Shown piece by piece: positions 1 through 38,266 of a DNA stretch of 38,266 nucleotides. Position numbers and translations under genes: made by a program. The stretch is from Phycisphaeraceae bacterium (GTDB taxonomy: Bacteria; Planctomycetota; Phycisphaerae; Phycisphaerales; Phycisphaeraceae): NCBI GenBank assembly GCA_020831765.1, contig JAFIFY010000080.1, positions 1 to 38,266 of the forward strand, in the 5' to 3' direction. The first letter of the stretch is position 1. Every line of letters starts with the position of its first letter. The notes beneath the pieces are model-generated. The model was given only the letters and a program-made list of their open reading frames with translations, was not told the origin of the DNA and ran no database searches.

Positions 1-176
1 GGCGGCATCCTGCCGCTTCCGGCATCCCAGGGTCAAGCGCGACCGAGCTGCGTTGGGATGGATCGGTACTGGCCGGGCAACTGGGCGAGGGTCTTCCGCT
101 CTCGGACCGCCTCGACGGCCACCCGGTCCTTGAACCGGGCCTTGAACCGCCGACGCTTGCCAGCGCTGGCTGCCAT
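1..176 (-). pseudogene. IS3-family transposase orfA fragment (decayed)
   Basis: Reading leftwards from an ATG at 176, a 47-codon frame ends at TGA (33-35). Its residues follow the N-terminal helix-turn-helix pattern of IS3-family OrfA proteins: KRRRF, then FKDRVAVEA, then ERKTLAQL, then a PTQL near the end. In intact OrfA proteins the His-Pro-x-Gln is followed by a Trp-Lys-rich stretch and about 40 more residues. Here the frame stops just after PTQL. After the stop, a tgg and then a shifted frame reading KRQDAA can be found, as if a short insertion had broken the gene. OrfB, which carries the DDE catalytic domain, is not in the window. The match comes from recalled family patterns; the decay itself is visible. 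Confidence 0.7.
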
Positions 177-270
177 GATTCGACTCCTTCGATCAGGACG
201 ACGAATCCACCTTAACCGAGCGCCCAGCGCATGGGGAGCACCTCAGGCGTTGACCAACCGCTGGTGAGCA

Positions 271-819
271 TTATTTGAACTGCATGCTGTCCAGCATGGC
301 TTTGAATTCATCACGGTAGTCGTCCAGCGTTCCTTCGACCGCGGTACAGGTAATTACGTAGGCTCTATTGGAATGAACGACGAAATACTGATCCACATGG
401 AACCGAAAAACCCCCATTCGATGCGTGTATTCCAGGCGCTTTCCAGGCTTGTCGGCGATCGTGACCTCGCCTTGGTCGAGCTTCTGAAAATCCGTCATCA
501 CTTTTGAAAGCTGATCCAGAGCGACCTGCAAGTATGCACTGAGGTCCATTTCTTTCGGAAGGTTCTCGACGACAACGTTCAGGTTTGCCCGGAATTCCGT
601 GTCCTCATCTTCCATCGGGCTAAGGAACATGATCTCGGTGCCCATCTCGCCCGGCAGCCTCTCCCAGCCTTCAGGCCCCTTGATGGAGAAGCCGTGCTCA
701 CGCGAATAAAAACGATCCGGGTCGCGGCTGCCCCAATCCCCACACCCATAAGGGGATAATCCCAGGAGAAGCACGAGGATCACTGCCAATCTGAATATCG
801 AGTTGTCCACGAACATCAT
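271..819 (-). CDS. PsbP/DcrB-like lipoprotein
   Basis: This is a 182-aa protein counted from ATG 819; an in-frame TTG lies at 837, and the tandem ATGs at 819/816 follow an AGAAAGG. Residues 8-25 form a hydrophobic signal segment ending at Cys26 (SPYGC). The lipobox is imperfect because Pro is at -3, so lipidation is likely but not certain. After the Cys comes a FSIKGPEGWE-type motif, which is characteristic of the PsbP/DcrB/DUF1795 fold, then a beta-rich body. The C-terminus (DEFKAMLDSMQF) also matches that family, which ends in a helix after the last strand. The family is extracytoplasmic and its molecular role is mostly unknown. The gene stands alone between the IS remnant and a long intergenic region. 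Confidence 0.8.
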   Translation of the reverse strand: MMFVDNSIFRLAVILVLLLGLSPYGCGDWGSRDPDRFYSREHGFSIKGPEGWERLPGEMGTEIMFLSPMEDEDTEFRANLNVVVENLPKEMDLSAYLQVALDQLSKVMTDFQKLDQGEVTIADKPGKRLEYTHRMGVFRFHVDQYFVVHSNRAYVITCTAVEGTLDDYRDEFKAMLDSMQFK

Positions 820-837
820 CCTTTCTGAAATGTCCAA

Positions 838-1396
838 ACCCTCCGCATCTCAAACCCGTGGCAGGGCCAAGATTGAAACAGGTTTTACCCCCAGAATCCG
901 ACCTAGGCAAGCTCATTATCTGGAATGCTGTCGGCAGCTTATGGTGCTCGCCGTGCGCTGGGCGCGCCAAGGGGTTGGCCAAGGTCGACTCGGCGGGGGT
1001 TTCTCATCACACGCCCATCTTGCCCGGCCATCGGGCACAACCGGCGGCAAGCATCGCTCCCTCCTTTCCGGCGCCGTCCGGCGCTTGCACTGAAGCGCTC
1101 AATCGATAAAGCCACGTCCTGAGCCCTGTTCTTGTTCGGCCGCGGTCTGAAAGAACGCCGTGGAACCATTTCTTCCCTCCGGCGTCTGAGAGTCTTGTCC
1201 CGCCGATCCTGGATCGTCCAGCACCAGCCTTCCGGGGCGGCCCTGCTTCGCGTGAGACTTCGCGGGGCGGGGGTTGAGGTTCCCGGGGGCGGGGGCCGGG
1301 GCGGGGCGAAATCTCTGGGGGCGGAATTTCCAGGGGGCGTTGGGATGGCACTTGATCAAGTGCTTTTTGCAGACACCTTTATGGAGTAGTCCTGAT
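838..1396. other. Long intergenic region with G-rich tract
   Basis: No frame here has a plausible start, ribosome site and protein-like composition. The right half holds a G-rich tract (about 1262-1336) with many runs of four or five G on the plus strand, which could form a quadruplex. It also holds a 16-bp perfect palindrome at 1348-1363 followed by five T. The region probably holds the promoters of the lipoprotein gene on the left and the TPR gene on the right, but I could not pick convincing -35/-10 pairs. Confidence 0.5.
1348..1368 (+). promoter_or_regulatory. Perfect 16-bp palindrome plus T5 upstream of the TPR gene
   Basis: The sequence GCACTTGATCAAGTGC is fully self-complementary and is followed directly by TTTTT. 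It lies 28 bases before the ATG at 1397. It could be a short intrinsic terminator or attenuator (6-bp stem, GATC loop) or a dimeric regulator site. The sequence alone does not decide between these. Confidence 0.4.
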
Positions 1397-4300
1397 ATGA
1401 AACGTCACGCTCGCCTTCGCTCGATTACGCTTGCCGCGCTGCCGCTGACCGCGCTTTGGCTTGGTGGCGGCATGATTTCCGCTCCCGCGTTGGCCGAGCC
1501 GCCGCGCAACGAGCCGGTCAACGCCGCCGCGCCCGGGTTGCCGGGAAACGCCGATCAGCTTCGGGCCGAATCCGCGAGGCTGCTTGCCCTGGGCCAGTAT
1601 GCTGAAGCGCGGCCATTGCTCGAAGCCCTTGTCCAGCTTGAGCCCCGGTCGGTCGAGGCCCATCTGCATCTGGCGCGGGCGCAACTGATCCTGGGCGACA
1701 TCGAAGCGGCCACAGCCGTCTACCGGACCATTGTTCGACTATCGCCCGGCCATCCGGAAGCCAGCGCCTTCCTTCAACGCGCCGACCTCGCCGCGACCCG
1801 CTTCCAGACCCAACTGCGCACCGCCGAACACCTGGTCACGCTTGGCATGCATGGCGAAGCGCAGGCTTCGCTGCGCCGGCTCTTCACGCCCGAGCGCTCG
1901 CCGGAAGAGCAGGTTGCGGCTCGAGTGCTGCTCGCCCAGTCGCTGCTGCTCAGCCGCACGCCCAAGCCGGTGCTGACGCTGATTCAGGAACTTGATGCAT
2001 CCAGGCCGACCGAGGCGCAACAGCGCCAGGGGCGTTTCCTGGTTGCCCTGGCGATGCTGCTTGATGATTCGCAGCGCAACCCCGCCATCACACGGCAGGC
2101 GCGGAGCCTCTTTGACCTTGGAGAGCAGGCCGAGCCGATCGGCGAAGGGCCGCTGTGGGAATCGCTGCAACAGGTGATGGCTGATCTGCTCGAATTGCGG
2201 AGCGCGGAACCGGCCATCGAGACGATCATGCGAACCAGCCAGCGATTGACCGTCGCCCAACACCCGGTCGAGGATGAACTGTTCAAGCTGCGGGTATCGC
2301 GGTTGCAGGCATTGCTGGATGAGGCTCAGACCCGCGGCGACTGGCAGGAGATGATCAGCCTGTGCGTGCGGGCCACCGACCCGGCCGCGAATGAGAACGC
2401 CGACGTTCGCCCCTGGGACCTGACGACGCCGCTGATACCGCTTGATGAGGCCCTGCGTGATGGTGTGGCCACCGGGTTCCGGGTACAGATCAACACCGCG
2501 CTTCGCCGCGCAGCGGAGTTGGAACATACCCGGACCGGACATGCCAACGAACAGCGGGCGCTTCGCCTAGCCTATCGACTGGTTCCTGTGGTTTCGCCCA
2601 CTTCGGTGGATGTTGATGAGGCTCTGGCACTGCTGGAATCGATCTCGGCCGGCATCAACAGCCGCGCCGCCATGGCCGTGCGGCCCGATCACCCCGCACA
2701 CGCCAACGCCGCGTGGCAACTCCAGGCCATCGCGGGGCTCTGGTCAACCGGCCCCACCGCCGCGCACACCCAGCGCCTCGAGCGCATCATTCTTCAACGC
2801 ATCGAGTTTCGGTTGGCCTGGGACCCGACGATGCCTGTCGCCACGGCCCTGGAAGGCATGATCCGTCTCCCGGCGGAGCCCGACGGGCAGGCTGAACTTT
2901 TGCCGGCCCTCGGGCCGGGTCAGGCGGACCTGATTGTCAAGATCGCCCAGCGGCTACAGCAGCGCGGCGGCGAAGAGCTCGCCTCCCTGGCCCGGGCCGG
3001 ATCGCGCCATGAAGCCGGCCAGCCGGTGGAGAGCCATCGCGCTGCGGCGACCTTGCTGCGCTTGGCGCTGGCCCGCCATCCGGACCATGCCGCCGCCCGC
3101 GCACTCGCGGCCGAGATCGCCGGTCGATATGCCCAACTGGATGACAGCGCCGCGGCCCTCTGGGTCTTCACCGCGGCCATGCCGGCTGATGATGCGATCC
3201 AGGCGATCGAAGCCCGCATCGCGGTACACCACATGCTTCTGGAACGTGATGAGCTTCGCCTGCGCGAGCGGGGGCTGGCGCTGCCTGAAGCCCTCAACCC
3301 CAACGCCCGCGCCATCGCGGAACTGGCCGTCGAAGCGCTGGCCGCGGTCGATCAGCCTGAATCCCTTGCCCGCGCGGCGGGATGGCTTGGCACGCTGGGT
3401 GGCCGCTACACACAGCAGCGCCGCCTGGACCTGGCCGATGCGGTGATCGATGTGGTCGATGCCGCCCTGGCCGAAGCGCCGGCGGCGAGCATAAAGGGCC
3501 AACCGCTTGCGCTTCGGCTTCGCGCTGATTTTCGGCAGCATATGGCGCTGGCTCGATGGGGCGATCATGTTCAGGCGGCGATCAGGCCCGAGGACGTCAC
3601 CCTGATGGATGAGGATGCCGGAACGATCCAGTTCCTGGAGCGCATCATCGCCGATCATCCCCGTTCGCCGCAGGCGATTGAAAGCATCGCGATCGTCGAT
3701 CGCATCGCGCAACGGTACGCCCAGCGACAGGCGTTCGAGGTCGCTCGCTCCATCCATGGACGAATGCTCGAAGCCCTGGCCGACCGCGAGGATCGGGACC
3801 GCTGGACGCTGGCGATCATCGCCCTGGACATGCAGGAAGGTCACCAGCAACTTACCCGCGCGGCCGAGGGCAACCAGGTCGATCCGGACCAGGCGGCGCT
3901 GATCGTGGCCCCGGCACACCAGCGCGCGATCGAACGCATCGAGGCCTTCGTCGCCGACCGGCCCGACTCGCCCGGCTTCCGCCATGCCCGCGGCCAGTTG
4001 GCCGGGCTGGCACTTCATTACGCCGAACTTGGCCGATGGGTGCCGGTTCGTGACATGCTTGGGCGTCTCAACCGACTGGGTGGCGAACCGGCGACCCCCA
4101 ACGCCCTTCGCCTGCAACACGCGATCACGCATCTGGGCCCGCTGGACCCGGCCCGAGCGCTGGTCCTGCTTCGAGGGCAGGTGGTGATTACGCCCGAGTC
4201 GACGCGCGAGTCCAGTTCGACCCTTGAGCTTGGCGCCCGAGGAAGACTCGATGGCCGGTCAGGCTACGATGCCGACGAGTGGGAACGGCGCCCCGAAGAT

Positions 4301-6808
4301 CGAGCGATCACCCTTGCCGACGAAGTCGAGCACCTTCCCGGGATCGGGGGCAGGGCTGGCGGCGGCGGACCGAGCGCCGACCCTCGCCCCTCCGTCCCGG
4401 CACCCCGGGCCGCGGGGCAGGCTTGGAGATATGACGAAGCTGACGCTGAGCTGGCCCAGGCTCGTGAAGGGCAACTGGCCATGATCCGCCGGCAGGAAGG
4501 GGAGCGGCTGCGCGCTTTCGGCACGGAGCTTGACCGCCAGGGCAACGCGGCCCGCGCATTGGAGCAGGTCGCCCAGGCCAGGCTTCGGCCGGACAGTGAG
4601 ATGCAGCGGCGAACATGGATCGAGCAGGCCGAACCGGCACTGGCGTTGCTGCTGGAGGTGGCAAGAGCGGAGGCGGCGACCGATCAGCCGCTGGTCGCCC
4701 AGGCGCGGCAACAGTTGCTGTGGCTGATCGGATTTTTTGAGGATCGGTCCATCCATGACCATGCCGCGACGTTGCTGGACCGCTGGCTCGCCGGCGATGC
4801 CACGCACCCGGCGCGTGTTGCCCTTGGCATCCGCGCTTTGGAAAACCAGCTTCGCTGGGCTTCGCGGCCCGCTGAGACCGCATCGCCCAACATGGCTTGG
4901 CTGGAGGAGCGCATCGCGCTCTTTACGCGGTTCAACGAGCGTATCGAAGCATGGATCAATAACCATGCCGACCTGACCGTGCATCGTGAATACCTCCGCC
5001 AGGCGCGCATGATGCGCATCCAGAGCGTCGCGGGGCAGGCATCGGTCACCGAGCCGGTGCTGCCCGGCCGCGCCATCGGGCTTCGGCTCGATGCGGCAGA
5101 CCGTTGGCTGGCGCTGGCCCGTGATCGAACCGATGCCGCGCAGGTGGAAGCGGCTTACCAGCAGGCTTGGCGGATCGCCGAGTCGCTGAAGGAAGCCCGC
5201 AACCGAGAAGCGGCCGTCACGCTCTTCAGCCGCATCGTCACCGAAGCGCCCGACCACGCCCTGGCCAACCAGGCGCGGCGCCGGATCGCCGAGGTACACA
5301 CCGACGAGCTGACCAGCCCGCTTCGCGCTGTCGAAGCCTGGCAGGAGTATTTCGCCCTGAGCGGGCAGGATGTCTCCAGCCAGATTCACCGCATCGGCGA
5401 GCAACTGGCCTCGATGCAACGGTATCTTGAAGCGTTGCATGTCTACGGCGTCTTCGTGGACAGCTTCCCCACCGATCCCCGCGCGCCCCAGGCGCTGTTG
5501 GCCATCGGGCAGACCCATCAGGCCAACGAATCGTGGATCGATGCGATGAAGGCCTACCAGCGCCTGATGGATGAGTATCCGGCGGTCGGCCATGTCATCG
5601 ATGCGCGCCTGGCGATGGCCGAGTGTCACATACATCTGAGCCAGTGGAACAAGGCTCGCGCCATCTACGAGGACTTCGTCCGCACCGCGTCCCAACACCC
5701 GAGGGTGAGCATGGCCTACGGCCGGATCGAGACGCTCAAGAACCTGGCCCGCTTCCAGACACTGCTCGCCGATCCGAATGTTCAGCGCAACCGCGATGAT
5801 GCCCAGTTCCAGATCGCCCGCATCTGTCAGGAACGGCTGGAGAACCCGATCAAGGCGATCGAGGAATACGGCAAGGTGCTGCGCGACTTCCCAACCAGCG
5901 CCTGGGCCGATGATTCCCAGCTTGAGATCGGCATCATCCTGCTCGCCCTCGGGCGCGTGGATGAAGGCCGCGATGCGCTGTTGGCGGTGACCCGCTATGA
6001 GAACAGCCCGCTGGCCGGCCGCGCATTGTTCCTGCTGGCCCAGAGCTATGAGCAGCAGGCGGTTCAACTGGCGTCGATCGGCCAGGAACCGGAGTTGGAT
6101 CGAATCGTGATGCTCAATCGCGACGCGTATCAGATGCAGCGGCGACGCAGCGAGGCGGCGCAGGTCCGCCAGCAGGAGGTGGTCCGTGAGCTTCGCGACG
6201 CCGGCAAGTTTGATCAACTGGCCCTCGAAGAAACCTTCGGCAACGTTCGCTTCAACGGCCTGGACAACACGATCGCGCTCTACTCGCGAATCGCGGAGAT
6301 CGAGACCGAGCGACGTTCGGCTCTGGAACTGGCCAATCTTCAGGACCGGATCAACGAGGCGTATCGCAAGGCCGTGGCCGTCTACCTTCGCGCGGCAGCC
6401 GACTACCCACTGGCTGAACGGACAGCCGACAGCCTGCTTCGCGCTGCCCGGATTCAGGAAACCCAGCTCCGCGACATCGATGGCGCGATGCGGACCTATG
6501 AACGAATCGTCCGCTTCTTCCCGGCATCACCCGCGGCCGAGGATGCGGCCTGGAAGGTCGCCCACTCGCATGTGAGCAAGGGGCGGTTTGAAGAGGCGGT
6601 TCCCGCGTTCCGCGACTTCATCCGCAAGTACCCGGCCAGCACCAAGCTCGCCGAAGCCCAGTTCGGCCTGGCCGAAGCACTGGAACATCTGGGCCGCTGG
6701 GTCGAAGCCATGGACGCCTACGAAACCTTCCGCCAGCGATTTGAAGATCACCCCAACGCTCGGATCGCGGCCGAGCAGATCAACTGGATCAAGGCGTATC
6801 GACGCTGA
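1397..6808 (+). CDS. Very large exported TPR-repeat protein
   Basis: The protein has 1803 aa. ATG 1397 is chosen because GGAG (1383-1386) sits at a suitable distance and because it opens a clear signal peptide: a basic start (KRHARLR), a hydrophobic core, and an ALA|E cleavage site after residue 33. Nearly all of the mature protein is helical with degenerate tetratricopeptide repeats, dense at about residues 45-130 and again at about 1270-1480 and 1690-1790, where YxxF/YP-spaced helices of the YbgF/BamD-like outer TPR type appear (for example YPAVGHVIDARLAMAE). Residues about 935-1015 form a Gly/Pro/Ser-rich, probably disordered linker. It is likely a periplasmic or envelope scaffold. The adjacent gene at 6870 encodes a second TPR protein with the same export signal type, so the two probably form one operon and may act together. 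No enzymatic domain is visible. Confidence 0.85.
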   Translation: MKRHARLRSITLAALPLTALWLGGGMISAPALAEPPRNEPVNAAAPGLPGNADQLRAESARLLALGQYAEARPLLEALVQLEPRSVEAHLHLARAQLILGDIEAATAVYRTIVRLSPGHPEASAFLQRADLAATRFQTQLRTAEHLVTLGMHGEAQASLRRLFTPERSPEEQVAARVLLAQSLLLSRTPKPVLTLIQELDASRPTEAQQRQGRFLVALAMLLDDSQRNPAITRQARSLFDLGEQAEPIGEGPLWESLQQVMADLLELRSAEPAIETIMRTSQRLTVAQHPVEDELFKLRVSRLQALLDEAQTRGDWQEMISLCVRATDPAANENADVRPWDLTTPLIPLDEALRDGVATGFRVQINTALRRAAELEHTRTGHANEQRALRLAYRLVPVVSPTSVDVDEALALLESISAGINSRAAMAVRPDHPAHANAAWQLQAIAGLWSTGPTAAHTQRLERIILQRIEFRLAWDPTMPVATALEGMIRLPAEPDGQAELLPALGPGQADLIVKIAQRLQQRGGEELASLARAGSRHEAGQPVESHRAAATLLRLALARHPDHAAARALAAEIAGRYAQLDDSAAALWVFTAAMPADDAIQAIEARIAVHHMLLERDELRLRERGLALPEALNPNARAIAELAVEALAAVDQPESLARAAGWLGTLGGRYTQQRRLDLADAVIDVVDAALAEAPAASIKGQPLALRLRADFRQHMALARWGDHVQAAIRPEDVTLMDEDAGTIQFLERIIADHPRSPQAIESIAIVDRIAQRYAQRQAFEVARSIHGRMLEALADREDRDRWTLAIIALDMQEGHQQLTRAAEGNQVDPDQAALIVAPAHQRAIERIEAFVADRPDSPGFRHARGQLAGLALHYAELGRWVPVRDMLGRLNRLGGEPATPNALRLQHAITHLGPLDPARALVLLRGQVVITPESTRESSSTLELGARGRLDGRSGYDADEWERRPEDRAITLADEVEHLPGIGGRAGGGGPSADPRPSVPAPRAAGQAWRYDEADAELAQAREGQLAMIRRQEGERLRAFGTELDRQGNAARALEQVAQARLRPDSEMQRRTWIEQAEPALALLLEVARAEAATDQPLVAQARQQLLWLIGFFEDRSIHDHAATLLDRWLAGDATHPARVALGIRALENQLRWASRPAETASPNMAWLEERIALFTRFNERIEAWINNHADLTVHREYLRQARMMRIQSVAGQASVTEPVLPGRAIGLRLDAADRWLALARDRTDAAQVEAAYQQAWRIAESLKEARNREAAVTLFSRIVTEAPDHALANQARRRIAEVHTDELTSPLRAVEAWQEYFALSGQDVSSQIHRIGEQLASMQRYLEALHVYGVFVDSFPTDPRAPQALLAIGQTHQANESWIDAMKAYQRLMDEYPAVGHVIDARLAMAECHIHLSQWNKARAIYEDFVRTASQHPRVSMAYGRIETLKNLARFQTLLADPNVQRNRDDAQFQIARICQERLENPIKAIEEYGKVLRDFPTSAWADDSQLEIGIILLALGRVDEGRDALLAVTRYENSPLAGRALFLLAQSYEQQAVQLASIGQEPELDRIVMLNRDAYQMQRRRSEAAQVRQQEVVRELRDAGKFDQLALEETFGNVRFNGLDNTIALYSRIAEIETERRSALELANLQDRINEAYRKAVAVYLRAAADYPLAERTADSLLRAARIQETQLRDIDGAMRTYERIVRFFPASPAAEDAAWKVAHSHVSKGRFEEAVPAFRDFIRKYPASTKLAEAQFGLAEALEHLGRWVEAMDAYETFRQRFEDHPNARIAAEQINWIKAYRR

Positions 6809-6869
6809 GCGCCGGCTCGGCCCTGACCCCCGAAGTTACCCGAACGCAACGCAATTGGAGTACACCACC

Positions 6870-8264
6870 ATGCAATACCGCATACCCCGTCTGATCACCC
6901 TCGCTTCACTTGGCCTCTGCCTGGGGATATCGATCCCATCATTGGCCGCTTCGCCGTCCGGCGAGCGACCGATCCGCCCGATCGCCAACCAGGTCGAGAC
7001 CGAAGCCGCGCGTGAAGCCGCCAGGCTATACGCCGAGGGGCGCGACCTGTTCTTCAAGTCCGAATTCGAGCAGGCCGTCGAGACGCTGGCCAAAGCCGTG
7101 GAAGCCGATGCGGACAACATCCCCGCACGCCTGCTTTATGGCCGCGCCCTGACCCTGGTCGGCAAGCCCGCCGATGCCATCGAGCAGTTCCAGGGCATCC
7201 TCAGCAAGAACCCCGAGCACGTCGAAGCCGGGACGGAGCTTGCATCGCTGCTCGATCCGGACAAGGAACCGGACCGGATCATCAGCACGCTCACGCCTTT
7301 GCTGCCGATCAAGACCGATTACACCATCCACACCATGCTGGCCCAGGCATGGGAAGCGAAACTGAGCGCGGCCACCACGGCGGAGGAAACGGCCCAGGCG
7401 CTTGAAGAAGCGCGTCGGCATCGCGAGCGGGCGATCGAGCTCAACCCCCGCGATCCTCGCGATCACACGGCATTGGCCAATCTCTACCTCACCCAACGCC
7501 AGTTCGCCCGCGCGGCGGCGAGCCTCGAAACCGCCGCCCAACTCACCGAACCGGCCGCGATCGATCACTTCCGACTGGCCACGGTCTACTTCAACCTGCG
7601 CAACTACCTGGGCAGGCTTACCGTGGTCGAAGCGCGTGAAGGGAAAATCGGCGACTTCACGGCCGAGAATCAGTTGCTGATCGAGGAAGCGCCCGGCCGC
7701 CCCGGACACTTCATCGCCGCGCCGCCGCGCTCGGCCATCCACCAGATTCACCGCGCCCGCGCCCTGGGTCTGGATGCCCCGGAGCTGATCTTCCTGGAAG
7801 CCAACACATGGCTCAATGCCCGGCGCTTCGAACGTGCCGAGTCGATCTATGCCCAAATGGAAGACAAGCTCCGCCAGGAGGATCGCGGCCTGTACTGGTA
7901 CTACCGCGCTCAGGCCGCGCGGGGCATGAACAACCCCGAGCGTTTCATCGAACTGACCCGCAAGGCCATCGAGGTCGAGCCGGACATCTACCAGCCCACC
8001 CTGGGCGATGCCCTGCTCGAAGCCGCCCGCATGCACGAACGTGCCGGCGACATCGATGCCTACCTCCACCACCTGCGCCAGGCTGTGCGGGTCAACCCGC
8101 TGTCGGTTTCGCTCCATCTGACGTTGGCCGATGCGCTCTGGCAACTCGACCGCAAGGCCGAGGCCGCCACCGCCTACCGCCTGGCCCTGGACCTGAGTCC
8201 GCAGCACGCCCGACGCGCTGAACTGCTCAACCGAATCCGGATGACCCCCGCCGCGCAACCATAA
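6870..8264 (+). CDS. Exported TPR-repeat protein
   Basis: The protein has 464 aa. ATG 6870 follows TTGGAG (6855-6860) by nine bases. A signal peptide covers residues 1-26/27 (SLAA). TPR units begin at about residue 45 (LYAEGRDLFFKSEFEQAVE) and continue with typical pairs such as LLYGRALTLVGKPADAIEQF. A central stretch without repeats (about 245-300) is followed by more TPR helices to the C-terminus (ADALWQLDRKAEAATAYRLA). It lies 61 bases after the 1803-aa TPR gene and is probably co-transcribed with it. A strong hairpin after the stop likely ends the unit. Its function is unknown; a role in assembling an envelope complex is a guess from the domain type. Confidence 0.85.
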   Translation: MQYRIPRLITLASLGLCLGISIPSLAASPSGERPIRPIANQVETEAAREAARLYAEGRDLFFKSEFEQAVETLAKAVEADADNIPARLLYGRALTLVGKPADAIEQFQGILSKNPEHVEAGTELASLLDPDKEPDRIISTLTPLLPIKTDYTIHTMLAQAWEAKLSAATTAEETAQALEEARRHRERAIELNPRDPRDHTALANLYLTQRQFARAAASLETAAQLTEPAAIDHFRLATVYFNLRNYLGRLTVVEAREGKIGDFTAENQLLIEEAPGRPGHFIAAPPRSAIHQIHRARALGLDAPELIFLEANTWLNARRFERAESIYAQMEDKLRQEDRGLYWYYRAQAARGMNNPERFIELTRKAIEVEPDIYQPTLGDALLEAARMHERAGDIDAYLHHLRQAVRVNPLSVSLHLTLADALWQLDRKAEAATAYRLALDLSPQHARRAELLNRIRMTPAAQP

Positions 8265-8294
8265 TCCCGACACCATCCTGCGAAGAACGAGCCA

Positions 8295-8335
8295 ACAGCC
8301 CGGGCCGTACTGCCAACTTGGCACGCCCGGGCTGT
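8295..8335 (+). terminator. Strong two-tier hairpin after the TPR genes
   Basis: ACAGCCCGGGC (8295-8305) pairs perfectly with GCCCGGGCTGT (8325-8335). The 19-base interior folds again through TGCCAA (8311-8316) with TTGGCA (8318-8323). No U-tract follows, so termination by this element alone is uncertain. It may instead protect the mRNA 3' end. Confidence 0.55.
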
Positions 8336-8399
8336 GGTCTATTGGCCGGTTGGCAGGGGCAGGCCCGTCCCGGGATGGCTCTCAAAACCGCGTCCATGC

Positions 8400-8428
8400 T
8401 GCAACATTTTGTCACTATTGAAGTTGCA
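8400..8428. promoter_or_regulatory. Interrupted dyad upstream of the receiver-groESL unit
   Basis: TGCAAC (8400-8405) and GTTGCA (8423-8428) are perfect inverted arms 17 bases apart, in an AT-rich patch within GC-rich DNA. This is the only obvious operator-like dyad before the groESL unit, which lacks a CIRCE element. No regulator is identified. Confidence 0.3.
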
Positions 8429-8586
8429 CATACTTCGACGGCCCGGCGACTGCCTGGGCCTGAGGTATCGGCTTTGCCAACCCTCTACACGGCGGAGAAA
8501 GGTGCAGCTTGATCGATGCACTGGTCCAACAAGGTGTTTCCCGTGAACTGCAATCGGCGGATCGTCGGCAGATTGGAGGTTCGGAC

Positions 8587-9039
8587 ATGCCTGTCCGACG
8601 CTTCAATGTGCTCTTGACTGTGGATCGCGAGCACGGGTCGGAACACTGGACCAACCAGTTGGCACAGTTGCTCCAGCCCCAGGGCGTGCACACCTATGTG
8701 GCCCGGACGGGCCGGCAGGTGGCCGAATTGGTGCGGCAAACGCCGATCCACGCCGCGGTTCTGGATATGAACCTGCCGCTGGGCGAGGATTCGGGCGACT
8801 GGTCCAGCGGGGGCATGTGGGCGCTGGAGTTGATCCGACGCCTGCCGGACCGGCCGCCGGTGGTGCTGCTTCGATCCCCGGCCGCGATGCGGCGTCAGGC
8901 TGAGCGCATCCTCGCCGATGCGTTGCGGCTGGGCGCCTTTTCGGTGCTGGACAAACCCGTGGGCGTGGAGGATGTGCTGGCCGTCTTCCGCCGCCTGGTC
9001 GACCGCCAGTATCGGGGCCGATGGCCCTCGGAAGACTAG
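8587..9039 (+). CDS. Atypical CheY-like receiver-domain protein
   Basis: The protein has 150 aa. ATG 8587 is preferred over an in-frame start at 8509 because GGAGG (8575-8579) lies seven bases upstream. The fold order matches a response-regulator receiver: first strand NVLLTVD, phosphoacceptor candidate Asp60 at the end of the AAVLD strand, Ser97 at the Thr/Ser switch position (VVLLRS), and Lys123 in LDKP. The usual Asp-Asp pair near the N-terminus is reduced to VDRE (Asp13, Glu15), and an acidic loop follows Asp60, so metal binding and phosphorylation may be altered. There is no output domain. It sits 104 bases before groES, which suggests co-transcription with the chaperonins or control linked to stress. 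No sensor kinase is nearby. Confidence 0.75.
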   Translation: MPVRRFNVLLTVDREHGSEHWTNQLAQLLQPQGVHTYVARTGRQVAELVRQTPIHAAVLDMNLPLGEDSGDWSSGGMWALELIRRLPDRPPVVLLRSPAAMRRQAERILADALRLGAFSVLDKPVGVEDVLAVFRRLVDRQYRGRWPSED

Positions 9040-9143
9040 CCAAAGGCGTTTTTGGGTTCCGTTCCCCCAGCGTGTGGACAACCGGCCGGCCGCTTCGCCC
9101 GTGGGCGGATGAGCGAGTCGGCGTCATCAAGGAGATTCAATCG

Positions 9144-9437
9144 ATGAAGGTTAAGATTCGACCCCTCGGCGACAAGATTCTGGTTCAGCGTCGTGAAGGC
9201 GATGTGAAGACGGCTTCGGGCATCTATCTGCCCGATTCAGCGCGCGAGAAGCCACAGGAGGCCACCGTGATTCGCGTCGGCGACGGCCGCTCGCTGGAGA
9301 ACGGCAAGCGGGCGGAGTTCAGCGTCAAGGAGAAGGACACCGTCCTGCTGAGCAAGTGGGGTGGGACCGAAGTGAAGATCGATGATCAGGAACTGCTTCT
9401 GATCAGCGAAGAAGACATTCTGGCCATCGTCAAGTAA
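9144..9437 (+). CDS. groES: Co-chaperonin GroES
   Basis: The protein has 97 aa, the normal length for the family. ATG 9144 is preceded by AAGGAG (9129-9134). The N-terminus (KIRPLGDKILV) is the canonical first strand. The mobile loop that docks on GroEL (about residues 17-33) carries the expected hydrophobic triplet in SGIYLPD, and the protein ends in DILAIVK. GroES caps the GroEL ring for ATP-driven folding in the cytoplasm. groEL follows 118 bases later on the same strand. No CIRCE inverted repeat is present upstream, so control is not by the classic HrcA system as far as can be seen. Confidence 0.97.
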   Translation: MKVKIRPLGDKILVQRREGDVKTASGIYLPDSAREKPQEATVIRVGDGRSLENGKRAEFSVKEKDTVLLSKWGGTEVKIDDQELLLISEEDILAIVK

Positions 9438-9555
9438 GTAAGCGTACAAGCGGCATCGCCCCGCCCCACCGAGGGCCGGGCGGGCCATGCGCCGCCGCCC
9501 GGATCAACCCGGCGCGCCGGACAAATCATTGAACCATCAACAGGAGACGTTGCAT

Positions 9556-11190
9556 ATGCCCGCGAAAACCATCAAGTTCGACCAGGAAGCCCGCGAATCG
9601 ATTCGTCGCGGCGTCCACAAACTGGCCAAGGCCGTTCGCACCACCCTCGGCCCGTCCGGACGCGTGGTCATCATCGAGAAATCATTCGGCTCACCCACCG
9701 TCACCAAAGACGGCGTGACCGTGGCCAAGGAAATCGAGATCGAGGATGCGATCGAGAACATCGGCGCTCAGATGGTCAAGGAAGTGGCCTCCAAGAGCTC
9801 CAAGGACGCCGGCGACGGCACCACCACCGCCACCATCTACGCCGAATCCATCTTCACCGAAGGCCTGAAGAACATCACCGCCGGCGCTGATGCCAATCAG
9901 ATCAAGCGCGGCATCGACAAGGCCGTGGCGGCCCTGGTCGGCGAACTGGCCGGCAAGAGCAAGAAAATCACCACCAGCGACGAGATCGCCCAGGTCGGCA
10001 CCTGCGCCGCCAACCAGGATGAATCCATCGGCAGGATCATCGCCCAGGCCATGGACAAGGTCGGCAAGGATGGCGTGATCACCGTCGAGGAAGGCAAGAG
10101 CCTGGAAACCACCGTCGAGCTGGTCGAAGGCATGCAGTTCGACAAGGGCTACCTCTCGCCCCACTTCGTCACCGATTCGACCTCGATGGAGTGCGTGCTG
10201 GAAGATGCCTATGTGCTGATCCACGAGAAGAAGCTGTCGTCGGCCAAGGACCTGGTCCCGATCCTCGGCAAGGCCGTGGAAGCCGGTCGCCCGATCCTGA
10301 TCATCGCCGAGGATATTGATGGCGAAGCCCTGGCGACGCTGGTGGTCAACAAGCTGCGTGGTGCCTTGAAGGTCTGTGCGGTCAAGGCCCCGGGCTTTGG
10401 CGATCGCCGCAAGGCCATGCTCGAAGACATCGCGGTGCTGACCGGCGGCCGCGCCATCATGGAAGAGTTGGGCATCGATATCGAGAAGCTCGAGCTCAAT
10501 GAACTTGGCCAGGCCAAGAAGATCGTGATCGACAAGGAAAACACGACCGTCATCGAAGGCGCGGGCAAGAGCGCGGCCATCAAGGGCCGGATCGAAGCCA
10601 TCAAGGCCGAGATCGACCGCTCGACCAGCGACTACGACATCGAGAAGCTCCAGGAGCGGCTGGCCAAGCTCAGCGGCGGCGTGGCCCAGATCAATGTTGG
10701 CGCGGCGACCGAGTCGGAGATGAAGGAAAAGAAGGCCCGCGTGGAAGACGCCATGCACGCCTGCCGCGCCGCGGTCGAGGAAGGCATCCTGCCCGGTGGC
10801 GGCACCGCCATTCTCCGTGCCCGCAAGGCCCTGGACGCCGCGCGCAAGAGCTGCACCGGTGACGAGGCCGTGGGCGTGGACATCGTCGATCGCGCTGTCA
10901 GCGGCCCGATCAAGCAGATCGCGGTCAACGCCGGCCTCGATGGCTCGGTGGTCGCCAACAACGTCGAGGCGAGCAAGGAGTTCGCCCACGGCTTCAACGC
11001 CCTGACCCACGAATACGGCGACATGTTCAAGATGGGTGTGATCGTGCCCACCAAGGTCGAACGCATCGCCCTGCAAAACGCCGCCTCCATCGCCGGCCTG
11101 CTTCTGACCACCGATGCAGTCGTGGTCGAGATCAAGGAAAAGAAGAAGGCCCCCGCCGGCGGCCCGGACATGGATGACATGGACTATTGA
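9556..11190 (+). CDS. groEL: Chaperonin GroEL
   Basis: The protein has 544 aa, typical for the family. ATG 9556 has AGGAGA at 9542-9547. Key motifs are present: TTLGPSGR and [11 protein letters not shown] in the nucleotide pocket, [19 protein letters not shown] in the apical domain, and [11 protein letters not shown] in the C-terminal equatorial half. It forms the double-ring folding chamber that works with GroES. The C-terminus is PDMDDMDY instead of the flexible Gly-Gly-Met tail common in other bacteria, so the chamber floor may differ. A clear intrinsic terminator follows at 11245. Confidence 0.97.
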
Positions 11191-11244
11191 TCCATCATCC
11201 GGCGAGAGACCGCTCGCCCGAAGACACAACCCAAACCAAAGAAA

Positions 11245-11273
11245 GCCCGGCCCCACAAGGCCGGGCTTTTTTT
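11245..11273 (+). terminator. Rho-independent terminator after groEL
   Basis: GCCCGGCC (11245-11252), loop CCACAA, GGCCGGGC (11259-11266), then seven T. This is a textbook intrinsic terminator, 54 bases after the groEL stop. Confidence 0.92.
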
Positions 11274-11511
11274 GGTGGTCGCATATCGCCAGGGGCGGCC
11301 GCGCTGCGACGAGCCTGTTCAGCCCGACAAGCATCGCAAACAAAACAGTTCGAGTTACAAGCCCGCCTCAACGACTTCGTCACCCGGACGCCCAAGACCT
11401 CCACCCAAGACCTTGCGCAACTGTTGTTCGATCAACGGCAACCGCAAGCTTGACCGCGACCGCCTGATGTTCGCTCAACTTCAAGCCAACGGGCTTATTG
11501 GGATGGATGCA
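11274..11511. other. Gap between convergent units
   Basis: This 238-base gap lies between the groEL terminator and the stop of a minus-strand membrane-protein gene. A small open frame runs through the groEL terminator into this stretch, but it has no ribosome site and no recognisable family. I see no RNA gene or repeat. Confidence 0.5.
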
Positions 11512-11832
11512 TTATAGACTTCCGCCCATGGCGAAATGGATCGGCACAGCCACAACAACAAGCACCGCCAAGTAGATTACCCAAGCCACAGCACCGACAG
11601 GAACAGCGATGCACAGACGCCGCGTCCTTGAGCCCTGCCCAGCGAGTAACAGATTGATCACCATGAAAAAGCCCAGCGTTACAGGCAGAAACATAAAATC
11701 CAAGATGTCGTTCGTTCCCGAGCGGAGGTCGGCGTGGATATGCAGCCAGTCCAACAATGCCCAAACGAGTATCATCGCCAATATCGCGGCGATATTGCCC
11801 CCAATGATTGCCATCAACCTACCGATCGCCAT
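11512..11832 (-). CDS. Small membrane protein, unknown function
   Basis: The protein has 106 aa with three probable transmembrane segments, at about residues 9-30, 45-63 and 76-98. Short polar stretches (HIHADLRSGTND and GQGSRTRR) separate the first two and the last two. I do not recognise the family. Its ATG at 832 of this kilobase starts three bases after the stop of the upstream membrane-protein gene, so the two are almost certainly co-translated. It may be a partner subunit or simply a second bilayer protein in the tail of the ribosomal-hemB unit. Confidence 0.6.
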   Translation of the reverse strand: MAIGRLMAIIGGNIAAILAMILVWALLDWLHIHADLRSGTNDILDFMFLPVTLGFFMVINLLLAGQGSRTRRLCIAVPVGAVAWVIYLAVLVVVAVPIHFAMGGSL

Positions 11833-11835
11833 GCT

Positions 11836-12711
11836 TCACTCCCCCGCCGTTGACTCTCGGGTTGGTTTGGATTCGCTGGAGATGACCCCGGGGGCGATCA
11901 CCACGCCGAGCAATGTCGCCGCGCACCCGGCCGACGCGTAGAGCACCGGCAGCGCCATCACGCGCGAGGGCAGATCGCCCTGGTAAAAGGCGGCCAGCGC
12001 GGCGGCGGTATTGTCGTAATTGATCATGGCCTGGACATAGCCGGAAAGCCCCACCGCGATCGGCGCCAGCGCCACACCCAACAGCGCCGCCTTGGGAAAG
12101 GCCAGATGAACGACGATGCCGCTGAGTAATCCGGCGATCACCAGCGACCAGAACGCCTGCCCGAGGTGAGGCGATGCCAGGAGGATGCCTAGAAGGATCA
12201 ACTGGACCACCCCCGCCACAACGCCAGCGCCCAACATCGGTCCGATCGGCCCGAGCAATCGCAACCCCGAGTCGTCGGAGTGGTTCGCATCAGCTCCGCC
12301 CTGCTTCCGCGAAGCCTCCATGTCAATCAATCGTTCGATCACCACGCCCACGATCAGCACCACCATGCCCCAGACCAGAATCTCGATGGCCAGGCTGATC
12401 CACCCGGCGGGCAGACTCACCCGGTGCATCCAGCCATCCACTCCGCCGCCTCGATGAGCCAGAAAGGACAGGGAGATGGTAAAGCACAGCAGACCACCAA
12501 CCGCGTGGTGCCAGCGGGCGATCACCCAGGCCAGCGCGGCGGGAACGATCGCGGCGGCGATCGCCAGGAGCACGGCCAGAATCGGAGCGGCTCGGGCCGA
12601 GGTCAGGCTCAGGCCCTCGCTGCCATCGGGCGCCACAAGCATCCCTTCCACCAGCAGCCAGGGCCAGATCGAAAGGGCAATCACACCAAGATAGATAAGC
12701 AGTCGCTTCAT
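11836..12711 (-). CDS. Polytopic membrane protein, unknown function
   Basis: The protein has 291 aa and about seven hydrophobic spans, including residues 5-24, 40-65, 72-88, 105-128, 153-180, 186-228 and 258-278. A charged loop at about residues 130-150 (RKQGGADANHSDDSG) is probably cytoplasmic. No transporter, protease or enzyme motif is evident and I do not recognise the family. It starts 18 bases after the hemB stop and ends three bases before the next small membrane-protein gene, so it belongs to the same minus-strand transcription unit. Confidence 0.65.
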   Translation of the reverse strand: MKRLLIYLGVIALSIWPWLLVEGMLVAPDGSEGLSLTSARAAPILAVLLAIAAAIVPAALAWVIARWHHAVGGLLCFTISLSFLAHRGGGVDGWMHRVSLPAGWISLAIEILVWGMVVLIVGVVIERLIDMEASRKQGGADANHSDDSGLRLLGPIGPMLGAGVVAGVVQLILLGILLASPHLGQAFWSLVIAGLLSGIVVHLAFPKAALLGVALAPIAVGLSGYVQAMINYDNTAAALAAFYQGDLPSRVMALPVLYASAGCAATLLGVVIAPGVISSESKPTRESTAGE

Positions 12712-12729
12712 GCATGCACCGGCTGGCCG

Positions 12730-13716
12730 CTAGTCTAACCACTGGGCCAATTCGGGGCTCAGATAGCTGATCACCAGATCGGCCCCCGCGCGTCGAATCG
12801 CCCGCGTGACTTCAAGCCCGGCCTCTCGCAGGTCCAGCCAGCCCCGCTCGGCGGCGGCACGAAGCATCGCGTATTCGCCGCTGACGTGATAACCCACCAC
12901 CGGGCAATCCGCCGCCCGGCGCACCGATGCGACGATGTCAAGGTAAGTATGGGCCGGCTTGACGATCACCATGTCCGCCCCCTCCTCGATGTCCAGGGCG
13001 ATCTCCCTCGCCCATTCCCGGGTTCGCCGATCATCCATCTGATAGCCGCGCCGATCCCCATGTCGCATCCCACCTTCACCCGCATCGCGAAAGGGGCCAT
13101 ACAGATTGGAGGCGTATTTGACGGCGTAGCTGCAAAGGGCGGTCGAATCATGCCCGGCCTTGGATAGCGCCTGGCGGATGGCACGCACCTGGCCATCCAT
13201 CATCGCCGACGGCGCAACGACATCAGCACCCGCCGCGGCCAGATGCGCGGCGATCTCGCCCAGACGGTCGATGGTCGGATCATTTTCCACATCGCCCGGC
13301 AATCCGTCTTCCCGAAGCAACCCGCAGTGGCCGTGATCGGTGTATTCACAGAGGCACACATCGGCCCACAGGATGACATCCAGCCGGGCGCGGCCAACCG
13401 CCTCGATCAACCGCATCACCGGCCCGTGGTCGGCATCAGCCATCGAACCCCGGCCGTCCTTGGCATCAGGCTCGACCACCCCGAAGAGCAGAAACTGAAC
13501 AATCCCCAGCTCGCGCCAAGCCGCGATCCGTTCCACGGCCTCTTCAACCGGCCACTGGCAAACGCCGGGCATCGATTCGATGATTCGGGATTCGGAACGT
13601 GACGTGACAAAGACCGGGTGAACCAGATGTCGCGCTTCAAGCGTCACCTCGGCCAGCGCATCCCGCATGGCGGGCAGCTTTCGCAGCCGACGTGGACGAT
13701 GAAGCGGGGCGCTCAT
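12730..13716 (-). CDS. hemB: Delta-aminolevulinic acid dehydratase (porphobilinogen synthase)
   Basis: The 328-aa enzyme condenses two 5-aminolevulinate molecules into porphobilinogen in the cytoplasm, the second step after 5-aminolevulinate supply in haem synthesis. The zinc-type metal site is present as Cys121-x-Cys123 and Cys131 in DVCLCEYTDHGHC. The two substrate lysines are Lys200 (SYAVKYAS) and the Schiff-base Lys253 (VIVKPA). RHGDRRGYQMD is also family-typical. The start ATG overlaps the rsfS stop by four bases, indicating translational coupling. Haem supply fits the multihaem NrfHA proteins encoded about 10 kb away, but that link is only inferred. Confidence 0.96.
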   Translation of the reverse strand: MSAPLHRPRRLRKLPAMRDALAEVTLEARHLVHPVFVTSRSESRIIESMPGVCQWPVEEAVERIAAWRELGIVQFLLFGVVEPDAKDGRGSMADADHGPVMRLIEAVGRARLDVILWADVCLCEYTDHGHCGLLREDGLPGDVENDPTIDRLGEIAAHLAAAGADVVAPSAMMDGQVRAIRQALSKAGHDSTALCSYAVKYASNLYGPFRDAGEGGMRHGDRRGYQMDDRRTREWAREIALDIEEGADMVIVKPAHTYLDIVASVRRAADCPVVGYHVSGEYAMLRAAAERGWLDLREAGLEVTRAIRRAGADLVISYLSPELAQWLD

Positions 13717-14258
13717 GTGCGTTCATCTCCGCGCTGAGTCGAAGAATCGGCGCGTTCGCTTCGCCGCCAGGGAATCTCGCGGCCATCGCCCCAGAGCATC
13801 TCGAGGTCGTAATACGATCGGGTCGCCGGCTCGAAGAGGTGGACCAGTACATCGACGAAGTCGAGGACCAGCCACTTGCCCGGCGGATCGCTTTCGCCGG
13901 CGAACTTGCCCATGTTGTGCTCGCGGGCAAGGTCCTCGATCTCGGCGGCCAGCGAGCGTATCTGCCGGTCGCTGGTTCCCGTGGCGATGAGCATCAGGTC
14001 GCAGAGCTGGCTCTTGCCCTGGACATCGAGCAATCGGATATCGGTGGCGTGCCGATCGTGACACAGCCGCGCGGCCTCGAGGGCGAACGCTTGAATCTGG
14101 GCGTCTTCTTCAGGTGAGTGCCGCGGGGTTCGCGGCCGGGGAGATGCCTCTGAAGCATGGGAATCGGATGTACCCCCCCGACGGTCCGGCTGCGCTGCGC
14201 TTGAGTTCTGTTCCTGATTCACCAAACCGTCAATCTTCCTATACGGCTGAACCTTCAA
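13713..14258 (-). CDS. rsfS: Ribosomal silencing factor RsfS (Iojap family)
   Basis: RsfS binds ribosomal protein L14 and blocks joining of the subunits when nutrients are scarce. The conserved domain runs from about residue 55 to 155: ALEAARLCHDRHATDIRLLD, DLMLIATGTSDRQIRSLA and VLVHLFEPATRSYYDLE. The longest frame begins at TTG 14258 and gives 181 aa. A TTG at 14225 preceded by AGGAAG is an alternative, giving 170 aa. The first ~50 residues are polar, Pro/Ser-rich and outside the conserved domain, so the true start is uncertain. The C-terminal tail (RRSERADSSTQRGDER) is also an extension. It is coupled to hemB by a 4-base overlap. Confidence 0.92.
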   Translation of the reverse strand: MKVQPYRKIDGLVNQEQNSSAAQPDRRGGTSDSHASEASPRPRTPRHSPEEDAQIQAFALEAARLCHDRHATDIRLLDVQGKSQLCDLMLIATGTSDRQIRSLAAEIEDLAREHNMGKFAGESDPPGKWLVLDFVDVLVHLFEPATRSYYDLEMLWGDGREIPWRRSERADSSTQRGDERT

Positions 14259-14287
14259 CCGATCGACAACGGCGCCGGTCGGTCCGG

Positions 14288-14506
14288 TCAGCGGCCCTTG
14301 CGCTCGACGCGCCCGGGGCCGTTGAGGGGCATGCTCATTCGCTTGGCGCTTTTGCGAGCCGCGCGGCGATTGCGTTCGCTGGGCTTCTCATAGTAGGCCT
14401 GACGCTTGATGTCCTTGGTCAGACCTTCCTTCTCGCACATCTTCTTGAATCGACGAAGAATCTGCTCCGCCGATTCGCCAGCTCGCGCCTTGATCCGAAT
14501 AGTCAT
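14288..14506 (-). CDS. rpsU: 30S ribosomal protein S21
   Basis: The protein has 72 aa. ATG 14506 is preceded by GAAGGAG on the minus strand. The N-terminus contains AEQILRRFKKMCEKEGL and the middle contains the basic YYEKPSERNRR, both typical of bS21, followed by a lysine/arginine-rich tail. S21 sits near the anti-Shine-Dalgarno end of 16S rRNA and aids initiation. It lies between rpsG and rsfS on the same strand, which is not its usual place next to dnaG or rpoD in proteobacteria. Confidence 0.95.
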   Translation of the reverse strand: MTIRIKARAGESAEQILRRFKKMCEKEGLTKDIKRQAYYEKPSERNRRAARKSAKRMSMPLNGPGRVERKGR

Positions 14507-14604
14507 GCATGCTCCTTCGCTGCTTATCGTGGTGTCTCGGGCATCCGGCCGAACCAGGCCGTCAAGCCCAACGGAAATCGATCGTCAACAGGCCAGGGCG
14601 GGCA

Positions 14605-15081
<477 letters not shown>

Positions 15082-15301
15082 TTTTTTTCTTAAACTCCTC
15101 CGGCTCATCCATCCTGAGACATTCAGGATCATCTGTTCACCGTCCCGTCTTGAAGGGCCCGACGCGGACCGATCTTGACCGGACGATTACTTGCCGGTTA
15201 CCAAATCAATTCAACTGGCCCCGAAACCTTTTCCTCCACCCCCGCCCCGTCCGGCACTGCGATCAGCCGGGTTTATCGCGATCCCTACCGCCTTCAGCGG
15301 G

Positions 15302-15673
15302 TTACTTGGGCCGCTTGACGCCGTACTTGCTCCTGCCCTGCTTGCGTTCGCTCACACCCAGGCAATCCAGCGTGCCGCGGACGATGTGGTAGCGGACACC
15401 AGGCAGATCGCGAACTCGGCCACCCCGCACCAGCACGATCGAGTGCTCCTGGAGGTTATGGCCTTCACCGCCGATGTACGCCGAAACCTCCCGCGAGTTA
15501 CTCAGGCGAACACGGGCGACCTTCCGCTGAGCGGAATTGGGCTTCTTGGGCTGCTGGGTCTTGACCAGAAGACAGACGCCGCGCTTGAGCGGATTCGCCT
15601 CAAGGTCCTTGGTCTTGCTCTTGGCCCGCTCCGTTCGTCGGGGCCTGCGGACAAGTTGATTGATCGTGGGCAT
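15302..15673 (-). CDS. rpsL: 30S ribosomal protein S12 with Arg at position 88
   Basis: The protein has 123 aa. ATG 15673 ([10 protein letters not shown]) is the family start and aligns residue for residue with E. coli S12, as recalled. PKKPNSA (Lys43) and [11 protein letters not shown] are intact. In the [13 protein letters not shown] loop, position 88 is Arg (codon CGC at 15410-15412) where most bacteria have Lys. Changes to Arg at this site are a classic cause of streptomycin resistance. S12 lies at the decoding centre and controls accuracy. The gene is the first of the minus-strand unit and has a good promoter 62 bases upstream. Confidence 0.97.
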
Positions 15674-15741
15674 AAACCGTAATTCCCGCTGTGGACTGCA
15701 TCCGAATACCGATCGCGCCGCTCGTGCAGGGCGAGCCACGC

Positions 15742-15771
15742 AGTATAGCCGAGCCGGGCCGGATTCTGCAA
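15742..15771 (-). promoter_or_regulatory. Sigma-70-like promoter of the rpsL unit
   Basis: On the minus strand, -35 TTGCAG (15771-15766) and -10 TATACT (15747-15742) are separated by 18 bases. Predicted transcription start is near 15735, giving a leader of about 62 bases before the rpsL ATG. Confidence 0.65.
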
Positions 15772-15869
15772 GTTACCGGCAAACGCCTTCGTGGCCGGGA
15801 CCGGCGGCCGTAACAGCCACGCCACGCCGCCCCTCCACCGCCGCCATCGACCCCGGAGCGCCGTGGGAG

Positions 15870-15953
15870 GCCGGGTTAGGGCCCGGGGGCCGGGTTCCGG
15901 GGGCCGGGGGCCGGGGCCGGGGGCCGGGGCCGGGGGCCGGGGGCCGGGGGGTT
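15870..15953 (+). repeat. GGGGCC-type tandem G-rich repeat
   Basis: This tract holds units of four or five G followed by CC, with alternating 6- and 7-base periods, about eight in near-perfect tandem after 15883. It occupies the divergent region between the rpsL promoter and nuoA. Repeated G runs on the plus strand could form stacked quadruplexes. A related but less regular tract lies at about 1262-1336. Open frames through it encode only Gly/Pro/Arg-rich runs and are rejected as genes. Confidence 0.8.
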
Positions 15954-16000
15954 GGCCGAACCCCCGGGTCTTGGTGGCCGGAACCGCCGAAAGCCGCCAT

Positions 16001-16030
16001 TTGCCTGAATCCAGACATCCTGAGTAGACT
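16001..16030 (+). promoter_or_regulatory. Predicted nuoA promoter giving a leaderless mRNA
   Basis: TTGCCT (16001-16006), an 18-base spacer, then TAGACT (16025-16030). The usual distance to transcription start would place +1 at the A of the nuoA ATG (16037). No ribosome-binding site is visible upstream of that ATG. Confidence 0.45.
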
Positions 16031-16036
16031 TCCGCC

Positions 16037-16435
16037 ATGCTTACCCTGGCAACCGCCTCTGAGTTCAGTCATTACGTCCCCCTGGCCGTGCTGCTGGTCA
16101 TGGCGCTCATATTCGGAGTCGCCAATCTTGTTTTGACCCATGTCATCGGCCCCAGCCGCAAGGGCAAGGTCAAGGGCACGACCTACGAATCCGGCGTCAA
16201 CCCGATCGGCACCGCGAGGCGGCGATTCAATGTCCGCTTCTACATCGTCGCCATGACGTTTCTGCTCTTCGATGTCGAGATCGTTTTCCTGTATCCCTGG
16301 GCCTCGGTCTTCTCCAGTCTGGCCGAGGACAGCGGCCTGACGCCGGTCTTTCTGGGCCGCTGCCTGTTCTTCATTCTGACCAGCATCATCGCCTTCGCCT
16401 ATGCGTGGCGAAAAGGCGTATTCCGGTATGACTGA
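16037..16435 (+). CDS. nuoA: NADH-quinone oxidoreductase subunit A (orphan)
   Basis: The protein has 132 aa with three transmembrane segments at about residues 11-37, 66-85 and 97-125. The first loop has the family signature YESGVNPIGTARRRF and the second segment has FDVEIVFLYPWA, with its conserved acidic residues. Subunit A is a small membrane subunit near the quinone site of respiratory complex I. The other complex I genes, normally contiguous as nuoA-N, are absent from this window; the next gene is ribF. It may serve a complex encoded elsewhere. No Shine-Dalgarno is visible, which fits the leaderless promoter prediction. Confidence 0.93.
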   Translation: MLTLATASEFSHYVPLAVLLVMALIFGVANLVLTHVIGPSRKGKVKGTTYESGVNPIGTARRRFNVRFYIVAMTFLLFDVEIVFLYPWASVFSSLAEDSGLTPVFLGRCLFFILTSIIAFAYAWRKGVFRYD

Positions 16436-16465
16436 TCAAGGGCTGGCCATCGTGCTATGCTCTGA

Positions 16466-17437
16466 ATGATGAGCGGGCGATCGGTCATCACAATCGGCAA
16501 TTTTGATGGCGTCCATCGCGGTCATCAGGCGATCCTCACCGCCGGCCGCGCCCTGGCCGATCAACTGGGCATCCGGCTGGAAGCCCTGACCTTCGACCCG
16601 TCGCCGCGCGAGGTGCTCCAGCCGGACCATGCGCCCCGCCGGCTCTGCACCGCCCAACAGCGATTGGAATGGCTCAAAGCGGCCGGAGCGGATCACGTCA
16701 TCGTGCTGGACCCTCGACACGGACTGCTGGACACACCGGCCCGGGAGTTCCTTGAATGGCTCGAGCGCCATCATCCCCCGGCCGCGATGGTCGAAGGACC
16801 GGACTTTCGATTCGGCCACCAGCGCCAGGGCGACCTGACGATGCTGCGGAAGTGGGCGTTATCCCGGAAAATCGATCTGGTCGTGGCTCCCAAGCTGCTC
16901 CGCCAGATCAATGATCATCACAACCTTGAGCTATCCAGCAGCGTCTGCCGGGAATTGCTCCGGCTTGGACGGGTTCGCGAGCTTGAGCTTTGCCTTGGGC
17001 GGCCGTTCACGTTGCGCGGCGTGGTCACCGTGGGCGAAAAGCGAGGGCGGGCGCTGGGCGTGCCCACGGCCAACCTCCAGACCGACGATCGGCAGATGCT
17101 GCCGTCCGATGGCGTCTATGCCGGCCGAGCGAGCATCGGCGGCGCCAAGGATGCCTGGTGGCCAGCGGCGATCAGTGTGGGCATCAAGCCGACGTTCGCA
17201 ACGCGCCGTCGCATCATCGAGGCCCATCTGCTGGGCTATGCCGGAGACCTCTACGACCAATCGCTGGACCTCACGTTCGAACACTGGGTCCGCGACCAGC
17301 AGCGCTTCCCCAATGTGACCGAACTGGCGGCGCAGCTTCGCCGCGACCTCGACAAGACCCGCGATCTGCTCCGGCTGGATCAGACCGCCGGTTTTTCCGA
17401 AAGCAATTCTGAACCGTTGCCCCTGGCATTCCAGTGA
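16466..17437 (+). CDS. ribF: Bifunctional riboflavin kinase / FMN adenylyltransferase
   Basis: The 323-aa enzyme phosphorylates riboflavin to FMN and adenylates FMN to FAD. The N-terminal adenylyltransferase domain has GNFDGVHRGHQ (residues 11-21) and an SSSVCR version of the usual SST-x-x-R motif; the Arg is kept and Thr is replaced by Ser. The C-terminal kinase domain has GVPTANLQ, DGVYAG, SVGIKPTF and a late FPNVTELAAQLRRDLD. Two in-frame ATGs (16466 and 16469) are possible. A TATGCT just upstream may be a -10 box for near-leaderless transcription from the second. The last codons overlap the GTG start of nrnA, a neighbour often seen with ribF, so the two are probably coupled. Confidence 0.95.
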   Translation: MMSGRSVITIGNFDGVHRGHQAILTAGRALADQLGIRLEALTFDPSPREVLQPDHAPRRLCTAQQRLEWLKAAGADHVIVLDPRHGLLDTPAREFLEWLERHHPPAAMVEGPDFRFGHQRQGDLTMLRKWALSRKIDLVVAPKLLRQINDHHNLELSSSVCRELLRLGRVRELELCLGRPFTLRGVVTVGEKRGRALGVPTANLQTDDRQMLPSDGVYAGRASIGGAKDAWWPAAISVGIKPTFATRRRIIEAHLLGYAGDLYDQSLDLTFEHWVRDQQRFPNVTELAAQLRRDLDKTRDLLRLDQTAGFSESNSEPLPLAFQ

Positions 17438-18483
17438 ACCGACTCATGGCCGAATATGTATCCAATATCGATCTTCCGGGCGTCGCCCATGACCTGCAAC
17501 AGGCCGGACGGGTGTGGATATTGACCCATGCCAAGCCCGATGGCGATGCCATCGGCGCGATGATCGCGTTGACTCGAGCGCTGCGTCGGCGAGGCGGTGA
17601 AGTTGAAGCGATCCTCGTGCCACCCGTGCCCCAGGGGCTGCGGACACTTGACGGGTTTGATGATTTGCGCCTGCTGAATCCTGATGAAAAACTCGAACCG
17701 GCCGATCGGGTGGTGCTGGTCGATACTGGGGCATTCACGCAACTGGGCGAAGCGCGCTCACTGGTCGAGCGTGCCCTAGCGCGTGTGATGATTCTTGATC
17801 ATCACCTCGGTGGCGACATTCCCGCCCCGCTTCGTTACATCGATGGCCACGCCGCGGCGACATGCGAGATCATCGCCGACCTGTTGTCGTTCTGGACCGT
17901 GCCCGAGGGCGATGTATTCGACGATGAAGCGGTTCGAGAGGCGCTCTTCTGCGGCATCGCCTCGGATACCGGCTGGTTCCGTTTCAGCAACACGCGGGCG
18001 CGAACCCACGAGCTGGCGGCGATGCTTCTTCGCCGCGGACTGGATCAGGCTTCGCTGTATCAGCGAACCGAGCAGAGCGAACGAGTCGAGAAGCTGTCGC
18101 TGATGGTTCGCTCGCTCAGCAGCCTGGAACTACTGGCCGGCGGACGCGCGGCGATCATGTCCATTCGTGCCCGCGACTTCGCCGAAACCGGCGCTTCGAT
18201 CGAAGAAACCGATCGCTTTGTGGACTTGCCGCGTATGGTCGATAGCGTGCAGGTGGTGGTGCTCGCGGTCGAGTCGCCCTCCAACCATGGCGATGCCGAC
18301 CCGGAGATTCGCCTGAGCCTGCGAAGCAAGCCGGGGTCCGACGCGGTCAACGTGGCGACGCTGGCAGCGCGCTTCAATGGCGGAGGGCATGCCCGCGCGG
18401 CCGGCGCGAGAATCCACGCACCGCTGGACCAGGCCCTGACCCAGATTCGCCAGGCGGTCATCGAGGCGTTGAGGCAACAGTAG
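17434..18483 (+). CDS. nrnA: DHH-family phosphoesterase, NrnA-like
   Basis: The protein has 349 aa from GTG 17434, which overlaps the ribF TGA; ATG 17446 is an alternative. NrnA proteins degrade very short RNA oligomers and can remove the 3' phosphate of pAp. The DHH domain has THAKPDGDAIG (His32, Asp36, Asp38), VLVDTG (Asp97) and ILDHHLGGD (Asp122-His123-His124), which form the two-metal site. ATCEIIADLL follows. The DHHA1 substrate-binding domain near the C-terminus has GGGHARAAG at about residues 316-324. The usual truB/rbfA neighbours of this pair are not present. Confidence 0.9.
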   Translation: MNRLMAEYVSNIDLPGVAHDLQQAGRVWILTHAKPDGDAIGAMIALTRALRRRGGEVEAILVPPVPQGLRTLDGFDDLRLLNPDEKLEPADRVVLVDTGAFTQLGEARSLVERALARVMILDHHLGGDIPAPLRYIDGHAAATCEIIADLLSFWTVPEGDVFDDEAVREALFCGIASDTGWFRFSNTRARTHELAAMLLRRGLDQASLYQRTEQSERVEKLSLMVRSLSSLELLAGGRAAIMSIRARDFAETGASIEETDRFVDLPRMVDSVQVVVLAVESPSNHGDADPEIRLSLRSKPGSDAVNVATLAARFNGGGHARAAGARIHAPLDQALTQIRQAVIEALRQQ

Positions 18484-18526
18484 GCAACGATGAGTTGGCG
18501 TATGCGTCCTTCAGGAGTCTGATGCC

Positions 18527-18844
18527 ATGAACAGCTTCGCGGCACTCTCGGCGGCGGGAAGCGCTGCGGCAACCGGCGCAGCCGCCCAGGCCGTCATCGC
18601 ACAGGCCATCAAGGCCTCGGGCGTGATCGTCCATGTCGAGCCGCTGGAGTTTCAGGCCATCCTGGCGCTATGCGAAGAGCCCCTGGTCGTGCATGCCCAT
18701 GTCACCGTCTTCTTCCGCCGCAAACAGCATCAATACCTAACCAGCTTCCGCGGCCTTGCCTTCTATGCGCGATCGCCCGAGCCCATCGAGCTGCCTGAAC
18801 ATTGTCCACTGATCGAAGCGAAAGGAATCTGGATACCGGGTTGA
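18527..18844 (+). CDS. Small conserved protein of unknown function
   Basis: The protein has 105 aa. ATG 18527 follows AGGAG at a good distance. The first ~30 residues are Ala-rich and could form a helix or a weak membrane segment. The rest is mixed (VHVEPLEFQAILALCEEPL, then FFRRKQHQYLTSFRGLAFYA, then ELPEHCPLIEAKGIWIP) and looks like a small alpha/beta domain. I have a recollection of similar short proteins in planctomycetes but cannot name a family. It follows nrnA by 43 bases on the same strand, so it may belong to the same mRNA. Confidence 0.6.
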   Translation: MNSFAALSAAGSAAATGAAAQAVIAQAIKASGVIVHVEPLEFQAILALCEEPLVVHAHVTVFFRRKQHQYLTSFRGLAFYARSPEPIELPEHCPLIEAKGIWIPG

Positions 18845-18959
18845 CGGCGCGACCATCGCGTTGGGATGGCCCATGATCGGGTCAGTTCGAATCATCGCGC
18901 AGGTTCTGCTAGACTGTGCCATGCAGCGCGTCTTCCGCTACTCGGAGCGAACACAAATC

Positions 18960-19595
18960 ATGATTGAGTCGAATCCCTCGACACGGCCGTCCAGTTCTGG
19001 AATCGTGTTTTTCGCATTGCTCGCGGGTCTCCTGATCGTGTCGTTGGCCGCATGTGACCGCGAGGGTGATGAAACGATCCGGACTACGGAAGTGCCCAAA
19101 GGATCGGAGCCGATCGCGCCGGATGATGAAGTCCATGAACAGCGGACGCCCCCGATCGCCGCGCAACCGTCGGCCGATGAACCGCGTTGGACCGTTCCCG
19201 AGACCTGGACCCGTGATGAAGCGCCGCGCGAGGCGCGTTACACGACCTTCATGGCCGAGGACGAAGATGGGCCGGTCGAGGTGGCGGTGACACGCTTTCC
19301 CGGTGATGTCGGCGGCATGCTGGCCAATGTCAATCGATGGCGCGGGCAGGTCGGCCGGTCTCCGGTGACACAACAGCAGGTCACCGAATTGGTTGAATTG
19401 TTCGACCTCGATGGGTTTGAGGGCTACCAGTTGCACATCGAGGGTGTTGACCGCGATATCGTGGTCTCGGCGGTGTTCGAGCCGGCGGCCAACCGAACCT
19501 GGTTCGTCCGCGTTCTGGCCCAGCCCGCGGTCGCGCATCGCGTGGCCCCGCAGGTGTTCGAATTCGCTCAATCGTTCCAGCGTCCCGGTTATTGA
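18960..19595 (+). CDS. Lipoprotein upstream of cytochrome c assembly fusion
   Basis: The protein has 211 aa from ATG 18960. Residues 15-31 are hydrophobic and end in the lipobox SLAAC (Cys32). An acidic Pro-rich linker follows, then a domain from about residue 85 (WTVPETWTRDEAPREARYTTF, RFPGDVGGMLANVNRWRGQVG, FDLDGFEGYQLHIEG), which I recognise only as a recurring planctomycete lipoprotein pattern. An in-frame ATG at 18921 sits six bases after a TAGACT and would be a leaderless start, adding 13 residues. It lies 50 bases before the ResB-CcsA gene and may help haem protein assembly at the membrane, which is only inferred from position. Confidence 0.75.
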   Translation: MIESNPSTRPSSSGIVFFALLAGLLIVSLAACDREGDETIRTTEVPKGSEPIAPDDEVHEQRTPPIAAQPSADEPRWTVPETWTRDEAPREARYTTFMAEDEDGPVEVAVTRFPGDVGGMLANVNRWRGQVGRSPVTQQQVTELVELFDLDGFEGYQLHIEGVDRDIVVSAVFEPAANRTWFVRVLAQPAVAHRVAPQVFEFAQSFQRPGY

Positions 19596-19645
19596 AGGGG
19601 GCGCTGAATCCCGCCGTTCACCGGATCGTTCGAGAAGGTGTGTAC

Positions 19646-22600
19646 ATGGCTCGCAAGCTTCTGGCCCCGCTGGCATCGCTGCATCTGACAATCGGATTGA
19701 TGGCCCTGGCAATGGTCCTGATCTTCATCGGGACGCTGGCGCAGGTGCAATTGGGCATCTGGGAGACCGTGGACACGTATTTCCGCAGTCCGATGGTGTG
19801 GATCGATCCGCGGATTTTTGTTCCCCCTCAGCTCCTGACCGCATCCATCTCGATTCCATTTCCCGGTGGCATGACCATCGGGGGGTTGTTGCTGATCAAC
19901 CTGCTGGCAGCGCATGCGATGCGCTTCAAGCTCTCATCCCGTCGAATCGGTGTGCTGATTCTTCATGCCGGGCTGATCGTCCTGCTCGCCGGCGAGTTCG
20001 TCACCGCCCTCAAGGCCGAAGAGGGCATGATGACCATCGATGTCGGTTCCAGTTCGCGCTATGTCGAGGACATCCGAACGGTTGAATTGGCCGTGATCGA
20101 CCCCTCGGACCCTGAGGTTGACCAACTCGTGCTCGTTCCCGAGGCCCGGATCAAGCGGGCGCTCAAGAGTGGCGAATTGATCACCGATGAAGCGCTGCCC
20201 TTTGATATCCGCATCGATCACTGGATTTCCAACAGCCGCCTGCTTCGGGCCGACGGCGCGACCCCGGCGGACCGGGGGCTGGGACGCGAAGCCGTGCCCG
20301 AAACCCTGGCGCCGGTGCGCGGTGTGGACGGCGCACAGACCGATGCCCCCTCGGCCTACGTCACGCTCCTGCGCGATGGCGAGCCGCTGGGCACCTGGTT
20401 GCTCTATGTCAATCTGATCCGTGCCCAGGAGGTCAAGGTCGATATCGGCGACGACCAGACCCGGCAATACGGCATCGCCCTGCGGTACCAGAGGAAGTAC
20501 AAGCCCTACACCATTCACCTGCTCGAGTTCCGCCACGAGCAGTTCGTCGGCACGCGGATTCCCCGCAACTTCGCCAGCCGCGTGCGGATCGAAGACCCCA
20601 AGCGCGGCGTGGATCGCGAGGTGATGATTTCGATGAACAACCCGCTCCGCTATGCCGGGGCGACCTTCTACCAGGCATCGTACAAGCCCGATGACTCCGG
20701 CTCCGTGCTTCAGGTCGTCCGCAATCCGGGTGCGATCCTGCCGTACATTGCCTGCATTCTGGTCGGCGGCGGCATGATCTATCACTTTGTCCTTGGCCTG
20801 ACCACCTTCCTTCAACGCCGCACCAGGCAACACCTGCCGACTCGTCCCCGAACCACCGATGAGCAGGGGCCCACCGTGGCATCGATCGCGCTGCCGTGGG
20901 CCGCGGCGCTATTGGGCATCGCCCTGGCGCTCCATGCCCTGTATCGCCCAGCGCCACAGAACGAATACGACATCGAAACCTTCTCCCGACTACCGGTATC
21001 AGCCGGTGGGCGCGTCAAGCCGATGGACAGCGTGGCGAGGCATGTGTTGCTGGCGACCGGCGGAAGGCAGACGGTGCGCATCGAGGAGCCGTCCGCTGAA
21101 CCTGGACAACCGCCCGTCAGCCGGACCGTCCCGGCCATCGAGTTTCTGCTGGACCTGATGGCCCGGCCCGAAGTCATCCGCGACTATCCGCTGGTGCGCG
21201 TCGATCATCCGGATGTGCTGGCGCTGATGGATTTGAAGCCGGAGGAGCTTGGCCGGTTGAGCCTGGCGACGATCGAGCCGCACTGGCGGGAGATATCCCA
21301 GCAGGCCACGGCGGCGCTGGATGTTCCCTCGCGACGCCGCGATTCGTTTCAACGGAGCGTGGTGAGCCTGTTCGCCCGGGTCAACATGGTGCTGGAGCAC
21401 TCGCAGATGCTTGCGCCCTTCGTTGTGCCGCCGATGCATGACGATGATGAATGGCAGATGATACGCGATGCGGCCATCGGCGGAATGCTGCCGGACGGTC
21501 ATCCATCGCTCGAAGGACAGACGCGCAGACCATCGCACCCGGCCGTGGGCTACTACAACGCCATGATGACGGCCTACATCGACCGGAAGCCCGAGGCCTT
21601 CAATGAGGCGGTCGCATCGTATTATCAGTGGCTCAACGAGCATCTGCCGCGCCAGACGCGCCGAGCTCATCACGAGGTGCTTTTCAGCCGCGCTTCGCTT
21701 TTCACCGGTGCCATGGCGGTGTACGTGCTGGCGTTTCTGGCCGCCTTCGGATCAATGCTGCTTCGGCTCCGGGCCGAGCCTGAGGCCGGCGGACGCGACC
21801 GGGCCGCCGAGTGGCTGCGGCTGTCGGCTTTCGGCCTGATCATTGGCGCGGCGATCATCCACACCGCGGCGATCGCGCTGCGAATCTATCTCCAGGGCCG
21901 GCCGCCGGTCACCAATCTTTACTCCTCGGCGGTGTTCGTGGGCTGGGCTTCGGTGCTGCTGGGCCTGATGCTCGAACGCATCTACCCGATCGGCGTGGCG
22001 ATCGTCGGCGCGGCGTGCGTGGGCTTTACCACCCTCGTGGTGGCCCATCACCTGGGCAGTGACGGCGACACGATGCAGATGATGCAAGCGGTGCTTGACA
22101 GCAACTTCTGGCTGGCCACGCATGTCATCACCATCACCCTGGGATACTCGGCCACCTTCCTGGCCGGCGCCCTGGGGATGATCTACATCCTGACCGGGGT
22201 GTTCACGCCGTTTCTGACCCGTACGCGCGCCCAGACGCTGGGGCGGATGGTGTATGCCACCGTCTGCTTCGCCCTGCTGTTCAGCTTCGTGGGCACGGTG
22301 CTGGGCGGCATCTGGGCGGATCAATCGTGGGGCCGCTTCTGGGGCTGGGATCCGAAGGAGAACGGCGCTGCGCTGGTGGTGCTGCTCAATGCCATCATCC
22401 TCCACGCGCGCTGGGGCGGCATCGTTCGTCTGCGCGGCATCATGGTCCTGGCGGTGCTGGGCAACATCGTGACGGCCTGGAGCTGGTTTGGCACCAATAT
22501 GCTCGGCATCGGGCTTCACTCCTACGGCTTCATGGAATCGGGCCCGTTCTGGATGATGGCCTTTGTCATCAGCCAGCTTCTGATCATCAGCATCGGCCTG

Positions 22601-22678
22601 ATACCGACCGCCGGCTGGTGCAGCGAGCGGACATCGGAAGCTTCAGGGCAACAAAGCCCGGTTGCACTGAAACCCTGA
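19646..22678 (+). CDS. ccsBA: Cytochrome c assembly protein, ResB-CcsA (system II) fusion
   Basis: The 1010-aa protein exports haem and ligates it to CxxCH motifs outside the membrane (system II). ATG 19646 is chosen over TTG 19592, which overlaps the upstream stop, because AAGG lies about seven bases before it. The N-terminal ResB half starts with a membrane span (HLTIGLMALAMVLIFIGTLA) and an extracytoplasmic domain. The C-terminal CcsA half has the WWD haem-handling motif WGRFWGWDPKE at about residues 895-905, flanked by histidines at about 825 (LATHVITIT) and 957 (GLHSYGF). A periplasmic insert lies at about 430-690. It is followed by nrfHA, whose nine haems would need it. Confidence 0.93.
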   Translation: MARKLLAPLASLHLTIGLMALAMVLIFIGTLAQVQLGIWETVDTYFRSPMVWIDPRIFVPPQLLTASISIPFPGGMTIGGLLLINLLAAHAMRFKLSSRRIGVLILHAGLIVLLAGEFVTALKAEEGMMTIDVGSSSRYVEDIRTVELAVIDPSDPEVDQLVLVPEARIKRALKSGELITDEALPFDIRIDHWISNSRLLRADGATPADRGLGREAVPETLAPVRGVDGAQTDAPSAYVTLLRDGEPLGTWLLYVNLIRAQEVKVDIGDDQTRQYGIALRYQRKYKPYTIHLLEFRHEQFVGTRIPRNFASRVRIEDPKRGVDREVMISMNNPLRYAGATFYQASYKPDDSGSVLQVVRNPGAILPYIACILVGGGMIYHFVLGLTTFLQRRTRQHLPTRPRTTDEQGPTVASIALPWAAALLGIALALHALYRPAPQNEYDIETFSRLPVSAGGRVKPMDSVARHVLLATGGRQTVRIEEPSAEPGQPPVSRTVPAIEFLLDLMARPEVIRDYPLVRVDHPDVLALMDLKPEELGRLSLATIEPHWREISQQATAALDVPSRRRDSFQRSVVSLFARVNMVLEHSQMLAPFVVPPMHDDDEWQMIRDAAIGGMLPDGHPSLEGQTRRPSHPAVGYYNAMMTAYIDRKPEAFNEAVASYYQWLNEHLPRQTRRAHHEVLFSRASLFTGAMAVYVLAFLAAFGSMLLRLRAEPEAGGRDRAAEWLRLSAFGLIIGAAIIHTAAIALRIYLQGRPPVTNLYSSAVFVGWASVLLGLMLERIYPIGVAIVGAACVGFTTLVVAHHLGSDGDTMQMMQAVLDSNFWLATHVITITLGYSATFLAGALGMIYILTGVFTPFLTRTRAQTLGRMVYATVCFALLFSFVGTVLGGIWADQSWGRFWGWDPKENGAALVVLLNAIILHARWGGIVRLRGIMVLAVLGNIVTAWSWFGTNMLGIGLHSYGFMESGPFWMMAFVISQLLIISIGLIPTAGWCSERTSEASGQQSPVALKP

Positions 22679-22691
22679 GCGATTTTTTCGT

Positions 22692-22728
22692 GTTTACCAT
22701 TTGGATTCCGACGATATTTTTGTAAACT
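22692..22728 (+). promoter_or_regulatory. Candidate nrfHA promoter with overlapping dyad
   Basis: TTGGAT (22701-22706), a 16-base spacer, then TAAACT (22723-22728), in an AT-rich patch before nrfH. The arms GTTTAC (22692-22697) and GTAAAC (22722-22727) form an inverted repeat that spans the promoter and could be an operator. No FNR-type TTGAT-N4-ATCAA site is seen. If real, nrfHA can be expressed apart from ccsBA. Confidence 0.35.
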
Positions 22729-22775
22729 AGCCTCGTGGCGATCATTCGGTCGTACACCGGGTTCAGGGCTTGATC

Positions 22776-23345
22776 ATGCCGGAAGATCCGAAATCCTCGC
22801 AACCCGTTCCGCTGGAACAACCCCCGGAAACTTCTCCGGTTGGTTCATCATCGGCCGGGAGTTCCGAGGTATGGCGCAAGGGTTTGCTGGCCCAGATCGG
22901 TTTCCTGCCGCTTGCGCTGACGCTGCTGTTGGGCATGTTCGGCGGTGTCGGGCTCTTTACCTTCGGCTACGGTGAGGGCGCTTCCTACCTGACCGATAAT
23001 CCGGCCTCCTGCGCCAACTGCCATGTCATGCAGGACCATTACGACTCCTGGATCAACTCAAGCCATCGCCATGTGGCCGTGTGCAACGACTGCCATCTGC
23101 CGCATGATTTTCTGGGCAAGTGGATCACGAAGGCGGATAACGGCTTCTTTCATTCGCTGGCCTTCACCACCGGCCAGTTCCATGAGCCGATCCAGATCAA
23201 GCCCCGCAATCGCCGCGTGACCCAGAACGCATGCCTGAGTTGTCACGGAGACCTGGTGGACCATATGAAGCCGGCGGTGCGTGGTGGTGACATGCTCAGT
23301 TGCGTGCATTGCCACAGCGATGTCGGCCATCGTCATCGACCATAG
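22776..23345 (+). CDS. nrfH: Tetrahaem quinol dehydrogenase NrfH (NapC/NirT family)
   Basis: The 189-aa membrane-anchored cytochrome takes electrons from menaquinol and passes them to NrfA. ATG 22776 follows AGGG (22764-22767). A polar N-terminal tail of about 35 residues precedes the single anchor helix (about 41-63). Four haem motifs follow: CANCH (79-83), CNDCH (103-107), CLSCH (153-157) and CVHCH (176-180). Met85 in CANCHVM matches the Met that ligates haem 1 in known NrfH. The protein ends just after the fourth haem motif. nrfA starts 45 bases downstream. Confidence 0.95.
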   Translation: MPEDPKSSQPVPLEQPPETSPVGSSSAGSSEVWRKGLLAQIGFLPLALTLLLGMFGGVGLFTFGYGEGASYLTDNPASCANCHVMQDHYDSWINSSHRHVAVCNDCHLPHDFLGKWITKADNGFFHSLAFTTGQFHEPIQIKPRNRRVTQNACLSCHGDLVDHMKPAVRGGDMLSCVHCHSDVGHRHRP

Positions 23346-23390
23346 CCCCGCCCCCGGAAGCCAGCCAACGACCGACTGAAAGACCAAGTC

Positions 23391-25088
23391 ATGAGCGAAG
23401 AATCACCCAAAGCCAAACCCCAAGCCACATCCCCTGAAAGCGAACCCACCGCCGCCACGCCGCGGGCAGGCATGGGCGGACGCAAGCTGCTGGTGCTCGG
23501 CAGCCTGCTGGTGGTCACCTTGCTGGCCACGCTGATCGTGACCTATACGTTGGTTACCATGTTCGAACACCGGCAGGATGCCCGCTCGCCGTTCGCCATG
23601 GTGGTGCAACTGGATGAGACCAGCGTGAATCCCCGGCTGTGGGCGCTCAATTTTCCCCATCACTACGATGAATATCTGCTGACGGCCGGTGATCAGTTCC
23701 GGGGCGGTTCCGAATCGCTGCCGGAAAGCAAGCTCGACCAGATGCCCTGGCTCAAGCGGCTTTTCGCCGGCTACGCCTTTGCGCTGGATTACCGCGAGGC
23801 GCGGGGCCACGCCTACATGCTCCACGACCAGATGCTGACCGAGCGGGTTCATCAGCGCAAGCAGGCGGGGGCCTGCCTTCACTGCCACTCATCCACGACG
23901 GTTCTCTATCGCAAGGCCGGGCTCGAGGCCATGGGACTTCCGGCCGACGATGCGGCCCTGGCGCGCGAATTCAACATGGAAGCGGTGATCAAGGGCTTCG
24001 AGGTACTCAGCCAGGTGCCCTATCACGACGCCCTGGAGAAGCTCAAGCAGATGCCCGACGGCGTGGTCAATCGTGATGGCACGCACACCCCCCACGAGTT
24101 CACCCTGGCCGATCTTCCCGAGGGCCACGAGCATATCGGCGGAGCGCACCCGGTCAGTTGCATCGATTGCCATGATCCCAAGACCATGGAGCTTCGCATC
24201 ACCCGCCCGGGCTTCATGCTCGGCATCGCCGCGCTGGCTGAAAGTGATGACCCCCTGCCGCACATGCCCAGTGTCAATCGCTGGCGCCGGGGCGATCGCA
24301 AGGAGCCTTACGATCCCAATCGCCTGGCCACGCGCCAGGAGATGCGCTCGTTCGTCTGCGGCCACTGCCATGAGGAGTATTACTGCGCCGACCGGGCGAC
24401 CCTGGTCTTTCCATGGGGACACGGGCTCAAGGCCGAGGATCTGGAGCGTTACTGGGAAGAGAAGAAATTCCCCGATGGCACGCCTTTCTACGACTATAAG
24501 CATGCCGAGACCGGCGCCCCGCTGTTCAAAGCCCAGCATCCGGAGTTCGAGCTCTGGAGCCAGGGGATTCACGCCCGAAGCGGTGTGAGCTGCTCGGATT
24601 GCCACATGCCCTATGAGCGCCGCGGGGCCATGAAGCTGAGCAACCACAACGTGCGCAGCCCGATGGAGAACATCAACAACGCCTGCCAGACCTGCCACAA
24701 CGTCTCCGAGCAGGAATTGCGCGAGCGCGTAACGACGATCCAGGACCGTACGGTGCAGCTCAAGGAACGCGCGGCCCAGGCGATGGTCGAAATGCTCGAT
24801 GCCATCCTCGAAGCCCAGGCCGCGGGGGTGACCGATGAGCAGCTCGCCCAGGTTTTCGTCCTCCAGCGGCGGTCCATGTGGCGTTTGGATTACATCGTCA
24901 GCGAGAACTCCAAGGGCTTCCATGCTTCACAGGAAGCGGCCCGGATTCTCGGTGAATCGATCGATTACAGCCGCAAGGCACAATCGATGGCCCTGAGACT
25001 TCGCGCGCCGGACGCTCCGGAAATCGATGACCGCCGCCAGGCCGATCCCCCGCCAGGCGCCACCATCGGTGATCGTCCCGAAGAGTGA
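23391..25088 (+). CDS. nrfA: Ammonia-forming nitrite reductase NrfA, CxxCH active-site form
   Basis: The 565-aa pentahaem enzyme reduces nitrite to ammonium with six electrons outside the membrane. Residues 31-56 form an uncleaved-looking anchor or signal segment. Haem motifs are CLHCH (162-166), CIDCH (257-261), CGHCH (323-327), CSDCH (401-405) and CQTCH (432-436). Active-site residues match Arg138 (ARGHAY), Tyr in CGHCHEEYY, and His383 in the KAQH motif. The first motif, which binds the catalytic haem, is CxxCK in most NrfA; here the ligand is His166. The spacing from haem 1 to haem 2 is about 95 residues, more than the ~38 of E. coli NrfA as recalled, and the chain is longer than the usual ~450-480 aa. 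Confidence 0.93.
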   Translation: MSEESPKAKPQATSPESEPTAATPRAGMGGRKLLVLGSLLVVTLLATLIVTYTLVTMFEHRQDARSPFAMVVQLDETSVNPRLWALNFPHHYDEYLLTAGDQFRGGSESLPESKLDQMPWLKRLFAGYAFALDYREARGHAYMLHDQMLTERVHQRKQAGACLHCHSSTTVLYRKAGLEAMGLPADDAALAREFNMEAVIKGFEVLSQVPYHDALEKLKQMPDGVVNRDGTHTPHEFTLADLPEGHEHIGGAHPVSCIDCHDPKTMELRITRPGFMLGIAALAESDDPLPHMPSVNRWRRGDRKEPYDPNRLATRQEMRSFVCGHCHEEYYCADRATLVFPWGHGLKAEDLERYWEEKKFPDGTPFYDYKHAETGAPLFKAQHPEFELWSQGIHARSGVSCSDCHMPYERRGAMKLSNHNVRSPMENINNACQTCHNVSEQELRERVTTIQDRTVQLKERAAQAMVEMLDAILEAQAAGVTDEQLAQVFVLQRRSMWRLDYIVSENSKGFHASQEAARILGESIDYSRKAQSMALRLRAPDAPEIDDRRQADPPPGATIGDRPEE

Positions 25089-25139
25089 TCCGTCGGGGCG
25101 CTCTGAACCGAGGCGGCACCTGGGCACGGCATCCATCGC

Positions 25140-26027
25140 TCAAGCCCGCCCCCACCGGCCCCGCACACGGCCCAGCAGCCGGGCGATGGGATTCTTCAGG
25201 CCCAGGCTCAGCAGATAGACGGCCCCCGCGGCCAGCACCGTGGCCCCTTCCGGGCCGATGCGCGTGCCGTAAACCGCGATGCGCGGCCCCGTCGTCAGCA
25301 GGATGCACAGGAGACAGGCGATGACCATCATCGGCACCATGCGCGTGACGTGATGGCCCGCCGTGGCCGCCGGAAGCGTCAGCAGGGCCAGAACCAGGAT
25401 CAGGCCCACCACCTGCATCAGCGATACAACGACCATGGCGACCAGGATCAGAAGGATCAGATTCACCACGCCCACCCGGATGCCCTGAAGCTGAGCCTGC
25501 TGCTCATCGATGCAAACCGCCAGGATGCGCTTGTGCATGAGCAGCACGGTCAGAAGAATGACCAGGGCGATGACGATCATGAAGTTGATCTGCTGATCGG
25601 GCACATAAACGATGCTGCCGAACAGATAGCTCATGGCATCGGCGTAGTAGCCGTCGGTGTATTTGAGCAGCAGGATTCCGATCGACATGCCGATCGCCCA
25701 CAGGGCGCCGATGAGCGTGTCCAGGCGCTCGCGAGCCCGCTGGGCGATCAGGCAGATCAGGAGAGCGCCCAGCACCGCCGCGATCAGTGCCCCCCACAGC
25801 GCCCCCTGACGAACCATTTCTCGCGTCGCCCCTTCCCGGGATGCGGCCAGATAGATGCCCGCCCCGATGCCGCCGAACGCCATATGGGCGATCGAACCGC
25901 TCAGGAACACGATCCGCCGCGTGATGACATACGGCCCGATCATGCCGCAGCAGAAGCTGGCCAGAAGTCCGGCGAGCAACCCGTTGAGCAGGAACGGGTT
26001 GACCTCCATATCGTGGAAGAAACTCAT
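25140..26027 (-). CDS. ABC-3 family metal transporter permease (ZnuB/MntB-like)
   Basis: The protein has 295 aa from ATG 26027; GTG 26030 directly before it is possible. It has eight or so membrane spans. Family motifs are GMIGPYVITRRIVFLSGSIAHMAFGGIG near the N-terminus, with the conserved Ser-His-Ala-type segment, and LLTLPAATAGHH in the second half. This family imports Zn, Mn or Fe ions with a separate solute-binding lipoprotein, and the metal cannot be told from the sequence. It starts six bases after the ATPase gene ends, so the two form one unit. No binding-protein gene is in the window. Confidence 0.9.
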   Translation of the reverse strand: MSFFHDMEVNPFLLNGLLAGLLASFCCGMIGPYVITRRIVFLSGSIAHMAFGGIGAGIYLAASREGATREMVRQGALWGALIAAVLGALLICLIAQRARERLDTLIGALWAIGMSIGILLLKYTDGYYADAMSYLFGSIVYVPDQQINFMIVIALVILLTVLLMHKRILAVCIDEQQAQLQGIRVGVVNLILLILVAMVVVSLMQVVGLILVLALLTLPAATAGHHVTRMVPMMVIACLLCILLTTGPRIAVYGTRIGPEGATVLAAGAVYLLSLGLKNPIARLLGRVRGRWGRA

Positions 26028-26033
26028 CACCGG

Positions 26034-26864
26034 CTACGGTCCCTTTCCCGTCGCCGATTCGCCGATCTCCGCGGGCCGGCAGCCTTCATGACACCCCGGA
26101 TCGGTCAATGGGCAGTCGCTGTCGTGACGGATGCCGCGCATCGGCTGGTGGTACATCGTCGAGATGACATCGGCGCCGATCTCTTCAGCGCGATGGACCA
26201 CCGCGCGGCGGTTGAGGCAGGCCACACGCTTGAGGTGGGTCGAGACGAACGCCACATCGTGACTGACCATGACGATCGTCAGCTCGCGGTTCAGTTCGTG
26301 CAGCAGATCGACCAGGCTTTCTTCCATGTGGGCATCGATCCCCGCCGTGGGCTCATCCAGGAGCAGCAGCTTCGGATCGGCCGCCAGGGCGCGGGCGATC
26401 AGCACACGCTGCCGTTGTCCTCCCGAGAGCGAAGCCAGGGGCCGTGACGCCAACTCGGCGGCCCGCACGCGCTCCAGGGCATCAAGCGCCGCGGCGCGAT
26501 GCGCTGAGCCATACCATGCACCCCATGCCGATAACCCCAGCCGGCCCATCAGCACGATATCCAGCACACTGGCCGGAACCGATGTATCGATCTGGGCGTG
26601 CTGAGGCACATAGCCGACGCGCCGACGGGCTCTGGTCGGCGAAAGACCGAGCACCGAAACCCGGCCGCGCTGTGGACGCAAGAGGCCGAGGCAGAGCTTG
26701 AGGAGGGTGGTCTTGCCTCCACCGTTGGGGCCGATGATACCCAGAAAATCCCGATCCTCGACAGAAAACGTGACCGCTTCGAGCACCGGCACCGACATGG
26801 GACTGGGGCCGTAGCCGAACCAGACATCATCGAGGGCAATCGCGGGGGGAGGGCTGGAGTTCAT
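26034..26864 (-). CDS. ABC transporter ATPase for metal uptake, with Cys/His tail
   Basis: The 276-aa protein energises the adjacent permease. Walker A is GPNGGGKTT (45-53), the Q-loop is GYVPQH, the signature is LSGGQ (146-150), Walker B is LLLLDEP (Asp170, Glu171 catalytic) and the switch His is 202. After the ATPase core, about residues 240-262 add HDSDCPLTDPGCHEGC with Cys251, Cys258, Cys262 and nearby His residues, which could bind metal. This tail may sense the metal on the cytoplasmic side, which is an inference. The similarity to ZnuC/MntA-type ATPases is clear, but the substrate is not. Confidence 0.9.
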   Translation of the reverse strand: MNSSPPPAIALDDVWFGYGPSPMSVPVLEAVTFSVEDRDFLGIIGPNGGGKTTLLKLCLGLLRPQRGRVSVLGLSPTRARRRVGYVPQHAQIDTSVPASVLDIVLMGRLGLSAWGAWYGSAHRAAALDALERVRAAELASRPLASLSGGQRQRVLIARALAADPKLLLLDEPTAGIDAHMEESLVDLLHELNRELTIVMVSHDVAFVSTHLKRVACLNRRAVVHRAEEIGADVISTMYHQPMRGIRHDSDCPLTDPGCHEGCRPAEIGESATGKGP

Positions 26865-26988
26865 GGCTTGATCGCGGGCATCGCGCTGAAATCACCGGGC
26901 CATGGCGACACCCGGGCGCTGTACCGTACCGGTCGAACGGAACCTTTCCTGATGCCAACGCTCCTGGCGCAACACGATGGGCGGAAGG

Positions 26989-27540
26989 TCAGGCCAACGG
27001 CCCGACGCCCGGGTCATCCGCCTCGCTCCGGTCGCCCTGGGTTTCAATGTCTTCGATGTAAGCCATGGTGCGATCGAGCTCGCGCTTGAGATGGCGGATG
27101 CGCAGCAGGCTCTTGACGCGGGTGATCAATTCCAGCCGATTCACCGGCTTGGTCAGGAAATCGTCGGTGCCCGATTCGACCCCGCGCTCGATATCGCCCA
27201 GTTCGTTGAGCGCGGTGACCATGATGATGGGGATCGACCGGGTCGCCGGGTCTTCCTTGAGCTTGCGGCACACTTCAAAGCCGCTCATTTTGGGCATCAT
27301 GATGTCCAGCAGGATCATGTCCGGCGTGGGGATTTCCGGATTCTCGATGTACTTGATGGCTTCGATGCCGTCGGCGGCCGGCACGGTCCGGCAGCCCAGT
27401 GGCTCGAGGTAGGCCTGCAACAGTTCAACATTCTGCTCATTGTCATCCACGATCAGAATGGTGGACCTGGCGATCTGATCCTCCAGCTTCGTATCGCTCC
27501 TGGTCTGGCTGGAAGATTGGGAAAGGGCATGTTCAGGCAT
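26989..27540 (-). CDS. Single-domain response regulator with C-terminal coiled coil
   Basis: The protein has 183 aa. The receiver domain runs from about residue 27 to 145 with all key residues: Asp32-Asp33 acidic pair, phosphoacceptor Asp79 (LLDIMMP), Thr109 switch and Lys131 in TKP. A charged helix at about 140-170 is likely a coiled coil. There is no DNA-binding or enzymatic output. The N-terminal ~25 residues are polar. The receiver resembles those of PleD-type regulators. It sits 30 bases after the DUF2064 gene and 124 bases before the metal ATPase on the same strand. No kinase gene is close by. Confidence 0.9.
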   Translation of the reverse strand: MPEHALSQSSSQTRSDTKLEDQIARSTILIVDDNEQNVELLQAYLEPLGCRTVPAADGIEAIKYIENPEIPTPDMILLDIMMPKMSGFEVCRKLKEDPATRSIPIIMVTALNELGDIERGVESGTDDFLTKPVNRLELITRVKSLLRIRHLKRELDRTMAYIEDIETQGDRSEADDPGVGPLA

Positions 27541-27570
27541 GTTGCTTCTCTTTTTGATCCGGTCAATGCT

Positions 27571-28257
27571 TCATTCCAGGCCAAGCTGCCGCCGAATCCG
27601 GGCACGCAGCCGGGCAAGTGCCGGCTCATCGGACCCGGCCAACTCGCGCTCAAGCCGGAGCACATCGCGGTAACGGTCCAGGGGCGCGGCGACCGGCAGC
27701 GGTTCGATCCGGCAACCGGCAAATCCCCCGCGCATCATTAATTGATCGTACACCTTTTCCCCCTGCCAGTCGATCGCCTCGAACACGGCCGGCGGGTATT
27801 GCGATGCGCCCAGCAGCCACAAACCACCGTCCGATGTCGGGCCGGCCAGAAGCGAATTCGGCTCCAACTCCGCATCGCGTACGGCCTTGATGCTCGACAG
27901 GTCGAACGCCGGAAATCCGCCCATGACCAGCAGCACCGGCCCGGGAGGCAGGGCACGCCAGAACTCGGCAAGGCGACCGGCCGCGGGCCGCCGCCCCTGG
28001 TCCATCCACTGCCAGTCGCCGACTTCCGCGTGAAGCTCCGATAACTCCAACGCCGCGCTCATGTCATCAAGCGCCAGGATGAGCTGATGGCCCCGCTCGA
28101 CATCGAACACCCGGCTCAGTCGCTCCAGGGCACAAAGCAGGCAGGCCGTGTAAAGACCGGCCGACCGCTGAGGCGAAAGGTGATCGGCCATCGCGGTCAG
28201 AACACGCCCGGGCAACGGGGTCTGCGCCCAGAGTATGATCGTCCATGACTGCGCCAT
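27571..28257 (-). CDS. DUF2064 (TIGR04282-like) protein with degenerate active site
   Basis: The protein has 228 aa from ATG 28257, which follows GAGG; a longer frame to 28368 lacks a site. The family is a small GT-A-fold nucleotidyl/glycosyl transferase group related to CofC and found in arsenosugar-type pathways. Recognisable parts are ILWAQTPLPGRV, the helix GLYTACLLCALERL and GPTSDGGLWLLGAS. The usual PVPGKVKTRL loses its KTRL, and the usual GSDCP metal-binding segment reads MGGFPAFDLSS. These losses suggest altered or lost catalysis. Genes of unknown link (a receiver protein, then metal transport) follow on the same strand. Confidence 0.7.
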   Translation of the reverse strand: MAQSWTIILWAQTPLPGRVLTAMADHLSPQRSAGLYTACLLCALERLSRVFDVERGHQLILALDDMSAALELSELHAEVGDWQWMDQGRRPAAGRLAEFWRALPPGPVLLVMGGFPAFDLSSIKAVRDAELEPNSLLAGPTSDGGLWLLGASQYPPAVFEAIDWQGEKVYDQLMMRGGFAGCRIEPLPVAAPLDRYRDVLRLERELAGSDEPALARLRARIRRQLGLE

Positions 28258-28516
28258 CGTGTCCGCCTCGCCGCATATCCGGCCGCCCACATTCATCCGA
28301 CGGCCCGAGCCGGCCAAGCATACCGGGCCGCACCAGGCCCCGGAAAATCCCGAATCAATGACCGGCAATCAAACCGAGTCCGCGTTCGCTGTTCCCCTTG
28401 GCCGAACCTTTATAAAGTTCATTTCCTGACGCCTTGGGTAATTTCATGCTCCGCAAAGTTTCGGCGACGCGAAACATGGTAACGCAAAACGCAAACGCAC
28501 ATTGGAGTCTTCCCTC
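28258..28516. other. Divergent intergenic region before the polysaccharide lyase
   Basis: This region separates a minus-strand gene from the plus-strand lyase. It contains a perfect 6-bp dyad, GTTTCG (28458-28463) and CGAAAC (28470-28475) around a 6-base centre, placed about 40 bases before the lyase ATG. This resembles an operator for a sugar-responsive regulator but none is encoded nearby. TATAAA-like sequence near 28410 could be a -10 box but no matching -35 is convincing. Confidence 0.4.
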
Positions 28517-30472
28517 ATGAGCACCCCGACTTTGGTCCGATCATTCCGCATATTGCTCGCCATCGCTCTCGTCCAGGCGATGATTCTCTTCGTCGCTCCC
28601 GCCGCGCCGGTTCATGCCGAAAATACGCCGATTCCCATGCCCATCGCGGACTGGGAGCCGGTCAAGCCCGGTGAGCATCCGCGGCTTCTCTTCCGCAAGT
28701 CCGACATCCCCACGCTGCGCGCCCGTGCCCAGACCGAAACGGGACAAGCCATCATCGCCCGGTTAAAGGAAACGCTCGGCGGCGGCGAGGCGATGCCCAC
28801 GCTCTTTAGCGACCATCGGCCGTTGCGGTATGGCGATGGCGACAACCAGCGACGCCCCGTCGGCACGTTCACGACCTGGCACGCCTCGGGATTCGGCTTC
28901 CTCTACATCCTCACCGGCGAACAGAAGTATGCCGACCTGGCGCGGCAATGCCTCGAAAAAGTCTTCGAAGGTCAGGTCGATCGAGACCCGCGCTACAACT
29001 ACGAGCGCACCGGCGGCGAGATACGCGTGGGACCGATGCTGGCGGCGATCGCCTATGCCTACGATTTCTGCTACGACGCATGGCCCGAGGATTTTCGGCG
29101 CAAGGTCGCGAACAAAATTCTGCAATACGAAACCATCCAGGCCACCACGACCAAACGCCTGACCACGGAGATGATCGTCCGCACGCCCCGACACCATCCG
29201 GCCAACAACCACTGGGGCAGTCAGGTCGGCGGCATGGGCATCGCCCTGTTGGCCATCAAGGATGATCCGGGCGTCGATCACCGGCTGATCAACGAGTATC
29301 TGGAAATCATCGAGCGGAACGCGGTTCTTCAGTTGACCCAGGGCTTTGGCGAAGGCGGCTGGCATTCCGAGGGAACGCATCCCGGACGCATCCCCGCGAC
29401 CACCGGATTTCTCGAATTCCTCCATGTCGCCCGCGTCGCGTGGGGCAAGGATTTCGTCTCGCCCTCGGTCAACGCCCAATGGATGACGCTGCGATGGCTG
29501 ATGGAGATTGTGCCTTCGGGTGAAACCATTCGAGGCGGCGGCCGCACCGCGCGCGTCGTTCCCAGCCGGCCGTTGATTCCTCATCGCGGCGACTACGGCG
29601 ATGACAATCTCTACGCCCGATCGCCGATGCTCTCACACGGTGGCGAGTTCGCCCACGGACTGGGCGCTGTGCCCGACCAATACAAGCCCGCCATGCTCTG
29701 GGTCTGGAACCAGTTCGTCGAGGGCGAAGGCAACCCTCGCCCCTTCGATACCCACGCCTATCCCCACCGCGCGATCCATGCCTTCGTTCACTGGCCGATC
29801 GGTGTCGAGCCGGTCAATCCCGAACAGGTACTGCCCCGTGTCGTCGAGGACCGATCCAAGGGCTACTACATCTTCCGCAATCGCTGGCAGGACAAGAACG
29901 ATGCGGTCGTCACCGCCCTGCTCGGCAACGCCCAGCACCGCGGTTTCAAGCACGTATCCGGCGGCGATGTGATCATCGTCGCTGAAGGCATTCGCCTGCG
30001 AGGCGGGCGAGGCATCGCCGGTCTGGGCGGATTCCGCAGCGCCCGGCTCGTCCATTTCCAGGGCTACGAAGACGGCTCGGGCATCCTCACCGCGACCAAC
30101 CACAACGAGGAACAGCCTCGCTCACTGGCGGTTGATTTCTCGGGCCGATCGGGAGCGCCGGTGGTGGTCGCCCTGGCGACGCACGGCGAGCGCGACATCG
30201 ACCCCGAGGGGCTCAGACGAACCGGACATGATGGGGCATTCAGCCAGGGGCATCGGCTTCGACTGGGCGAGTACACGGTCGTGCTGGTGACCATCCAGCG
30301 CGGCGATGCCCCGGAAGTGACGCTCCAGGGCGACCGAATCCGCATCGGCGGCCAGACCCTGAGGATGGATGGCCCCAATCTCGTCCTGGAGCACACCGCA
30401 AGAGCCGTCCAGCCCCATCACGAGACTTTCCAGCCCGAAGCGCCTCGCCCGTTCTCCGTCGCCAGACCGTAG
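28517..30472 (+). CDS. Secreted heparinase II/III-like polysaccharide lyase
   Basis: The protein has 651 aa from ATG 28517, preceded by TTGGAG. A signal peptide ends at about residue 34 (PVHA|E). The mature protein starts with HPRLLFRKSDIPTLRARAQ, which is typical of heparinase II/III and alginate-lyase-like enzymes. An alpha/alpha-toroid follows, with HPANNHWGSQVGGMGIALLA at about residues 230-249, and then a beta-sandwich domain from about residue 445 (GYYIFRNRWQDKNDAVV). Such enzymes cleave uronate-containing glycans by beta-elimination outside the cytoplasm. The substrate cannot be named from sequence. No sulfatase or transporter sits beside it, so it is not in a full glycan-use cluster. 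Confidence 0.8.
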   Translation: MSTPTLVRSFRILLAIALVQAMILFVAPAAPVHAENTPIPMPIADWEPVKPGEHPRLLFRKSDIPTLRARAQTETGQAIIARLKETLGGGEAMPTLFSDHRPLRYGDGDNQRRPVGTFTTWHASGFGFLYILTGEQKYADLARQCLEKVFEGQVDRDPRYNYERTGGEIRVGPMLAAIAYAYDFCYDAWPEDFRRKVANKILQYETIQATTTKRLTTEMIVRTPRHHPANNHWGSQVGGMGIALLAIKDDPGVDHRLINEYLEIIERNAVLQLTQGFGEGGWHSEGTHPGRIPATTGFLEFLHVARVAWGKDFVSPSVNAQWMTLRWLMEIVPSGETIRGGGRTARVVPSRPLIPHRGDYGDDNLYARSPMLSHGGEFAHGLGAVPDQYKPAMLWVWNQFVEGEGNPRPFDTHAYPHRAIHAFVHWPIGVEPVNPEQVLPRVVEDRSKGYYIFRNRWQDKNDAVVTALLGNAQHRGFKHVSGGDVIIVAEGIRLRGGRGIAGLGGFRSARLVHFQGYEDGSGILTATNHNEEQPRSLAVDFSGRSGAPVVVALATHGERDIDPEGLRRTGHDGAFSQGHRLRLGEYTVVLVTIQRGDAPEVTLQGDRIRIGGQTLRMDGPNLVLEHTARAVQPHHETFQPEAPRPFSVARP

Positions 30473-30487
30473 ATCACGCCGCACGGT

Positions 30488-31045
30488 TCAATCCGGCCGC
30501 AATTGACGCATCGCCCAGGGCGGGAGCAACCACTGAAGCGTCGCGGGGTGCTCCGGACCGTGCGGCCCGATGATTCCATTGGTGTTCAGGTGGATGCACG
30601 CGCCTTTTTTCAGGTCGATCATCCAGTCTTGACGCTCCGGGCGAAGCAGTCGGCCGGCCAGCAAGCCCATCTGTGGCTGATGACCGGTCAGGACCAGGGC
30701 CTCATATTCAGCGCCTTCGGTCGCCAGCCAGTGCCAGGTGGCGCGAGGCAAATCATCGGCCAGGGTGTCCAGCGAATTCACCCGCCCGCCCATGACCGAT
30801 GCGAGAATCTCGGCCGTATCCCAGGCACGTACCTTCGGCGAGCTGAAGATCGCCGGGCGCGTGGCGTGAACATCGCCGGGCGATTGGCCGCGCAGTTCGC
30901 GCATGGCCCGGTCGATCATGGCCGCCAGGCCCACCGCCGCTTTCTCAAACCGCTGCCGACCTCGTGCGGAAAGCGGACGCGATCCATCGGTACCGTCCGG
31001 GCCGAAGTCCTCAGCAATGCCGTGTCGAAGTAGAAACAGAAGCAT
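30488..31045 (-). CDS. sixA: Phosphohistidine phosphatase, SixA-like
   Basis: The 185-aa histidine-phosphatase-superfamily protein has the catalytic RHG at residues 7-9, Arg73 in SSPKVRAWDTAEI and the second catalytic His122 in TGHQPQ. SixA-type proteins remove phosphate from phosphohistidine of signalling or phosphotransferase proteins. GAGGGTG precedes the ATG. It is convergent with the lyase gene, separated by 15 bases only. The proteins it acts on are not encoded next to it. A general histidine phosphatase role is certain in broad terms; SixA itself is the best guess. Confidence 0.85.
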   Translation of the reverse strand: MLLFLLRHGIAEDFGPDGTDGSRPLSARGRQRFEKAAVGLAAMIDRAMRELRGQSPGDVHATRPAIFSSPKVRAWDTAEILASVMGGRVNSLDTLADDLPRATWHWLATEGAEYEALVLTGHQPQMGLLAGRLLRPERQDWMIDLKKGACIHLNTNGIIGPHGPEHPATLQWLLPPWAMRQLRPD

Positions 31046-31096
31046 GAATCACACCCTCAGGAGGTTGCCAGAAACCAAGCGGGATCAACCAAGCGG

Positions 31097-31531
31097 TCAG
31101 GATGGCGGACGGTCTGTATCCATCGACGCCGGCGGTTGGTTCGTCTCGGGCCGCCCGCCCCCGGAAGCCCCCGCCCCCGGACCGGCACTCCCAGGACTCG
31201 TTACCCCCGGATCGGCGACCGCCGGATCGATCTCTCGAAGATAAACCCAACTGAACAAGCCCGTATCGTGGCCATCGGAAAACCGGATTCGGATCGCGTA
31301 ATTGCCCACCAGTTCGGCATCCACCGCCCGAAGCGGTTCGCCGGATGAAGCCGAAGCCGGCAGCACCGTCAGCGGATTTCGCTCCATCGATTCGCGAAGT
31401 GTCCTGGCATCGGCCGAAGGCGACATCCGACGAAGCAGTTTGATCGGATAGAAGCTTTCGGTGCCATCGTGCCAGACCACCGAAAGCCCCTTTTCCTTGT
31501 CAAGGTGAAGATGCTTGGGCTGTGGGGCCAT
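31097..31531 (-). CDS. DUF971 protein lacking the usual cysteines
   Basis: The protein has 144 aa from ATG 31531 (MAPQPKHLHLD). The domain ends with VGNYAIRIRFSDGHDTGLFSW, the DUF971 hallmark, and begins with LHLDKEKGLSVVWHDGTES. DUF971 occurs in gamma-butyrobetaine hydroxylase N-termini and near iron-sulfur cluster carrier genes, where a CPCA-type Cys motif is common. Here that position reads MSPSADAR, with no cysteine. A Gly/Pro/Ala-rich tail follows. The gene lies 40 bases after the PEGA gene on the same strand and 51 bases before sixA. A role in iron-sulfur work is thus doubtful. Confidence 0.75.
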   Translation of the reverse strand: MAPQPKHLHLDKEKGLSVVWHDGTESFYPIKLLRRMSPSADARTLRESMERNPLTVLPASASSGEPLRAVDAELVGNYAIRIRFSDGHDTGLFSWVYLREIDPAVADPGVTSPGSAGPGAGASGGGRPETNQPPASMDTDRPPS

Positions 31532-31571
31532 TGTGTGTGTCGGGTGGCTGGCCGAGATGCCCGGCCCGCGC

Positions 31572-32204
31572 TCAATCCTCGGTTTCGCGTTCCACCTCGC
31601 CCGGGGCTGGCTCCCGCACAGCCTCACGGGCTTGGGCATGCCCGGCCGGATCCGGAAGCGTTTGCAGGAGAAGCGCCCTCATCTGCTCAGCGCGATCGAT
31701 CAGCAGTTCCTCATCCTCGGGGCCGGCGCGCGGCAGCGTGAAGTGCCACGCCTGCCGACTGTGTTTTCTGCCCGGCGTCACCTCAGCGATCAGGTCCAGA
31801 CCGATGATGTCCCAGACCGGTGTGCTTGTCGAGGCCTCCACCCACAGCGGGTGATAACGCAGCAGATACTCCGTCTGTTCTTCACCGTCGCCCCGCTGAT
31901 GCACCTGCCCGGCATCGACCAGTTCCTGAAGCTCGGTTTCGCTCACGCCAAACTCGCCCAGCGCCACATCGCGCCCGACCCACCGCCCCTCATGGGTCAG
32001 CCGCACATCGTAAACCCCGTAGTGGGTAAAGCCGATGGTCAGCGGCGTACGGCCGACTTCCTGGTCATTCAGATGGACCAGCGCGCCCGATGGCTCGCTG
32101 GTGATGGTGATCGTTCGCCGAACACAGCCGCCAAGCCCACCGGCCACCGTCAGCAACGATCCAAGTAGCGCCAAACACAGACCATGGGAGCCAAATCCGC
32201 TCAT
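31572..32204 (-). CDS. PEGA-domain lipoprotein
   Basis: The protein has 210 aa. The N-terminal hydrophobic stretch ends at a lipobox, GLGGC (Cys27). A PEGA domain follows at about residues 31-72, with TITSEPSGALVHLNDQEVG and RTPLTIGFTHYG. PEGA domains are small extracytoplasmic beta modules often in surface proteins. The rest has no known motif and the C-terminus is charged. An extended -10 (TGGTAAAAT) lies just upstream, so the mRNA may start at the ATG itself. It heads a minus-strand trio with DUF971 and sixA. Confidence 0.85.
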   Translation of the reverse strand: MSGFGSHGLCLALLGSLLTVAGGLGGCVRRTITITSEPSGALVHLNDQEVGRTPLTIGFTHYGVYDVRLTHEGRWVGRDVALGEFGVSETELQELVDAGQVHQRGDGEEQTEYLLRYHPLWVEASTSTPVWDIIGLDLIAEVTPGRKHSRQAWHFTLPRAGPEDEELLIDRAEQMRALLLQTLPDPAGHAQAREAVREPAPGEVERETED

Positions 32205-32210
32205 TCCCGG

Positions 32211-32219
32211 ATTTTACCA
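32211..32219 (-). promoter_or_regulatory. Extended -10 of the PEGA gene
   Basis: On the minus strand, TGG TAAAAT (32219-32211) is followed by seven bases to the ATG at 32204, so +1 would fall at the start codon. No good -35 is seen, which extended -10 promoters can lack. Confidence 0.35.
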
Positions 32220-32353
32220 GTTCGCCCCATCGGACGCGCCCACCCAGAAAACCGGGCGTGCATCAGTCCCGGCGTGGGTCGAGGTACCATGGGGATGCGG
32301 GTGGACCGGGCGGCTGGCGGACTTTCGACGGCCGAAACTTGGCGGGCAGGCTG

Positions 32354-32381
32354 TTGACTTTTCCGATGCCCTGCCGATAAT
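32354..32381 (+). promoter_or_regulatory. Near-consensus promoter of the ilvB leader region
   Basis: TTGACT (32354-32359), a 16-base spacer, and GATAAT (32376-32381) match the sigma-70 consensus at five of six positions each. Predicted start is near A32388, one base before the ATG of the leader peptide at 32389. Confidence 0.7.
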
Positions 32382-32388
32382 TAGATCA

Positions 32389-32469
32389 ATGATCTCGATC
32401 ATGATCGCCATTCTGGTTCTATTGCTCGCCCTACCCAGGGTGCGGGCGATCACGGTCGCCGTTAGCTGA
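32389..32469 (+). CDS. Branched-chain amino acid leader peptide of ilvB
   Basis: The frame has 26 codons plus TGA (32467-32469). Five Ile, five Leu and four Val make up 14 of 26 residues; in codons 2-15 alone, ten of fourteen are Ile, Leu or Val (MISIMIAILV, then LLLAL). This is the composition of attenuator leader peptides such as ivbL in E. coli. It lies between a strong promoter and ilvB, with no Shine-Dalgarno because the predicted mRNA starts at or one base before the ATG. The end of the frame (codons 17-20) carries one strand of a stem that can pair just past the stop codon. A chance hydrophobic peptide or signal-like sequence is the alternative; position and pairing favour a leader. 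Confidence 0.6.
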   Translation: MISIMIAILVLLLALPRVRAITVAVS

Positions 32470-32538
32470 GCGGTCGACCCGCACCACCTCTGAACAGACA
32501 TCCGCTCATCGGCCGCGCACAGGTGTGCGTCAACCGAT
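32439..32538 (+). promoter_or_regulatory. Candidate attenuator: mutually exclusive RNA stems before ilvB
   Basis: Segment 1 (GGTGCGGG, 32439-32446, inside the leader gene) pairs perfectly with segment 2 (CCCGCACC, 32478-32485). Segment 2 can alternatively pair, as CGCAC-c-ACCT (32480-32489), with segment 3 (AGGTGTGCG, 32521-32529) with one bulged C. Segment 3 can instead join a local hairpin: ATCGG (32508-32512) with CCGAT (32534-32538) and CGCAC (32516-32520) with GTGCG (32525-32529). A ribosome stalled on the Ile/Leu/Val codons would cover segment 1 and favour the 2:3 pairing. No U-tract follows the last hairpin, so the output may be Rho action or a translation effect. A second long-range pair, GCTGAGC (32553-32559) and GCTCAGC (32632-32638), lies further down. 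Confidence 0.5.
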
Positions 32539-32783
32539 CCGGCAAAACAAATGCTGAGCCCGGTGAAAAGGTAAACTTACTGCCCTTCGGCTTGGTCCGA
32601 ACGGGGCGGCCGATCGTGAAAACCGCCGATCGCTCAGCCAGCCCGTGCGTCATTCATAGCTTTTAGAATCATTGCTGAACTTGACAAGAGCCTGATCACC
32701 GGACCGCATGGTCGCCAGATGGCGCCGCGGAAGCACACCCGGAAGGACCAGACCCCAGCCAGCCGAGAAGGAAATCCCGCAAG

Positions 32784-34565
32784 ATGAAACTCCAATCCCG
32801 CGACTTGAACGTACACAACATCGCCACCGATGCCGGCCCCGAGACCGACCGATATGTCGGCATGACCGGCGCTCAGATTTTCCATGAGATGATGCGCGAG
32901 CATGAGGTCAAAACCATGTTCGGCTATCCCGGCGGGGCCATCCTCCCGGTGTTCGATGCCATCCACGAATCGAAATACTTCAACTTCATCCTCACCCGCC
33001 ACGAGCAGGGCGCGGGCCACATGGCCGAGGGCTATGCCCGGGCGTGCGGCAAGCCGGGCGTCGTGCTGGTGACCAGCGGCCCGGGGGCCACCAACACCGT
33101 GACGGCCCTGCAGGATGCCCTGATGGACGGCACGCCCCTGATCGTGTTCGCCGGACAGGTGGCGACCTGGGCCATCGGCACCGACGCCTTTCAGGAGGCC
33201 GACGTCACCGGCATCACCCGCCCGTGTACCAAGTGGAACACCCTGGTCAAGCGTGTGGAAGACCTGCCCAAGGCGATCAACCATGCGTTTCTGATCGCGA
33301 CCAGCGGGCGGCCCGGGCCGGTGCTGGTGGACCTGCCCAAGGATGTGACCGCTTCGATTCTGCGTAACCCGGTTCCGGCCAGCACCCAACTGCCCGGTTA
33401 TCACGTCCGCGAGCTTGGCACCTCAAGCGAGATCGAGCGCGCCGCGGAGATGATCAACCGTGCCCAGCGCCCGGTCTTCTACGTCGGCCAGGGGGCGATT
33501 CTCTCGGGAGCTTCGGAGGTGCTTCGGGCCTGTGCCCAGAAGGCCAATATCCCGGTGACCACCACGCTTCAGGGCCTGGGCGCGTTCGATGAGCTCTCGC
33601 CACTGAGCCTGCACATGCTGGGCATGCACGGTTCGGCCTATGCCAACTGGGCCATGCACCACAGCGATTGCATCGTCTCGATCGGTGCCCGCTTCGATGA
33701 CCGGGTAACCGGCGATGTGAAGAAGTTCGCCCCGGCGGCCAGACAGGCCGAGCGCGAGGGGCGAGGCGGGTTGATCCACTTCGATATCGCCCCGGAGAAT
33801 ATCTCCAAGGCCGTGCCCGTGACCATCGGCGTCGAGGGCGATGCGCGGCGGAACCTCGAATTGCTCCTGCCCATGCTCGAGCCGCGCAAGCGCGAGGAAT
33901 GGCTCGCCCAGATCAGCAAGTGGAAGTCGGACCATCCCTTCCGATACAAGGACGATGAACGCCCCTACCACTTGAAACCGCAGGCGGTCATGGAGGAGAT
34001 CAATCGCCAGACCGGCGGCGATGCGATCATCGTGACCGGTGTGGGCCAGCATCAGATGTGGGCCGCGCAGTTCTTCCGCTACCGGCACCCGAGACAGTGG
34101 ATTACTTCAGGCGGCCTGGGCACGATGGGATACGGTGTACCGGCATCGATCGGCGCGAAACTGGCCCAGCCCGACAAGCAGGTGATCAATATCGATGGCG
34201 ATGGTTCCTTCCAGATGACCTGCATGGAGATGGCCACCGCCGCGCAGCACAATATCGCGGCCAAGTGCGTGATCCTGAATAACGACTTCCAGGGCATGGT
34301 CAAGCAGTGGCAGGATCTGTTCTACCAGGAGCGATACAGCCACACCGAAATGCACAACCCGGATTTCGTCAAGCTCGCCGAGGCGTTGCACGTCAAGGGC
34401 ATTCGTTGCGCCTCGAAGGCCGAACTGCCCGGCGCGGTCGAGCAGATGCTGGCCCACGATGGCCCGGTGATCCTCGAAGCGCTGGTCGAAAAGCACGAGC
34501 ACGTCTACCCCATGATCCCCGCGGGCAAGAGCGTGGATGACATGGTGCTGGGCAATTTCGATTGA
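32784..34565 (+). CDS. ilvB: Acetolactate synthase large subunit (fungal-like)
   Basis: The 593-aa ThDP enzyme condenses pyruvate to acetolactate (or with 2-ketobutyrate) at the start of Val, Leu and Ile synthesis. AAGGAA precedes the ATG. Catalytic Glu74 is in RHEQGAGHMAEGYA. The cofactor motif is GDGSFQMT with NN before the FQGMVKQW segment (Trp509). Several stretches resemble fungal Ilv2 (GRGGLIHFDIAPENISK, CTKWN, GVGQHQMWAAQ) more than E. coli IlvI, as recalled. Position 127 is Ala in GQVA, which also occurs in E. coli IlvI. No ilvN regulatory subunit is next to it. Transcription is likely controlled by the upstream leader. Confidence 0.96.
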   Translation: MKLQSRDLNVHNIATDAGPETDRYVGMTGAQIFHEMMREHEVKTMFGYPGGAILPVFDAIHESKYFNFILTRHEQGAGHMAEGYARACGKPGVVLVTSGPGATNTVTALQDALMDGTPLIVFAGQVATWAIGTDAFQEADVTGITRPCTKWNTLVKRVEDLPKAINHAFLIATSGRPGPVLVDLPKDVTASILRNPVPASTQLPGYHVRELGTSSEIERAAEMINRAQRPVFYVGQGAILSGASEVLRACAQKANIPVTTTLQGLGAFDELSPLSLHMLGMHGSAYANWAMHHSDCIVSIGARFDDRVTGDVKKFAPAARQAEREGRGGLIHFDIAPENISKAVPVTIGVEGDARRNLELLLPMLEPRKREEWLAQISKWKSDHPFRYKDDERPYHLKPQAVMEEINRQTGGDAIIVTGVGQHQMWAAQFFRYRHPRQWITSGGLGTMGYGVPASIGAKLAQPDKQVINIDGDGSFQMTCMEMATAAQHNIAAKCVILNNDFQGMVKQWQDLFYQERYSHTEMHNPDFVKLAEALHVKGIRCASKAELPGAVEQMLAHDGPVILEALVEKHEHVYPMIPAGKSVDDMVLGNFD

Positions 34566-34591
34566 TCGGACGCAACCGCAAGATCAACGAC

Positions 34592-34626
34592 AACGCCGAC
34601 CCTCGATGGGTCGGCGTTGCTGTTTT
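34592..34626 (+). terminator. Rho-independent terminator after ilvB
   Basis: AACGCCGACCC (34592-34602), loop TCGAT, GGGTCGGCGTT (34608-34618), then GCTGTTTT. An 11-bp perfect stem 26 bases after the stop makes termination very likely. Confidence 0.88.
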
Positions 34627-34651
34627 GTGAATTGGCGGGCAAAGCGGAGCC

Positions 34652-36928
34652 TCAGTGGGGAGCACGCGGAACCTGTTCACCGTCCCATGGCATGGCCGGA
34701 ACCTCCTCGTCCATTCCTTCCATCTCTCGGATCACAGCAGGAAGCATGTGTGCCTCCATGTACGCGGTCGAACCATCCGTGAACGCCACAGCGGTGCCAC
34801 CACGGGCTCGAAGCATCGCACGGTCGTAGGCGACGGGAATGAACGGACTCTCAATCCAGCGGTCCGAACGAATGTAGACATAGCTGCTGTTCCTCTCGGC
34901 CCAAGCCCTGAGTTCAGCATTGGAGGCGCCTTGCCGGGGTGGAGTCGGCGGCGTGGGTTCATAAGGTGAAATCAGTATCAAAGGGTCCATTCCCCTGATC
35001 AACAAGTCGCCGAGCGAATCGGGAGTCGTGCGATTTTGCGCCACATGAATCGCGGTGAACTGCGCAATTCCTCGCGCGTTGGCCTGAGACTTAATTCGAT
35101 TGGCCGTCTGCCTGGCCTGGCCCAGCGCCGGTAGCGTCGTGCCAATGAATACGGGAAGCGTTGCGGTCGAGAGCCCGGAAAGCTGCATGGTCGCTATCTT
35201 CCCGGCCATCGGCCAAGATTCGACGGAGCGGAAGTGGAAGCCGTGCTCATCGACATGGAACGTCGAGACGGATGGCCCGAGTGTGGGCATGATCCGCGAG
35301 AGCGGCGGCAGGGCGATCGCCGGCACATTCTCGATATCGACCAGTTCAGCCATGCCCAACGGCAATCGACCGACGATCGACAACAGGGGATACGACCGCG
35401 GAAACAGGCGGGGCACATCCACATAGGAGAAGCCGGCCGGAGCTTCCACGGCCAGTTGGCGGCGCAGGGCCGTCAGCTTCTCGGATTGCCAGAGTGAGGG
35501 CGCATCGGCTGGTCGTTCCAGAACACCCAACAGAATCTCGGGAGTCAGCGCCACAAGCAGTTGATCGTCTGCAACAGTCCAGGCGAAGCTGAGCAGCGGC
35601 ATCCCGATGTGATGAATGGTTCGCTCGCCGATCCGGCGTGAACGAATCTGAATGGAAACGTCCTCGTTGCCCTGCTCCCGGGTCAGTTGTAACAATTGAA
35701 GGTTGGCCAGATTGATGGTCCTTGCCATCGCGTGTTGAAATCGGGTCGCATCCCGAAGCGGATTGACCAGCACCAGCCCAAAGGGGAACTCCCCGCCGAT
35801 CGTGGGGTCGGCGAAATACAGCCACTCGGTTCCCAGCGCGGCCAGAAGGTCCTGTTCAATGTTGAACCCCACCATCGCATTGACTTCCGTGAGGCCCTCG
35901 TTGAATTCCTGAAGCTTCTCAGGCTCAAGTTCGCCGGCCACGCGTCGGAACTCGTTGAGGATTCGCGAGGGATCCACCTGAATCGCACCCGCGACGGTGG
36001 CCCCGGCCGGGATGCTCCGCCAGGCGCGTTCGCTCAGGGGAGCGTGGTCAAGCAGCGCGGCCAGGCCCCGGCGTGGGGCCGGTGCTTCGACGAAGATGCG
36101 CGTGCCCCACTTGCGCCCATCAAAACCTGTCGTGAACGTCGCCCGCTTGATGCCATCCATACCCAGCGGCCCGGCCAACGCCGGCAGCATCATCACCGGA
36201 TCGGGCATGACGACATCCCTTTCCGCCCCGAACGCGGCCATCCGATTAAACTGGGTCAGAATGCCCTCCACATCGACATAACCCACCAACACGGGGCTTG
36301 GCAGCACGTGCCGCATGGATGCTCGAAACGGGCCGTGGGCGGATAGGACGCCGACGGGCTGAGCCGCCGCATCCGGACTGAAACCCAAGGTCGCCATGAT
36401 CGGACCGGGGAGGTCTGCCGGCGCGATCAGAATGTCGCCCCGGTCATTGCGATTGACCTGAATCGGCGCCGGCGCGCCCCGCTGCCCGAGCGCATCGAGG
36501 ATTCGATGCAAACGTTCCCCATCCTCGCCGGCGGAGATGACAAACGCGCTGTTCATCTGGGGCGGCGCTTCATCCGAAAACACAAGTCCACCCAGATAGA
36601 AGGCGACCGGATACTTCCAAATCGCATCGAACAGCGCGACCGCTGCCTTGGTTTCGGGCTCGTCCAGCTCCGTTCCAGCCCCACCACCATGCTTGAGCAG
36701 CTCGCTGAACAACTCAGGCATCAGCTCGCCGGCGATCTGACGAAAGCCGGATTGGTCGAGCAACTGTTTGAGATGGCTCTGTTCATAGCCGGGCCCGAGA
36801 TTCTTTGAGCCGGTCCACGCCACGTAAATCAGCGCATCGGAAGGCACGCGATCGGCCAAGGGCTGGGCCGAAGCGGTGTGAGATGTCAGCAGGGCAAGAA
36901 CAACGGCAATCCATCCAGAACGAAGCAT
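34652..36928 (-). CDS. Large secreted protein with pseudopilin-like segment
   Basis: The protein has 758 aa. A signal peptide is cleaved after about residue 21 (TASA|QP), and AAGGGG precedes the ATG. The body (about 22-590) resembles large planctomycete exported proteins of the DUF3352 type: PSDALIYVAWTGSKNLGPG near the start, then repeated alpha/beta segments. At about residues 598-620 LPALGQARQTANRIKSQANA looks like the segment after the N-terminal helix of planctomycete pseudopilins (LLPALxxAR.. type). An ending of MPWDGEQVPRAPH follows a stretch resembling their C-terminal region (FTDGSTAYME). This suggests a fusion or an evolved relationship. Its function is unknown; it is convergent with ilvB across the terminator. 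Confidence 0.75.
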   Translation of the reverse strand: MLRSGWIAVVLALLTSHTASAQPLADRVPSDALIYVAWTGSKNLGPGYEQSHLKQLLDQSGFRQIAGELMPELFSELLKHGGGAGTELDEPETKAAVALFDAIWKYPVAFYLGGLVFSDEAPPQMNSAFVISAGEDGERLHRILDALGQRGAPAPIQVNRNDRGDILIAPADLPGPIMATLGFSPDAAAQPVGVLSAHGPFRASMRHVLPSPVLVGYVDVEGILTQFNRMAAFGAERDVVMPDPVMMLPALAGPLGMDGIKRATFTTGFDGRKWGTRIFVEAPAPRRGLAALLDHAPLSERAWRSIPAGATVAGAIQVDPSRILNEFRRVAGELEPEKLQEFNEGLTEVNAMVGFNIEQDLLAALGTEWLYFADPTIGGEFPFGLVLVNPLRDATRFQHAMARTINLANLQLLQLTREQGNEDVSIQIRSRRIGERTIHHIGMPLLSFAWTVADDQLLVALTPEILLGVLERPADAPSLWQSEKLTALRRQLAVEAPAGFSYVDVPRLFPRSYPLLSIVGRLPLGMAELVDIENVPAIALPPLSRIMPTLGPSVSTFHVDEHGFHFRSVESWPMAGKIATMQLSGLSTATLPVFIGTTLPALGQARQTANRIKSQANARGIAQFTAIHVAQNRTTPDSLGDLLIRGMDPLILISPYEPTPPTPPRQGASNAELRAWAERNSSYVYIRSDRWIESPFIPVAYDRAMLRARGGTAVAFTDGSTAYMEAHMLPAVIREMEGMDEEVPAMPWDGEQVPRAPH

Positions 36929-37104
36929 GTCGATCCCCTTCTTGGTGGAGGCGAGTCAGATCTCGAACACGCAGGCAGTATAGCCTCGAAAAGCCGGCAA
37001 GCGCAAATCCGCCCCGCCCCCGGGCCGCATGGCTCAAGGCACGCCCAAATTCGACCGAAATTCCAAATGCGACGTCGCGCTCGCGCATTGCAGCCTTACC
37101 GTAT

Positions 37105-37147
37105 CAAGGGCCGTCCGACCGGTCTCCGTCGGGCGGTCCTTGTTCTT
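37105..37147 (+). terminator. Terminator-like hairpin in the gene-poor right end
   Basis: Arms CAAGGGCCGTCCGAC (37105-37119) and GTCGGGCGGTCCTTG (37128-37142) pair over 15 bp with two G-U wobbles when transcribed from the plus strand; the minus transcript would have A-C mismatches instead. TTCTT follows. No plus-strand gene ends nearby, so it may close a small RNA or a decayed gene. Confidence 0.45.
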
Positions 37148-37597
37148 CGGCTTAGCCCGTCTCGAACTACCGGCAGACGCCGGATCCAGCCAGAGTAAGG
37201 TTTCCATCTTCTGGAGATGAAAATTACTTTCGGTTTCAGCGAAGCAGCGAGTTCCTTACCGTCCGAGTCAGTTCGTCGAGAAGCTTCAGCAGGATGGCCA
37301 TTGGCTGCATGCGGATCACTCGCCGGGTCTGGTGCTTGCCGTGGCAGGGGGTATGCCTGGCGATGTATCAACGCTACCCTCAGCAGTTTGTGGCCCGCGG
37401 AGATGGCGGCGGATCAGGCCGACTCCGGGGAGATCTAAGGAGTTGGAGGCAGAAGTTCGCCCGGCTTGACGTGATGCTTCCGAGTAAAAGCCTATCCCGA
37501 CAGCGACATACACAGACCGGTGTTGGAGCACTTGGAAAACGGCAGCGTTCGGCGAGGCGTGACCAAACGATCCATCACGCCCAACGGGAAGTAGGAG

Positions 37598-37792
37598 TCA
37601 CCGAGCGAAGGGCGTGCCGGGCATCGGGTCTGCCAACATCCGAGCTAAGGCCACCGGGTGGTCCATGCGATGGGGTTGGGCGATGGGTTCAGTGTCGGCC
37701 GGTACCGTGAGCGGCCACTTGGGCCGACGAACGGCCGCACCGGTGTAAACCCACGGATCGTGGGCCAAGTCGCGGCGATAGTTGAACCAAGC
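37598..37792 (-). other. Possible remnant of a degenerate coding region
   Basis: A 64-codon minus-strand frame between a TAG (37793-37795) and a TGA (37598-37600) has high G+C at third positions, like real genes here, and residues such as NYRRDLAHDPWVYTGA and MDHPVALARMLADPM. It has no start codon of its own near the left boundary of the frame other than internal ones, and no family is recognised. It may be the tail of a broken gene. Confidence 0.25.
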
Positions 37793-38266
37793 CTATGACT
37801 TGCCAGACCATCGGGCAGTACCTTGGCGTATGAATCGGATGCCCTAATCAGTGAGCGGCGGGAGCGCGGTCTGTAGTTCACGCCTCGGGGTGCTGCGCTG
37901 AAAAACAGTAACTTCACCGAATGTTCAGAGCGGCAGACCTGAGTCCATTTCTTGGACAGTTTCGCTCATTGGACGGGGCCGTGTCGCATTTACGCATTTT
38001 TGCAACACGATCGCGCAAGGCATTTTCGAACCGGAAGCACGTTCCAGTGGAATTGTTACTGGATATGCGAATCCTTAATTCCGACTGAAACTCAGGCATG
38101 GGCGAATTGCCATCTTTTTTCAGTGCAATATCCGGGCTTTTGGCAAATCATTCAGACATGCTTATGGCATCTGACGAGATACTGCCATGTTACATACCAT
38201 AGAAAGTTGGGTAAAAAACATTCTGATTCAGAGAAATTTTTTGAGTACAAATTTGACAATACGGAA

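Follow-up and report, generated by a model that had tools for sequence, protein, structure and literature searches.

The ilvB gene of this Phycisphaeraceae bacterium is probably controlled by a ribosome-mediated attenuator that senses charged valine-tRNA and that also governs valS elsewhere in the same genome. The element, which lies in the window (the whole stretch of 38,266 nucleotides that was analysed), is real and conserved. Comparison with related genomes supports its parts well, that is, the position of its promoter, a short frame, the valine codons and the stop of this frame, a small hairpin past the stop (H) and the association with ilvB or valS, and it supports more weakly a mechanism in which a leaderless start, translation of the frame, a competing hairpin (AH), a given direction of switching and termination by Rho would come together. 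The features of the locus in the window are as follows.

32354..32381, + strand: sigma-70-type promoter (TTGACT at 32354-32359, a 16-nt spacer, GATAAT at 32376-32381).
32389..32469, + strand: leader peptide frame encoding MISIMIAILVLLLALPRVRAITVAVS and closed by a stop codon, probably leaderless, with a start site deduced from the promoter.
32455..32469, + strand: putative sensor end of the leader, GTC GCC GTT AGC TGA, delimited by codon conservation.
32470..32482, + strand: hairpin H, GCGG (32470-32473) with CCGC (32479-32482) and loop TCGAC, directly 3' of the stop.
32454..32479, + strand: candidate competing hairpin AH, 32454-32463 with 32469-32473 and 32475-32479.
32483..32543, + strand: C-rich, G-poor stretch 3' of the hairpin, a candidate Rho-loading region.
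32784..34565, + strand: ilvB, encoding the 593-aa large subunit of biosynthetic acetolactate synthase (TIGR00118), the presumed controlled gene.

An initial annotation of this DNA had described a promoter TTGACT-16-GATAAT ahead of a leaderless, branched-chain leader peptide of 26 codons, 14 of them for Ile, Leu or Val, upstream of ilvB. Promoter and frame are indeed there: the ATG of the frame begins 7 nt past the end of the -10 box, the 26 codons with their 14 Ile/Leu/Val codons occupy 32389-32469, and the promoter is the only promoter-like site on the + strand between 31500 and 33500 (two on both strands, against 0.4 expected from shuffles). A short frame with valine codons thus lies between promoter and gene and would be translated; its last codons in the window read Val (codon -5), Ala, Val (codon -3), Ser and stop (codon -1). 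The ilvB product scores 786.6 bits against TIGR00118 (cut-off 538.35), the distance from leader to ilvB is 314 nt, and an ATG is found at a place similar to the ilvB start at 32784, 78-120 nt before one anchor, in 39/39 orthologues. The gene stands alone between two neighbours on the opposite strand, a PEGA-domain protein (31572-32204, -) and a 758-aa frame (34652-36928, -) without Pfam or NCBIfam match. By eye, a further -10-like box is visible in the leader-ilvB spacer of the window at about 32665-32670, and others are found in the spacers of L003, L004 and L006; these boxes read TAGAAT, TATAAT and TACAAT and are possibly part of a second ilvB promoter below the attenuator.

Rfam searches at the gathering score gave no match, T-box and other riboswitches included, in the window or in four related loci, and no family matched 32300-32800 up to an E value of 10. 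Four Rfam matches from a further search were unrelated and all far below threshold. A plasmid search with 32340-32800 gave no match either.

A protein search for ilvB covered 61 genomes, the window's own and those of 60 relatives; 45 had a match, and 39, the window's own included, have a close orthologue (69-81% identity when its own is excluded). Once L025, with only 37 nt of upstream sequence, had been left out, 38 upstream regions from the family and the order remained, and in 32 of these a short frame runs into the motif TGA-GCGG-N4-6-CCG(C/T), 101-314 nt upstream of ilvB, and has its ATG (chosen by promoter score) 6-10 nt past a -10 box. It is in this form that the conserved Ile/Leu/Val-rich frame, which the initial annotation had proposed to seek upstream of ilvB orthologues, was recovered. 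The motif is absent upstream of the other six ilvB genes (L005, L024, L029, L030, L038 and L039), four of which (L005, L024, L029 and L030) nonetheless have a short I/L/V-rich frame with a -10-like box near its ATG, as judged by eye. Before the ilvB genes of L029 and L030, both from family f6, GTTATTCGGCGGGAC replaces GTTAGCTGAGCGG, so that the stop is lost, and another small hairpin is possible; these frames are perhaps a diverged form of the element. In nine loci (L017, L144, L153, L157, L243, L026, L156, L162 and L018), a box like CCACGACCC, which resembles the loop and 3' strand of the element hairpin, stands some tens of nt before ilvB.

The element was then found well beyond ilvB. When 201 genomes of the order were scanned with R1, a covariance model of 47 nt, at least 74 matches at E <= 1e-6 were obtained, distributed, among the matches listed, over at least 46 genomes of the window's family and at least 3 of a sibling family, and many of these genomes showed a second match at the same threshold among those listed. 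The first 20 loci fetched away from ilvB all have valS, the valyl-tRNA synthetase gene, downstream (20/20), and of the 73 matches that were read, all but one precede ilvB or valS (G022 is a match at a contig end, and G141:C466 is not among the 73 read). At E <= 0.01, at least 108 of the 201 genomes had some match, and many weak ones (E 1e-5 to 1e-2) came from the order's other families. Neither the R1 nor the R2 scans revealed a second class of element for other amino acids, among the 73 strong R1 loci read. A pattern scan that left the second pair of the hairpin and the third base of codon -3 free gave 75 distinct elements, 46 before ilvB, 28 before valS and one at a contig end; earlier patterns that demanded matched pairs and GTT/GTC had given 72 sites.

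The window's genome has both copies. Its valS copy, on contig C191, encodes the leader MHRSHAYSFTVAVG with TATACT 6 nt before the ATG, continues after the stop with GGGG-TTGAC-CCCC, and reaches 20.4 bits under R1 and 35.6 bits under R2. A pattern scan of the same genome gave one exact match, which is the window's element, and with three mismatches 44 and 58 sites versus 45 and 44 in controls, that is, background. In family f1, the element is present in 18 of the 35 regions upstream of valS, a count that omits an L194 match inside a coding sequence; among the 17 negatives, 3 offered under 500 nt of sequence. In L193, L201 and others without the element, valS lies, by eye, close behind the end of another gene and may have no promoter of its own there. 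At E <= 1e-4, the R2 model gave a match in 12 genomes out of 298 from the class and in 8 out of 392 from the phylum, always in the window's family or one sibling family, bar one likely chance match (L268, distant, 30.2 bits, with no ilvB or valS alongside). Among the matches listed, confident ones are thus confined to Phycisphaeraceae and one sibling family. Since the element precedes a biosynthetic gene (ilvB) as well as the cognate synthetase gene (valS), it points to valine, the amino acid of the putative sensor codons, which both genes serve.

What the 75 elements share is their end, GTC-NNN-GTT-AGC-TGA-GSGG-NNGAC-CCSC. Codon -5 is GTC in 62/75 and codon -3 is GTT in 70/75, followed mostly by AGC, then by TGA (TAA in 1 of 72), then by G[CG]GG NNGAC CC[GC]C. 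This conserved core, at about 32454-32483 in the window, spans the stop codon and had not been singled out in the initial annotation, which had placed the sensor at codons 11-15 instead; what is conserved are the valine codons -5 and -3 and the hairpin after the stop. Since the downstream genes encode only 7.7% of their valines by GTT, this triplet would suit a sensor codon at position -3, although the presence of GTT there could be explained instead by pairing in AH. The 26 valS leaders, of 12-26 aa, have V at peptide positions -4 and -2 in 26/26, with 2.8% valine in their bodies. The bodies of 44 ilvB leaders are enriched in V (13.2%) and L (14.3%) relative to the downstream genes (7.3% and 7.2%), so that codons further upstream may add to sensing and ilvB may respond to leucine as well.

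The position of the promoter is conserved too. In a scan blind to ATGs, in which the best -35/-10 pair of each of 72 elements was taken, the next ATG lay 6-11 nt after the -10 box in 65/72 and was in an open frame with the stop of the element in 66/72, the misses being L011, L165, L170, L177, L188 and L189. A promoter score of at least 8 was reached by 94% of 71 frames and by 4.7% of shuffled upstream sequences, and a simple -10/ATG test was failed by 2 of the 75 elements (L033 and L165). A -10 box so near the ATG leaves hardly any room for a Shine-Dalgarno site, and this conserved spacing indicates that transcription probably starts at or beside the leader ATG. The comparison bears out the branched-chain leader peptide, which is probably leaderless, with promoter position, frame and stop all conserved in relatives.

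Hairpin H, in which positions 0-3 pair with 9-12 (0 being the first base past the stop), is the best supported RNA structure. In alignment A2, all four positions pair in 72/72 sequences, and no other two columns share as much mutual information as those of the second pair (+1/+11; 0.87 bits). A double change from C-G to G-C is seen in 21/72 and was matched in 0/500 shuffles; with the two columns left free, the 75 elements still show 53 C-G, 22 G-C and no mixed combination. When the tested structure (H plus three loop pairs) was slid along the alignment, at most 52.2% of cells were paired. On the valS tree, in which 8 of 26 rows are less than half filled and one branch (L207) is long, the swap corresponds to 3 changes, at least 2 of them forced by well-supported branches. 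RNAalifold predicts H unprompted, and H only; its folding energy in the window is -5.9 kcal/mol. A second structure, in which the loop GAC would pair solely with the first GTC codon, was rejected: 91.7% of cells pair, with zero compensatory change.

The stems drawn in the initial annotation did worse. One of them, 32439-32446 with 32478-32485, does exist here as a complement of 8 bp and is not common to relatives. For the alternative pairing with 32521-32529, the comparison covered the 3' hairpin strand against everything downstream in 32 ilvB elements (mean z +0.23). The longest stem across 71 leaders is 8 bp in the window, 7 bp in one other and 6 bp in seven, and stems of at least 6 bp occur in 12.7% of these leaders versus 5.8% when codon order is shuffled, a mild excess at most. 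The attenuator-like logic that had been proposed is supported in general, and not through the particular stems that were drawn. The search for a conserved third or fourth segment gave none. When five conserved segments were tested in 32 ilvB leaders for complementarity with the leader or the downstream RNA, the values were not marked (mean z -0.42 to +0.23, sem 0.16-0.25); three of the downstream values (-0.36, -0.38 and -0.41) are about 2 standard errors below zero, TGAGCGG being the case with z -0.41 and sem 0.18, so that there may be a weak effect between the conserved segments and the downstream RNA.

A candidate for the competing structure, AH, came from widening the pairing of loop GAC with GTC; it contains the Val codons, its loop holds part of the stop, and since AH and H both use GSGG, they would be mutually exclusive. 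AH appears in the minimum free energy folds of both 32389-32560 and 32455-32490. Across the 72 elements, it pairs in 83.6% of cells versus at most 51.4% when slid, whereas no covariation beyond shuffles was found (106/500 shuffles reach the observed level). Single AH pairs fail in 45, 27 and 21 of 72, the outermost being the pair that fails in 45/72, and at least 8 elements retain 6-7 of the 10 pairs. The minimum free energy fold is AH in 28 of the 72 elements, H in 17 and neither in 27, and between its ATG and the hairpin the leader is no more stably folded than shuffled sequence (z -0.10). Synonymous codon choice supports AH: Val codons at -5 are GTC in 59/68 versus 61/129 in leader bodies, and Val/Ala codons at -4 have a pyrimidine as third base in 60/62 versus 185/297 in bodies, with p-values that serve as a guide only since the sequences are related. 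We consider AH a candidate competing structure, less certain than H.

The mechanism that we propose would run as follows. Transcription would start at or next to the ATG of the short frame, and a ribosome would decode the common GTC and then the rare GTT valine codon just before the stop, while the RNA around the stop could fold either as H (strands 2 and 3) or as the competing AH (strands 1 and 2). With plentiful Val-tRNA, the ribosome would reach the TGA and depart, AH could re-form and the C-rich strand would be left open, upon which transcription would end early, most likely through the action of Rho, as no U-tract terminator is present. If Val-tRNA is scarce, the ribosome would halt on codon -5, cover strand 1 and block AH. 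A ribosome waiting on codon -5 would cover the RNA up to about the stop codon; H would then form and close the start of the C-rich region, and RNA polymerase would proceed into the gene, be it ilvB or valS. Were the ribosome to halt on codon -3, it would mask the first strand of H too, so that codons -5 and -3 need not act alike. We put forward tentatively the more specific claim that the element is an uncatalogued class of RNA: a terminator-less attenuator of about 30 nt in which sensor codons, stop and two competing hairpins overlap at the end of a leaderless frame, the switch gating the loading of Rho on the C-rich RNA behind it and co-regulating ilvB and valS in Phycisphaeraceae.

The output step of this switch was not seen, given that neither a terminator nor a conserved third or fourth segment was found. 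The 60 nt after the hairpin contain C 0.39 and G 0.20 in 45 ilvB elements (C minus G +0.19) and C 0.40 and G 0.23 in 26 valS elements (+0.17), compared with C 0.33 and G 0.24 (+0.09) in the last 60 nt upstream of 31 valS genes without element, taken from the window's and other families, and C 0.30 and G 0.30 (0.00) in the 60 nt preceding these. In the window, the 60 nt from 32483 hold 23 C and 15 G, counted by eye. A rho gene is present in the window's genome; further rho-like matches at G000:C154:17895-19067 and G000:C26:26364-27005 (398.1 and 76.8 bits) are below the family cut-off. A Rho-gated attenuator fits these observations, but so would any output that reads the position of the ribosome.

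It is thus conceivable, if not what we favour, that attenuation is ribosome-mediated with an output other than Rho, the stalled ribosome or the hairpin altering mRNA decay or the translation of the gene some 70-314 nt downstream. Such an output would suit the lack of an intrinsic terminator and of a conserved downstream partner, and the case for Rho consists of C-richness and the presence of a rho gene; in addition, the 80 nt that follow the hairpin fold a little more stably than shuffled sequence (z -0.47, sem 0.15), unlike an open Rho site. However, the stretch with more C than G starts right after the hairpin and exceeds what is seen upstream of element-free valS genes, and the 32 ilvB leaders show no strong pairing of the element with the sequence up to the gene start.

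It is unlikely that the switch is a classical one ending in a species-specific, weak intrinsic terminator, missed since its sequence varies between genera. This idea draws on the valS leaders of one genus, in which, after the element, six species (L182, L183, L247, L249, L250 and L251) have a TGCCG..CGGCA stem or a close variant, with greatly differing loop lengths, followed by GCGTTATCCTTA or similar, and on GTTATCC, which is present in 8/26 valS leaders. Yet only 3 of 71 spacers have sites resembling an intrinsic terminator, versus 0-2 in shuffles, and there is no U-tract terminator in 31500-33500 of the window, as the initial annotation had remarked; moreover, the 3' hairpin strand (strand 3) has no complement in all the downstream sequence of the 32 ilvB elements (mean z +0.23).

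Less probable still is a regulatory protein that binds the conserved sequence as DNA or RNA, the peptide being irrelevant. Some letters are near-invariant beyond what the pairs demand, namely GTT, TGAG and the GA of the loop, as such a binding site might show. But in 66/72 elements the first ATG after the best promoter opens a frame that the element ends, with the Val codons in place, leader length ranges from 12 to 54 codons, and the hairpin covaries as RNA does.

The fixed V-x-V-x-stop end followed by a C-rich stretch also recalls tnaC of E. coli, which reads free tryptophan through the nascent peptide, and a peptide could in the same manner arrest the ribosome at the stop codon on free valine. 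We hold this to be very improbable: the last leader residue is variable (S, R, I, L, M, A or G) while wobble bases are conserved, arguing for RNA and codons rather than peptide, and residues upstream of the leader end are not conserved among relatives. A frame that arose by chance, or one for a small membrane protein without a role in control, is suggested by the hydrophobic peptide of the window, which looks by eye like a signal or membrane segment, and is refuted by the comparison, since 74/75 elements precede two valine genes and the leader peptides of relatives, many of them non-hydrophobic, have only their end in common.

The attenuator proposed here would be a compact regulatory RNA, clearly supported by comparison, in a phylum for which the literature searched describes no amino-acid attenuator. 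Neither a planctomycete amino-acid attenuator nor a valS gene with leader peptide and attenuation was found in that literature, outside which lay most subscription journals and all bioRxiv preprints, and the term valS is absent from the text of PMC1262725 (Seliverstov 2005). The element suggests that leaderless translation can run an attenuator beyond Actinobacteria and Alphaproteobacteria and that the same element is used for a biosynthetic gene and for its synthetase. It would also be a very small system in which to study attenuation that lacks an intrinsic terminator, and the paired C-G/G-C swap of the hairpin would allow simple compensatory mutagenesis.

The principle of attenuation is known, and the compact, terminator-less form seems undescribed. 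In Corynebacterium glutamicum, transcription of ilvBNC is described as starting one nucleotide away from the ATG of the leader, with a need for the Val codons (PMC11857589), and attenuation by this leader, or ilvB-II motif, is reported to be backed by mutations (PMC11857589, PMC10272879). The likeness extends to ilvB, to a branched-chain leader peptide and to a start that would here be at or near the leader ATG (PMC11857589). As these sources present it (PMC11857589, PMC10272879), the Corynebacterium leader has several hairpins and an intrinsic terminator, whereas here there is no terminator and one small hairpin after the stop; unlike that leader, the Phycisphaeraceae element has its valine codons at the very end of the frame, is shared by valS and belongs to a different phylum. 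The ilvB-OMG and Leptospira ilvB motifs, proposed attenuators with frames rich in branched-chain codons before ilvB, are alike in combining such a frame with a conserved RNA (PMC10272879); the Rfam searches matched the element neither to these two nor to ilvB-II, motifs that possibly lie outside Rfam. Mycobacterium tuberculosis ilvB1, for which a 166-nt leader with an anti-terminator and a Rho-independent terminator is described (PMC13236596), also has an upstream frame rich in branched-chain codons and sensor codons that include valine before ilvB, and differs by that terminator, which the Phycisphaeraceae element lacks.

Regulatory codons near the stop without an obvious terminator were described for the actinobacterial cys and leuA leaders, with Rho suggested for cys (PMC1262725). 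These leaders are alike in both respects and differ in their amino acids, and in the LEU element, a pseudoknot, the base stem is described as pairing with the leuA Shine-Dalgarno box (PMC1262725). In Sinorhizobium meliloti trpL, a leaderless leader-peptide frame lies at the 5' end of the attenuator RNA; it resembles the present frame in being leaderless and differs in responding to tryptophan and in an attenuator that is also a separate small RNA (PMC10117765). Since leaderless leaders are thus known from Corynebacterium ilvBNC and Sinorhizobium trpL, this property alone is not new. The resemblance to tnaC, cited as a Rho-dependent case (PMC1262725), is that events at the leader end would decide the action of Rho just after it; unlike in tnaC, where the nascent peptide reads tryptophan, the codons appear to be the sensor here. 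Judged from its sequence and its relatives, the Phycisphaeraceae element thus appears to differ from the known systems in its size, in straddling the stop codon, in having no terminator and in serving valS.
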